DNA of 64,000 nt from Patescibacteria group bacterium (GTDB lineage: Bacteria > Patescibacteriota > Gracilibacteria > Absconditabacterales > Absconditicoccaceae), in contig JAKJDW010000005.1 in assembly GCA_022705745.1 (NCBI GenBank), positions 1-64,000 of the forward strand, given 5' to 3'. Position numbers and translations under genes: made by a program. Below, piece by piece: positions 1-64,000 of this stretch (its first letter is position 1; each line of letters starts with the position of its first letter). The notes below the pieces were generated by a model. That model did no database searches and was not told where the DNA came from. It saw only the letters and a program-made list of their open reading frames with translations.

Positions 1-3000
1 CAGTTAACATCTACTTCCCCAGTTAATATTTGAGTCCCACTCAACATACTAATAGTAATAACTGCTCAAGATTCACTTGTTCCTGAAATGAGGTTCAATT
101 GTTGATTCAAGTAAGCTCAATCAGAAAGTGAAACAGTTAAATCAGGTCATTTGGTATTTTTTAGAAGCGAACCTGTAATTGTTGTTGAATTTCATAAGGC
201 ATCTGTTTGGCTTATTTTTAACGGGATATTTCAGTCAGGAAACATAGTTGGAATAGAAAGATCCAAAACCAAATCCCAAGTTCAAGAAGCTGTACATGAA
301 GAACTAAATTTATATCCATTTACGACAATAATCATAGAAACATCACCATCATCTATGGAACAAGTTCCACTTAGTGAATATGATCCCTGATTCTGAGAAT
401 TTACCACACCAGTAGAATCCAGAGTTACAACAGGTGGAATGGTATCTATTATAAATCCCGTTTCTGTTTTCGTAGATAAGTTTCCTGCTTTATCCCTTGC
501 AGAAACAGTTAATGAAGCTCCTGAAAGCATTGATCATGAAAGTGTCCAACTACAATCCACTCTTTTCCCATCCGTTTGTACGCAGTTTCGATCACTAAGC
601 TGATTAGCAGGATCTGTTGTTAATGAAACATTATTTGCACTAATAGCTACATCATCTAGGATTTCAACCGTTCAAGTAATAGCTTGATTACTTGCTTTTT
701 TACTCGGGAAAATAGAAATAATTGGAGCATTGGTTTCTATAAAATATTTCTGTGAATTTTGTCCAACAGCTCCATTAATCATATTTTTTGCTTTTACTAT
801 CACTACTCCAGTTTGAGAAATATTATCTATATTACAAATTACACTTGTCGTAAAGGTTGGTCCTGTTTCTCAAGTGGGGCTGATACAATCTCCTAGGCTA
901 GCTCCAGCAGTTCCTGAAACCTCAATCTCACCTAAAGTTTCTCCACTAGTAGGATTGATTATTCTTACCTTAGTATCGTTTATTATTCAACTACTTACCA
1001 TTGTTGGAACATCAAAAATCACTATCGGAGGAAAAACGATATGACGGTTTGTTTTATTACCAAGTCCATCATAAGCATAAATAGTAATGGTATGTTGAGC
1101 CTCATCAGGATCAAGATTGAGAACAACACTTCCTCCTGTGGTGTAGGTTGATGTAGTTCGTTCATCAGGTATCGAACCTGTAATTCCATCATTCATTTTA
1201 TAAACGAGTTCATACTTTGCTACCGTTCAGGAATCTAAGGCATCAAAATGCACTTGTGGATTATTAATACTATAAGGTGATTCGGTATCCACATAGAAGG
1301 TTGTAAGTTGTGGTCATTGTGCATCAATTCTATAACCATCTTCAAAAGCTGAATCAATATTTCATGATAGATCCTGTGCAGTAACTACAAGTTTCCCAGA
1401 ACTCATGATTTTTACATTACAAGTGACAACTCAATGCTGACCAGCAAATGGAGTTGGGTTGATATATGGAAGTGTTGGATTACAAACAAGATCCTCTGTA
1501 GCAGTTGTACTTCAAGCTAATGAAATAGATGCAATAGAGAAACGATCTGAAACTTCTATTACCGTATCAGTTATCACTCAAGTGCTTGTTTTCGTTGGTG
1601 CCGTGATGGTAATTTCAGGTGGAAAATCATCAACATCAATCACCGTAATAATAAACACTTCTTGAGTTGTCAGATTTTTTGTATTTTTTGCTTGTACACG
1701 AATAGTATAATTATTACCACTATTTCCTCAATGACCTGTTGGATTCTCAAAATCAGGAGCAGTAAAAAAAGCGAGAACTCCGCTATTACTTATGGTAAAT
1801 TGAGTATTGTCATCATCTCATGCTCATGCAACAAGAGTAAAAATTAAAGGTCAATTAGGATCGTCACCAGTAAATTGACCAACATAAGTCATTCACTCAT
1901 CAACTCATGTATTGGAAAGAGTGATATTGCTTGGAGGACAAGCTTGTCAAGCATCATTAATTGTCCAGTTATTCGGTGCATTTGTTAAAACATCTCTAGC
2001 GGGTTGCGCATTACAGTAGTACACACCTATCGCATCAAAAGTTAGACTTGGCTTTACAGTTTGTCCACTCCATGCATTTAGTAGTTTATCGTAATTGTAA
2101 TATTGCATATTGCTTTCACTAAGAAAACCATCAAAAACTCCAACACTTGCAACATTCCAATTTGAGATATCTTGATTAAAGGATCTTGCCACAGAAAACA
2201 TACGAAGCATGTTTATAACAGTACTTGTATTCCAATTAGGGCCAAACGGTTGATTAAACTGATAAGCATGATTAAACATAACATTCATATATCTTACTTT
2301 GCCAGTGTCCCAGTTTAGTGGCTTACTCTCATCACCAGGTTCGGCACCGTTATTAAAAGCACGGGCGTTTTGAAACATGGCTGCTGTATTTGTTACATTC
2401 GCTGTATCCCAATCACCAATATATTGATTAAACTTTCTAGCATTACGAAACACGCCTTTCATATCGATTACTTCACATGTAGTCCAATTTTCACCAAAAG
2501 GTTGATTAAATGAAGTAGCATCCTGAAACATATATGATATATATTTAACTTTGATGGTGTTCCAGTTTATTGGCTTGTTTTCATCACCAGGTTCGGCACC
2601 ATTATTAAAAACAGTAGCACCATTAAACATATGCATCATACTAGTAACTTTTCTAGTATCCCAGTTATTAAGATTTTGATTAAAAGAACTAGCGCTCATA
2701 AACATACCCATCATACCAGTTACATTACTAGTATCCCAAGAGCCGATTTTTTGGTTAAATGCTCCAGCTTTATAAAACATATATGTTGTATCTGTAAGAC
2801 TTTTAGTATCCCAGTTCATAGTGTTTTGACTTTCGCCTGGCGCTTCTCCATTATTAAAATTAATGGCTTCATTAAACATATTTGACATATCCGTAACATT
2901 GCTAGTTTGCCAATTACTAAGATTTTGATTAAACGCACTAGCATACCTAAACATTTTATGCATTCTTGTAACTTTTGAAGTGTTCCAATTATTTAAAGAA

Positions 3001-4262
3001 TTACTACTTCCGCCCGGTTCGTCGCCATTATTAAAATTAATGGCTTCATTAAACATATGTGACATATCCGTAACATTGCTAGTTTGCCAATTACTAAGAT
3101 TTTGATTAAACGCACTAGCCCCTTGAAACATATATGCCATAATTTCAACATTTGCTGTATTCCAATTACCAATATCTTGATTAAAGCTCTTGGCGTTTCT
3201 AAACGCATACCCCATATTTTTAACACTTGCTGTATTCCAATTATCGCCAAACGGTTGATTAAAAGCTTCAGCTCCATAAAACATATATGTCATATATTGA
3301 AGTTTTGCGATATTCCAATTCATAGTGTTATAGCTTTCACCTGGTGCTTCACCATTATTAAAAGCAGCAGCATTAAAAAACATGCCATTCATAAATCTAA
3401 CATTTTCCGTATTCCAATCACCAATCTTTTGATTAAATGCACTAGCCCCTTGAAACATATATGTCATGTCGCCAACATTTTTAGTATTCCAATTCATAGT
3501 GTTTTGACTTTCGCCTGGTGCTTCTCCATTATTAAAATTAGTAGCATCATTGAACATATATGTCATATTACCGACTTTGTCAGTCTTCCATTTACCAATA
3601 TATTGATTGAAATTTGTAGCACCATTGAACATTGAGCTCATATTAGTAACTGCACTTGTGTCCCAACCACTAATTGGAGAATTAAAATTAGTAGCCCCCC
3701 TAAACATACTAGCCATATTAGTTACACCACTCGTATTCCAACTATTCATAGATGCATGGCCAATAAAATTTGTAGCACCCTCAAAAGCAGAAGACATATC
3801 GGTAACCGCCGATAAATCAGGAAGATCCTCGGCAGTTAATTGCATGTTTATCATACCCTTTAAAGCACTGTTGAAACTTGACCACTGGATATCTCCCCGT
3901 TGTTTAATTTCTAAAAGCTTAGCTTTTTCATTATTCTGTAATCCAAAACCATAAAAAGCCAAAGGATAGTCTGATTTAATACAAATATCATAGGTACCTG
4001 TGGTTCCATAATCATAGGTAATCATACTCCCAGAAAGTGTTTCAAAAACACCGTTACATTCCCAAGAAACTTCGTATGTACTACTGTCTGCTTTCAAAAA
4101 TCTCAAAGTAATTTTAGTCGGCTCAGTTGCTCAAGCAATATCAGTTTGCCAAGTAGTTACAAAATTGCCTGAATGGATGGGATCTTGCCACCCTGCAAAT
4201 ACTGAAATGGGGATAAAGGTTAATAGTAAAAAGAAAATAATTAAAAAACTTTTCTTCATCAT
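1..4262 (-). CDS. Giant surface adhesin with DUF285/BspA-type repeats, cadherin-like and Ig-like domains (3' end beyond window)
   Basis: One open frame of about 1420 codons (TGA = Gly) runs from ATG at 4262 (second ATG at 4259) to the window edge, so the C-terminus is missing. The N-terminus is a signal peptide (MMKKSFLIIFFLLLTFIPIS, cleavage probably near VFA). Residues about 145-750 hold some 20 copies of a ~26-residue repeat with the core 'W-[DNK]-T-x-x-V-x-x-M-x-x-M-F-x-x-A-x-x-FN', typical of the DUF285/BspA-like surface repeat family. A cadherin-like segment follows (about 780-880, with a DDFPP turn) and then Ig-like repeats with conserved Cys and Trp. The family makes secreted or cell-surface adhesins; the ligand is unknown. 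Repeats with spacer words such as EAPGE are nearly identical, suggesting recent expansion. Confidence 0.88.
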
Positions 4263-4373
4263 TTTACAAAATTAACTAAAAAATTCCCGAATCATAAAAT
4301 ATTACCCTCTTTTTATAAATTACAGTTTTAATTACAACAGAAAATCTTTCAATTATAATTATACTAAAAATTT

Positions 4374-5597
4374 TTATCCAAACCGTCCCTTCAATCGCCC
4401 TCGAAATCATTTTCTATTTGGATCTTTTTGTGAAACCTCATCCAACAGTTCTTGACTAGGTTTAGTTACATCCACATTTCATTCTCTATAATCTTGAGAA
4501 GACACTCATACATATTCACAACTTTTGTTTACAAAACTTCAGTTTAAATTTCAATCCAAACAAAGCCTTAGCTCTACTTGACACAATTCGTCTGTAAATC
4601 AAATAGGGCTTTTGTATGCTCTTATAAACTGTCAATGTTGTATGGAGTCTCCCCATGGACTCACGCAATTATAGTGCATTTTATTTTTACCTCATAAATT
4701 TATATTAGGATCTTTTATAGGTCAATCTTTTACATAATTATCCCAATCAGTGTAAGGAATTTTTGTATCCGGATTTATCTTTCCACGAGTATCAAATTCG
4801 GCTCAATCATATTTTGCATATTTAGGATTTTGAATTAACTCCCCCGGAGTTTTGGTATTATAAGAAATTACTTTTACTTTGGTGTATTTATATTCAACTC
4901 CTTCATCACAAGCTCATTGCAAATATGTTCAATTCAAAACACCGTTGTTACAAGTTCTTCTTTGTGCATTACATATAGTTGGGACATCCTTTCTTTGTTC
5001 ATAAGCAATTACGGACTCTCCATGTTTCAAAACAGTTTTCCAAGGGGTAACGCAAGTTTTCTGATCTTTTTCAACATCTTTTCTAATTTCATCTAGCCCC
5101 TTTACTAAACCATCAACATTTCACTCCTTAATTTCTGCCCCTCAAACATCAATATCCAATTCAGTATTATCCAATCCAGTATTTGTACCATCCAAAGTTT
5201 CTTCCAACCTTTCCTCTTCCAACCTTTTTTCTTCTAATTTTCTTTCTTCCAACCACTTTTTTTCTTCTAAATTTTCTTCTTCATCCACCTCATGATCTAC
5301 TACATCCATTAAATAATCTGTTTTTGTAGGTGACTCATCATCCATATTATTAGCATTTACATTCACAATCGGATTTTGTTCAACACTTTTATTATCATCA
5401 AATAAAAACGACCAATCTGTTGCCGCTCCATGTACTGGAGCAAAAATATCGTATTCATTTCAGTATTGATCCACAAAAATATAAGTTAATTCCATTTTTC
5501 CAACAATTTGTTTTTCCATAGGAATAAATATAATTCCGATACAAAAAAAAGCAACAGCAACAACTATGACAGAAATCCATTTTAGTATAGTTTTCAT
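4374..5597 (-). CDS. Membrane-anchored protein with acidic coiled coil and two Cys modules
   Basis: 407 residues from ATG 5597 to TAA. Residues ~5-27 form a single membrane segment (IVVAVAFFCIGIIFI). A Glu/Lys/Leu-rich coiled-coil stretch follows (about 95-135). Two related C-terminal modules follow, each with C-x2-PW-x5-HG-x4-AY, a later Cys, R-x-C-x2-G-x-LNG and a final Cys, which suggests disulfide-bonded extracellular domains. I do not recognise the family. It lies between the adhesin and the VirD4-like ATPase on the same strand, with 111 and 241 bp gaps, so it may be an envelope component. No enzyme motif is visible. Confidence 0.8.
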
Positions 5598-5838
5598 TCT
5601 ACTTGAAATAATATTATAAAACACATAGTGATTATAATCAGATTTTTTATTTTTGCAAATCTTTTGAAAGAAAATCTATAAAAAATATAAAATACATTTA
5701 CCACACACACAAACAAGAAATTTATAATTCATTATAAAATTTAACAATTACAAAAAAACAAAGGATAATAGCACTTGTCCCATTCGCGCCTATAAAATTA
5801 CAGGACTGCGAAACTGTTTTATTACGAACTTTATGAAC

Positions 5839-8800
5839 TTACATCAACTGGTCATTGATTCTCTTTATTTTTTGATTTTTTTTCATTTTTTGAATATCTA
5901 TTTCCAATCATTCTGATTGTTTTTTATCCACTTCCTCCAAATTTAATCACAATCTAGCAGAAATTTCAGCATCTACAAACTTTCTTTTTCTACCATACTT
6001 TTTTGCAGAATATTCTTTAAGAATTGGTGCAATTTTTTTATTTTTATAATCTCAGGTATATATAGAATTCATACTAAACGGACGAGTAGTTGAGTTATCA
6101 ATATTCAATTTAATATAAGCTTTATAGTTTGCTATACCTGTAATATCTCACATTCACAAAACAGGCTGATATTCTTTTTCCAAAAACTCTGCATCAGGTG
6201 CACCTACTTTAAATGACATCATAGTTCCCACATTACCAAATACAGCCGCTTTTACATCTCATTTTCATCATTCAGATCTATTTAATCACTGTCATGCTTC
6301 CAATTGAGCTATATATTGATGAGCCATAATTAGACATAATCTATACTTTCTAGCTTCTGATAATATGTCAGCAAATGTTCCAGAAACAAAGTTTTGGAAT
6401 TCATCAACATACAAATAAAAATCTTTTCTATCTTTTTCCGGGATTTTCCCACGAGCCATAGCTGCTGTATAAATTTTAGAAACCAAAATCATACCCAAAA
6501 GCTGAGCATTCATGTCTCATATTTTACCTTTAGATAAATTAATAAGTAAAATTTTTCATTCATCCATTACATCATTTAATCTAAAAGCGGATTTTGTCTG
6601 TCAAATTATATTTCTAATAAGTCTGTTCGTATTAAAAGACACAAATTTTGAACTAAAATATGGAATAATTTCGGATTTTTCTCTATCTCACATAGCATTA
6701 TAAGTTTTCTCCCAAAAGTTCCTAACAACAGCATTTTTTACTTTAGCTACTTTAAATTCCCTAAATGCCTCATCAGTATAAAGTCTAACAACATCCAGTA
6801 TTGTTGGTCTATCTTCAAAATCTTCCATAATTGTCAAACTACCATATTTGAAATATTCCTGGATACGAGGACCAAAAATTTCTGGACCAAACATTTTTAT
6901 AAAAATTTCAGTAGCATCATTTACTATCCTATCTGCTTCATCAATATTATCAATTTCATATAAATTCAATCACATTGGTCTTTCTTCATCTCAAGCATCA
7001 AAATATATCACATCTTTTGCTCTTTCTTTTGGTATATACTCCAACATATCCTCTACCAAATCTCCATGTGGATCAATAACACAAACCCCATCCCCATTCC
7101 AAATATCTTGTCTTGCTAAAGTTTGTAAAAAAACAGACTTACCAGTACCCGACTTCCCAATACAATAGTGATGTCTAGTTCTATCGTTTCTTTTCATATA
7201 TACTGGTGAATATGTGTTCCTATAAATATTTGTTCATAACAAAACTCAATCTTTATAAATTTTATATCAATAAATTTCCTTCTCTTCTTCAACTTTGACA
7301 AACTTTTTTCAATCTTTTTCCTCTATTTCTTTTCATGCTAATTCATTTTGTTTAAAATTTTCGATTGGGACTAGTTTTTCTTCTATTACTTTTCTTGATC
7401 AAACAGCTCGATGATCTTTATATTCTTTCAATATTTCAGACAATTTTCATCATTTATATTTTTCAGCAACAATACCACTCATTATAAAACCACTTTCTTT
7501 TCAATCACGAAAAGATGGTAAATTAGATGGAGCAGGTAAAATTTTATATTGCATTCGTTCTATAATATTTGAACGATTATATGTATAATCTGGGAAATGA
7601 TATAAGGAAGTTAACTCATTTAATGTAAAAGTATTAGAATTATAAAACAAATTTGTCAAATTATAAGATGCCGCTATTCTCCATAAAGGTCTTGCTAAAA
7701 AACCAAATATAGTTGCCCTCTTTTCCAATTGCTCCAGTTCGTTTCAATACTGATCCGTATAAACATTATAGGAACTAACTAAATTCTGTATATTGTTTTT
7801 TAATTTATCTTCATGATCTGAAGAGGTAACTAATATTAGTCCAGACTCAAATGCAACCGTTCATATTTCTTCTGCCATGTCATTGATTGTTTCTTCTTTG
7901 GCTTTTACCATGCGCACCATTGAAATATTTTCCTCTTTCTGTTTAACAGGAATTTCTCAATGAAACAATAATTTAAAAAATGTTTTTATTCAATACCATA
8001 TTGCTGGGAAAAAACCACTTGGCCTCAAATCAAGATTTTTATACAATCTATCCACCTGTCTTTTTGCTTTTTCGTTCCATTTATCGGAAAGTGGCTTAAT
8101 TGTCATTATAACTGTTGCTGTATCCGATTTTGATATATTATTCATCGAATCAATAATATTATTTATAGGATCATCCATCATCCTTTTATAAAGCCTGATA
8201 GTATAAATAGAACTTTTTTCTGATTGTAAAGGCATAACTTTATGATATTTCTTCCTAAAAATATTAGGCCTTTTTACGACTTCCAAGGCACTATCTGCAA
8301 ATTGTGCTCATATTGCTCATTCTAAAATTTTTTGATATTCAGGGAAACATCATACAATAAAATTTAAAATTCATCACTCATAGTGATACATCAAAACTAT
8401 TCTAGGTTTTCTAAAAATTCTATACATTATTTTATCTTTCATACTAAGTCTTCAAATTTTATGAAAATTTAAATAAACTTGAGACATTCTTCATATCTTT
8501 TCTTTCATATCTTTTGCTAATTCTTTTGCTTGTTCACGATCAATTTTACTATCTCATCTTGGGACAAGTACTTTCATGTAAACCATTCTATGATTGTTCA
8601 AAAAAGCATATCATCGCCTTAACACATATCTCATAAGTCTTGAAAAAATACGAATTATTATAACTGACAAAAATAAATATAATAGAAACATTCAAGCTAC
8701 TTTAATCCCACCAAAAGATGAAGGATTATTGTCATTTACCTTGGCAGAAGCATGTGCTTGCTTTTCTATTGTTTTTGCCCTATTTGCATCGCTTTCAGTA

Positions 8801-9003
8801 ATCCCCCTGCTTATCATATACCCATTATTTTGTATGTTTTCTAAATAAGAATTAATATTTCATATATTACCAAAATATGAAAAACAGTCACTTCTATTTT
8901 CTCATCGAGATTTAGTCATCAATTGAGATACATTTTGTTTCTGAGAAAAATCTTTTTGAAATTGCTTTTGTAATAGATCCTTACATTCTTTGGAAGTAAT
9001 CAT
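5839..9003 (-). CDS. VirD4/TraG-like type IV secretion coupling ATPase, membrane anchored
   Basis: 1054 residues, ATG 9003 to TAA, with many in-frame TGA codons. A membrane segment lies near residues 105-125 (MFLLYLFLSVIII). The ATPase domain has Walker A GKSGTGKS (about 616-623), a DPHGD motif (about 644-648) and a YVDEFQNF Walker B-like motif (DE at ~867-868) followed by a TraM-recognition-type stretch (ILSEARKYRLCLIMAHQYI). This is the architecture of VirD4/TraG/HerA-type DNA or protein translocating ATPases. About 500 residues between the membrane segment and the ATPase are unassigned. No relaxase, VirB4 or mating-pair genes are visible nearby, so it may work in DNA uptake or export or in protein secretion. 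The two small genes upstream (9233-10224) probably belong with it. Confidence 0.85.
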
Positions 9004-9170
9004 GCTTTATGATTTTTTGAACAAATAAAATTTCGTACCTTCTTTATTATATTCAAAAAAAAATATATAGCTAAAATTTGGACTAAAAATGTCTTCAAAG
9101 ACTTGTCTTTTTGAAAATTAGTTATAAGATATATTTAATTCATACATAAATTTTAAATATAAAAAAAGAC

Positions 9171-9199
9171 CCCTTAAAAAATACAGGAAGTCTTTTTTA
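9171..9199 (-). terminator. Rho-independent terminator after the 9233-9580 gene
   Basis: Inverted repeat aaaaaagac (9172-9180) and gtctttttt (9190-9198), with a possible inner CCT/AGG pairing. On the minus strand it ends in a U-run, 34 bp downstream of the stop of the 115-residue gene. Confidence 0.6.
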
Positions 9200-9232
9200 G
9201 TATATAATATTAATGTTACAATTTATTATAAC

Positions 9233-9580
9233 TTATAGATCATCTATCATATCTAAAATTCAATCTGCATTCTCTCTTTTTCTCTCCTGCCTTTCTTTTT
9301 CCCTAAGTTGCTCCATGTATGCTCATGCTTTAGTAAATTGATGTAATTCAGATTGAATTTTCTCTCTCTGAATACGCTCCACTGAATCATAAAAATCTTG
9401 AAATATTGCATTTATCACTGCATCTGGAACTTTTTCCATCTGTGATATTTTGTCATAAAGCTCTTGTGCTTGTGTATTTCAACGATCTTTCAAATTCGTA
9501 ATAATGTTCATAGAGATTTCCAATCTCTCATCATACGATCTTGAGTTAAATTCTTTTATTTTTTGGTCTATACTAAGCAT
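9233..9580 (-). CDS. Small helical protein of unknown function
   Basis: 115 residues, ATG 9580 to TAA. Charged and predicted helical, with no membrane segment or Cys motif. The C-terminal half is rich in Glu, Arg and Lys (around EQLREKERQERKREN) and could form a coiled coil. I do not recognise it. It lies upstream of the VirD4-like ATPase and is followed by a terminator-like hairpin, so it may be transcribed separately from the ATPase. Two internal TGA codons are read as Gly. Confidence 0.7.
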
Positions 9581-9681
9581 TTTATAATAATTTATGATTA
9601 AAATATTTTTTATTTTATTTTTTAGTGACAAACTAATTTACTGTACAATACTATATAATATATCAAAATGTTTCGCCTATA

Positions 9682-10224
9682 TTAATGTCCAGATTCTGGG
9701 TTTGACCAAGGACCATCCCCAGGAGCTGAGAATCAAGAAACTTCTGGTTCTCAAGGAATATTTGGAACATTTGGAGTATCTGAAACATTAGGCTCATCCG
9801 GATCTAACTCCTTTCATTGTTCAAATTTATTATCCATCCATTCCTTTATCTTACTTACTGTATACGGATCTAACTCCTTTCATGGTTTAAATTTATTACC
9901 CACCCACTCTTTTATCTTACTTACTGTATATGAATCTAACTCCTTTCATTGTTCAAATTTATTATCCATATCCATCCACTCTTTTTCTTTTATTTTATTT
10001 GGATCTATTCTATCCATAAGGGTTCTGTCTGGACCTTTTCGTCTTTCTATAGTCTCATACATTCTCACTCCAGGATCTTCACCCATTCCAGCCCCAACTC
10101 CATACACAGCTTCAGCTGTTCAATCTAAAGAGAAATCATTAGCAGGAACTTTATTAAGATCTTTAATGACTTCTTTTTTCAACCCTCAATCAGGTCATGT
10201 GTTTTGTTCTAAATTTGGTGTCAT
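9682..10224 (-). CDS. Tandem-repeat protein with PGDxPWS C-terminal motif
   Basis: 180 residues, ATG 10224 to TAA. No signal peptide. The centre holds three copies of a 22-residue repeat (W-[MV]-x-NKF-x-[QP]-GKELD-x-YTVSKIKE), encoded by a 66-bp tandem repeat. The C-terminus reads APGDGPWSNPESGH. A nearly identical motif ends the 2077-residue protein at 38987-45220. The function is unknown. Its position in the same block as the VirD4-like ATPase makes a substrate or accessory role conceivable, but nothing here proves it. Confidence 0.72.
9801..9985. repeat. 66-bp tandem repeat, about 2.7 copies
   Basis: Copies begin at 9801, 9867 and 9933, each opening with (g)a[ta]ctaactcctttcatt[g/gg]. Period 66 bp, in frame with the host gene, encoding a 22-residue unit. 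The third copy has a 6-bp insertion and then diverges. Confidence 0.85.
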
Positions 10225-10486
10225 TTTTGTTTAATTAAAGAATAAAAAAGTTTTTTTGACAATTTAATTATACACAAAAAAAAAACTTGTCAAATTTTTG
10301 ACCACTTTTTTTGCTAGCTCAAAAGTGCAGTTTCAACAAAGATATGAAAAAAGTCGGAAAAAAACGAAAAAAATATTTTTTTTAGAAAATTTTTTAATCT
10401 AAATTTAAAAAAATTTTTCATTTCAAAAATTGTGAGAATATACAGTAATCATCTTTCTTAGAAAAATACATATTAGAATCCTTACT

Positions 10487-11068
10487 TTAGAAAAAACAAT
10501 CTCTGATACTTTTATCTTGGAATTTTATTATTTCTAGCTTATCATCAATTCAATTATTTTTTAACAACTTTAAGAAATTTTTGAAAATTTTTACAGTAAC
10601 TTCAGTATCTCACATCGCCCTATGAGCAGAATCATTTACCAATCACATATAATCACAAATACTTCATAAATTTTTTCTATCAAGGTCTGGAAGCAATCTA
10701 TTTGCCAATTTTCTCGTACATATAACATCATTGTCCAACCAAAATCATTGGCAAGAATAAACACATTCAGAAAGAAATCACAAATCAAAACTAGCATTAT
10801 GAGCTACAACAATATTATCTTGAATAAAATCCAAAAAATCTGGCACAACTTCTGATATGATTGGAGCATCTTTTACCATTTCATTAGTAATTCCAGTAAG
10901 TTTTGTGATCATACTAGGAATATTTCTTTGTGGATTTACAAGTGTATGGAATTTATCCAAAACATTTTCTCCATCAAACTTTATGGCTGCTATTTCTGTA
11001 ATTTGGTGCTTATATTTTGAAAGTCATGTCGTTTCAATATCCAAAACTACATAATATTTTTTCTTCAT
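10487..11068 (-). CDS. DnaQ-family 3'-5' exonuclease (DEDDh)
   Basis: 193 residues, ATG 11068 (MKKKYYVVLDIETTG) to TAA. Exo I is DIETTG near the N-terminus, Exo II is HNASFDLGFL, and Exo III is HRAMGDTEVT, giving the complete D-E-D-Dh catalytic set. This is the size of a stand-alone DNA polymerase III epsilon-like proofreading or repair exonuclease. The upstream ATG at 11075 is out of frame and was rejected. The gene ends 262 bp before the repeat protein and starts 28 bp downstream of the MurE stop on the same strand, so the two may be cotranscribed. Confidence 0.9.
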
Positions 11069-11096
11069 TACTCATGCATTTTTTATCTAAATTAAT

Positions 11097-12404
11097 TTAT
11101 TCTAAATTCTTTAGTAACTCCTCTTTATCATTCCACTTTCTAGTTCCAAAATTTGTCCATTGGATTGGCTCATGCCCTTTACCAGCTAGCATAACTATAT
11201 CTCCAGGTTTGGCTATCTTTGTAGCAAACTTGATAGCAAACTCTCTTTCTGGAATTGCAAATAGTTTTTTACTTTCAGAACTATTCGTATCAATATCCTG
11301 AATTAATTGCCTTATAATAGCTAATCTATTTTCTGTATCTGGATCATCATCAGTAGCTATCACAATATCAGAATATTTTCGTCATATTTGTCCCATTTCA
11401 GGTCTTTTCAATTTATCTCTATTACCTGGTGCTCCAAAAACCAATATCAACCTATTATCTCATTTTAGAGAATGTAAAAAACTTAATGTCTTTTCTAAAG
11501 CATCAGGGGTATGTGCAAAATCTACAAAATAAGTTATATCATTGTGTACAATCTTTTGCATTCTACCATCCACTCCTGTAAATTCAGATAAAGACTCAAC
11601 ACACTTATTGAAATCTAATCATATTTGCACTCATACACTCAAAGCCGTCAAATAATTATAAACATTATATTCTCATAAGATTTGACAAGTAGTAGGGTAA
11701 GTATTTCATAAATACTTGATATCAAAAGATGTTCAAGTAGCCTTTTCAACAATCTTTTCAGCTCTCAGCATGGATGAACCATGGATAGAAAATGTGATTT
11801 TTTTATCAAAAGCCATTTCATCAAACCAACCTTTACCAATCTTGTCATCAGCTGGGAATGTAGCATATTTTGTTTCTTTTTTATTTTCCAAAACATACTG
11901 AAATAGTTTCTTTTTAACTTTGATATATTCATCCATATCTTTGTGATAATCCAAATGCTCTCTTGTTATGTTTGTAAGTATCGCATAATCAAAAGTTATT
12001 CATTCAAATCTATACTGATCTAGTCCATGAGATGATGTTTCCAATATAGCTATTTTACATCATTGCATCTTTGCATCTGCCAACAATGATTGTAGCTGAT
12101 AAACATCCAAGGATGTCATTTTTTTATCATTTACCATTGTTTCATTTCAGATCTTTATAGACGCTGTACTAATCATCACAGTAGGGGCTAATAATTCATT
12201 TAGCATCTTGTGCAACATATTTGCAACAGTAGTTTTTCAGTTTGTACCTGTTATTCAAATAACAAAAAAATCTTTTGATGGATTCCCATTGATAGTATTT
12301 GCTATTTTTCAATTAATTTTTTTCCATCATTGATAAACAAAACTGGTCTTAATAAATTTATACAACTTATCGTATCATATCAATTTTTTTATCAAGTTTT
12401 TCAT
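11097..12404 (-). CDS. murE: MurE-like Mur ligase (UDP-MurNAc-dipeptide:amino acid ligase), short CPR form
   Basis: 435 residues, ATG 12404 to TAA. It has the Mur ligase P-loop TGTNGKTT at residues 52-59, the ATPase motif ETSSHGLDQYR, a central H-x-D region (HLDYHKD), and the C-terminal ligase domain with TDDDPDTENR and AGKGHE. Canonical MurE has its P-loop near residue 110, so most of the N-terminal UDP-substrate domain is missing. The diaminopimelate-selecting DNPR motif is replaced by DDDPDTE, so the added amino acid cannot be assigned. It adds the third stem-peptide residue in peptidoglycan synthesis, in the cytoplasm. No other mur genes are in the window. Confidence 0.85.
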
Positions 12405-12626
12405 TATTTATAAACTTTGAAATAAATCTACCTTACCAATATAAAAATATCATTATTTTTTACAACATAAATTCACTATTTCGTTTTTTAAGAAAGAAAT
12501 TACACCAATAAAATTCATTATCTTTTTAAAATCTCAACAAATTTACAAATGAATGAAGTTAGTTTTCTCTTGATAATAGTGCGATTTTTGATAAACTGTC
12601 AGTGTTTATTCTTTATGTAAAGAGTC

Positions 12627-12958
12627 ATGACAGTACTGGTCAAGGTCCAAGATAGTACCGGAAATAAAATTGGCTCATTTCATGCAGAAGACGGGAAATC
12701 GCTTGCTGAACTCTGTGCAATGCACGAGATTGAGATCCTTCAAGTTTTGTTCTACAGGTTTTCTGCGGAGTGTATTTGTGTGAGGTGATAGCATGAGCAG
12801 AAGTGGTTCAATTGAATAAAACCTGAGAAACGCTTTTCAATTTAGCGAAAGATGAGGCTTGAAATCCAAAGCAAAGGCTTGCCTGTGTAGGAGGGATAAA
12901 ATCTGAAATGTTTACTGATGACAAAGAGCATATTTTGATTGTTAAAAAAGCTTATTAG
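12627..12958 (+). pseudogene. Decayed plant-type [2Fe-2S] ferredoxin
   Basis: Three frames are needed to read a ferredoxin-like protein. Frame 1 from ATG 12627 gives MTVLVKVQDSTG and KSLAELCAMHEIEI. A short middle piece gives FCSTGF. Another frame gives CGVYLCEVIAGAEVV, then LFNLAKDEAGN and CVGGIKSEMF, to TAG. Joined, this matches the ferredoxin layout C-x4-C-x2-C-x~29-C, but the third cluster Cys is TAT (Tyr). Two frame changes and a lost ligand, all within about 50 bp at the cluster site, point to a broken gene rather than one sequencing error. It lies between the divergent MurE gene and the peptidase E-like gene. Confidence 0.6.
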
Positions 12959-13008
12959 CTAGATTTAAAATATTAATTTTAAAAAATTTTAATTGGTAAC
13001 TTGTTATA

Positions 13009-13626
13009 ATGATTCTTTATTTATGATGAGGTCGAAATCCTGATTGATGAGAGATGGCGTTAAATAATCAACTTGAATGTCTTACAGAGATTTTTAAAAA
13101 GATTTGAACAAGGGAAGTGCTTCATATACCCTTTGCTAGAACTGGTATTATGAAGAAAAATCGTGATGCATTTTGACCAGTAGCGTTTCAGAATTTTGTA
13201 GAGTCTTTGTGAATAGTATATAAAAATGCAACATATATTGAGGATATTGAAGAATTTTCAGGTGATACAATTTATATGAATGGATGAAATGATTGTCTTT
13301 TTCTTCTCGAAATGTGTCTGAATCAATTATTACATAGTGCTCTTTTAAAGACAAAAAATATCATTGGAGAATCTTGTTGAGCTGTGGTGCTTGCAAAACA
13401 TTTCAGTTCTAGTAAAATGGATTCACGAGTGGATTGACTAAATCTCGCTAAAGATAGTATTATAGTCCCTCATTATACAGAGAGGAATAGAGAAAATAAA
13501 CTTTTTGAGGGCAAAGAAAAGTATCAAACAAAATATGCAATAGGAATTGATGAAGCTACCTTTGTAAAGTTTGAAAACTGAAGGTATTGAGATGTGATTT
13601 GATTGTGAAATATACATTATTTATAG
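13009..13626 (+). CDS. Peptidase E-like protein (S51 family, class I glutamine amidotransferase-like fold)
   Basis: 205 residues. ATG 13009 was chosen because it gives the family N-terminus MILYLGG...GGEMA; an internal ATG at 13054 would lose this strand. The nucleophile elbow is GESCGAVV with Ser at about residue 122. Also seen are the family-like IYMNGGND, a VPHYTE segment with a His candidate, and YAIGIDEATFV. S51 enzymes cleave Asp-X dipeptides or cyanophycin. The residue after the Ser is Cys rather than the usual Ala. A TATAAT box overlaps the ATG (13005-13010), so transcription could also start inside the gene. Slightly short for the family (about 230). Confidence 0.75.
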
Positions 13627-13908
13627 ATATATAGAATACTTGACATTGTTTTAAAAGGATAGAAAGTTGATTAGTGGTCTCTGTTTTGAATGCTTAATTA
13701 TGAACTTTAAACTCTGAATTGCTTTATGGCTATTATTAAATTTGAACGCGCATTTCTTTTGTTGCTCATTCAGCAAGATGCTGGGGCATACAACACCTTC
13801 TATCTACAAACCGTGGATATTTTTTTTCGTTATTTGATGAGTAATTTTTTTCTTTCTCGTGAGCAAAGCGAACATTTATCACTTTATCATGAACAAAGTT
13901 CACCCTGC

Positions 13909-14604
13909 TTAACGGAGCGAATTTCTAAGCGACCAAGCTCAAACAATACTAGCTGTTTCCATCCTAAGAACAGTGTCTCCAAGTGAAATTAAATCAAAAT
14001 TTTTTCAAAAATTTTCATAATCTTTTTGAGTAAATCATCACTCTGGTCAAACAATTCATATAATATTTGCTTGTGAGTCATACGAAGGAATCACTTTTTG
14101 ATCCACCATATCAAAAACAATAATTTTTTTATTTTGGAGTACTGGAAAAATATTTTTTACAAATTCTATTTTGGGAAGTTTCCATCATCGTGACTGCTCT
14201 ACCGCTTCTTGACTGATTTTTTGTAATCTTTCTCACTTTTTATTGTTCCAATCTTTTAACACAGATCTTTCACTAGGTCGGAAATATATTTCATCTACTC
14301 AAATTTCAGAAAGCTTTTGAACAATTAGTTCTGCCTTTGACCATTTATTTGGCATAGCTACAACAATTCATATATTTTTATTTGAAACATCTTTTGTCTG
14401 TAAAATAGTTTCCAAAATTTTTCCAGTAATAGAAAACTTATCCCAATTAGAGATCTCTAACTGATATCTCGTATTTTCTTTTTGAGCAAAAAATTTATCT
14501 CATATTTTCATTCTCAAAACTTTTCTAGTTTGCTCCAAAATTTCTGGATTTGATATTATTATTTTATCTCAATTTTGCTTGAAATCTGTGATAAAAAGTT
14601 GCAT
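13909..14604 (-). CDS. rsmE: 16S rRNA m3U1498 methyltransferase RsmE
   Basis: 231 residues, ATG 14604 to TAA. The trefoil-knot SAM site is clear: GIVGPEGGF at about residue 183-191 and LGDTVLRMETA at about 208-218. The N-terminal half has the PUA-like start and SERSVLK/EAVEQS motifs of RsmE. It methylates N3 of U1498 in 16S rRNA. Four consecutive glycines near the knot are partly encoded by TGA. It converges on the peptidase E-like gene, with 282 bp between the stops in which I see no gene. Confidence 0.9.
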
Positions 14605-14787
14605 TATTTACATGGATAAAACTATAAAAGAAAGATTTAATTTATCATTCCAACGAATAATCTTTAATCGTTTTAAATTTAAACAATCCTTTTCAAAAAT
14701 CTAGTAAAATACAAAAAATCTTTAAAATTTGAAATTGTTTTTGAAATAAGTATAAACTTATAAAATTTATCATTAAAAATTTAAATT

Positions 14788-15300
14788 ATGAAAAAGGTCC
14801 TTATAGTAATAGCGAACAACGGATTTCAAGATTATGAATTTTGAGTACCTTTTGATATGTTTACACATGCCTGAATCTCTGTCAGTGTAGCTGCCTGAAA
14901 AATTTGAGAATGTATTTGAGTTTTTGGCTCAAAAACTGTAGCAGATATAGAATTAGAAAAAGTAAAATGAGAAAATTATGATATGATCATATTCATATGA
15001 TGATGAGGAGCTTATGCTCAATATTTTTGAAATAAAGAGTATCTCAGAATTGCCAAAGAAGCAAAAAAACTATGAGCTATCTGTATTACACCCATGATAC
15101 TAAGCGCTTCCGGAGTATTTAACGGGAAAACAGTCACCTCACGAGATCAAAATTGAGTTCAAAAGAAATTTATTCAAAATAATTGAGGATTTTGGGTAGA
15201 CAAAAATGTAGTGGTTTCAGGAAATATTATCACTGCCAACGGTCCAGAATCAGCAAAAGAATTCGCCGAAAAATGTTTGGAAATGATAAGGAATAGTTAA
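14788..15300 (+). CDS. DJ-1/PfpI-family protein
   Basis: 170 residues, ATG 14788 to TAA. The fold markers are the N-terminal strand KKVLIVIANNGFQDYE, the IGGGGA turn and the nucleophile-elbow strand GAICITP with Cys at about residue 99. Members include glyoxalases/deglycases, chaperones and proteases; the residue after the Cys (Ile, not His) argues against a PfpI-type protease triad. Substrate unknown. It is divergent from rsmE and followed by an AT-rich repeat spacer. In-frame TGA codons supply most glycines. Confidence 0.85.
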
Positions 15301-15512
15301 AAGTTATAAAGTTAAAAGTTTATAAAGTTGCAAGTTATAAAGCTCTTAATAACTTTAAGAACTTTACAAACTTTATGAACTTTACAAACTTAGCTTCGCG
15401 AACAGCACCCGGTGGTAGGATATGAACTTTACAAACTTTACGATACTGTCTAGCTTGAAAAACTTTCCAACTTTTTTATAAACATTCTAATTTACCAAAA
15501 AAATAGTTTTTT
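15301..15512. repeat. AT-rich spacer built of AACTTTA/AAAGTT words
   Basis: No gene. The spacer consists of direct and inverted copies of words like aagtttataaag, aactttacaaactt and aactttatgaact (15301-15480), so it can form long imperfect hairpins. A G+C-richer stretch (about 15393-15418, gcgaacagcacccggtggtagg) interrupts it. Similar words recur in other spacers of the window (33035-33120, 47755-47815, 48515-48555). Confidence 0.6.
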
Positions 15513-17672
15513 ATGTTAAATAAAAATTTCAGATATATTGCACTGGATTTTGAAACTACAGGTTTAGATCCAAAAAAAGATGAGGCCATCCAAATAGGAC
15601 TAGCAGAAATTGATGTAAATTGAAAAATAATAAAAGAATTTAAATCTTTTTTGAAACCACAAAAAGATATCAAAGAACTCAAAGATTTTGTAGCTTACAT
15701 TACTTGAATATCTCTAGATGACTTACAAGAAGCACCTAGTATTTTTGACTTACAAAAAGAGATTTTTGATTTTTTGGGAGAAAATGTGATTTTGATATGA
15801 CACAATATCCAATTTGATATAGATTTTTTAAAAAAATATTTCCAAAATATAAAATATTATGACCAAATAGATACCATGTACTTAGCTCAAAATTTTGTCC
15901 ATTTTGCCCCTAGTTATGCTTTGGATGTATTAGTAGAGTATCTATTTCCCAAAAAAGAATTTAAAAAAAATTTTCAAAACATACACCAGATTCCAGACTT
16001 TGATTCTCAAAGTACCCATGATGCATTATTTGACTCAAAAAATTCACTATGCTTATTTGTTTATATAGTACAAGATATCTTATTTTTGATAAAAACCTAC
16101 CCCATTTTGTCCAATTTTATTCAAAAAAATCTATGATTATATCACAAAATCTTAAATTACAAAGTAGACCGGGCCAGTAAAAAAAACTGGAAATTAGAAC
16201 TACCAAAATTAGAAAAGCAGTTTCCAGGCGAGATTTCCTTAAAATCCAAAGATAAAATAAACTTGAGAGAGTTAAAACACAAAGGGAAATATTTTATATG
16301 AAATGTAGACATCGATAAAATAATTGCCACTATAGTATGATCAAATAAAACCATAATTTTATCCTTTGCTAGTGTAGCAAAATTAAATATCGTAAAAAAT
16401 ATTTTGAATGACATGTGAATGAAAAACATAGGTTTTGTGAGAGGAAACTTAATTATCAACAAAACAAAATTCAATACATTTTTAAATAAAGAAAGCTTTT
16501 CCGATAATGAACTTTTGTTTATTTTCAAATACATGTCTCATGTTAGACACAAAATGTCTATATTAGATTTAAACACAAAATTTGATTTCAAAATAAACTA
16601 TTATATTCAAGATGATAAAAAGAATAAAAAATATCCAGTCATACTAACTACTCATTTAGGTTTATTTACAATTTTAAACGAAAAAAAACATATTTATTAC
16701 AAATACGATATCTGTTTTTTTGATCCAGAAATGTGGTATAGATCCTATAATTCTTTTTTATCAAATAACTATGATTTATATTCAAGTTTAAACTTTTTAG
16801 AAACTTTATATTACAAATATACTTTAAATAATCAGGAAAGCACAAAAGAGCTTTTAGAAAATTTTGCAAGATTTTTTGAGGTTTTCATGGGGGTTTTGTT
16901 TGCTGAAACAAAAAAACATTTCGTAAATATACAAGATAATTATATCACATTAAATCCAATCATTGATCATATAAATTTCCATGAAACAAATGCCTTGATA
17001 AAACAATTTGATAAGCATAAAACATTGTTGGAAGCTGATTTAGATAGCGAAGATTTTAAAAAATTATGGTGAGGAATAGATAAAATGTTTAATATTTTAT
17101 CTGGATTAGTGCAAATAAATAAAATAATGTATGGACAGTCTGACTTTTATTTTACTTATTGAGAAGCTACAAATTTTACAAACCGAGATGAGTTTGCAGA
17201 TATCTTTGCATCTCATACTTTATTTTTGTCTAATTTCGACAAATCTTGTAATAAAATTATGAATTCAAATGATATAGAATATACAAAATATAATCTTAAT
17301 TTCAAAAAAATTTGAGATATAGATAATGTAATAAGCTTTTTAAACAAAGAACTATCCACAAATTCAGACAAAACCTTTTTTGTAATATCTACCATAAAAT
17401 TGGAATCTAAAGAACTCTTTGAAAAAATATATGAAGCAGGATTGGATCAAAAGGCTTTATTATTAGTCGAGAACATTACTTGATCTTTGGGAAAAAATAT
17501 TTTCAAAGCAAAAAACAATGGTCCCAAAATTATTGTAGGTGGATACAATTTCTTTATACGATTACTATCCAATAAAATCAATATTGACATTTGTGTTGAT
17601 TTTAATATAAAATGAAAGTTGTCAGAATATCTTTTAAATGATATGCAACGATATGCTAAATATAAAAAATAA
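15513..17672 (+). CDS. DEDDh exonuclease fused to a DinG-like region lacking helicase motifs
   Basis: 719 residues, ATG 15513 to TAA. Residues 8-180 are a DnaQ-type exonuclease: DFETTG (12-17), HNIQFDIDFL (97-106), and H169/D174 in THDALFDS. The remaining ~520 residues follow the layout of DinG/XPD helicases (a TIILSFASVAKL strand near 279, VILTTHLGLFTIL, FFDPEMW near 402-408, TFFVIST near 620, KIIVGGYNFF). However, no GxGK[ST] Walker A is present and the DEAH position reads DPEM, so ATP hydrolysis is unlikely. The fusion order equals Bacillus-type DinG (epsilon-DinG). Probably a repair exonuclease with a structural helicase-like domain. The next gene overlaps its 3' end by 20 bp. Confidence 0.78.
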
Positions 17673-18621
17673 TAATCTATTTATTCTGCTAAAGTTTATA
17701 TGAGCTGTAATAATTTTTTATTTATGAATCAAATTTAGCGTTTGTTTTGTATGAGAAAAAACAAGTATAGTAGATGAACAGCTATATAACACATGAACTA
17801 GCATGGATAATTTAGACGAATCTCGGAAAGATTTATTGGAAAAACATGAAATTGCTGAAACAGAGCCAACAGAAACTATAGATGATTACAAAGAATTAAA
17901 AGAAGAACAAAATGAATATTTATTGAAATTCCAAACAATCTGCTCTTCCAATGCTTGATTATGTGCAAAAATCAAGTTTCAATGAGAATTTGATGCACAA
18001 GACAAATATATGTATTTAGCTAGTTCTTTGTATGTTTTAAAACATATAGAAAATAACCAACAATTTGGGAAGGCTGTAAAACAACAACTCAAGGAAATTA
18101 AAATAAATAATGAAATAGCCAGTAGAAGATGATTCGCTGGTTGGGATACTGTTACAATAAATTTATGAATGGTAAAATCCTATGTTGAGTTTTTGGAACT
18201 TATTACTCATGAAATGTGACATATCGTAGATTTAGGGATGATTAGATGATTCAGCAAACAAAAAGACTGAAATTACACAGAATTTGGAAATGAGGTTTTT
18301 GAAATAGATGATCCTTCTATAATGTTTTATAAATTATCTCGACAAAGTGAAAAAATTAGAAAAGCTGATGCAAGAAAAGATGATTTTTGTAGTAGCTATG
18401 GTATGACAGACCCTTTTGAAGATTTCGCTGAATGTCATAATTTATACTTAAATCACAATGCTGTATTTGTTTATCGAGCCAAAAACAATGAAATCATGAA
18501 ACAAAAATACAATTTCATTGCAAATCTATATTGATGAAAATATCTATTTGATTCTACTAAAGACTTAGATAGAGCAAAAATAAATTGATCATGGAGACCT
18601 TGGGATACTACCAAAATGTAA
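17653..18621 (+). CDS. Membrane-anchored zinc metallopeptidase (HEMGH)
   Basis: 322 residues. ATG 17653 lies inside the end of the upstream gene and gives an N-terminal membrane segment (LFILLKFIGAVIIFYLG); a later ATG at 17803 would remove it. A gluzincin-type zinc motif HEMGH is at residues 186-190, and a candidate glutamate ligand lies in PFEDFAE (256-260) about 65 residues on. The site would face outside the cytoplasm. The family was not recognised beyond the metallopeptidase signature. It leads a block of secreted proteins and is followed by a strong terminator, so it is probably cotranscribed with the exonuclease gene. Confidence 0.78.
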
Positions 18622-18679
18622 AAACTTTCATTAAAAACATAGAAATAAAACATAGAAATAATGTGTTTGTCAAGTCAAG

Positions 18680-18706
18680 ACTAACTTAAAAGTTAGTTTT
18701 TTTTTC
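18680..18706 (+). terminator. Rho-independent terminator
   Basis: Perfect 8-bp stem actaactt/aagttagt (18680-18687, 18690-18697) with a 2-base loop, followed by a run of nine T. It lies 58 bp after the metallopeptidase stop and before the next secreted-protein gene. Confidence 0.85.
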
Positions 18707-18763
18707 TTTTTCTATGATTTTGCTTATAATTCATATAGTTTTATAGACTTCTTTAATATAAAC

Positions 18764-20461
18764 ATGAAAAAATCAAAAAAAACTATAATATATTTAATTA
18801 TAATAATATCTGTTTTTGTTTTTCAAAATGTTTTTTTTGACATTAAATTATTTGCAGACGACAATGTAAAAGTCTTGGAAGCAATAGCAGAATCCTGTAT
18901 TGTTCATTGAATATGATACAGCTTTGACAAAGACAAATGATGTGTTTGTGATAATCCAGCAAAAGACGACAAATGCGAAAATGGTTTTGTAAAAAACAAA
19001 TATTGATGTTGTATCGGATCTTGCGGAGTCTGTTCTTCAAATTCTGTAGAATTTCAAAAATACATAAATTTTCAAGTAGAACTATATGGCTTATTATTAG
19101 AAGAACTAAACCAAGATAAAGAAAACAAACAAAGTGGTGGTTTTAGACAAGGCGGTTTATTTAGTTCCAGAGTGTTATCTATTCCAGTAAACATACGAAA
19201 ATCTCGAACTAAAATATTTAAAAAAGTTGGACAGGAATATGTTGATACAAAAAGCACAATAGTGGTGTGAAGTACCATAATTACCTCCATAGTAACAGAA
19301 TCCAGAAAAGACATGCTTGGTGGTTTGATGATTTTGTATAAAAGTAAAGCTCTCGTCAGAGAACGAAATACTATACAAAGTTTAGATTTAATTGTTTACG
19401 ATTTAATGCGAGACCTTAATACTACATGATTATGGAATAAGGAAATTTCTAATGATACAAAAATAAAACTAGAACAATTAAATAAAAAATACATCAAAAC
19501 AGAACAAAACCAAAAATGAATGTTTGAAAAATTTTATCTTCAATGAAGCATAAAATATAAAGATCTAATAAATGTTTCAAAAAAGATCAATTCTTTAATG
19601 AAAAATTTCATATTAACATGAAAAGAGGGAGACTCTTTTATGAAAAGTTTTGAAAAAGAGTTTTCAAAAGGAAATATTGTAGTACAATTCAGCGAACATC
19701 GAAAAAACAATCTAATAAATGATTATGTTTGTGCTAGAAGAATTAATGCTTGTAAAGAAGACTTTAGTCACCTTATCAATGTAAATTGATTAAAAAACTC
19801 TTTTTCAAATTCTATGAGCATTATCAAGCAGGCGAATAAAAATTTAGCAGAAATTTTTACTGATAAAGAAAAACATAAAGATAAAGAATCAAATCCTTAT
19901 TGATTGACAGACAAACAAATCGAACTCCTAAGAACAATATATGGAATAAACACATCTAAAATAACTCAACAACAAGGAGTAACATTAGGTTATGTTTTTA
20001 AAAAAACAGCACAAGTATATAACCAAATAAAGAATCAAGTAAATCTTAAAATTTCTGACTATGCTACAAAAAAACAAGAACAAGAAAACAAAAAAAATAT
20101 AAAAAATACAAAAAATAAAGAACAAGATGAAAAATATATTAACAAATTATCAAAAGAAGAACAAAAAAAAATAGAAAAAGCTTTAAAAGAACAAACTGAA
20201 AAAATAGAAAAAGGAGAGACAACCATAGCTTTTACAAACATCATAGAAACTATTTTAAATGAAAGAGATGAAAATAAAGAAATAATTCTGTTTTATGATA
20301 CCAATTCTACCAACAGATATTTCACGGAAACAATCGGACTAATTCAAGATATCATTAAAAATGATATATGAAACAAGGATACACAGGGATTAGTGAAATA
20401 TCTATGAGAAGCCTGCACATATCAATGTGCAAACAAAGGAACGACAAATTGCTTTAAATAA
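18764..20461 (+). CDS. Large secreted protein with Cys-rich N-terminus and charged C-terminal helix
   Basis: 565 residues, ATG 18764 to TAA. Signal peptide (KKTIIYLIIIISVFVFQNVF). Residues ~45-90 contain eleven Cys in patterns such as GCVCDNPAKDDKC and CCIGSCGVC, likely disulfide bonded outside the cytoplasm. A Gly-rich patch (SGGFRQGGLFSS) follows, and near 430-480 is a Lys/Glu/Gln-rich coiled-coil segment. The C-terminus has two further Cys pairs. I do not recognise the family. First gene of a four-gene run (18764-25376) with 12-138 bp gaps or overlaps, probably one operon of envelope proteins. Confidence 0.75.
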
Positions 20462-20473
20462 TACTTATACAAA

Positions 20474-21628
20474 ATGAAAAAAGAAAAAACTATAATTAAA
20501 ACAATATTAATAATACTACTAGCAAATCTGTGAGTTTATTTTTCGTTTGCTTCAGCTTGAAATCTTAGTTGCAATAGTATGGGTTTGCTATTAAGTGCGG
20601 ATCTTACCAAGCTATCCGAGTTATGAAGTGTTAAACTTATAAGTCAAAATTTTTGTGAGCATGTACACAATTCTAAATGTGAAGATAATATTGATGCTCA
20701 TGATTCTGACTATTTTGATGCAAACCAATCTATCTTTTTAACTCTACTATGTGATAATGTGGGAAAAGGGCAAAATTTTACATTTATAAACAGAACTGAA
20801 AATGACTCTATCTTAAAGAAAAGAGCCTTTTCTGATTTCAACATTTATAATTATAATATGGAAGACATAAACTATTGCGATTCAAAAACAAATATGAATT
20901 GATGTGACTTTCCCAAACATTTACCAAAAATGTTTAATGAAATTATTAATGATTATTTTAACATATGACAAGCTAGAATATATGGTATAAAGTGATTTCA
21001 AGAAAAAATTAATCCTATTATTTCTGCAAACGAATTTTCTGATGAAAATTTTCTTATAAAAATTTGCGACCCAAGCAACAAACAATATTATACAAAATCT
21101 TGTAAGTATTTAAGCAACTACATGAAAAAAGCTAATCAATTATTGATAAAAACCAAAGTAGTTGATGTCAAAAAACTAACAGAACAAAATAAAAATTTTG
21201 ATTGTGATAATAAGTTTTCAGAAAACATTCTATATTGTGGTTTGTTGGGAAGTGACAACAATCTTAGTGATAATTTTCTAAATCTTATTTATAATGAATA
21301 TTTATGGTATCGCTTATTTATGGAATATTATAGCACAAATCTATCTACAAACCCAGACCTATCAAATCTAATATCAAACTCCAATGCAGAAAAATTAAAA
21401 GACAACAAAGAAAAAATAATTTGATTACAACAAAATAATACGAAAATCAAAAAAGCTCTAAGTGATTCCTTAAGAACCTTATCAGAAATAGCTCAAACCT
21501 TCCCACTACATATCTGATTTACAATGTATCAGGAAAATGCAAATATATTTATGAAAGAATTATCTAAAATATACCCTCCTATTAGGACTTTAGCCGATAA
21601 ACTTAAAAATGTTCAAAAAACAGACTAA
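20474..21628 (+). CDS. Secreted protein of unknown function
   Basis: 384 residues, ATG 20474 (12 bp after the previous stop) to TAA. Signal peptide (IIKTILIILLANLGVYFSFA, cleavage near SAG). Cys residues occur through the first 260 residues, often with Asn/Asp-rich surroundings. The C-terminal third is helical (SDSLRTLSEIAQTFPLH). The next gene starts inside its last 20 bases, so translation is probably coupled. No recognised domain. Confidence 0.72.
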
Positions 21629-23732
21629 AAATTACATACACAAAATAATAAAATCAAAAAATATAATTATATTTGTATTTTTAATGGTATTTTTTATTGA
21701 TTTTTCATTTTCATTTGAAATAAGTTTAAAAGATTCCATAGAAAAAATTCAAAATACGATAAAAAGAAACTCAGAAATAAGTATTGGATGAAAAGCAATA
21801 ATAGATGATATTTACAAAACATCTCTAAACAAAATACAAATCGACAATATTACCCCATTATTAATAGCTACAGACAAAACAGCAGAAAAAATAAACAAAG
21901 ACTATACTTGTACAATGAATAATCAAGAAATTATAGAAATACTATACTTTACAAATGCTTCATTTAAACATGAGCTAAAAAATAATTTAGAAGATTTTAA
22001 AAATCCAACAAAGGACCGTATTTGAATAAATTGTAACAAATTAAACACCTGCATCTACAAAGACAATCTCGCACCATGACAAGTTTTTAAAAACACGGTA
22101 TCATCCAATAAATCATGCCAAAATATTGTAGAAAACATATTTTTGACATTTTATATAGATTCGTATTATAACGGGAATATATGAGAACAGATAAGATGAA
22201 CAGACACTTTTTGGAACAATGATTTAAGTGATAGTAGCTACGATCTATTAAACGATATCTTTAAATTGGGAACCATACTTTTTCAAGATATAAAAAGCCC
22301 TGCTAAAATACTATTTTACAGTATGCCAAAAATAAACTATAACAACATATATCAAGAGCCAAAACTAAATATGAAAATTGATTGGTTTTCTCCATATAAT
22401 ATTTTTTATGGTGATGAAGGGGGAAACAACACAAATAGCGGAAATACATGAGATACATCCCAAATAAATTCATGAGACAATTTATGAAACAACTTATGAA
22501 ATAATTTACCAATCATCAACGAATGAATGCAAAATTGATGAATTTCATGAGAGATAGAAAGCTCCATAAAAAACTTCATAAATTCCGTAAATATAAACTT
22601 AAACAACCCTTCTTCATCTTTTGTTGGCAATCAATGTGTTTCTGGTTTTGAATCAGAAAAATATATGATTTCATTTTCTACAGCAGACTGAGAAAATACA
22701 CAAATAACTCCACAAGAATACTTAGAATCTGTGATTGAAGAAATTGAGGAATTAAATTGCAATAACGACAGTATTTGTCAAGATCGAGAGTCTGACTCTT
22801 GTCCTGACTGCCAAAGTTCTTCTTATGACCCAGAAGATCCGTCCAATTTTGAAGAAATCCAAGCTATTTTAGAAAATATAATAGAACAATGAGAAGAAAT
22901 ACCGGAAGATGATCCAGTACTTGGATGTGTACAAAAATGTGATCTAATGCCATGTGGAGCCACAGAATGTCCTAAACTTGTATGTTATGCCAAATGTTTC
23001 TGTCAAATATATAGTTTTGATACAGATGATCTAGATTTAACGAGCGATAACACAAACATAACATGATTAAATAAACCAATTAGATCTATCGGTTTAAGCA
23101 GTAAATTTGCAATCAAATTTTGTATAATACCTGCTATTTGATGAGAAGTACAAACTAAAACAATTTATAGCATCACTAGTATATTTTCTGAATTAAACAA
23201 TATATTAGAAAATCTAAAAAACAGTGGGAATATGTGAATAAACATAAAACCAAAAGAATTTTTGGAGCACACAAAAAAAGAATATAATTTTGCAAAACAA
23301 ATATCTTTTAATATAAATAGCGCCAAAGAACCCGTATCCTCAAATCAATCTAAAGATTGAATGAGTAAGGAGCAAATAAATCTAAATACAGACTTAATGG
23401 AACAAATTTTATGATTTTCCAAAGAATATAATACAGATAAAGAGCAAAACAAATATATTTTAATAGATGATCCATGTGAACATAAAGTCATTGTCCAAGC
23501 AAGTAATAGAGATGAAAAAGAAGCTCTTTTGGAATCTTGTAGGCAAGAATCCAATATGAATCCAACAGTAAACAACGCAAATCTAAACCCAGCTATGATA
23601 AATCAAAACATAATGTTGATAAACATAGAGTTTGATGATTTTATGGAAAAAAATCGTGATTTTTGGTATGAAACCAAACTCATGTTTGATGCATTAAAAA
23701 ACACGGCTCAAAGTTTGGAAAATAAAAAGTAA
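21609..23732 (+). CDS. Large secreted protein with Gly/Asn linker and Cys-rich centre
   Basis: 707 residues, ATG 21609 (overlaps the previous stop) to TAA. The N-terminal hydrophobic segment IIIFVFLMVFFIDFSFSF is a signal peptide or anchor. Residues ~270-310 are a low-complexity Gly/Asn/Ser linker whose glycines are mostly TGA. Around 370-460 is a Cys-rich region (CQDRESDSCPDCQSS, CVQKCDLMPCG, CYAKCFCQ). The C-terminal 250 residues have few Cys and look helical. The function is not recognised. Its layout resembles the 565-residue neighbour (signal, Cys cluster, helical tail), suggesting related roles outside the cell. Confidence 0.72.
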
Positions 23733-23870
23733 CTCAACAACAATCAAAGACAAAGATATTCTAAAACTTAGATACAAAGCTAGTGTTTTCAACAATACTG
23801 TTTGCTTGTAAATTAAATAAATTTTATTAAAATGAAATGAAGTTTTTGTTTTAATTATTTTTTTATACCC

Positions 23871-25376
23871 ATGAATGATAATTATTTTTCAGAAAAAATA
23901 ACGGTAGAGCCAAAACACAAAAGACAAAAAAAATCCGTTTCAATTTCTACTCTTATAATTTCTATAATTACCACCATAGTCTGTGTTTTTATTATAAGCA
24001 GTAAACGAGAAAACATAATTTCTCTTTTCTGATTCGACTCTCAAATACAAGAACAAAACAATGATACACAAACAAATATTGGCGACGAAATATCTTGTAC
24101 TTGAAAAATGTATGACGACTGAGATATTTTAAATTATACTCACTCTCTCGAATCTTTGGAATTTTGAAAATTAGCTTTAAAAAGTTCCAAAATAAACCTT
24201 AATAATTATAAAAACGAAGTTTACATAGAAGGAATAGTCGAAAAAATCTTTCAATGAACACCAGTTGTTTCGGTATCTACCATATATTCTTTGGATATAG
24301 AAGAATTGAATGAAAATGAAGATGAAAACGAAGAAAAGCTATTAGAAATGGACTACGAATCAAAGTTTTTACCAAACATTGGAATTTATTTAGATAACAA
24401 ATTTTTCCAAAAATATTCACTATTAAATGAATGAGAAGCTTGAATTTTAAAAATAAAAAAATCTGAAACGAACGAGATAATCAATATTAATTATTTTATA
24501 TGTTCCAATTCTGATAATAATAAAAATTGTGACAGATTTAACAATATGTTTTCAACATCTTCAACTGAGAAATTTGTAGACACTTACAATATAAATTATT
24601 ACAAACAAGCAGAAAGCCAATCTCGATTTTTTTCTAATGATTCACTATTCGGATATTTCATAAACAATACTGATGATTTTTTAACAAAAGACTTAATAAA
24701 ACATATACAAGTAATAAATAAAAAATTTATAGAAAAAAACATTTTAAATAAAGTGGACTTATTATGTCAAGATTCCGAAAAATGAATTAAAAAAATCGAG
24801 GAGAGCTCTATTGTACTCAAAGATAAAGATCTTTTGGTTAATTTGAAATGAAGTAATGAAGAAGAATCTTTTGAATGTAAATTAAAAATAGATCCTACTC
24901 TAAAAAACATGGCAGCACTCCTTGAGTTAAATTCCCTCTGAAAATTGGAAAATAAAAACACAAATGAACAAACAGACGGTAATAAAAAAGAAGTAACAGC
25001 AAACTACAATCGAGATCCCAATATCCCACAATTCCCTATAAATCTAGAAAAATCATTAAAATTTACCTCTCGTAAAGGATTTTCTTACACTTTCCCAAGT
25101 AGTAATATTGCCTATGCCGCACAAAACACACAAGAAGATTTCGGACAAATATGAGTAAATTGTTATTCAGTAATGAATGTGGTCCAATATTCTGAAAAAG
25201 AATTAGTAACCCAAAAATGAGAAGTAAAAATATATGAATGTAATATAAAAGGAGATTTTGAAGAATCCGAGAAACTAATCCACAAAAAAGAATGAGAAAA
25301 AGATTTCATAATAGAAATAGTAAACCCTGCACGAATCGCTTTTGCAAACAATATTACAATTAGTATTGAACAATAA
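23871..25376 (+). CDS. Single-pass membrane protein with large extracytoplasmic domain
   Basis: 501 residues, ATG 23871 to TAA. A short basic cytoplasmic head (KHKRQKKS) precedes a membrane segment (ISTLIISIITTIVCVFIIS), so the remaining ~450 residues should lie outside. This part contains scattered Cys and acidic stretches (ELNENEDENEEKL). No catalytic motif is visible. It is the last gene of the secreted block and converges with the membrane-protein gene at 25390, with 13 bp between the stops. Confidence 0.72.
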
Positions 25377-25389
25377 AATTATACCCCAA

Positions 25390-26262
25390 TTATTCTTCTA
25401 TTTTCACAACCTTATTATACATTTTAAACCAAAACTTCCTAAAAAAAGCTTGTATTATAGAAATCATATATATTATCAAAATAACAGTAATTACACCTAC
25501 AAGTCGTATTACCCATTTAAAACCGCGGTCGGCTAATCATGCATTTATCAAAAAGTACACCAATAGCATAGGAGCGGAGGCTATTATAAATGCTTTGAAA
25601 TAAAATAAAATATAAGTCACCAACTGCATTACTCGTCATCTTATTGTAACTCAAATATTTGTTATAGTTATTGAAATACTCTTTTTTATAGCCTCAAAAA
25701 CTCACATATTCTCTATAACTATCAAAAATTTTGCATATTGCCAAAAAATACTACTAAATAAAGCTGCCAATCACCAAACACTAACAAGTATTATAGCTAT
25801 GGTATTATCTAAAATTCATAAAGTAAACAACCTCAAAACCGTAATAGCATAAGTATAAAATCAAAACGAAAATGCTAAAGCATTTAACTCAAACATAACA
25901 AAAAAATCAGTAACTCCCTTTCATATAGCTTTTCAAATACTATTTTTTTTATCTTTCAAAAAATGTATTATTGCTGACATTCCAGTAGGATATAAAAACA
26001 CATATCATATTAAGATGATAAAAGCAATCAATATAACTAACCATACTAAATGATTAGATATTATTTCTTCTAAAAAATACTTTAAAGTACTCATTCGAGG
26101 CAATCACTTATCAAATCTATATATTAATAAATTATTAATATTATAAGAAATCAAAACTAAAGTATAAAGCAATTTTCAAAAAGATATATAAAAAACCAGT
26201 TTTATAAATTTATTGTTATTTTTTATGTAATCCTTAGATTCTCTAAGTAAACTTAATATCAT
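25390..26262 (-). CDS. Multi-pass membrane protein
   Basis: 290 residues, ATG 26262 to TAA. About six hydrophobic segments are visible (e.g. VWLVILIAFIILIGYVFLY, WVIRLVGVITVILIIYMI). Aromatic- and Ile-rich, with few charges between segments. Not recognised; no transporter signature seen. Isolated on the minus strand between two plus-strand blocks. Confidence 0.7.
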
Positions 26263-26436
26263 TTTATTTAAACTAAACTAATTAATAATGCCCCATAATA
26301 GTTCTTTTGTAAAAATATTCAAGCAATTATTAAAGAGCAATTAATTGAAAAAAAAGTAGGTATTATTTGTAAATAAGGATATTGAAAAAATTATTTATTT
26401 AGATATAAATTCAACAATTTAGAACAAGAACACATA

Positions 26437-27663
26437 ATGATTGTATTAAAAGTTATAGATAAAATTTTGGCCGAAATTATAGTCTTTTTGATAAAAATAT
26501 ATCAATTTACAATATCACCAGATAAATGATTACCATCTTTGCGACTAAAATGAAAAATTTGTTCACATCACCCTCATTGTAGTCAATACAGTATAAGTTG
26601 TCTCAAAAGATACTGATTTATTAAATGAATTCCCAAAATGACAGAAAGAGTTGTTTCTTGTACTCCATCCAAAGAAAAAATATACGACCCAGAATACTAC
26701 AAAATAGTGTTTTTTTCATGAGCACCAATATGAGTGCCATTTTTGCATGAATTACAAAAAGACAAAAGGTTTGAAATTGTATGAGTAGTGACTATGCCAG
26801 ATGCTCCTAGTGGAAGATGAATGGAAGCAAAACCAAATATAATAAAAACTGAAGCTGAAAAAATTATTGCTAATCACAAAGAAAACACAGCGAACGAATT
26901 CATCAAAACTCCTAATTCTCTTCGTTTAGATTCCAAAAAATACTCTGAAGAAGCACATAACTTCAAACTACGACTTGAAGCTAAAAACCCAGATTATTTG
27001 GTAGTAATAGCCTATGGAAAAATCATACCACAATATATTTTGGACATAGCTCAAATAGCACCAATCAATGTTCACGGATCTTTACTTCCCAAATATCGCG
27101 GAGCTAGTCCACTGCAATCAGTATTTTTAAACCAAGAAAGACAAACTGGAATTACTATAATGAAAATGGATGCAAATATGGATACTGGAAATATGATAGA
27201 TATGCTCAAGTTTGATATCGAATTTAATTGGACAGTAAAAGATTTAATAGAAAAAATTATGCAAAAATGACCTCAGTTTTTAAATAATACTTTACAAAGT
27301 TTTGGAAAGAAACAGCTTTGAGAAGTAAAACAAGATGAGAATAAAGCTACTTATTGCCAGAAAATTGAAAAAGAAGATTGAGAAATAAATCCCTACAAAG
27401 ATTCTATTCAGGAAATTTATAATAAATATAGATGATACTATATACGACCAAAAATATTTTTCCAAAATTTAAGCACTCAAAAAAGAGTAATAATTGAAAA
27501 CCTAAAGCTAGACCAAAAACTATTTGAATCAGAAAAAAATAAACCATTATTTATTGAAAACGAGTTAAACAAATGTATTTTGGACATATCTCTAAAACCA
27601 GAATGAAAAAAACTAATGGATCGACAATCATTTAAAAGCGGATATTTGAAAAACAGTAAGTAA
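26437..27663 (+). CDS. fmt: Fusion of YidD-like protein and methionyl-tRNA formyltransferase
   Basis: 408 residues without a stop, ATG 26437 to TAA. Residues 1-83 resemble YidD, the membrane-insertion efficiency factor: an N-terminal amphipathic helix, then CSHHPHCSQYSI and a conserved Cys-Thr-Pro end (VVSCTPS). From about residue 88 it is Fmt: IVFFSGAPIGVPFL, catalytic N211 and H213 in NVHGSLLP, KYRGASPLQ, and D249 in MDANMDTGNM. Fmt formylates initiator Met-tRNA. No start codon sits between the parts, so they are made as one chain. This would link initiator-tRNA formylation with membrane insertion. The C-terminal Fmt domain is present. Confidence 0.82.
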
Positions 27664-27802
27664 AAATTATATCTAAACATTATCACCAAATGTTTTTTCA
27701 CTCACTAAATTCACACCTGAATGAAATGAAAAATCACTTTGCAAAGAGATTATATGAGAACAAATTGCTTGTACAAAATATTTTAATTACTAAACTAAAT
27801 TA

Positions 27803-28681
27803 ATGAAAAAAAGATTGTTGTTTCTTACATTGGTTTTATTCATATACTGATGTAGTACTCCAATACAAAACACTACAACACAAGACATCGTGAAGCAAGA
27901 TACTAGATTGAATGAGCCAAACTATTCTATAAAGACAGAGTCTATAGCTAAAGTAGAATCTGAATTTATTGATAAATCCCAAGAAACTCCAAGTTTTGAA
28001 GAGATAGATGATATAGTTTCAGTATGCCACAACAATACAGTTAATTGTTTGATAGATTGTGATGATTGGAGTATTACAAAAAAGTCTTATATTATACCTT
28101 ATAAAAATTGATATATAGGATTTGATTATTGATGAAACTGATGATATCGGTGATATTTTTTAACATATAAGTCTTTGGATAATCCTTGTGATGAAACAAT
28201 ATCAAACACAGATGAAATGTTTATTCGACATGTAAGTTACCCAAACGATTTAGAACGATTGGATTCTCCTGAATATCCAGACAATAAGTTATATTATGCT
28301 CAATGATGATGGAGTTGAATTCCTATTGAGAAAATTGCTAAACACTTAAATTGTAAACCATGAAAACCTTTTGAACAAGACAATTCTTGTAAAAAAGAAG
28401 TTGATAGATTTATGTATAATTTGATAATTTGAAACGAAGAAAATGAATACTTCACTCAATGGATGGAAATATTTAAAAAAAATTTAGATAATAATATATT
28501 TACAACATGGTCTTTTCGATCTGAAAGGTGGGAAAATTGCAATAAAAGATTTCCATTCGAATCTCTACTCCAAGAAAATGGAAATGATAATAGAACACTT
28601 TCCAACGAAGCAAGAAAAAAATATAATAAAATACAAAATGAAAGAATTCATAAATGTTTAATTGAATATCAGCGAAAATAA
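27803..28681 (+). CDS. Putative lipoprotein
   Basis: 292 residues, ATG 27803 to TAA. Lipoprotein signal with lipobox IYGC at residues 14-17 (Cys17 would be lipidated). The mature part has paired Cys (CHNNTVNCLIDC) and a strikingly Gly/Tyr/Trp-rich patch around residues 108-122 in which glycines are TGA codons. No recognised domain. The nuclease gene starts 25 bp downstream, but a functional link is doubtful. Confidence 0.72.
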
Positions 28682-28706
28682 ACCTTTATAATCTCAAAAT
28701 ACCAAA

Positions 28707-29783
28707 ATGTCCGAATTCAAAAACCCGCTTTCTCGATCAATTTCTAAATCTACTGTTCTACATTTTTGTAAAAAAAAATATTACTTTTCTACTTATTCAA
28801 ACTATTTGAATGAAGTAGATAAATGACTATGGACCCAAGCATTATTAGCAAAAAATTTGAAAAGCGTAGATATGCGATTTGGAGAAAAAATGCACGACCT
28901 TATATCTGATTATTTGAATTTAGTGAAAACTTGAGATGATAATTTAGATAAAATAAAGAAAACAAAAGAAGATTTAATTAATCAAATGGATCAAGAGTAT
29001 AGTGTTTCCAAAAATAGAGATTATTTAAAATACGATCCAAATGTAAAATTTGGTCTAACAGAGCATTATTACGGCTACAATATTGATAATATTTATCAAA
29101 ACTGAAAAACAAAATTACTGGAAGATTTTGATAAATTTATAAAAAGCGAAATCAATAAAGAAGTGAAAGAATACTTTGAAGACAAATCCAATATTCTCTT
29201 TATTGAGGCTAAAGAAAAAGATTTTGAATCTATGAAAATTCAAATAGAAAACATACCAGAATTAATGTGAATAAATGTTTATGCACAACCAGATTTTTGA
29301 ATTATTACAACTAACAAAGATTATATAATATATGATCGAAAATATTGAAAAGTTCCAAATAAAGATAAAAGCCTAGTATCAAATCAACTAAAAATTTACG
29401 CATACAAAATATTACAAAAAATTGGAATAGAAAATGTAGATAATTTTAACATCAAAGGGTTTGAAGTTTATCTAAAAAATCTAGAAAAATTTGGTTGAAA
29501 AATAACTAAACAAGATTTGGAAGATATAGAAAAAACAATCATATCAGATACTACAATACAAAAACAGTTTTTAATAAATCAAGATGTAGAAAAAAATCAG
29601 CCACTACCAAGCGAAAACTTTCCTAGAACCAATGATTTACAAAAATGTAGTAATTGTACTTTCTACAAAGTATGTGAAGAACTAAAAAAATTCGAAAAAA
29701 CACATAAAATAGAAGAAATTAATAATATAGACGATTCTGTAAATAATGATAATGAGTATAATGAAGATGACTTCCCTTTCTAA
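28707..29783 (+). CDS. PD-(D/E)XK nuclease, Cas4/RecB-like, with likely Fe-S cluster
   Basis: 358 residues, ATG 28707 to TAA. The N-terminus SISKSTVLHFCKKKYYF matches the opening helix of RecB/Cas4-type nucleases. The active-site region has D196 in QPDFGI and D210-W211-K212 (read with CGA as Trp), matching the family's DWKTG motif. Cys21 together with C314-x2-C317-x5-C323 forms the four-Cys pattern that binds an Fe-S cluster in Cas4 and AddB. Likely a DNA end-processing nuclease. No cas genes or repeat array are present, so a CRISPR role is not supported; a repair role is more likely. Confidence 0.75.
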
Positions 29784-29819
29784 AAAGTTTCTTCAAAAAC
29801 AAAAATACCAACAATGGTA

Positions 29820-30078
29820 TTTAATTTCGCAGAATTGCGGGAGAACCCGGGACCACTCCCGCTATAACAGCGGAATTGCTCTACCGACAACCCTTATCAC
29901 AATTAACAATAAAAAGGCTTATATTTTCAAATCTTATTGATCTCAATTTAGCCGTCCCGCAGAATTGCGGGAGAACCCGAGACCACTCCCGCTATAACAG
30001 CGGGATTGCTCTACCTACAACACTATCATAATTAACAATAAAAAAATTTATATTTTTCAAATCTTATTAATTTTAATT
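29820..30078 (-). repeat. Two altered tRNA-Lys copies with palindromes in the anticodon and T arms
   Basis: Two ~130-bp units (from ~29820 and ~29950), each with a tRNA-Lys-like core on the minus strand: D-loop/stem gtcggtagagcaa (or gtaggtagagcaa), variable/T-stem gtggtc[ct]cgggttc. The anticodon arm is replaced by TCCCGCTGTTATAGCGGGA (29857-29875, 29987-30005) and the T arm is interrupted by TCCCGCAATTCTGCGGGA (29955-29972; degenerate at 29825-29842). Spacers between units (ttaacaataaaaa...) are homologous. The units cannot fold as normal tRNAs and have no tRNA 3' end. Confidence 0.8.
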
Positions 30079-30151
30079 TAGGCCAGCCGGGATTCGAACC
30101 CGGGACCACCGCCTTAAAAGGGCGTTGCTCTACCGACTGAGCTACTAGCCT
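30079..30151 (-). tRNA. tRNA-Lys (UUU)
   Basis: 73 nt on the minus strand. Acceptor aggctag/ctggcct, D arm gctc...gagc, anticodon loop cttttaa (anticodon TTT), T arm ccgggttcgaatcccgg, discriminator A, no encoded CCA. The top pair of the anticodon stem is an A-G mismatch. It is flanked on both sides by altered copies of itself. Confidence 0.88.
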
Positions 30152-30390
30152 ATGTTTCTTTCAATTCACTCAGTGACAGGACCACTCCCGCTATAACAGC
30201 GGGATTGCTCTACCGACTGAGCTACTAGCCTATGTTTCTTTCAATTCACTCAGTGACAGGACCACTCCCGCTATAACAGCGGGATTGCTCTACCGACTGA
30301 GCTACTAGCCTATGTTTCTTTCAATTCACTCAGTGACAGGACCACTCCCGCTATAACAGCGGGATTGCTCTACCGACTGAGCTACTAGCC
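30151..30390 (-). repeat. Three exact 80-bp tandem copies of the tRNA-Lys 5' half with a palindrome replacing the anticodon arm
   Basis: Units at 30151-30230, 30231-30310 and 30311-30390 look identical. Read on the minus strand, each starts like tRNA-Lys (ggctagtagctcagtcgg, then tagagcaa), then has TCCCGCTGTTATAGCGGGA where the anticodon arm should be (30186-30204, 30266-30284, 30346-30364), then gtggtcc and an unrelated 27-nt tail with the small palindrome tcactgagtga. No T arm or 3' acceptor strand is present. Confidence 0.85.
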
Positions 30391-30431
30391 TATTTCTCCT
30401 CACAAAAACGAAGATCACCATAAAGATTGAT

Positions 30432-30620
30432 TTAAATAAATCAACGCATTTTTTTATACAATTTCGAATCAACTTTAACCCTTATTTTAGTCCCATCATC
30501 TAAAACTACCCATTTATATATTAAATTTGGTTTAAATGTTCTTTTTGACGCTATCATAGAATGAGATCTTTTATTTCAAGATTTAGTTCATTTACCTGTA
30601 AAATCACATATTCTTGCCAT
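30432..30620 (-). CDS. rpmB: Ribosomal protein bL28
   Basis: 62 residues, ATG 30620 to TAA. Family pattern: CDFTGKG...GN...SHSMIASKRTF, PNL and a terminal DGTKIRVKV segment. Component of the 50S subunit. The usual second zinc-type CxxC pair is absent. It is the last gene of a minus-strand ribosomal group (uS12, uS7, two unknowns, bL19, bL25, bL28) and ends 41 bp from the palindrome-bearing tRNA repeats. Confidence 0.88.
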
Positions 30621-30650
30621 TTTTTAATTGATTGATTTATTTAAAATATA

Positions 30651-31337
30651 TTAAACACTAGTTTCTTCTGATGAAGTTTCCTCTTCTGAAGGGGAATCCT
30701 CTGTTCATTCAGCACTTACTTGTTCTGTAGCTTCTGTAGCAGCTTCTGCGGCTGCCTCTTTTGCTTCTTCTTCAGCAGCAGATTTTTTAAGATCTACTAC
30801 AGTAATTACTGGTAATTCTCAATCTTCTTCTGACACAATTCCTTCTGGAAGGACTAAATCTTTAACAAATATAACCGTATCTAAATCAGTAACATTAGAA
30901 ACATCTACAGTAATTTCTTTTACTAAATCTTTTGGTAAAGCATTTACCAACAAATAATCTTTTAAAACCTCAAAACTTGCATCTCAAGATTTTACTATAG
31001 GAGATAGGTCTTCTCAAGTCATAACTATAGCAACCTCTGCTGACACTTTCACTCATTTTTTGATTCACAAAAAATCAATATGAACAACCTGATCTCTAAC
31101 AGGATCCAGCTGAATATCTTGTATCAAAACCAATTCGTCTATTCATTCTCAGATCAAAGTAATTGGAGTACTATATCCAGTTTGTCTGTATAATTTTACA
31201 AATTCATTTCTATCACACAATATAGACACAGGTTTTTCTAAATGTTTAGAATAAACTACCGCAGGTACTTTATCTTCCCTTCTAAGTTTTTTTACATTTT
31301 TTCATACTATATTGCGAAATTCTACATTTAATTTCAT
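30651..31337 (-). CDS. rplY: Ribosomal protein bL25 (CTC/long form)
   Basis: 228 residues, ATG 31337 to TAA. The N-terminal 5S rRNA-binding domain (KLNVEFRN, LRREDKVPAVVYSK, VVHIDFLGI) is followed by the CTC beta-domain, then about 45 residues of Glu/Ala/Ser-rich acidic tail (AAAEAATEATEQVSAE). Binds 5S rRNA in the 50S subunit. Starts 40 bp after the bL19 stop; same operon. Confidence 0.9.
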
Positions 31338-31377
31338 GATTTAACTTGTTCAAAAAACTAAAAAAACATCCTTTATT

Positions 31378-32031
31378 TTATTCCTCTCAAAGTTCTTCTG
31401 ACTCTACATCTGCATCGTTAACTTCTTGATTTTCAACTTTTTCTTGAGCATTATCTCCAATTTTTTTTTCAACAATCTCTTCAACCTTTTCCTCAATAAC
31501 TTCTTCCACAGAATCGTTGAAACTTTCTTCTACTTTCTCCTTATTTTCAACAAAAACTTTAACAGTATCTTCTTCATTTTTAGTCTTCTCTTCAACAACT
31601 TTTTGTTCATTGTTTTTTTCTACTTTTGTATCTTCTTTTACTTGTCTCAAACCGTCTAATAAATCTATTCCTTTTGTTTCAGTTTTGACCAAACTTTCAA
31701 ATCTTGCATCCTTTCCAACTTTATCTCTAATATAATATAATTTGGATCTCCTAATTTTATAATTATCCAATAATATCACCTTTTCAAAATTAGGGAAAGA
31801 CAATGGATAAATCTTTTCTATAGTCATTCTAGCGACTTCCCCTCTAATAGTAAAAGTTCCGTCAAAATGATTAGGCTTTTTTACCCTGATCACTAATCCC
31901 CTAAATTTCCAAATTCTTTTAGTGTCTCATTCTCAAACATTCTCATGAATTTCCAAAAACATACCAGATTTTATCGGTAAAATAAACTTAGAATGCTTTT
32001 TTTGAATATTTTTTATTCTCTCATAATTCAT
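31378..32031 (-). CDS. rplS: Ribosomal protein bL19 with long acidic C-terminal tail
   Basis: 217 residues, ATG 32031 to TAA; the upstream part is joined through two TGA codons. Residues 1-110 carry bL19 features (KSGMFLEIHENVGEG, GTFTIRGEVARMTIEKIYPL, VILLDNYKIRRSKLYYIRD). The remaining ~105 residues are a Glu/Val/Lys-rich low-complexity tail ending in EELGEE. The usual family length is about 115, so the tail doubles the protein. bL19 lies at the 30S-50S interface. Confidence 0.88.
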
Positions 32032-32077
32032 TACCTATTTTTTATCAACTAATAAAAAAACTATATTTATTACAAAA

Positions 32078-32218
32078 CTATTTTTTACTATTAACAACTT
32101 TAGCTTTCCATTTTTTTTGTTGCTCCAACATTTTTCTAGTATCCATAATCACAACCTTTTCTACTCTACTTAGAGCTTTATTTAACTTTTTTTTACCCAT
32201 CGTTTTTAATCTTCACAT
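32078..32218 (-). CDS. Small basic protein of unknown function
   Basis: 46 residues, ATG 32218 to TAG. The start overlaps the upstream stop in the sequence TAATG, so translation is probably coupled. Lys/Arg-rich (MGRLKTMGKKKLNKALSR). Not recognised; the location inside a ribosomal-protein group suggests a ribosome- or RNA-related role, as inference only. Confidence 0.55.
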
Positions 32219-32487
32219 TACGCTACTATTTTAGAAGATAAATCATTTAATCATTTTCTATCCAAAGCTTCTTTAACCTGATTCATCGTAATTCAATATT
32301 TTTTTAATCTAGCCAAAGCTCTTTGTTTGGTGTCTTTTGTTCGTTTAGTTTTTCATCAAACAGATTCTTTTTTTAATACCAAAATGTACCGTTCAATAGC
32401 CTTCTTATATTTTTGTCTAGACTTTTTCTTTTTCCAATTTAGTCCAACCAAAAAACGTTTTATTTTTCTTCCACTCGTATCTCACAT
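32218..32487 (-). CDS. Small basic protein of unknown function between uS7 and bL19
   Basis: 89 residues, ATG 32487 to TAA. Very Lys/Arg-rich N-terminal half (LNWKKKKSRQKYKKA), then a helical segment LARLKKYGITMNQVKEAL that faintly recalls RecX-type three-helix repeats. Family not recognised. Starts 45 bp after uS7 and overlaps the 46-residue gene in TAATG. Confidence 0.6.
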
Positions 32488-32532
32488 ATTACAATAAGTT
32501 TAAATTTTAAAGTATAATTTTATATAGAACAA

Positions 32533-33003
32533 TTAATTGACATATTTTGCCATATAAGCAAATGCTTTGTTGGCTTCTGCCATTTTATGAGTTTCTTCTT
32601 TTTTCTTAACAGCCGCTCATTGGTTAGAATAAGCTGCCAACATTTCTTCCGATAATTTTTTGTACATAGGCTTTCAGCTCTTTGATCTAACTGCATCCAA
32701 TATCCATCTCATAGCATAAAATAATCTTTTGTTTTGTTTTACCTCTACTGGGACTTGATAAACAGAACCCCCCAATCTTTTTGATTTAACCATCATCAAA
32801 GGAGAAGCATTTTCTATTGCCGTTTCTACGACTATTTGAGGATTCATATGTCAGCTAGATTTAATATCTTTCAACATATCATTATAAATTTTCTTGGCCA
32901 CAGATTTTTTACCATTTTTCATAAGATAATTTATAATTTTGTCCAATTTTTCATTGGAACTCGGTAATACTACTTTAGCTTTTTTATTTAATTTTGCTAC
33001 CAT
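32533..33003 (-). CDS. rpsG: Ribosomal protein uS7
   Basis: 156 residues, ATG 33003 to TAA. Conserved features: LMKNGKKSVAKKI, VETAIENASPLMMVK, GGSVYQVPVEV, AMRWILDAVRSKSG and the C-terminal MAEANKAFAYM. Primary 16S rRNA-binding protein of the 30S head. It follows uS12 as in the str operon, but fusA and tuf are not downstream. Confidence 0.93.
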
Positions 33004-33118
33004 TTATCACAAATATAATTTAATTAAAAATATTTATATACTAACTTAAACTTTACAAATCTCGCCCCGCTATATTATTATCACAAAATAAGCAAACTTT
33101 ATGAACTTGATAAACTTT

Positions 33119-33535
33119 TTAACTCTTTGATCTTTTTACTCCATACAAGGATCTACCTTGTTTTCTTTCGGGAACAGGATTTGCATCATATTTCCCTCTC
33201 ATAATATGATATTTCACTCCAGGAAGATCTTTTACTCTTCATCCTTTTACCAAAACAACACTATGTTCTTGTAAAGTATGAGATTGACCTGGAATATACG
33301 CCAAAACTTCTGCTCCATTGGAAAGCCTAACTTTTGCAAATTTTCTTTGAGCCGAATTTGGCTTTTTTGGTCCCATTACTCAAACTTTTAAACAAACTCA
33401 TCTCTTAAAAGGAGAAGGCATTTCCACTTTTTTATTATTTTTTAATTTGTTGATAGAAAATTGCAAAACTGGCGATTTTGATTTCTTTTTTTTAGCTTTT
33501 CTTCAATTTTTAATTAATTGGTTAATTGTAGGCAT
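33119..33535 (-). CDS. rpsL: Ribosomal protein uS12
   Basis: 138 residues from ATG 33535 ([11 protein letters not shown]), the canonical start; an in-frame ATG at 33544 would add three residues. Conserved decoding-site loops are present: [16 protein letters not shown] and [17 protein letters not shown]. The C-terminus is [11 protein letters not shown]. Part of the decoding centre of the 30S subunit. The 115-bp spacer before uS7 holds AT-rich AACTTTA words. Confidence 0.93.
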
Positions 33536-33732
33536 ATTCGTCATTTTCTAAAAAAATTAAAATGACATTTAAATGTCATCATGTGAGATCAGTATAAAAA
33601 AATAAAAACAAAAATCAAGTCAAAATGTAAAAAAAGTTTTCTCATTAAATCAAAGTCCATTAACTATTTTAAACACAAGTATAACTTTTCATACTTTTAA
33701 AAAATAAAAAACATAGCATTAAAAAACATTTC

Positions 33733-33768
33733 AAAAAAGGAACAGTTTTTCACTGTTCCTTACTTAAT
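33733..33768 (-). terminator. Rho-independent terminator of the 1706-residue protein gene
   Basis: Stem aaggaacagt/actgttcctt (33737-33746, 33752-33761) with an A-run at 33733-33738, i.e. a U-run on the minus strand. It lies 20 bp after the stop at 33781. Confidence 0.85.
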
Positions 33769-33780
33769 ATTGTAATAAAT

Positions 33781-36700
33781 TTATTTTCTATACACATCCA
33801 AAATCTCTGTAAATGAATCTGCTCATGGAGGCAATTGTGTCCATAAAGTAGGATTATATTCTATTAACAACGCAGCTCATTCGAATATTTCTCTTTTTCT
33901 TTCCCTTTTAATAGCTGATGGTGAACTACTTTTTACAGTAAACCAATCGTTTAAATGAGATCTTCTATTATTTACCAAATTATCTATATCATCACCTATC
34001 AAAACTCATTTTACATGTAAATTACCCCGAGGACATCGTTCTTGATTTTTACTTGTATTCCTAGTTCGACTTCTTGAATCAAATCATCATTGTGCAATAA
34101 ATATTCCATTTACTACTTGCCCTCCTTCTTCACAATAGTCTTTGTCACCATCATCTTCAAAAGAAATTTTATCTGTTGTGATAATCATTCCGTTTGTAGT
34201 AATAGATCACTCCACCAAAACATCCATTCAATCTATATATACAGTAAATGGAACAGATGGAAAGTATTCTGTCATTTTTTTCAACACTAACTGACCATCT
34301 CATTCTACAAAAAAGATCATTTGATTTGGAACTTTTTTCACAGTTGAATTACCAAATATATCGTTAATTCTAACATTATCTCTTACCTTAAAATTTCCAT
34401 CTACCGCAATAGCCAAAGATTTATATTTATTTTTAAAACTATTCATCTGATTCACCACCTCACTATCAAATCCATATGTCGCAGAATCTACTGACATAGT
34501 CTCTTCAATATCTGTAGATTTTATCAACTTCTCTCACTTCATATCATAAAAATCTTTCAAAAAGTCTGCACTAGTAGCTACAGGACTTATTCCAAAAGTG
34601 CTTATTTGCATAATATATGGCCTAGTTAGTGCAAAATCCACTTCACAAATTCACTTATAAGTTCTTCCCGCTCTCCAATTTTTGGTTGCAGGATCACAAT
34701 AATTGTAATCCACTTTTTCCAAAACTAATTTATATTCTCAATAAGTATCAACCGCCCCATCAAACATTACTATCGTATTAAAAACATAAGTTCCAGCAAC
34801 CTTGGTAAAATCAATTTTATATGCCTTTTCAAAATAATTAAATATTACTGAATTATTTTTTTCATAACAATCTGTAATAAATGTATGCAACGGATTATCA
34901 TTTATTTGTTTATGCTTATTTCAATCATATACAGAGAAAGTACATTTCATCGAGTTTTTGTCTATATAGGTTATAATCTCATCATCATCTATATTTGAAC
35001 AGTTATAATTCGTAACAAACTGTTCTTGCCTCTTCCACAATCTCCACCAAAATGGCATCAACTCATTTTCCATCAAAGAAATTGATCAGTTTACCCCCAA
35101 ACACTGAGGTGGTTGATAAACAAATTCATTAGTAGGATACTTTCTAATTCTACATTCCTTACAATAATAATTTCAGTTACCATAAATTCAAGCTAAATAA
35201 TTGTGATCAAGATCTAAATAATTTCATATTTTTATTCTATTAGATATCAAATTTACATTTGTCCACAAATCACATTCTTCTCCTATATCCAAAGTTCCAT
35301 TTCCACAAACACCTACATATCAAGGATCCAAAAGAACAGCAGTTTTACATTCGTTTCTAGTATGATTGTCCACATAACACCTTACATTATAAGTGTTTCA
35401 AGTTACTCAAGCATTTGGGTCATAAACATAATTACAAGATTCTGTAAACGATGATGCATTGTAACCAGTTTTAACAACTCCATTTCCACAATTTAATACT
35501 ATCTCATCCGCAAGTACTCCATTTTGAGAGTAACATGTAAATCTCCTAGATCATTGATAATTATCATTTATTATAATAATTCCACCAGTGGTAATACGGT
35601 CACACAAAGCTTTTTCTTCTCAAACTACTGAAAAATAGTAATCAGCCTGATCTGTATAATTTTTTCATAATTCGGTATATTTTAAATGAACCTTATTAAT
35701 ATATTCTGGATTTATACAGCTTAAATCATCTGAAATATGTCCAGATATGTATAAGGTTAAAGTTTCTCCTGAATCCAAGCTAGGATAACTCCAAACCAAA
35801 CTTGTAGAATCTTTAACTAATCCAGCAGTACCTGTCCAAGCTACATATGAAATACAAGCTGGATTTGGCCAAATATCTTGTAAAACAATCTCTGATATTT
35901 TATTTGGTCATTGATTCTTTACTGTAATTTCAAACAATTTATCATCTCATAACAAATGAACATCAGGATCAGAATCCTTTGTCAAAACAACAATAGATTT
36001 TTGTGTCCTATGTGCAGTAGTACTGGAAACTAAGACATTCATCGGATTATAAAAATATATATAAGAATTATTTACAAAATGTGTATATGCACTACAGGCT
36101 ACAGAATCCACTAACTGACCCGTAATAATCACATATCATGCCTGTCCAGGACTAAGATTAAATCCTGAATATTCTATAATATACCTTCCGCTACTATCTT
36201 TGGTTTGAGCAAATTTTGCTTTATTAACTCCCATAATCCTAGATGACAAATAAGAAATACACAAAGGCATACGATCTACAATACGAACTCACATAGCATT
36301 ACCAACTCAAAGATTTGCAAAATCAATTTTATATGTTATCAAATCCCCAGCTTTAATATTTATATTCCCTGTAGTAAACGGAATATTTCCAACACGTTGA
36401 TATTTTTGTATTGCTGGTTGCGGTTTTAGTGCAAAATAGGCAGTATCATAAGCTCACGAAGTAAATGCCCAGTTTATAGTATGATAAGGAGAAGCATCTC
36501 CTTTAACCTGTCAGGTCAAATACACTATCGCACTCTGTCATGGCTGTAAATTAAATCATGAATATTCAAACACCCAATTTCATCCACTCAACCACTGACC
36601 ACTTTTATATGGTAAAGATATTCATTGAATTGTATGAGATATCAACTTCAATGATAATGGTAATAGATCCCTTATATATGCATTAGTAAACACTCACGAA

Positions 36701-38901
36701 CCAATATTTGTTAATTGTATCTTAAACCCAACATAATCCCCAGAACTAAACTGCCCTGTATTCAAAAGAGTCTTTGTAATCCCTAGTTCACCAGGAAAAG
36801 TTGGTTTCAGTAGAAATGAAGCTGAGGCCATTGCTCATGATGTGAATGCCCAGTTTGTTTGCACCATACCACCAAACATAGATGGCTCAGTTCTAACTTG
36901 TCAGGTCAAATACACTATCGCACTCTGTCATGGCTGTAAATTAAATCATGAATATTCAAACACCCAATTTCATCCACTCAACCACTGACCACTTTTATAT
37001 GGTAAAGATATTCATTGAATTGTATGAGATATCAACTTCAATGATGATGGTAATAGATCCCTTATATATGCATTAGTAAACACTCACGAACCAATATTTG
37101 TTAATTGTATCTTAAACCCAACATAATCCCCAGAACTAAACTGCCCTGTATTCAAAAGGGTCTTTGTAATCCCTAGTTCACCAGGAGAAACTGATGGTAA
37201 AACTTTCAAAACCCCAGTACAAGAAAATGCTTGACCATATATCGTATGAGAATTTATTGAAAAAGTATATTCTCAAGTATGACTTATATTTGGTCACACA
37301 AAAACTTCTCAAGTATTATAGTAAATATTATGTGGCCATGGCCCCAGCAAAGCAGGATTAACTACCATAAATGCTGGAATATTAAAGTCTGGCCAAATTT
37401 GCCAAGAGATTTTTGCAATTTCTCATAACTTTATAATGTGTGGAGTAGAAGTTATAGTACATCCAGACATTATTTGGACTTCACCAGTACACAATACTAT
37501 AGGTCTAGTGACTCATGTTGCAACCGCACCAGGATAGTTGTTTTTAGCTCCATAAACAACAGTATAATCTCAAATTTTAGGGTACACATATTCCACATAT
37601 CATCCTGTAGGATAAATTATATTAGGTGTTCATCAAGCTAAAGTATCTCAAAGATTCAAAAAATCTGTAATCGCCCAAGGGGTTGTGGTCATAGTAAAAG
37701 CTGTTGGATATCAAAGAATTCAAAGAACAGGGTTTACAGTCAAATTACAATTAGGAGTCACCAACTGACATTGATTATTACAGCCGTTTCCAAAATTAGG
37801 CCCATTATCACATTGTTCATAAACTCCATTATCATTTGGCCGATCTACTTTCCCATCTCAACAAACTTTTAGCTCAGGTTGAGGAATATTATAAACAATA
37901 ATACAAGTATTTGAGCCAGCAGTATTAGCAACACTCATAGTAGCTGAAAAAGGTCCATAGTATCCACTTGGAGCTACGGTATTAAAACTACCGACATTTG
38001 TATGTACACTTTTATAATTAGGCGAAAATCAAAGAGGTTGAATATTTATTTGAGTTGGATTAAAACTTCAATTTACTGTCCAACTCACTTTATAGGTAGA
38101 ATTTTGTAGAGAACTTATAGATAAAGAACAAGTAGGAGCTTCTTGTGTAACAGCTTTACATGTGTTGCTACATCATGCGTTTCATCGACCAGCATGAGTT
38201 GGATCATTTGGATCACACTCCTCTACATAAGTCCCATTCGTATAACTCGTACTTCCACCCGGTCTATTTAAAATTCCATCTCCACACCAAAAAATTCTAT
38301 AATTCAAACATTCTCAGATATGTGAATTGAGAACTCAATACTTTACTGTTACCTTTGGACAAGAATCATAATGAGAAACCGTATTTCAGGCAGGATAACA
38401 TGTCCAATCATTTTGTCAATAATCCTTATAAAAAAATTTATTCTTAGTACTGTGCGGTGCTCAAGCAAAAACTTTATGATATTTTATATTAAAATGAATT
38501 TGTGCATCTATTTTATTTGGATTGGAATACTTAAGATAATTTGGTTTATTAAATGTACAGCCATCATAATTTTGCACAGCCAAAACTCAATTCGGATCAT
38601 TTGCAACTGTAGCATTACTAACCCTATTCCAATCGCTACAATTAGTCAAAACGTTACCATTACGCCAGAGTTCTACAAAGGTATTTAAAGATATCAAAGA
38701 ATCTAAAGTGTTTCAAAAAACATCATAAGGATTTCTAGTTAAACTATTTACCCCATTGTCCAAATAATAATACACATCTTTTGATTCATTTGAATTACAC
38801 GAATTATAAATAGATGACATGTTATTTGTAGAAATATTACCAGCCTTGGCAAAGCCAATAATAAACAACACAAATAATACAATTGCGATAAATTTTTTCA
38901 T
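33781..38901 (-). CDS. Giant secreted surface protein with DUF11-like repeats and Cys-rich modules
   Basis: 1706 residues without interruption, ATG 38901 to TAA. Signal peptide (KKFIAIVLFVLFIIGFAKA). The N-terminal third has Cys-rich modules of the type CGDGILN...EECDPND...C..TC (DUF4215/Myxococcus-type). The middle has four DUF11-like 'conserved repeat' beta domains (e.g. TNIGSGVFTNAYIRDLLP, SGFNLQPGQSAIVYLTGQV), two of which are almost identical in DNA. Further Cys modules include CGNGTLDIGEECDLW. The C-terminal ~300 residues (ending ITTDKISFEDDGDKDYC...EILDVYRK) are unassigned. A surface or adhesin role is likely. Glycines are mostly TGA. Confidence 0.85.
36511..37189 (-). repeat. Nearly identical 289-bp duplication inside the 1706-residue protein gene (390-bp period)
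   Basis: 36511-36799 and 36901-37189 start with tcaggtcaaatacactatcg and end at ccctagttcaccagg; I see only a few differences (e.g. aatgataatgg/aatgatgatgg, aaaagagtc/aaaagggtc). The period of 390 bp equals 130 codons and keeps frame, duplicating one DUF11-like domain. Confidence 0.9.
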
Positions 38902-38986
38902 TTTAATAATATATTATTTTCTAAATATTTTAATTGGGCATCAAAGTTTCCATATCCCAAATACTAGGACCATCTTTTAGATTCAA

Positions 38987-41900
38987 TTAAGGTGAATTAG
39001 GATCTGACCAAGGATCATCTCCAGGCTCTACTGGGTCCTCTGGATCCGACCAAGGATCATCTCCAGGCTCTACTGGGTCCTCTGGATCCGACCAAGGATC
39101 ATCTCCAGGCTCTCATAACTTCGTATAAGATGTTACTACACCAAAAGTTTGTTTTGTAGCATAGGCATCTTCAGTATTAGCTATAGCTCCACTTGTATTT
39201 AAATTAGAACCATAATGTTTGTTCCCTTTTACTACAACTCTTCGATGTCAATTTTCATTAATATTTTCTAAATCAGTTTTCCCATCAACACCACCACTTT
39301 CTAATTTACCATCTTCAATCTTTATTGAAACTTCAATTCATTCTAGATTTATACCAATAGACTCATTAGCACACTCTCATAATAAATAAAACACATATTC
39401 TAGATCAAGCTTAATTCTAACTTTTTGATCCAAAATGTCAATAGATTTTCATAACAACAGATTCTTTAAATTATCATCTGTTAATTCCAAGCCATCAATA
39501 TTAATTTGTTTTTGTAATGTCTTTTTCAATATTTCTTTATGTGGAATTGTCTTATCTAAATTACCCCAAAACCATTCTTGTGTAGCAGATAAGTCTTTAT
39601 CTTCTATTCTCTTTATTCACGAGTTAGGACTATTCTTTATTCACAAAACATTGGTAGCTCACATTTGTGTCATAGAATATCATCTTCATTCTTTATTGTT
39701 CTGATGATAAAAGGCCGTCATTCCAAAAAGATTTTTTTCTTTCCTTCTTTCAAGTGTCTTTTGTGACCTAAAATCGTTAAATAAACTATCTCTGTAAGTA
39801 TTTTCCAACGGAAATCTAATATTTTTATTGTATCAATACAGCTCTTTATAATGAGTCCCTCTTTTAGTAAAAAAGTATGTCAATTGTTGTCAGTTGTGAG
39901 TTTTAACTCAACCTTCAGAAAGCATGGTATGATAAGCAAATATAGACTTAAACCCATCAACTATCATAATTTTTTCTTCTGAAGTAACTGTTCCTTCTAT
40001 TTTTGTTCTCAAATTATCATAAATTGGATCACTAAAATTATTTTTTTTATTTTTAAGTATTTCCTGTAAACTACCAAAAGCTTTTTCATAATTTTCTTCT
40101 TCAATAACAGTTTTTTCCAAAGTAGTAAATGATTCTGCCATAAATTGTCAATATATAGACGGAACATTATTATCCATCCTTGAAAGGCCTTTTTCTATAC
40201 CATCAAACAATCTATCTATCTCATTAGATTCTAAGAAAATGTCTATGTTTGCAAAGCTTTTGGTTTCTCTTTTCCAACTCATTCCATCAATCATTTCTAT
40301 ACTTGTAGCATTACTGTCTGGAGTTCCCGCAGTCAATTCTGCTCCTAATTGATAATCTAACACTAAATCTTCTGCTGGATTAGATTTATAATAGAAATAA
40401 TACTTATCGTTACTTTGCCTAATCATGGTAAGTGTCCCAGTTTGTGGCATAATTAAACTATCTCATTCTATTGTTATCAAAGAATTATTACCACCAACAT
40501 TCACACATTGTTTTCATATACCTTCTTCCAATTCAAAAATAGCTTTTCAATTTTCTACTTCAAAACATTCTTTAATCGGTAAAGTATATTCTACATATCA
40601 TTGTTCTCTAACATCATTTTTAAGTTTTATTATTTGATTATTAACATATTCTTTTTCTACAATAATTTTTGCTTCTACATTTCACTCATACTTTGTTGGA
40701 TCTCATTGATAATCTTCCATATCATATCCCACCTGAATATCATCTAATTTTGCTTTATTATCTCATATAAATAAATGAAATCTAGCACTATTTAATCTAC
40801 TATAATCCATCAATCATATTTTTGCATTAGCAGGCACAAGTAAATATTTATTATCTACTATTTTAGTATAATTAACTACTTTAGAATCTACATTTATATT
40901 TGCATACTTTATTAAATCCAACGGAATATATAAGACATTTACAGCTCTTCCATCAGCATTTTCTGTCATTGGCTCTAGTTTTATATCCAAATCAGGAGTC
41001 AAAACATCAGGATGGGCTATTCCCAATTTAGCATTTAAATAATTTACTCCATTTTCTGTAATATATCAATCCAAAGAAAAGTTTTCTCCCTCCATCTCAT
41101 TCATTCATCTTCCTGTAACTAATTTTTCATAATAGTTAGCATGACTTTGTTTTGTTTCTTTAGAATATAGGTTTTTATATTTTGAAAACTCTACTAGTGA
41201 TATAACAGGAATATATCTAGCCAATATTTGAATAGAGATTCCAGCGCCACTCAAGTGCCATTTAGTAGCATCAAGTTTTGTATCATTTTTCCATTGTATT
41301 GCATAGGCTTCAGCCACTTCATGTACAATTGCTGTAAGCTTTGGATCATTTTCTTTCAAACTTAATCAAGCACCATAATAGGAAATTCACTTATACAAAT
41401 TCTCTGCAACTTTAGAAATTAATTTATGCTCATTATCTTTTAAATCATTCAAGGATTTATTATAAAATTGCTTAGCCAAGTTCTGTTTTATACCAGAAAT
41501 AATATTTTCTTTATCTTTTGTTAAATCCACTCATGCTAATGACTTATATAAAACACCATTTGTACCAGTTAAAGTATTCTTTATTTCAACAGATTGTTCA
41601 TCTGTTAATTCCATTTTATTTCTAGATCGTCATAAGTATCATCCTCCACCAAATCAAACTTCAGGAATCCATGTTAAATTTCATCAAGTAGAAAAGTAAT
41701 GTGCTGACTTAGCTTTCAAAGAATTTAAATCTACACCTGGATTTAATCTAGATGTAATTCAAATGGTTCCATAAGCCATAGGTAAAAACAAAGACTTATT
41801 TGTTGCTCAAATTCATGTTCCAAAATTAAACCTAGTATTTTTTCAAATTTTCGCAGAATTATTATATGAAAAAACTATACCAAGTACAGGATCTTTATCT

Positions 41901-44900
41901 TTTGCCACATTTCAAACACCTAAACTCATAGTAAACTGACCAGCCTTTCCTGCATCATAAGTTAGTCAGGTTCAAACAGAAGTACTTATTCCTCAATTTT
42001 GCAAAACTCCAGCATAAAATATCGGTTTTAATACTGCTCTAATTTCTGGATCATCTACCAATCACTGTTCTAATAATTTTTTATATTGATCAGCAAAAGC
42101 GTTGTCCAATCCTTCAACTTTAAAAGTTCCATTTTCCACTTGTGGTAAAACATAATCTATATACTCCTCTTGTGCGGTTTTTCCATATCTAAATATGTAG
42201 TCTATAGGCATAGGACTATTTGCCAAAGTAGTTTGGAAATAGCCAAGTAGTCATGGATTGTTTTCAAACTCCCCTAATATCTCCTTTAATCAGCCATCCT
42301 CTCATCCTTCTTCTTTTAACTTTTTCACATCTGACAAAAGTGCAAGATCTCCATTTTGTTCCATCAAGATCTCACAAAAATCCATAAGATTTTCCCATGG
42401 AGCCTTTATCTTGTCCTTATCTGATGAAAATTTTCTATCAACATTTACACTTTTATAAACATTTTTTACTGTAAATCACATAACATATCACCTATCTCCA
42501 AAGTCCACTCTTCCATCTCTATTATAATCTCCCAATAACATCACAAATTTCTTTTCAGTTTCATTCTCATATCGGTGTTTTTCTTTATCTTCATCATAAC
42601 CAATATCAGCTAAATTGTCTATTATTTTCATACTATTTATAGCAGAGACTATATCTTGTCTTCACTCAACAACTCATGCCAAGAAATCAAACACAGCATT
42701 ATAGTAACACTCTTTTGAATCACTAGTATCTTTTTCTCACATTACTACGAAATTACCATTTCCATCTTTAACATCCCCTTGTTTACTTTTTTTATACTTA
42801 TCATATAATTTTGTAAATTTTTCATGTTTTTTACTAGCATTTGGATCTGTAAGATATGTAGACAAATCTATTTTATTTACCATTCTTTTTAATTCTTTTA
42901 GTTCTTTACTATCAGCAAAACTAGCGTTCATCAATTCAACGCTTCATTTTCTAGTAGATTTCTTAAACAGATGGTTTACAGCAAGTCTTCTCTTATCCGG
43001 ATCTATAAGTCCATCAGCTCTTCAAATTGCTTCTCTTTCGTATAAATTTTTAAATAAAACTTTGTTGTTCTCTTCATCAATAACATGAAACCCATCTATT
43101 CACCTAAGAAAATAATTTTCCAACAATCACATAACTTTTTTGTAATAATCTCCACAATTTTGATCCTCTCTGTACATCTTATATAACCCAAAAAGTTCTT
43201 GTTTATTTTTATCTTTATCTTGTGAAGGTCTAGGTGGGATAGCAAGATCATAATCTCTGGATACATCGTAAAACATATTTTGAATAGAAACATCTTTGTT
43301 TTTATATGTATTCAAGAGAATCTTTTTCAATTTTCTAAGATTTCTTCTCTCCAAGAGAGCAGGATTATTTGTATTATAATCAAGAGTAGAAATACTCAAA
43401 TCATCATGTGTTCATCCCCGCCCAAACAAACCTTTAATTCACAAAATTCTTTTTAAAGCACGCTTCTCTCTCTGAACATTTTTTATTTTTTCAGATCAAG
43501 ATCAAAAGTATCTTTCCGCTTTATATTGAATTTCTTGATTTTTTGCTACCTTTATTCCTTTTCCAAAATTTTTATCATCGGTTAAAATAAGATCCTTTAT
43601 TGTAAAGTTTCTTTTATCCGATTTTTCATCTATCAAATATTTATCTATTGAATCATAATTATCCAGCTCTACATCAAAATTTACAAATCTTGTTCTTGAT
43701 AAATCAATTTTTTTTCTTTCTGATCCCAATCTTTTCATAAATTCTTTTTGAGAAATATACTCTCCACCAAAATAATAATCACAATTTTCATTTAACTTAA
43801 TTTCTAAAATTTCCCAAGAATTATTTAAGTACTCTTTCATATGTATCTCTGCCTCCTTCAAAACTAAGGCTTTTGTAATAGCCTCTATTTCACTATTTCT
43901 ATCAGATAATTTTTGCACTTCTTCTTTCTCTCCATTTTTTTCTTTTAAGTCCTCAATCTTTTTTAAATTATCTTTATATTCAGTCTTTATTTCTCTAATT
44001 CTTTTTTCAATATCTTCTTTCTTATTACCATTTTTTTCTATATCCTTTATCTCTTTTTCTGCTTTTGTAAGCAAACTTTCATACTTATTAATATCCACTT
44101 TCCAAATTTCATCCTCTTCTACATTTACTGTCATATTTTTTCTATATATCTCTTTTCAGCCTCCATCCTTTACCACTATAGTAAAATTATCTTGTCCAGT
44201 AAATTTTCATTCATATTGTAATTTCCCGTCTAAAAGCGTTACTGGAATATTTTTAGCATCATCAAAACTATATGGAGGAATTACTTCAAATGTAGTACCA
44301 TTTGGGACACTTGCTAAATCAACCTTTTCATCCATTTTACATTCAAAAACCATATCTTTTTTATCAATTTCTACTCAAGTATCTAGTCAAGATTTAGTAG
44401 CATCAATATTATTAACCCCAGAATTACCAGTACCAACATTTGGAGTTTTACCAATACTAGTACCAACAATGTCAGCACTTCAAAATGAAGCAGTGGTGGT
44501 TGTCGCATTTTCCACACTAGAATTTTGATCCCCAGCACCTTCTGATACAGGATTATTGTTTATATAATTTTTTAGTGCATCAAAAGTCTCTGTTCAAAAC
44601 AATCCATCAGTTCATGGATTTTTCATGAAATCATTTGTTTGCAACTTACCTTTTTCATAGTTCAAACCAACAAGCATACATTGTAGCCTTCTAATAGATT
44701 CCACATTTCACTCTTTTATAAATCAAATAACTGTATCGCGATCTTTAAAATTTTTATTCAATTCCTCAATCACTTCATTTTTTCTTTGATCTAATCAACG
44801 ATATAGTTTTAATGTTAAATCGCCAACACCAATCAAATCCAAATTTACTTGTTTCTCAGTTTCCATTTTTGCATTAATAACTTGAGTTTGAAAAATTTCT

Positions 44901-45220
44901 AACTCAACTAATGTTTTAAAATTCTGTAATTCAAAAGTTGTAGGTACAATAATCTGTTTAGCAATCTCTTTTTCTTTAAAAGAATCAAGTGCACCAAACT
45001 CTTTATCCAACCAGCCATTAAATACCGGCTCCAACACCTCTTTCGTAGTTGCTGTAGTAAATTGATTTTTTTTATCTTCCAAAAAATCTTGAAAAGATTT
45101 TTCAACTTCTGCATCAAAATGTTTAAAATCAAATTTATCTATTCATTCGAGAGATTTTAGATTAGAGGCCAAATTGTCTTTTTTTTCTATATCCCTAACA
45201 TAATCCTTTTGGTTTGCCAT
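38987..45220 (-). CDS. Giant protein (2077 residues) with peptidoglycan-binding-like, coiled-coil and EF-hand-like segments and PGDDPWSDP tail
   Basis: ATG 45220 to TAA, one frame; I checked every TTA/CTA in phase and found none. No signal peptide (MANQKDYVRDIEKKDN). Near residues 200-220 FGTETFDALKNYI resembles the end of a PG-binding-1 domain. A Ser/Thr/Asn/Gly linker and an Ig-like stretch follow. Residues ~360-470 are a Lys/Glu coiled coil. Near 900 GDYNRDGRVDFGDRYVM looks like a dockerin/EF-hand calcium loop. The C-terminus has PGDDPWSDPEDPVE twice and then PGDDPWSDPNSP. The overall family is unknown. Probably exported despite lacking a signal peptide, or a very large internal structural protein. 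Confidence 0.8.
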
Positions 45221-45389
45221 GTTTGCAATAAAATAATAAAACTTTAACACACTATCAATTTTATTCAAAAATAAATAAATGCCAAAATTTTTACTATATT
45301 ATATACACTTAGCCAACCATAAAACAAAATTTATGATATAGTATGTATTTATAAAAAATAATTAATCACTCAAAAAATATTATAAAAAT

Positions 45390-46142
45390 TTATTCTTTTT
45401 TTTCTTGAAATTTTTCATCAGGATTTTCTTTTTGTCCAAAAATACGCACATCATTTTTACCTGTATCTGGAGATTCTTCATTAATTTCCTTAGCATTTTT
45501 CAATAACTCTATAGGTCTTATTGTTTTATTATATTCTACACTTTTTACAGAATGTCCATTTGCAAATCCATCCAGCAATTTTTGGTTTGGATTTTTTGAT
45601 TCTAGAGTACCTTCATTTGACTCAGATTTTTTTAACTCTTTTCATCTTAATTTTCATTCAGTTTTTCAATCTTTGGCAATTTCTTTAACATTTTTCACAA
45701 TTTTTCTCAATCCAGCAAAAAAACCTGGTTTCTCTTTTTTATCTTTAGTAAGATTTTCTTTTTCAAAACTACTCTCTTTTTGTTCTCAATCTTTATTCTC
45801 ATCTTTTTCATCATTTTTCTTATTCCTTGAAAATAATTTTTTAAAAAATCATCAATCCTTTTGTTCTATCTTTTCCCTTTCATTTTTATCTTCCAACTTC
45901 TTTTCTCACTTTCCTTCTTCCAACTCTTTTTCTTCTCTTGCCTCTACAGATTTCTTTCTTTCTTTTATTTCTTCAAACCTCTTTTCTTCCTTTACTTCTT
46001 CATGCCTTTCTTCAAATATACCAAAATTACTTAAAAATTCTCACACAGTTCATTTACCCTGTTTTATAATATTTACTTTATGTTCGGGATCTATATATTG
46101 CTCTATATTTTTATCTTTTTTTTCAAGTACCTCTATACTCAT
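45390..46142 (-). CDS. Highly charged low-complexity protein
   Basis: 250 residues, ATG 46142 to TAA. About half of the residues are Lys or Glu, with coiled-coil potential (HEEVKEEKRFEEIKERKKS, KDENKDGEQKESSFEKEN). No signal peptide or membrane segment. It is immediately upstream of the 2077-residue gene on the same strand (169-bp gap) and could be its partner. Not recognised. Confidence 0.68.
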
Positions 46143-46315
46143 TAAAATAATATCAATAAATAAAAAAATTACTATATACATAGTATAATCAAAAAAAATA
46201 TCCTGTCAAATTTTAAATTGCAATTTATTGGTCAAATTAAATGTTCTTGAAAAAACACACAAAATCAATATCAGAAAATCACATATCAAAAAATGTTTTT
46301 TTGAAATAAAACCTT

Positions 46316-46388
46316 GCCGCGATAGTTCAGCTGGTAGAACATTCCCATGGTAAGGGAAAGGTCACGGGTTCGATCCCCGTTCGTGGCT
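46316..46388 (+). tRNA. tRNA-Thr (GGU)
   Basis: 73 nt. Acceptor gccgcga/tcgtggc, D arm gttc...gaac, anticodon stem ttccc/gggaa with loop atggtaa (anticodon GGT), T arm acgggttcgatccccgt, discriminator T, no encoded CCA. No altered copies are visible nearby. Confidence 0.9.
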
Positions 46389-46424
46389 TATTACATCACT
46401 TATAATGAATAATCAACAACTAAA

Positions 46425-46485
46425 GACTAACAATTATTGACTATTGACTAACGACTAGTGACTATTGACTATCGACTATTACCTT
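46425..46485. repeat. Degenerate GACTATT microsatellite-like spacer
   Basis: Between tRNA-Thr and the aminopeptidase gene: consecutive words gactaac, gactatt, gactaac, gactagt, gactatt, gactatc, gactatt with a 5-10 base period. No coding potential. Confidence 0.55.
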
Positions 46486-46510
46486 TTTAACTTTAAAAAC
46501 TTTCAACTCC

Positions 46511-47713
46511 ATGTTCTCTCCTAGCATAGAAATATTAAATAAATATGCAGATGTTTTGGTAAATTTTGCTCTACGAAACGGAAAATGAATCAAAAAATGA
46601 GATGTAGTTTTTGTATATATTCCAGAATCAGCAAAAGCATTTTACATTCCACTTCAAGAAACAATTTTAAAGGCTGGATGACATCCAATTATGAAATATA
46701 TGGCTGAATGAGTGGCTAAAAATTTTTATGAATTAGCATCAAACCAGCAATTACAATTCTTACCAGATGCTTACAAAAAATGAGAAATAGAATCTAAGAC
46801 TCATCATATAGATATATTAGCAGAAATGGACAAACACGAACTAAAATGAATTGAACCAAAAAAAATTATGATGAGAATCAAAGCAAACTATCCGTACAAA
46901 GAGCTTTTAAATAAAAAAGAAAGAGAAAAAAACTTTTCCTGGACAGTAGGACTTTTTGGAACTCCAGCAATGGCAAAAGAAGTTTGACTAAGTTTAAAAG
47001 CATATCGAGACCAAATAATTCAAGCCTGCTTTTTGGATAAAAAAAATCCCGTAAAAAAATGGAAAGAAATAAATAGTTGGATGATAAAAGAAAAAGACAA
47101 ATTAGATAAATTACAAATAGAATACTTACACATAAAAGGAGAAGATGTAGATTTAAACATCAAAATTGGAAAAGATAGACGCTGGAAAGCGGGAAATGGA
47201 ATGAACATACCTTCATTTGAAATATTTACATCTCCAGACAAAAGAGAAACAAATGGACGAATCAGATTTAATCAACCGTTATATAGATATGGTAGCTTAA
47301 TAAAATGAATTGAAATAGAATTTAAAGATTGAAAAATAGTAAAAGCAAGCGCCAAAGAAAACGACAAACTATTTCAAGATATGATAAAAATTCCATGAAT
47401 GGAATATGTTGGAGAATTTAGTTTAACAGATGCTAGAACTTCTAGAATTACCAAATTTATGTGAGAAACTCTTTACGATGAAAATGTTGGATGAAAATAT
47501 TGAAACACTCATATAGCACTTTGAAAAGCTTTTGATGAATGTTATAACGGTGATATTTCTAAACTAGACAACCCAAAATTCAAAGAGTCCATTGGTTTAA
47601 ATACCTCTGCTGAACATGTAGATATAATCTCCACTACAAACAGAACTGTAACAGCAACCTTACAGGACTGAAGCAAAAAAGTAATATATAAAGACTGACA
47701 ATTTACGATATAA
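46511..47713 (+). CDS. M29-family (AmpS/PepS-type) metallo-aminopeptidase
   Basis: 400 residues, ATG 46511 to TAA. Family metal-ligand regions are present: E in IPSFEIFTSPDKRETNG, E in VGEFSLTD, H in KYGNTHIALGKAF, and H and D in SAEHVDIISTT. The length fits the family (about 400-410). Removes N-terminal residues from peptides in the cytoplasm with a dinuclear metal site. Peptide scavenging would suit a host-dependent organism. The 107-bp spacer to the next gene is AT-rich. Confidence 0.88.
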
Positions 47714-47820
47714 GCTTGAAATCCAAGCGACAAAATATATACTTGCAACAAGCTTTATTATTGTAAAATAACTTTACAAGCTTTTAACTTTACAAACTTT
47801 TAACTTTCAACTTTAATGTA

Positions 47821-48156
47821 ATGGCAAGTAGGACAAACAAAAGATGAATTGCAGCCAAAAAAGCACAACAACAAAAACAAGCACAAAGACTAAAATGACT
47901 CAAAAGATTTGAGTATCCAAAAAGAAAGCTAGAACTTGAAGAAGCAAAAGAACTTTGAGTAGTTTGAGTATTTAAAAACCCTAAATGATCAGAATACAAC
48001 CGATTTATAAGATGAAGAAAAATTTGCCGAGAAACAAAACTTAGAGTTGATCCAGATGGATACAGATACATTAGAACACCTTCTGGAGGCTCCGAAATGG
48101 TTCAAGTACCAATTTCTGGTCGGCTAAGAACCAGAATGAGAAAAAACATGAACTAA
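47821..48156 (+). CDS. Small basic protein of unknown function
   Basis: 111 residues, ATG 47821 to TAA. Lys/Arg/Gln-rich N-terminus (KKAQQQKQAQRLKGLK) and a more ordered C-terminal half ending in PISGRLRTRMRKNMN. Several glycines are TGA. Family not recognised; nucleic-acid binding is possible from its charge. Lies between the aminopeptidase and a tRNA cluster. The 271 bp after it hold no other gene apart from a tRNA-Phe-like fragment. Confidence 0.6.
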
Positions 48157-48355
48157 AACTTTCTTATTTCTAGGAGGATTAATTTTATCTTGAAATTAAA
48201 TCTTATTTTTTTATAAGGTCGTCCAGTTGATGTTTTTGGGTCAAGAGAAATTTATAAAACAAATGAGGCTTTCTCTCGACCTAAAATCACAAAAATACAC
48301 CAAATTCCTATGCTGAGATAATTCAGAAGCTTGTCCCACAGAGCATAGCGAAGTA

Positions 48356-48400
48356 CAGGAGTAGAGACAGTCCTGATAAATCGGGATGTGTCGGTCACAG
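48356..48400 (+). pseudogene. tRNA-Phe fragment with anticodon arm replaced by a palindrome
   Basis: gtagagacag (48361-48370) matches the tRNA-Phe D-stem region ggtagagcag. It is followed by TCCTGATAAATCGGGA (48371-48386) instead of the anticodon arm, then tgtgtcggt (48387-48395), identical to the tRNA-Phe variable/T-stem start. The match ends at 48395. The intact tRNA-Phe starts 28 bp further on. Confidence 0.6.
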
Positions 48401-48427
48401 TAAAATTGAAGTAAAGTATCCTTACAT

Positions 48428-48499
48428 GCCGGGGTAGCTCAGAGGTAGAGCAGAGGCCTGAAAAGCCTTGTGTCGGTGGTTCGATTCTGCCTCCCGGCA
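48428..48499 (+). tRNA. tRNA-Phe (GAA)
   Basis: 72 nt. Acceptor gccgggg/tcccggc, D arm gctc...gagc, anticodon loop ctgaaaa (anticodon GAA), T arm ggtggttcgattctgcc with G-T pairs, discriminator A, no complete encoded CCA. A palindrome-bearing fragment of it lies directly upstream. Confidence 0.88.
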
Positions 48500-48561
48500 A
48501 ATTAAACTAAAAAATATTCAACTTTAGAAACTTATAAACTTGATAAACTTACAGGTTTTGA

Positions 48562-48638
48562 GGGCATATAGCTCAGTTGGTTAGAGCGCATCTCTGATAA
48601 GGATGAGGTCGGTGGTTCAAGTCCACCTATGCCCACCA
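48562..48638 (+). tRNA. tRNA-Ile (GAU) with encoded CCA
   Basis: 74 nt plus CCA (48636-48638). Acceptor gggcata/tatgccc, D arm gctc...gagc, anticodon stem catct/ggatg with loop ctgataa (anticodon GAT), T arm ggtggttcaagtccacc. Followed directly by two altered copies. Confidence 0.92.
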
Positions 48639-48853
48639 TTGTGACAAATTATCGTTAACTTAATTACTTAGAGCGTCCCGATTTATCGGGAAGGTCGGTG
48701 GTTCAAGTCCACCTATGCCCACCATTGTGACAAATTATCGTTAATTTAATCACTTAGAGCGTCCCGATTTATCGGGAAGGTCGGAGGGTTCAAGTCTGTC
48801 TGCCGACAAAGGCGCGGACCTGTCCACCAATAATATCCATGTATGCCCACCAA
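48639..48853 (+). repeat. Two altered tRNA-Ile copies with palindrome in the anticodon arm
   Basis: Copy 1 (48639-48724) and copy 2 (48725-48853) share the leader ttgtgacaaattatcgttaa and keep ttagagcg, the variable loop, T arm and tatgcccacca of tRNA-Ile. In both, TCCCGATTTATCGGGA (48676-48691, 48762-48777) replaces the 17-nt anticodon arm. Copy 2 is further interrupted in the T arm by a second insert (about 48796-48840) that includes tgtctgccgacaaaggcgcg. The D-arm 5' strand and the acceptor 5' strand are missing. Confidence 0.85.
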
Positions 48854-48874
48854 CTAAATTAAAAAGACAGTATT

Positions 48875-48948
48875 CGGGGATTAGCTCAGATGGCTAGAGT
48901 ACTTGGTTTGGGACCAAGGGGTCGCGAGTTCGAGTCCCGCATCCCCGA
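48875..48948 (+). tRNA. tRNA-Pro (UGG)
   Basis: 74 nt. Acceptor cggggat/atccccg, D arm gctc...gagt, anticodon stem cttgg/ccaag with loop tttggga (anticodon TGG), T arm gcgagttcgagtcccgc with one A-C mismatch, discriminator A, no encoded CCA. Confidence 0.88.
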
Positions 48949-49219
48949 AATTAAAACAAAAAAGTAATCTGCTGGAAAGTAAACAAAAAATTAAACTGCA
49001 CGATACAGTGATTCCAACCTGGAATTAATTATCTGTAGTAATAAGTTTCTTACCAAAATGGTGGTACACAGCCATTGAGTGTTGTATGTTCACTATCAGA
49101 TTTGGAGAAATTAGGTTTTTTTTTAATTTACTCTTGAAATTAAAAACAAAATCACTACAAGTACGCAACCTAAAAACTAAAAAACAAACAAATTATTTTA
49201 TTTAATTATATTTATAATT
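48949..49219 (+). other. Leader region of tuf
   Basis: 271 bp without a gene. It holds a small hairpin (aatggtggtacacagccatt, 49055-49074) and a T-run before the start. It could be a promoter/leader for the tuf-ribosomal cluster; no known riboswitch or r-protein leader was recognised. Confidence 0.35.
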
Positions 49220-50392
49220 ATGGCTGATAAAGTTCATGTAAATGTTGGTACCATTGGTCATGTTGATCATGGTAAAACAACACTAACAGCAGCTATTACT
49301 GCTGTTTCTGCTGCTAAAGGTTTTGCTAAGGCGCAAAACTATGCAGAAATTGATAATGCTCCGGAAGAAAAAGCAAGAGGTATTACTATCAACACAAGAC
49401 ATGTTGAATACGAAACTGAAACAAGACACTACGCTCATATTGACTGTCCAGGACATGCCGACTATGTAAAAAATATGATTGTTGGTGCTGCACAAATGGA
49501 TTGAGCTATTTTAGTTGTGGCTGGTACAGATGGACCAATGCCTCAAACTAGAGAACACGTTCTTTTGGCTAAACAAGTTAATGTTCCAAAAATCGTAGTG
49601 TTTGTAAACAAAGCTGATATGGTTGATGATCCAGATATGTTGGATCTAGTAGAAGAAGAAATTAGAGACATTCTTACTCAAAATGGGTTTGATGGAGCAA
49701 ACACCCCTATCATTAGAGGGTCTGCTCTTAAAGCTACAGAAAATCCTTCTGATCCTGTTGCAGCAAAACCTATAGAAGATCTTTTGGCTGCACTAGATTC
49801 TTATATTCCTGTTCCTGTTAGAGAAGTTGACAAAGATTTCTTGATGCCAGTTGAAGATGTGTTTTCTATCAAGGGTAGAGGAACTGTTGCTACAGGTAGA
49901 ATAGAAAGAGGTTCCGTTAAAGTTAACGATGAAGTAGAATTGTTATGATTAGGTAAGGAGCCAAAAATTACAGTTGTAACTGGAGTAGAAATGTTCCATA
50001 AAGCTTTTGATAAAGCTGATGCTGGTATGAATGTTGGATTATTATTAAGATGAATAGACAAGGAAGAAATAGAAAGAGGTCAAGTATTATGTAAAAAAGG
50101 AACAGTAAAAGCGCACAACAAATTTGAAGCTGAAGTATATGTGTTGAAAAAAGAAGAAGGAGGAAGACATACTCCATTTATGTCAGGATACAGACCACAA
50201 TTCTTCTTGAGAACTACTGATGTTACAGGATCAATTAATTTAAAGTCTGGCACAGAAATGATTATGCCTGGTGATAACGCAAAAATAGATGTAGAGTTGA
50301 TATATCCAGTAGCTATGGATGAAGGTTTGAGATTCGCTATCAGAGAAGGTGGAAGAACTGTTGGTGCTGGAGTTATTACAAAAATCAACTAA
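49220..50392 (+). CDS. tuf: Elongation factor Tu
   Basis: 390 residues, ATG 49220 to TAA. GTP-binding motifs [13 protein letters not shown] and NKADM, the switch I sequence [10 protein letters not shown], and the domain 2/3 sequences GRGTVATGR and RTTDVTGS. Delivers aminoacyl-tRNA to the ribosome. Three in-frame TGA codons fall at glycines, one in the near-universal QMDGAILV, which fixes UGA = Gly. About 33 other glycines use GGN, so TGA is rare here compared with the ribosomal genes downstream. First gene of the tuf-S10-spc cluster. Confidence 0.97.
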
Positions 50393-50417
50393 TTTAAAAC
50401 TTTAAAAAATTGTTCTC

Positions 50418-50750
50418 ATGGCAAAAAAAGAAAAAAAAGAATTAAAACCAAAATTAAGAATAAAATTAAAAAGTTATGATGTAAAAATGCTGGAATCTTC
50501 GGTTTGAAAAGTTGTTGGACTTTTAGTAAGATCCTGAGCAGAAATAAAATGACCAATTCCTTTACCAAAAAAAAGGAAACTTTATACTGTTTTAAGATCA
50601 AACTTTAAATTTAAAGATTCTAGAGAACAATTTGAAAGGATGACTTATTCTAGAATGTTGGATGTTACAGAAATGTGACCTAAAACAATGGAAAATCTAC
50701 AAAATCTATCTATACCAGTTGGTGTTTTGGTAGATATAAAAGTATTTTAA
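50418..50750 (+). CDS. rpsJ: Ribosomal protein uS10
   Basis: 110 residues, ATG 50418 to [36 protein letters not shown] and the terminal VGVLVDIKV are diagnostic. 30S head protein; NusB/NusG partner in antitermination. Starts 26 bp after tuf and opens the S10 group. Four glycines are TGA. Confidence 0.95.
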
Positions 50751-50817
50751 ATCAAACTCAAAATATTTTTAAAATCTCCAACGCCTTCCTTTTAATTAAT
50801 GAATAAAATTTCTACTT

Positions 50818-51420
50818 ATGAATAGAGCATGACTAATTGTTTCCAAAAAAGAAATGACCAGAGTTTGGAAAAACTGAAAAATGATACCAGTAACCATATT
50901 AAAAGTATTACCACAGGAATTATTAAGATACAAAACAGTAGAGAAGGATTGATATTCTGCTGCTATTGTTTGAGTAAACAAAAAAGAAACAAACAAAGAA
51001 AAGTGACAAAAAGTTAAATATTCTATAACTGTTGAGTTCAACAATATAGATGATAATTTTTTGGACACTTACAAATCATGATCTATCTTGGACATTAATT
51101 TATTGGAAGGCGTAAAGGAGGTTAACTTGGTTTGAACTTCTAAAGGGAAATGATTTCAATGAGCAATGAAAAGATTTCACCTGAGGGGATGACCAAAAAC
51201 TCGTTGATCCAAATTTCATAGGCAAGTATGAGCCTTATGAAACAGAAAGCCTAGAAGAGTTCAAAAATGACGCCCCCATGCATGACATATGTGATATGAA
51301 AAAGTTACAATTAAATCCGTAGAAATAATAGATAGAATAATAGAAAATAATGAACAACTATTAATATTAAAGGGTTCAGTTCCCGGATCCTACAATTCAT
51401 TCATTCAAATATTTGCTTAA
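50818..51420 (+). CDS. rplC: Ribosomal protein uL3
   Basis: 200 residues, ATG 50818 to TAA. The central loop (SKGKGFQGAMKRFHLRGG and RGSKFHRQVGALG) reaches the peptidyl-transferase centre. About half of its glycines are TGA. CGT and CGC appear at conserved arginines (PKTRGS, KGRPHAGHMG), so these codons still mean Arg. A perfect inverted repeat tttgctta/taagcaaa spans its stop codon. Confidence 0.95.
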
Positions 51421-51455
51421 ATAAGCAAACATTTATTATGTAGTTATGCCAAAAA

Positions 51456-52085
51456 ATGTGATATACTATAGATATATACGACAAAACATGAAAAAAAATC
51501 TCTACTTTGAAATTAAATAATGAGATATTTTCAGAAGATAAAATAAATTATAATCTGATACACGAGTATTATTTGTTACAAACAAGTAATGCGCGTAATC
51601 CCATCGCTCACACAAAAACAAGATGAGAAGTTGCAGGTTCTGGTAAAAAACTTTACAGGCAAAAAGGAACTGGTTATGCTAGAGTATGAGACAGAAGATC
51701 ACCTATTAGAATAGGCGGTGGTGTGGTTTTTTGACCTAGAAACGAAAGAAATTATACAAAATCTATGAACAAAAAGTCTAGACAACTAGCTTTAAGTGGG
51801 ATTCTGACACTAAAAGCAAAAGATAAAAACATTATCTGATTGAAAGACTTTGAGATGAAAGAGCCAAAAACAAAAGAAGCACTAAATATTTTAACCAACA
51901 TATGATTAAACAAAGAAAAGACCTTATTTGTTTTAAATGAAAAAAATATCAACCTAATAAAGTCATTTAGAAACTTAAATAATGTAAAGTATTTATTGGC
52001 TGATTACTTAAATCCAAAAGATTTATTGGAGTACAATAAAATATTATTTTTAGAATCAGCATTAAACAAAATAAATACAAAATAA
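51456..52085 (+). CDS. rplD: Ribosomal protein uL4
   Basis: 209 residues. ATG 51456 gives MGYTIDIYDKTGKKISTLKLN; the ATG at 51446 is in another frame that stops early. The extended loop ARNPIAHTKTRGEVAGSGKK and QKGTGYARVGDRRSPIRIGGG lines the exit tunnel. Early assembly protein of the 50S subunit, and in other bacteria the autoregulator of the S10 operon. Confidence 0.94.
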
Positions 52086-52137
52086 AAAAACCATCTTGCA
52101 TATAATGTACAACTTTATACTTTAAAAACTTTGATTT

Positions 52138-52479
52138 ATGACATATAGAGAAAAATTACAAAGGAGAGCAAAAAAAAACATGGAAACCAAGGCTCTAAAA
52201 AAACTATCTCCTTATGATATTATACTTTGACCTAATGTTACAGAAAAGACTTATAAACTGCAAGAAACAAATAATCAATATTTTTTTAAAGTTCATAAAA
52301 GTGCAAACAAAAACGATGTAAAACAAGCTATAAAATATATTTACAATGTAACTCCCATTGGAATAAACATTATTAATGTGGCTTTTAAATGAAGGAATCA
52401 AAGAAAATTAGTTAGAAGATCTCATAAAAAAGCTATAATAACATTAAATAAAAAAGATAAAATAGAATTGTGATTATAA
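52138..52479 (+). CDS. rplW: Ribosomal protein uL23
   Basis: 113 residues, ATG 52138 to TAA. PNVTEKTYKLQETNNQYFFKV is the family core; an N-terminal extension of about 28 basic residues precedes it. Sits at the exit tunnel and docks trigger factor and SRP. An inner ATG at 52180 could be the true start. Confidence 0.9.
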
Positions 52480-52532
52480 AAAACTATTAGATAAACAATA
52501 AATATTCAACTTTAAACTCTATAAATTAGGTA

Positions 52533-53381
52533 ATGGCCATCAAAACTTATAAACCATATACTCCTTCAAGAAGATTCATGATATGATACGATTTTAGTGA
52601 TCTTACTACCAAAAAACCAGAAAAATCTTTGACGAAATTTTTAGGTAAAACTGGAGGAAGAAACAATAAATGAAGAATTACTACGAGAGCTAGATGAGGC
52701 GGACACAAAAGATTGTACAGATTGATAGACTTCAGAGCTTATGACAAAATAGACATTCCAGCAAAGGTAGCTAGTATCGAATATGATCCATATAGGACTT
52801 GTAGAATTGCTTTATTAAATTATGTTGATGGAGAAAAAAGATATGTTTTAGCACGAAAAGGAATTTCTGTTTGAGAAACTGTTATGAGTTGAGAAAACGC
52901 AGAGATAAAAGCTTGAAACAGAAAAAGACTAAAAGACATTCCCGAATGAGTAAACATATTCAACTTAGAAATAACTCCTCAATCAAAAGGAAAATTAGTT
53001 AAATCAGCTTGAACTTATGCTACTATATCTTGAAAAGATGATTTACAAGGATTAGTTTTCATAAAACTACCATCAGGAGAAGTCAGAAAATTTAATGGAA
53101 ATTGTCGAGCAACAATATGAGAGGTTAGCAACGAACAACACAAGAATATAGTTATATGAAAAGCTGGTAGACAAAGACGATTAGGAAAAAAACCAAAAGT
53201 ATTATGAGTAAATATGAATCCTGTAGATCATCCTCACGGATGATGAGAGGCACATGCAGATATCTGATTAAAAAAATGACCAAAATCATTTACAGGGAAA
53301 TTAGTCGCTCCTTGAATTAAAACAAGAAAAGGTCAAAAATGGTCAGACAAATTTATAGTATCAAATAGAAAAAAGAAATAA
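52533..53381 (+). CDS. rplB: Ribosomal protein uL2
   Basis: 282 residues, ATG 52533 to TAA. GRITTRARGGGHKR, GKAGRQRWLGKKPKV and [16 protein letters not shown] are the conserved segments around the peptidyl-transferase centre. By my reading 17 glycines are TGA. A CGA at 53178-53180 occupies the Trp of the R-W-x-G motif, supporting CGA = Trp. Confidence 0.96.
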
Positions 53382-53423
53382 TCGATTTATTCAAAAAATT
53401 TAAAATTTAAATAAAAATAAATA

Positions 53424-53681
53424 ATGGCTAGATCACTAAAAAAATGATTCTATGTAAATGAAAAACTTTTGATAAAAATCAAAAAAATGTCAACAACTTG
53501 AGACAAAAAAGTTTTAAAAGTTTGGGATAGGGCTTGTCATATTATTCCTGATATGATAGGACTTACTTTTGCTGTTCACAACTGAAAACAATTTGTAAGT
53601 GTATATATTACGGAAGATATGATATGACACAGACTATGAGAGTTTGCCCCAACTAGAACATTTAGGGGGCACCCTTTTTAA
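53424..53681 (+). CDS. rpsS: Ribosomal protein uS19
   Basis: 85 residues, ATG 53424 to TAA. Conserved RSLKKGFYVNEKLL, WDRACHIIPDMIGLTFAVHNG and APTRTFRGHPF. 30S head protein that contacts uS13 (not in the window). Confidence 0.95.
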
Positions 53682-53721
53682 AGAATTTAAATAAGTTTTA
53701 ATACATTAATATCCTAAAGTT

Positions 53722-54063
53722 ATGAGTAATGAAAATATGACAGCAACATTAAAATATGCTATAGTATCCGATAAAAAAATGTTACTAGTATCCAAGCTGG
53801 TAAAATGAAAAAAGGTACAAGAAGCCTTAAATATTCTAGGGTATATACCCAAAAAATCAGCAAAAATACTTGCCAAGGTAATTCAGTCTGCATCATCAAA
53901 TGCTGTCGTAAATTGAAAAAAGAAACTGCCAGATTTATTTATAGAAGCAATAGAAATTGGCAAATGACCAAAAATAAAAAGAATAAGGTTTACATCAAGA
54001 TCTAGGGTTAGTCATTATGAAAAATCTAGATGTTATGTTAAAGTCGTTTTAAATACTAAGTAA
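53722..54063 (+). CDS. rplV: Ribosomal protein uL22
   Basis: 113 residues, ATG 53722 to TAA. ALNILGYIPKKSAKILAKVI and the long hairpin end RIRFTSRSRVSHYEKSRCYV mark the family; it lines the exit tunnel. The hairpin is Arg/Ser-rich and a little different from the usual RGRA motif. Confidence 0.92.
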
Positions 54064-54071
54064 TTATCTTA

Positions 54072-54737
54072 ATGTGACAAAAAGTAAATCCTATATGAAT
54101 GAGAGTTGGGATAATGAAGTCCCGACCATCAGAATGGTTTGCTAAGACAAAGCTTCAATGAGCAGATTTTTTTGTTGAAGATATTAAAATCAGAAACTTT
54201 ATAGAAAAAAAATACTCACAAAGCGGTATTGCAAAAATTATTATAAGAAAAACTTCAAAGGAATGTGAAGTAATAATATTTGCAAACAAAGTATGAGTTT
54301 TAATGTGAAAACAATGAGAAAATATCAAAGACATGGAAAATGAATTAAATAAAAAGTGGGGTAAAAAATTCATTGTAAGTGTAAAAGAAGTTAGAGTTCC
54401 AGAATTTTCTGCAAAAATAATGGCCGAATTTATATCAAATCAATTGGAAAATAGAATGCCATATAGAAAGGTTGCCAAAAATGTGTTACAAAAAGTCATG
54501 CAAAAAGGAGCAAATGGTATCAAGATATCTATTGGTGGTAGATTAAATTGAGCCGATATAGCAAGGACAGAAAAATTTATTGATGGTAGGGTATCTTTGC
54601 AAACATTTAGATCTGATATCGATTACCATGAGATGCAGGCTATGACAAAATATTGAGTTTTAGGGGTAAAAGTTTGGATAGAAAAATGAACCTTATACAA
54701 TAAGAAAAAAACTCCTAAAAAAACTATCAATTTATAA
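54072..54737 (+). CDS. rpsC: Ribosomal protein uS3
   Basis: 221 residues, ATG 54072 (8 bp after uL22) to TAA. MGQKVNPIGMRVGIMKS start, KH-domain segment with GANGIKISIGGRLNGAD, and the C-terminal HEMQAMTKYGVLGVKVWIE (here DYHEMQ). CGA at 54123-54125 lies at the conserved Trp of K-x-W-x-S-x-W, supporting CGA = Trp. Mouth of the mRNA channel on the 30S subunit. Confidence 0.95.
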
Positions 54738-54777
54738 AATGTAAGTACAGTGTTTATTTAACGAATAATTTATAAAA

Positions 54778-55197
54778 ATGTTGTTAACTCCAAAAAGACG
54801 AAAACATAGAAAACAAATGATCCCTTCTTTAAAAGGTAAAAGTACAAGATGAACTACCATCGCTTTTTGAGAATATGGACTAAAAGCTATTACCAACGGA
54901 TATGTTTCAAATAAAGAGATAGAAGCCGCTAGAAAAGTGGTAGTAAGGCACACAAGAAAAACTTGAAGACTACGAATTAGGGTTTTCCCTGATATTCCTT
55001 TTACGAAAAAATGATTAGAAATGCCCATGGGTAAAGGAAAAGGAGATGTAGATGTTTATAAAGCACCAGTAAGGAGAGGAAAGGTTATTTTGGAAGTAAG
55101 TTGATTAGAAAAAAATTTAGCAAAAAAAATTCTTATCAGTGCATCCAAAAAACTAGGTATACAAACAAGGGTTGCCATCAAATGAAAAATTCAATAA
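54778..55197 (+). CDS. rplP: Ribosomal protein uL16
   Basis: 139 residues, ATG 54778 to TAA. MLLTPKR start, ITNGYVSNKEIEAARKV, and KTGRLWIRVFPDIPFTKKG in which the Trp of the nearly invariant WIR motif is CGA (54973-54975). MGKGKGDVD is also present. Binds near the A-site tRNA on the 50S subunit. Confidence 0.95.
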
Positions 55198-55224
55198 AAT
55201 TTATTTAGTTTTAATGTATATAAA

Positions 55225-55443
55225 ATGAAAGGTAAAGGAGCTTACATCAAACAATTAAATGAAAAAACAATAAGAGAACTTATAAGTGAAAGAAAAAAAT
55301 TAAAAAAAGAGTTATATAATTTAAAAATGAAAAATGCTATTAGAGGTCTAAAAGAAACCCATAAAATTTGAGAAATTAGAGTAAATATAGCAAGAGTAAA
55401 TACTGTTTTAAAATCTAAAATAAGTATAAAGCCATGACAGTAA
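55225..55443 (+). CDS. rpmC: Ribosomal protein uL29
   Basis: 72 residues, ATG 55225 to TAA. Coiled-coil two-helix protein with LNEKTIRELISERKKLKKEL and IRVNIARVNTVLKSK. It lies at the tunnel exit. The last 10 bases overlap the start of uS17. Confidence 0.9.
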
Positions 55444-55688
55444 TATGAGATAAAAATATTAAAGAACTTATCTGAGAAGTTGTTAGTGATAAAACCAATA
55501 AAACTCGTACAGTTTTGGTAAAAAGCGTTAAAATGCACCCTATTTACAAGAAAAGGTTCGTAGTTTCAAAAAAATATTATGCTCACGATGAAAACAACTC
55601 TTCTAAAATGGGAGATCTTGTAAAGATTAGAGAATGTAAACCTCTAAGTAAATCAAAAAGGTGGTATTTTATCGAAATCATTAAGTAA
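55434..55688 (+). CDS. rpsQ: Ribosomal protein uS17
   Basis: 84 residues, ATG 55434 to TAA; starts inside uL29. GEVVSDKTNKTRTVLVKSVK, HPIYKKRF and AHDENNSSKMGDLVKI are the OB-fold signature of uS17. 16S rRNA-binding protein. Confidence 0.93.
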
Positions 55689-55721
55689 TATTACATTTTT
55701 ATAGATTAAACTTTATTACAA

Positions 55722-56102
55722 ATGTTAAAGAATGAATCTATGGTGGTAGTTGCAGACAATACATGAGCCAAAAAAGCACAAATAATAAGAATTCTAAAAT
55801 GATCAATGGCAACTACTGCAAGTGTTTGAGACTTTGTTGTTGTAGCAATAAAAAGCGTCATTCCAAATAGTCATGTTAAAAAATGACAAATTACAAAGGC
55901 TATAGTTGTAAGGGTAAAAAAAGAAGTTCCTAGAAAAGATGGTACTTATATTAGATTTTGAGACAATGCTGTAGTATTAATGACCAAAAATGAAAAATGA
56001 GAAATAAGTCCTATAGGTAAAAGAATATTTTGACCTGTAGCAAGGGAATTAAGAGATTTGTGATATAAAAACATCACAAATATGGCTGAAGAGGTGCTAT
56101 AA
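55722..56102 (+). CDS. rplN: Ribosomal protein uL14
   Basis: 126 residues, ATG 55722 to TAA. ESMVVVADNTGAKKAQIIRI, KAIVVRVKKEVPRKDGTYIR and GPVARELRDLGYKNI are diagnostic. It lies at the subunit interface and binds EF-G and silencing factor RsfS. Confidence 0.95.
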
Positions 56103-56130
56103 TATTTTTAATATTTTAATTATCTTTGCT

Positions 56131-56421
56131 ATGAAAAAATTAAAATCTTGAGACCCAGTAATAGTAATATCATGAAAATATAAATGAAAAATATCTACTA
56201 TAGAAAAAATTGACTGAGATTACGCTATAGTAAAAAACATAAATGTTGTTAAAAAAGCCATGAAATGAAAGGGATTTATAAAAAAAACACTACCAATACA
56301 TATATCAAATATTATGTATTATTTAGAAAAAGAAAAAAAAGCTTCTAAAATAAGAATAGAAATCACTAGTGATTGAAAAAAAATTAGAAAAACTAAAAAA
56401 TGAGATATAAAAATTCAATAA
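56131..56421 (+). CDS. rplX: Ribosomal protein uL24
   Basis: 96 residues, ATG 56131 to TAA. KOW motif GDPVIVISGKYKGKISTIEK with three glycines as TGA; VKKAMKGKGFIKKTLPIHIS follows. Assembly initiator of the 50S subunit. Confidence 0.93.
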
Positions 56422-56450
56422 ATAGTTTTATTTGTATTCAACAGCAATAA

Positions 56451-56972
56451 ATGGCTAAAGATTATAAAAAGAATCTTCAAAAAAGATTAAACTTAAAAAA
56501 TATTAATGCGGTACCAACCCTAGAAACAGTCATAGTTAATATGGGGATTTGATCTATTGTCACTAGGAAATGACATAAAGATTTTGAAGAATTTGAAAAA
56601 AATCTGTCTAAAATCACATGACAAAAACCTCGTATAGTAAAAGCAAAAAAATCTATATCAAACTTTAAATTAAGGGAATGAATGCCTGTAATGCTTCAAT
56701 CAACACTTAGAGGCAATAGAGCTTTAGATTTTATTGACAGGTTATATAAAATAATATTACCAAGAATCAGAGATTTCTCATGATTGAATAAAAGAAGTTT
56801 TGATTCACAAGCCAACCTAACAATAGGAATAAAAAATTATAGTATATTCCCTGAGTTGGGATTGGATGATGTAACAATCCCAATGTGAATCGGAATAACT
56901 ATAGTAACAAGCACAAATAATCAAGAAAAATCTATAGCATTATTGGAAGAGCTAGGATTCGTGTTTAAATAA
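56451..56972 (+). CDS. rplE: Ribosomal protein uL5
   Basis: 173 residues, ATG 56451 to TAA. TVIVNMGIG, RIVKAKKSISNFKLREGMPV, LPRIRDFSGLNKRSFD and the C-terminal GITIVTSTNN identify it. Binds 5S rRNA and contacts P-site tRNA. Confidence 0.95.
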
Positions 56973-57000
56973 AATTTATATATTAAAACCAATATTTTAA

Positions 57001-57213
57001 ATGGCAAGAGCAGCACTAAAATCAAAACAGTGGAAACTTTATGAACAAAAGTTCATCCAAAAAAAAGAAACTAAATGAACAAAATATTACAATAGATGTA
57101 GATTATGTGGAAGATCACATGGATTTTTTAGAGATTTTGGAGTTTGTAGAGTTTGTTTGAGAAAATATGCTAGAGAATGAAAAATAATGTGACTTAAAAA
57201 AGCTAGCTGGTAA
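57001..57213 (+). CDS. rpsN: Ribosomal protein uS14 (zinc type)
   Basis: 70 residues, ATG 57001 to TAA. Zinc ribbon [20 protein letters not shown] (C-x2-C...C-x2-C) and the end REGKIMGLKKASW. Short zinc-binding form, but slightly longer at the N-terminus than the usual 61 residues. Confidence 0.94.
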
Positions 57214-57231
57214 AAATTATCATTTTATTTT

Positions 57232-57651
57232 ATGAAAAAATTAATTATGAGTTATGTAAATGCTCCTATTCATGATCTGTTGATTAGAATAAAAAATGCA
57301 TATATGGCAAGAAAAACCGATTTAGATGATATAACTTTTTCAAAATTTAAATATAATATTTTGGATTTACTAAAAAGATATAATTTTGTAAAAAACTTCG
57401 AAGTGGTCGAAAAAAATAAAAAAAGAAACATAAAAATAACTTTAAAAGAAGTAGAAAACCCTGTAAACGATATTCCTGAAATAAAGTTCTTTTCAAAACC
57501 ATCAAGACCCCGATATGTTAGTTACAAAGACATAAAACCCGTAGCATGAGGTAAAGGAATAGGAATTATATCTACAAATCAATGACTAATGGCTACACAT
57601 GAAGCCAAACAAAAAAAATTAGGTTGAGAACTAATCGCAGAAATATACTAA
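57232..57651 (+). CDS. rpsH: Ribosomal protein uS8
   Basis: 139 residues. ATG 57232; an ATG at 57247 gives the more usual MSYVNAPIHDLLIRIKNAY start. GKGIGIISTNQGLMATHEAK and the end GGELIAEIY are conserved. Central 30S assembly protein that binds 16S helix 21. Confidence 0.93.
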
Positions 57652-57682
57652 AACTTTATACTTTATTTATAAGCAGTTTAAA

Positions 57683-58228
57683 ATGTCAAAAATTTGAAAA
57701 AAACCCATCAATATACCAAGTTGAGTTGAGGTGACGATAGACAACAACATAGTTACTGTAAAATGACCAAAATGAGAACTATCTGAAAAAATTTTAGATT
57801 GTGTTTCTGTTAAAAAAGAAGAAAATAATGTTATATTATCCATCAACAACATAGATGATGGAAAGTTCCGATGACTTTCTAGAACACTGATAGCAAATAT
57901 GATTGAAGGAGTGATAAATTGATACGAAAAAAAACTTTTAGTAATGGGTGTTTGATATGGAGCACAATTACAATGAAATAAATTAGTGCTATCTTTGGGG
58001 TTCTCTCATAAAGTAAATTATGAGTTACCAAACAATGTAAAAGTAAAAGTTGAACTAGATCCAAAATGAAATTCTATTATCACACTTAATTCAATAGACA
58101 AACAATTATTAGGAGAAATTGCATCAAAAATTAGAGGATTCAAAAAACCAGAACCTTATAAATGAAAAGGGGTCAGATATTTTGATGAATTTGTTAAATT
58201 AAAAGCCGGTAAATCTGCTGGTAAATAG
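57683..58228 (+). CDS. rplF: Ribosomal protein uL6
   Basis: 181 residues, ATG 57683 to TAG. SKIGKKPINIPSGVEVTI start, FWGLSRTLIANMIEGV in which the conserved Trp is CGA (57869-57871), and the terminal KIRGFKKPEPYKGKGVRYF. Near the GTPase centre of the 50S subunit. Confidence 0.95.
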
Positions 58229-58256
58229 TAATTTTATTTTTTAAAAACATTACAAA

Positions 58257-58616
58257 ATGTCTCACTTAACAAACAAACTAAAAGATAATATCAAAAAATA
58301 TCTAAAAAGAAAAACTAGAGTAAACACAAAAATAAAGTCTCACAAACCAAAATACAGACTCATTATAAACAAATCTAACTTATATATTTCTGCACAATTA
58401 GTAGACCAAAGTGGGGATATTGTAGCTTCTATAAATGATAAAAAATCAGCTTGAAAAACAAAAGTAGAAAGAGCCTTTTCTGCCGGAGAAGAACTAGGAA
58501 AAAAAATTATGTTAAAAAAACTTGAACATATTGCTTTTGATAGAAATGGATATTTGTATCATGGTAGAGTAAAAGCTTTTGCAGAATGAGTTAGAAAAGC
58601 TTGAGTAAAATTATAA
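58257..58616 (+). CDS. rplR: Ribosomal protein uL18
   Basis: 119 residues, ATG 58257 to TAA. LIINKSNLYISAQLVDQ, GEELGKKI and AFDRNGYLYHGRVKAFAEG are the family motifs. Binds 5S rRNA. Confidence 0.93.
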
Positions 58617-58651
58617 ACAATAAAACATATTTATTTGTGTAATAATATTTA

Positions 58652-59368
58652 ATGGCTGAAAGAAAAGATAAAACAAAAAAAGAGTTTGAAGAAATTCTTT
58701 TGGAAGTTAGAAAAGTAACAAGAGTAACCACTGGATGAAGAAGAATGTCGTTTAGGGCAATTATTTTGGTATGAGATAAAAAATGAAAAATCTGATTAGG
58801 TTTATCCAAATGAGCAGATGTTACCTCTGCAGTAAAAAAAGCATCAAATGAAGCATACAAAAATATGTTCAATGTCCCTATTACAAAAGAAAAATCTGTT
58901 CCATATGCTGTTACTAATAAATATAAAGCATGTATTGTTAGATTATTACCTGCTACACAAGGAACATGATTAAAAGCTGGATCTTCTGTAAGGTCTGTTT
59001 TGGATTTGGCTGGATATGAAAATATTTTATCTAAAATAATATGATCAAATAATAAGCTAAATAATGCCATAGCTACTGTCAATGCCCTAACACAATACAA
59101 ATATCAAGAACATTTTATGGCAGATAATAAAGATGAACAAAAAGAAAACATTGAAAACAACAAAAAAGAAAAAAAAGATGATGTTGAAAAAAAAGAAAAC
59201 ATTAAAAACGATAAAAAAACAAAAGTAGCTGATGTTAAAGACAAAAAAAACACAAAAGACAAAGCTATTGCTAAAAAAATTGTTAAAAAAGAGAAAACTA
59301 CAAAAAAATCAACTACAAATAAAAAAGCTACAACAACAAAAACTATTGCTAAAACAACAAAAAAATAA
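58652..59368 (+). CDS. rpsE: Ribosomal protein uS5 with Lys-rich C-terminal extension
   Basis: 238 residues, ATG 58652 to TAA. Residues 1-155 are uS5: EVRKVTRVTTGGRRMSFRAI, LSKGADVTSAVKKA, RLLPATQGTGLKAGSSVR. From ~156 the frame continues into ~83 residues that are mostly Lys, Asp, Glu and Thr (starting MADNKDEQKE), ending TTKTIAKTTKK. An internal ATG at 59117 could in principle start a separate product, but no stop separates the two. uL30, normally next, is missing. Confidence 0.92.
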
Positions 59369-59392
59369 TATTTTATATAAATTTTACAAAAA

Positions 59393-59845
59393 ATGAAATT
59401 ACACGAAATAAAAAGAAGCTCCGGCCTAAAAGATAAAGCAAACAGAATTTGAAGATGAAATGCTAGTAAATGAAATTATTCTGGCAAAGGACATAAAGGA
59501 CAAAAAGCTAGATCTGGCAGATCCGTTTCTCTTTTTTTTGAGGGTTGACAAACTCCTATAATTCAACAAATGCCCAAAGCAAGAGGATTCAAAAGATATT
59601 ACAAGCTAATAGATAAATATTCTGTAATAAACTTATGAGAATTACAAAAAGACGAAAGAATAACCAACAAATTAGAGCTAAATAAATTTAAATTAAAAGA
59701 ATTATGATATATCAAAAAAGAGTCTGATTTAGTAAAGATACTTTGAAATTGAGATTTTTCCAAGGAAATTATTTTTGTATGATTGGATAAGTTTTCAAAA
59801 AGTGCTATAGAAAAAATAGAGAAATCAAACTCAAAAATAAACTAA
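59393..59845 (+). CDS. rplO: Ribosomal protein uL15
   Basis: 150 residues, ATG 59393 to TAA. Gly-rich core NASKGNYSGKGHKGQKARSG, FEGGQTPIIQQMPKARGF and a C-terminal LDKFSKSAIEKIEK. Follows uS5 directly, without uL30 between. Confidence 0.93.
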
Positions 59846-59871
59846 TCTTTTATGAGTAAAAACCTAAAATT

Positions 59872-61227
59872 ATGAATAAATTTAAAAAAAAGTTTAAAAA
59901 TATTATAGAAAACAAATCATTGATGAATAAAATATTTTTTACTTTAGGAATCTTAGCAATATATAGATTTTTGGTCCATGTACCAGTACCTTTTGTTAAT
60001 ATTCACGAACTAATGTGAAGAATCTGAGCTGTTGAGTCTGGTGGACTTGGTTACTTTGTTATGATGCTATGATGATCCCTAGAAAACTTTGCATTAATAG
60101 CAATCGGATTAGCACCATTTATTAACTCATCAATTATAATGCAGTTATTGGGATCCGTAGTTCCTCAACTAGAACAGTTAAGAGAACAATGAGAATCAGG
60201 ACAACAAAAAATACAACAATATACTAGATATCTAACTGTTCCATTGGCATTTTTACAATGAATTGGTATGGTGTTTTTCATAAATTATTTATTATGAGGA
60301 AATGTTATTGATACCTCAATTGGTAATTTATTGTTAGCTGCATTTATTATGACCGTTTGAGCTATTTTATTAATGCGATTATGAGAATTAATAACAGAAA
60401 AATGAATATCAAATGGTATCTCAATATTAATATTTTCATCAATAGTTGCATGAATCACAAAAAATGTTTACTGAAATTTTGCTTGAACTGGAAATGTCCT
60501 TTGAATGTTTATATTCATGATTGTACTAATATTGGGGCTGATAATCTTATCAATTTTCATATTAAAATCTACAAAAGAAGTACCTATTATTTATGCTAGA
60601 AAGGGTAAAATTCAAGAAAGCTCAATACTGCCTCTACCAATGAATCCAGTTGGAATGATACCTATCATATTTTCAATGGCATTTGTATCTTTTCCATATT
60701 TAGTTGGTAAGATGATTGTTCAATTTCAACCAATGAATACAAAGTTAGTAAGTATGGCAAACCGAGTAGAAGCAAATTTAAACATATATTCTCAACAGCC
60801 AAGTATGTTATCCATCATATTCTATTTTATATTAATTATAATATTCACATTTTTTTACACCCTCATCACATTTAGTCCAGACAGAATGGCTGATGATATA
60901 CAAAAAAAATGAGGATTTGTACCGTGAATTAGACCTGGACAAGAAACTTCCAAATATCTAAACAGAATATTGATGCACTTATGTTTGTGGTGATGAGCAT
61001 GACTAGCATTTATCTGAATATATAGTTATATATTAAATTACATACCTTTCATACAAAACTTGGTTCAATCACTATGATCGCTACCAATTGTCGTTACAGG
61101 ATCCGGAGTAATTATTATGGTATGAGTTGTTACAGAAATAATTAATAAAGTAGAATCAGAGTTAATAATGCAGAAATATGAAAGATATGATACAGATACT
61201 GTAAATAAATCACTAAGAGATTTATAA
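59872..61227 (+). CDS. secY: Protein translocase subunit SecY
   Basis: 451 residues, ATG 59872 to TAA; the ATG at 59852 is out of frame. About ten membrane segments. VPVPFVNI near the N-terminus, ALIAIGLAPFINSSIIMQL-like TM2 region, LLMWLGELITEKGISNG with the Trp written CGA (60376-60378), PLPMNPVGMIPIIFSMA, and GFVPWIRPGQET before TM9. Forms the SecYEG channel for protein export. Ends the spc group and is followed by a strong terminator. Confidence 0.95.
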
Positions 61228-61243
61228 CTAATATAATAAAAAG

Positions 61244-61281
61244 AAATCTACCTTTTTAAAAAGTCAAAGGTAGATTTTTTT
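61244..61281. terminator. Bidirectional Rho-independent terminator
   Basis: 12-bp stem aaatctaccttt/aaaggtagattt (61244-61255, 61266-61277) with a 10-base loop, T-run on the right and A-run on the left. It lies between the convergent secY and coiled-coil protein genes and can serve both. Confidence 0.9.
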
Positions 61282-61311
61282 ACAAATAAAAAACAATTAT
61301 CAAAGTAACAA

Positions 61312-62649
61312 CTATCAACAAGAACCTTTTGTGTTGTCCACTTCTCTTTCATATTTTTCAAGAGCTCTCTGTAAATAATAAAAAAATCTTTCTTTCGAAA
61401 ATTTTTGATCTGAATATTTTGGGTTTTTATCATTTTCCTCTCTTTCCGCAAAGACAGTGATCCTGTTTCAAAATTCTGGATTCTCAATCAATCTTGCAAA
61501 TGGTGTTTCATGATCAGTTTGTAATGCAACGACAAAGTCGGCCTTTCACGGCGACAAGCTCAAAGCATTCTCAATAGATTTTACAAACTTTTTATCCTTT
61601 TGTAAGTCATAAGATCATTTTAATTTACCAAGCTGACTCCATTGAAGTCCAAGTTCTTCAAGAAAGTTAGGCTCGTCTTTTTGTAGTTTTTTATATCTTT
61701 TATTTACCTTCTCTTGTCCACCTACAACAATAATACGATAATATTGTCTTCTCTCCCTAAGCGATTCTTCTTGTTCTTCTGTAATAGAAGGAGAAGACAG
61801 CTGTTTATAGTCATGGAGTTCTTGATTTTCCCTCTGAAGTTCAGTAATTTTTTGTTCCAGTTCAAAAATTTTCTTTTCTTTATCTTTTATAAGCTCTTCT
61901 TTTTGTTTAAGATAAATTTTTATTTCCTGCTTTTCAGTAGCCCTAATTTCTTCATCAGTAGGTTCATAAATAATAGGTTCATCTTTAAAAAAGTTCACTA
62001 ACCAAGAAGAAAATTCTGGATGCCCATACCAAAAAACCCAACTTTGAGAAGAGTTCTCCATAACAAAGTTTACTCTTTCATCCACTGTTTTACGAGTTAA
62101 AGAAAACACTCTATCAACATACTCTTTCAAAATATTAAGAGCTTTTGGAAAACTTTCTGGGTCTTTTTGAACTGAATGATAAAGTAGATCTGAAACCTCC
62201 TGCAATTGCCCTTCAATCTCTTTTACAGGATCTTGAAGTAGTCTAAATAAAGTAAGTGCTTTTATTCTAGCATAATAAGCAGAATTTGGATCAAAATATT
62301 TCAAAAAGTTCTTAACTCCTAGAGCCTTTTTTTGGAGAGAAAGAGCTATAAAAAAAGAACACATTTCTTGATACTCTTTTGGAATAGTCTCAAATGAATC
62401 ATTCATAAAAAAATATCCACGAATAATTTGCATAAAATCCCTAATAAGCTCAAAATCCGTCCAAGTAAATTTATTGTCATTGAGAGCCTTAATTAAAGCT
62501 CATTTCTCTTTTTTTCGAAAATTTAGTACTTTCTGCTCTAGTAATAACAAATACTCCTGATCATCTTTACGGTATTGAAGTTTAGTATCATAAATACTTT
62601 CTTGTTCTTGAAGAGTTGTTTCTATAAAGTTCAAAAGTGGATGGGTCAT
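61312..62649 (-). CDS. Coiled-coil protein with a C-terminal Rossmann-like domain, paired with the helicase
   Basis: 445 residues, ATG 62649 to TAG. ATG overlaps the helicase stop in TAATG, so translation is coupled. The N-terminal ~225 residues are helical (LLEQKVLNFRKKEKGALIKAL), residues ~230-285 a strong coiled coil (KEKKIFELEQKITELQREN). The C-terminal ~150 residues begin YYRIIVVGGQEKVNKRYKKL and contain SPGKADFVVALQTDH, a layout that recalls DUF2325-like Rossmann folds; this is tentative. GGN glycines are more common here than in the neighbouring clusters. Confidence 0.72.
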
Positions 62650-63942
62650 TAGTTATCTTCCTCAAAAGTAAAAAGAATATAAAGTTTTTTCTTTGCTCTG
62701 GTAGCAAGAACATATAATATGTTATTTGCTCTATCTCCCTCTGGGGCTTCCATATAATTATCAAACTCTGATTTGTCAACGATCAAAATCACAGCATCTG
62801 CCTCTAATCCCTTTGATGAGTGATGAGTTGAGATAAAAACCGATTCTGAAAATCACATTATTTTTGTTAAGTCCCCAACATTTTTACTATCTAAACCATT
62901 ATAATATGCTCAATGGGCAATCTTATTATCATTTAAAAAAACAAGAATACTATCAATCATTTTTGTTTTTCCGCAAAAAATAGTTAAACTCCAAGAATTT
63001 ATTTTTGCTTGTTCTATCCATTTTTTTATTTGTGCCTTTTGACCTTCTAAAGAAGCATGATGTTTTTCTTCTGGGAAAGATTCTGGAATACTCTTACAAT
63101 TTCTACTTTGAGTTATCATTTTAACACCCTCATCTTCAGGAAGAAAATACCTAGCAGCATATTCACTAATTTCTTTTGTGCTTCTCATATTGATTGTCAA
63201 TTCTTCTACTTGATCTTCAGGATTAGAAGCATTAGGAAAAAATGTTTGCGCAATTTCTTTAATTGAACTACCACTTCATTCATCTCAAATAATTCTTTGA
63301 TTCTCATCAGCAAAAATGGAAAAATGAGGTGCAAGAAGCATTAAAGATTTTAAAACATCTGGTGCAATATCTTGAGCTTCATCAATAAAAATTTCATCAT
63401 ACAAAAAATTTCCATTCCCTTTAAAATCTTTATACCACCTAAAAAGTAAAGATAAAAAATCTTCTTTTTGTTGATTCGCATAAGTCCAACTTCATTGATG
63501 ATTTTCGGAAATAACTCCTCATCATGTTTCATATATAAAATAAGGGAAAGACTTCTCTACTCAAAAAGTCATTTTATCAAAAATACCTAACCTAAAAACA
63601 CCTCCATCATATTCTAAAAATCAAGTTTTTTTAATTTCTCTTTCCAAATCAACTCTAATCTCATCATAAAAGCTTTGTAAATATACCAGCTTATAAGGAA
63701 ATCTTTCAATTGACAGAAAATTGCTTAACGCTTTCCCAAAACAAAGAAACAAAATTCTTTTATTTTGTTTTTGAAGTCTTAACGCTCTATGGCAAGCAAC
63801 CACTGTTTTTCCCGTTCATCCATACCCCTTCACAACGAGATTTTCTCATCGTCATTTTTCTCTGTGAATTATCTAAATCAATCATTACAAGATTTTTTTG
63901 CTCAAAAGTAAGCTCTGAAAGTTTTGGTAAAATAAATTTCAT
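62649..63942 (-). CDS. UvrD/Rep-like SF1 helicase, apparent +1 frameshift near the N-terminus
   Basis: About 430 residues. Frame from ATG 63942 gives MKFILPKLSELTFEQKNLVM and IDLDNSQR. It must then shift by one base in the A-run opposite 63855-63859 to continue as ENLVVKGYGGTGKTVVACHR (Walker A), IFIDEAQD (Walker B), FADENQRI, TINMRSTKEI (motif IV), HHSSKGLEADAVIL and NILYVLATRAKKKLYIL (motifs V/VI). Without the shift the first frame stops after ~58 codons. All helicase motifs are otherwise intact, so either a recent indel, an assembly error or frameshifting. ATP-dependent DNA helicase/translocase. Confidence 0.8.
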
Positions 63943-64000
63943 CGTATATTATGATAAATAAAACAACTTTTGAATCATAATGGCTCTAATCCTCTATTTT

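Follow-up and report, generated by a model that had tools for sequence, protein, structure and literature searches.

What leads an intact tRNA gene to be surrounded by partial copies of itself, in which a GC-rich palindrome occupies the place of a stem-loop? The question is raised by a tRNA-Lys(TTT) gene in a 64,000-nucleotide stretch of a Patescibacteria group bacterium (GenBank assembly GCA_022705745.1, contig JAKJDW010000005.1), hereafter the window; the genome from which it comes is called the host genome. A preliminary description of the window, made from its sequence, proposed that palindromes enter or are exchanged with tRNA stem-loops and that tandem amplification follows. Here we examine the array itself, its counterparts in the host genome and elsewhere, and the genes that accompany it.

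Structure of the tRNA-Lys array

ARAGORN, TRF and a reading of the sense strand confirm that five altered partial copies surround one intact tRNA-Lys, the whole extending over window positions 29826-30393 (Table 1). The three exact tandem units of 80 bp that were said to keep the 5' half of the tRNA are recovered by TRF as an array at 30125-30393 with 100% matches and 3.4 copies, the extra 0.4 copy being a piece of the intact tRNA-Lys. On the other side, a 130-bp array at 29828-30081 comprises 2.0 copies at 89%. Read on the sense strand, the three upstream copies run from the 5' acceptor through the D arm to GAGCAA[TCCCGCTGTTATAGCGGGA]GTGGTCC, after which the tRNA sequence ends. The two downstream units begin near the end of the D arm and read GGTAGAGCAA[pal]GTGGTC..GGGTTC[TCCCGCAATTCTGCGGGA]CGGCT, where pal is the same anticodon-arm palindrome as upstream and the second palindrome lies in the T loop. 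The preliminary description placed the palindrome precisely at the anticodon arm, and the swap turned out to be more exact than claimed. It spans positions 28-42 and retains the mismatched A27 and G43. Both of the units credited with a second palindrome in the T arm were also seen, but the outermost is decayed (TTCCGCTGTTATAGCGGGA) and its T-loop palindrome is cut short.

Table 1. Features of the tRNA-Lys and tRNA-Ile loci, in window coordinates.
Feature	Position	Strand	Remarks
Terminator-like hairpin AAATACCATTGTTGGTATTTTTG, 3' of the last 3' copy	29799-29824	minus	Read by eye; likewise in G001
Downstream (3') altered tRNA-Lys copy 2, decayed	29826-29886	minus	Imperfect palindrome ~29857-29875; truncated T-loop palindrome ~29828-29842
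Downstream (3') altered tRNA-Lys copy 1	29946-30015	minus	Anticodon-arm palindrome 29987-30005; T-loop palindrome 29955-29972
Intact tRNA-Lys(TTT), copy inside the putative element	30078-30152	minus	ARAGORN; Rfam tRNA 70.5 bits
Upstream (5') altered tRNA-Lys copy 1	30179-30232	minus	Palindrome 30186-30204 replaces positions 28-42
Upstream (5') altered tRNA-Lys copy 2	30259-30312	minus	Palindrome 30266-30284
Upstream (5') altered tRNA-Lys copy 3	30339-30392	minus	Palindrome 30346-30364
Gene read as ribosomal protein L28 (rpmB)	30440-30620, ends approximate	minus	CDFTG motif; upstream of tRNA-Lys
Intact tRNA-Ile(GAT)	48562-48638	plus	ARAGORN
Downstream altered tRNA-Ile copy 1	48664-48724	plus	Palindrome 48676-48691 replaces positions 27-43
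Downstream altered tRNA-Ile copy 2, diverged 3' end	48750-48810	plus	Palindrome 48762-48777

When window positions 29600-30600 were compared with Rfam 15, no family beyond the intact tRNA reached its gathering score, and the altered copies matched none. A CRISPR-repeat reading of positions 29791-29827 was set aside: the matches are weak and fall on the terminator-like hairpin that follows the last copy.

A second case within the window, at 48562-48810, had been overlooked. There, TCCCGATTTATCGGGA substitutes exactly for the anticodon arm in both copies downstream of an intact tRNA-Ile. Close by, a degenerate unit at 48343-48410, before tRNA-Phe, resembles an altered tRNA-His copy (GTCCCACAGAGCATAGCGAAGTACAGGA..GTAGAG..TCCTGATAAATCGGGA).

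Palindromes and altered copies across the host genome

All seven TCCCG...CGGGA palindromes of the window (0.01 expected in shuffles) lie inside altered tRNA copies, five of tRNA-Lys and two of tRNA-Ile. The host genome (G000; 1.056 Mb in 66 contigs, 94% complete) contains 55 such palindromes, compared with 0 for the reversed control pattern; by our reading, 28 of these fall inside altered partial tRNA copies and 27 outside. A spread of palindromes at random with respect to tRNA, which would have spoken against the preliminary description, is thus not what we find, about half of the 55 being in altered tRNA copies. At least 11 of the 37 host tRNA genes have given rise to such copies, namely Lys, Ile, Val, Ala, Tyr, Arg, His, Met, Gly and two Leu, the Val, Arg, His and one of the Leu copies having been recognised by eye; tRNA-Trp is a probable further source. 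The Tyr and Trp copies carry a CCCCG...CGGGG palindrome instead. A BLAST comparison of the 37 tRNAs with genome stretches returned partial copies of seven at E<=0.001; this comparison involves no palindrome selection in itself, but the stretches had mostly been chosen around palindromes or tRNAs.

Several host loci depart from the pattern of the window. Two contig ends (L015 and L016, on C11 and C14) consist of tandem units of ~100 bp containing the 3' part of tRNA-Gly with its T arm replaced by TCCCGACAAGTCGGGA; both arrays terminate their contigs and may join. In six stretches (L006, L009, L013, L022, L023 and L024), intergenic hairpins are nested within other hairpins and bear a TCCCG palindrome in or close to their tip, with several similar copies, for example CTCCCTTT..GGAGTCCTC[TCCCGACACATCGGGA]TCTCACTTTGTTCGAGATCTATCGGGACAAAGGGAG. 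In tRNA-Val and tRNA-Ala copies (L014, 927-1195, and L021, 1412-1491), a palindrome sits in the D arm, and the bases after it can pair with the flanking tRNA sequence (ATTAG..CTAAT, CTTTAG..CTAAAG), which gives the impression of a stem lengthened by copying.

Distribution among other genomes

The structure is restricted neither to this array nor to the Absconditabacteria/Gracilibacteria, the groups that the preliminary description had in view: it recurs in several other phyla, isolates included. Among 353 genomes of the class Gracilibacteria, TAGAGC followed by a palindrome gave 61 matches in 34 genomes, a few of them chance or native arms, against 10 for the reversed control. With a stricter pattern, whose loop is shorter than a genuine anticodon arm would allow, bacterial and archaeal species genomes (genome_contigs sample) gave 123 matches in 94 stretches, where ~6 would be expected by chance if base frequencies were equal; a few (in Streptomyces, Methylomonas and others) resemble GC-rich chance hits. 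Of the 123, 89 lie within 400 bp of an intact tRNA, as do 15% of random positions in the same stretches. Altered-copy loci range from Gracilibacteria to Bacteroidota, Acidobacteriota and Armatimonadota, and the isolates that carry them include Chryseobacterium gilvum, Kaistella palustris, Neolewinella agarilytica, Solitalea longa, Algoriphagus pacificus, Altibacter and Sediminibacterium salmoneum. Two kinds of copy occur: those upstream retain the 5' end and are interrupted either past the variable loop or within the T arm, and those downstream retain the 3' end and lack the 5' end. An altered copy, a tRNA-Lys and a GIY-YIG gene were also seen on an IMG/VR contig of 42.5 kb (L174, viral_contigs sample), whose GIY-YIG protein falls near an Ignavibacteria relative on the tree described below; this contig is possibly host DNA.

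Empty and occupied loci

Related genomes in which the same tRNA gene stands alone allow the altered copies to be placed relative to the original gene. In genus g14, tRNA-Lys(CTT) is a single tRNA in four species and has altered copies in three. At the occupied locus of G014, the terminator hairpin of the empty sites is found after the 3' copy and their upstream region before the 5' copy. The two altered copies thus stand where the original gene had its ends. By this comparison, the intact tRNA of the occupied Lys(CTT) locus is within the insert.

The locus of the window can be followed in the same manner, as rpmB is the conserved neighbour of its tRNA-Lys among relatives. Eleven genomes have the rpmB-tRNA-Lys(TTT) arrangement in common. 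Three are empty (G018, G023 and G064, the contig of the last ending just past the tRNA) and eight are occupied by altered copies (the host genome, G001, G007, G014, G031, G059, G060 and G061); five of the latter (G001, G014, G059, G060 and G061) also carry a GIY-YIG gene. G001 belongs to the same genus as the window, and its orthologous locus reads 5' copy, tRNA-Lys, GIY-YIG gene, 3' copy, with an AAATACC..GGGTATTTTT terminator after the 3' copy like that of the window. Given this arrangement at the same locus, the window is read most simply as a nuclease-less derivative.

Compared with empty relatives, an occupied locus is shown, at the level of sequence, to hold the original upstream region joined to a 5' part of the tRNA and the original terminator joined to a 3' part. 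The interval between these parts comprises an intact tRNA and often a GIY-YIG gene, and in both parts a GC-rich palindrome substitutes exactly for the anticodon hairpin, in line with its base pairing. In the intact copy, the anticodon arm is the same as in the empty relatives, and both flanking halves are without the native arm. A recoded rescue tRNA, as in a cleave-and-rescue system acting by sequence, is therefore unsupported. As the intact copy is not recoded, a nuclease that cuts the anticodon arm should also cut the rescue copy; this is a real difficulty, and awkward for simple homing.

Association with GIY-YIG endonuclease genes

The small gene often found between the copies and the intact tRNA encodes a GIY-YIG endonuclease of ~80-100 residues. 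Its products match Pfam PF01541 with E-values down to 3.5e-15, and the residues Y, Y, G, R, H, E and K of the GIY-YIG domain are 92-100% conserved among 50 proteins. The commonest order is (5' copy)n, intact tRNA, GIY-YIG, 3' copy, and an alternative position for the nuclease gene is between the 5' copy and the intact tRNA. In the host genome, such a gene lies between the intact tRNA-Ala and a tRNA-Ala 3' copy. A GIY-YIG gene or a recognisable remnant was looked for at the tRNA-Lys locus of the window and not found, and none was recognised in the C11 and C14 stretches that hold the tRNA-Gly arrays.

Three counts describe how closely the two features go together. In the genome_contigs sample, 28 of 29 GIY-YIG genes are within 400 bp of an altered copy, in zones that make up 11.6% of the DNA; conversely, a GIY-YIG gene is nearby in 27 of 94 altered-copy loci, some of which are cut by contig ends. 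Pooled over the host genome, G014, G016, G353 and G354, 13 of 20 small GIY-YIG genes have a tRNA no more than ~400 bp away, and such neighbourhoods amount to ~3% or less of each genome; all five genomes were selected for altered copies, so that this fraction is no general rate. Among 30 Lys(TTT) loci, 10 have altered copies, and GIY-YIG genes are present at 7 of these; none of the remaining 20 has one (hypergeometric ~6e-5, related genomes not being independent).

To these counts we add a tree of 49 GIY-YIG domains, based on 75 columns, a short alignment that leaves many forks open. Outside Gracilibacteria, tRNA identity changes seven times on this tree, and the lowest value among 5000 shuffles was nine; some of the identity labels were assigned by hand from adjacent copies, for instance in Chryseobacterium by joining two contiguous stretches. 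As far as the tree resolves them, nuclease lineages outside Gracilibacteria follow tRNA identity, and a Val group unites proteins of Armatimonadota and Acidobacteriota. Within Gracilibacteria, the same shuffles gave no significant isotype signal (seven changes against a null mean of 7.9).

Boundaries of the swap

The ends of the replaced segment follow base pairing. Among 28 cases in the class Gracilibacteria, the swap is symmetric about the helix in 27, covering either 27-43 (0/0) or 28-42 (+1/-1) and never a mixture; the right flank was unselected, a good flank match beside the palindrome was demanded, and the rows partly repeat loci. The sole exception is a tRNA-Ala copy of the host genome, where the Val and Ala swaps are off register, with offsets of -4/-5 and -11. 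Counted as 22 combinations of locus and isotype, the 27-43 pair is replaced where it is C-G or T-A (n=13) and kept where it is A.G, G.A or G.T (n=7) or A-T (n=2), the T-A cases being ambiguous because the palindrome itself has T at its start and A at its end. The T-arm swap of tRNA-Gly, examined by hand, agrees with this boundary rule: positions 50-64 are replaced and the G49.U65 pair is kept. In most anticodon-arm cases, no halves of the arm are retained.

Since the boundary tracks the helix and has no fixed position, a step that recognises an extruded hairpin (cruciform) is favoured. A fixed cut position accounts less well for the pattern than recognition of a hairpin, whether in DNA or by way of selection acting on RNA. 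The rule is a concrete and testable claim about recognition of hairpins in DNA or selection on RNA structure.

Interpretation and alternative explanations

From these comparisons, we think that the array probably derives, with loss of the nuclease gene, from an element family that resides within tRNA genes and whose members often carry the gene for a small, single-domain GIY-YIG endonuclease. The nuclease would cut a tRNA gene not yet invaded, at its anticodon arm or close by, and the element would be installed when that gene recombines with an occupied copy. The swapped hairpins would take the anticodon arm away from both tRNA halves, and the spare intact tRNA of the element would keep the cell alive. 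Unequal recombination between copies could then produce tandem units and could delete the nuclease gene, as may have happened in the window. The least certain part is the hairpin exchange, which we suppose to proceed through the step recognising an extruded hairpin. This account preserves two elements of the preliminary description, in that both the exchange of palindromes for stem-loops and the subsequent tandem amplification are supported, but the palindromes do not act alone. As sole agents they do not fit the relatives and other phyla, where an intact tRNA, often accompanied by a small GIY-YIG gene, lies between the copies. If the reading is right, tRNA genes, which are essential and hard to disrupt without harm, would harbour a natural disrupt-and-rescue element, and puzzling tRNA-like repeats and tRNA pseudogenes in many genomes could be accounted for. 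More tentatively, and with considerable doubt, we can imagine a whole new class of mobile elements that moves among genes for tRNA and other structured RNAs through an exchange of hairpins directed by structure: the GIY-YIG nuclease would act on extruded hairpins, terminal palindromes would replace the host hairpin exactly, starting at its outermost stable base pair, and the carried tRNA would rescue.

The palindromes might instead be autonomous, REP-like elements that enter any stem-loop, with tRNA duplicates as tolerant landing sites and GIY-YIG genes as unrelated later passengers. In keeping with this, the 27 host palindromes outside altered copies include some in nested intergenic hairpins and one in 23S rRNA, the majority of altered-copy loci have no GIY-YIG gene, and the C11 and C14 arrays have none recognised in their stretches. 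We nevertheless regard it as unlikely, as GIY-YIG genes are tightly linked to altered copies, G001 carries the nuclease at the locus orthologous to that of the window, and arm halves are not retained in most anticodon-arm cases. A RAYT/Y1 transposase was also rejected as the driver: no PF01797 match was found in the host genome, an absence made uncertain by its 94% completeness. A decoy or antitoxin role, in which transcribed tandem tRNA mimics soak up a tRNA-cutting nuclease (the GIY-YIG enzyme or an anticodon-arm defence enzyme), has a parallel in type III toxin-antitoxin systems, where a repeat RNA neutralises a ribonuclease. It would suit structured units that are exactly tandem-repeated, a nuclease gene that adjoins them elsewhere, and nuclease lineages that track tRNA identity outside Gracilibacteria. 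What makes it decidedly improbable is that the two truncated copy types correspond to opposite ends of the original gene, whose upstream region and terminator lie beyond them; moreover, many loci have copies without a nuclease, others have just one 3' copy, and most characterised GIY-YIG enzymes act on DNA.

There is very little chance, in our estimation, that the copies are scars left by phages or integrative elements whose tyrosine recombinase targets the anticodon or T arm of a tRNA. Such integration is known to produce partial tRNA copies next to an intact tRNA (PMC9897764), but integration fragments keep their native arms, whereas here the arm is swapped for a symmetric palindrome and 5' and 3' parts are both present. 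Often the interval spans just tens to hundreds of bases and holds no gene beyond, in some cases, that for a GIY-YIG enzyme; it is mostly too short for an integrase. An assembly artefact of the metagenome bin could be suspected from the 66 contigs of the host genome and from the two Gly arrays at contig ends; it is extremely unlikely given that the same architecture occurs in orthologous loci of independent genomes and in the isolates Chryseobacterium gilvum, Neolewinella agarilytica DSM 24740, Altibacter sp., Algoriphagus pacificus and Solitalea longa.

Relation to known systems

Neither palindrome-swapped tRNA halves nor bacterial chromosomal GIY-YIG genes between tRNA halves were described in the literature covered by our search, which lacked most subscription papers and so gives a weak negative. 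The components have precedents. REP elements are, like the elements here, short dispersed palindromes, and they are associated with a Y1 transposase. GTAG or CGTC tags are present in most REPs (PMC3733652). In the present case no Y1 transposase was found, and the link is to tRNA arms and GIY-YIG genes. Organelle genomes contain hairpin elements as well, among them the double-hairpin elements of Allomyces and the palindromes beside tRNA genes of Neurospora. Repetitive hairpin-forming elements are described from sponges (PMC2800124). These organelle and sponge elements share with ours GC-rich hairpins, some of them near tRNA genes; ours differ in being bacterial, in the precise exchange of tRNA arms and in the link to a nuclease gene. 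In atp6 of Allomyces, a homing endonuclease gene brings a duplicated gene end that restores the invaded gene. There too an essential gene is disrupted and the invader supplies a working replacement, whereas here it is a tRNA gene that is invaded, the replacement is a complete gene, and the ends are marked by hairpins.

Kinship with known GIY-YIG selfish elements is likely. The nearest tested precedent is SegB of T-even phages, a free-standing GIY-YIG homing endonuclease that cuts in tRNA genes and drives tandem amplification of tRNA segments (PMC13096335). As here, a GIY-YIG nuclease gene adjoins tRNA genes; in contrast, SegB is phage-borne and is linked to many tRNA isotypes without preference, and the available text reports no palindrome-swapped tRNA halves (PMC13096335). 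The same paper states that free-standing GIY-YIG enzymes typically cleave the donor allele poorly (PMC13096335). One paper on other grounds (Dunin-Horkawicz 2006; PMC1564403) uses the word tRNA three times, and the one main-text passage available concerns a tRNA methyltransferase fusion. CPR bacteria carry GIY-YIG-encoding insertion sequences in rRNA genes, mostly at the tops or bases of stem-loops (PMC11270868). These resemble the present elements in placing a GIY-YIG gene inside essential structured-RNA genes, and differ in needing no rescue copy; tRNA and palindromes are unmentioned in that study (PMC11270868).

GIY-YIG genes in other structured RNAs

The host genome has a GIY-YIG gene of this kind within a 23S rRNA gene (L008 ~1880-2190, on C6), as an insert of ~300 nt at about LSU model position 583, in helix 25 by our own placement. 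In G014, a GIY-YIG gene lies in the loop of a hairpin of RNase P RNA (class A; L199 1344-2004), where the match to RF00010 scores 85 bits, under the gathering score of 100. Together with a palindrome in 23S rRNA, these inserts suggest a wider taste for stem-loops of structured RNAs, and the swap rule ties the tRNA loci to the inserts in 23S rRNA and RNase P RNA. The palindrome, TCCCGATTTGTCGGGA, is situated within a 23S rRNA helix of the host at about LSU model position 1525 (L008 3105-3120; C6:13004).
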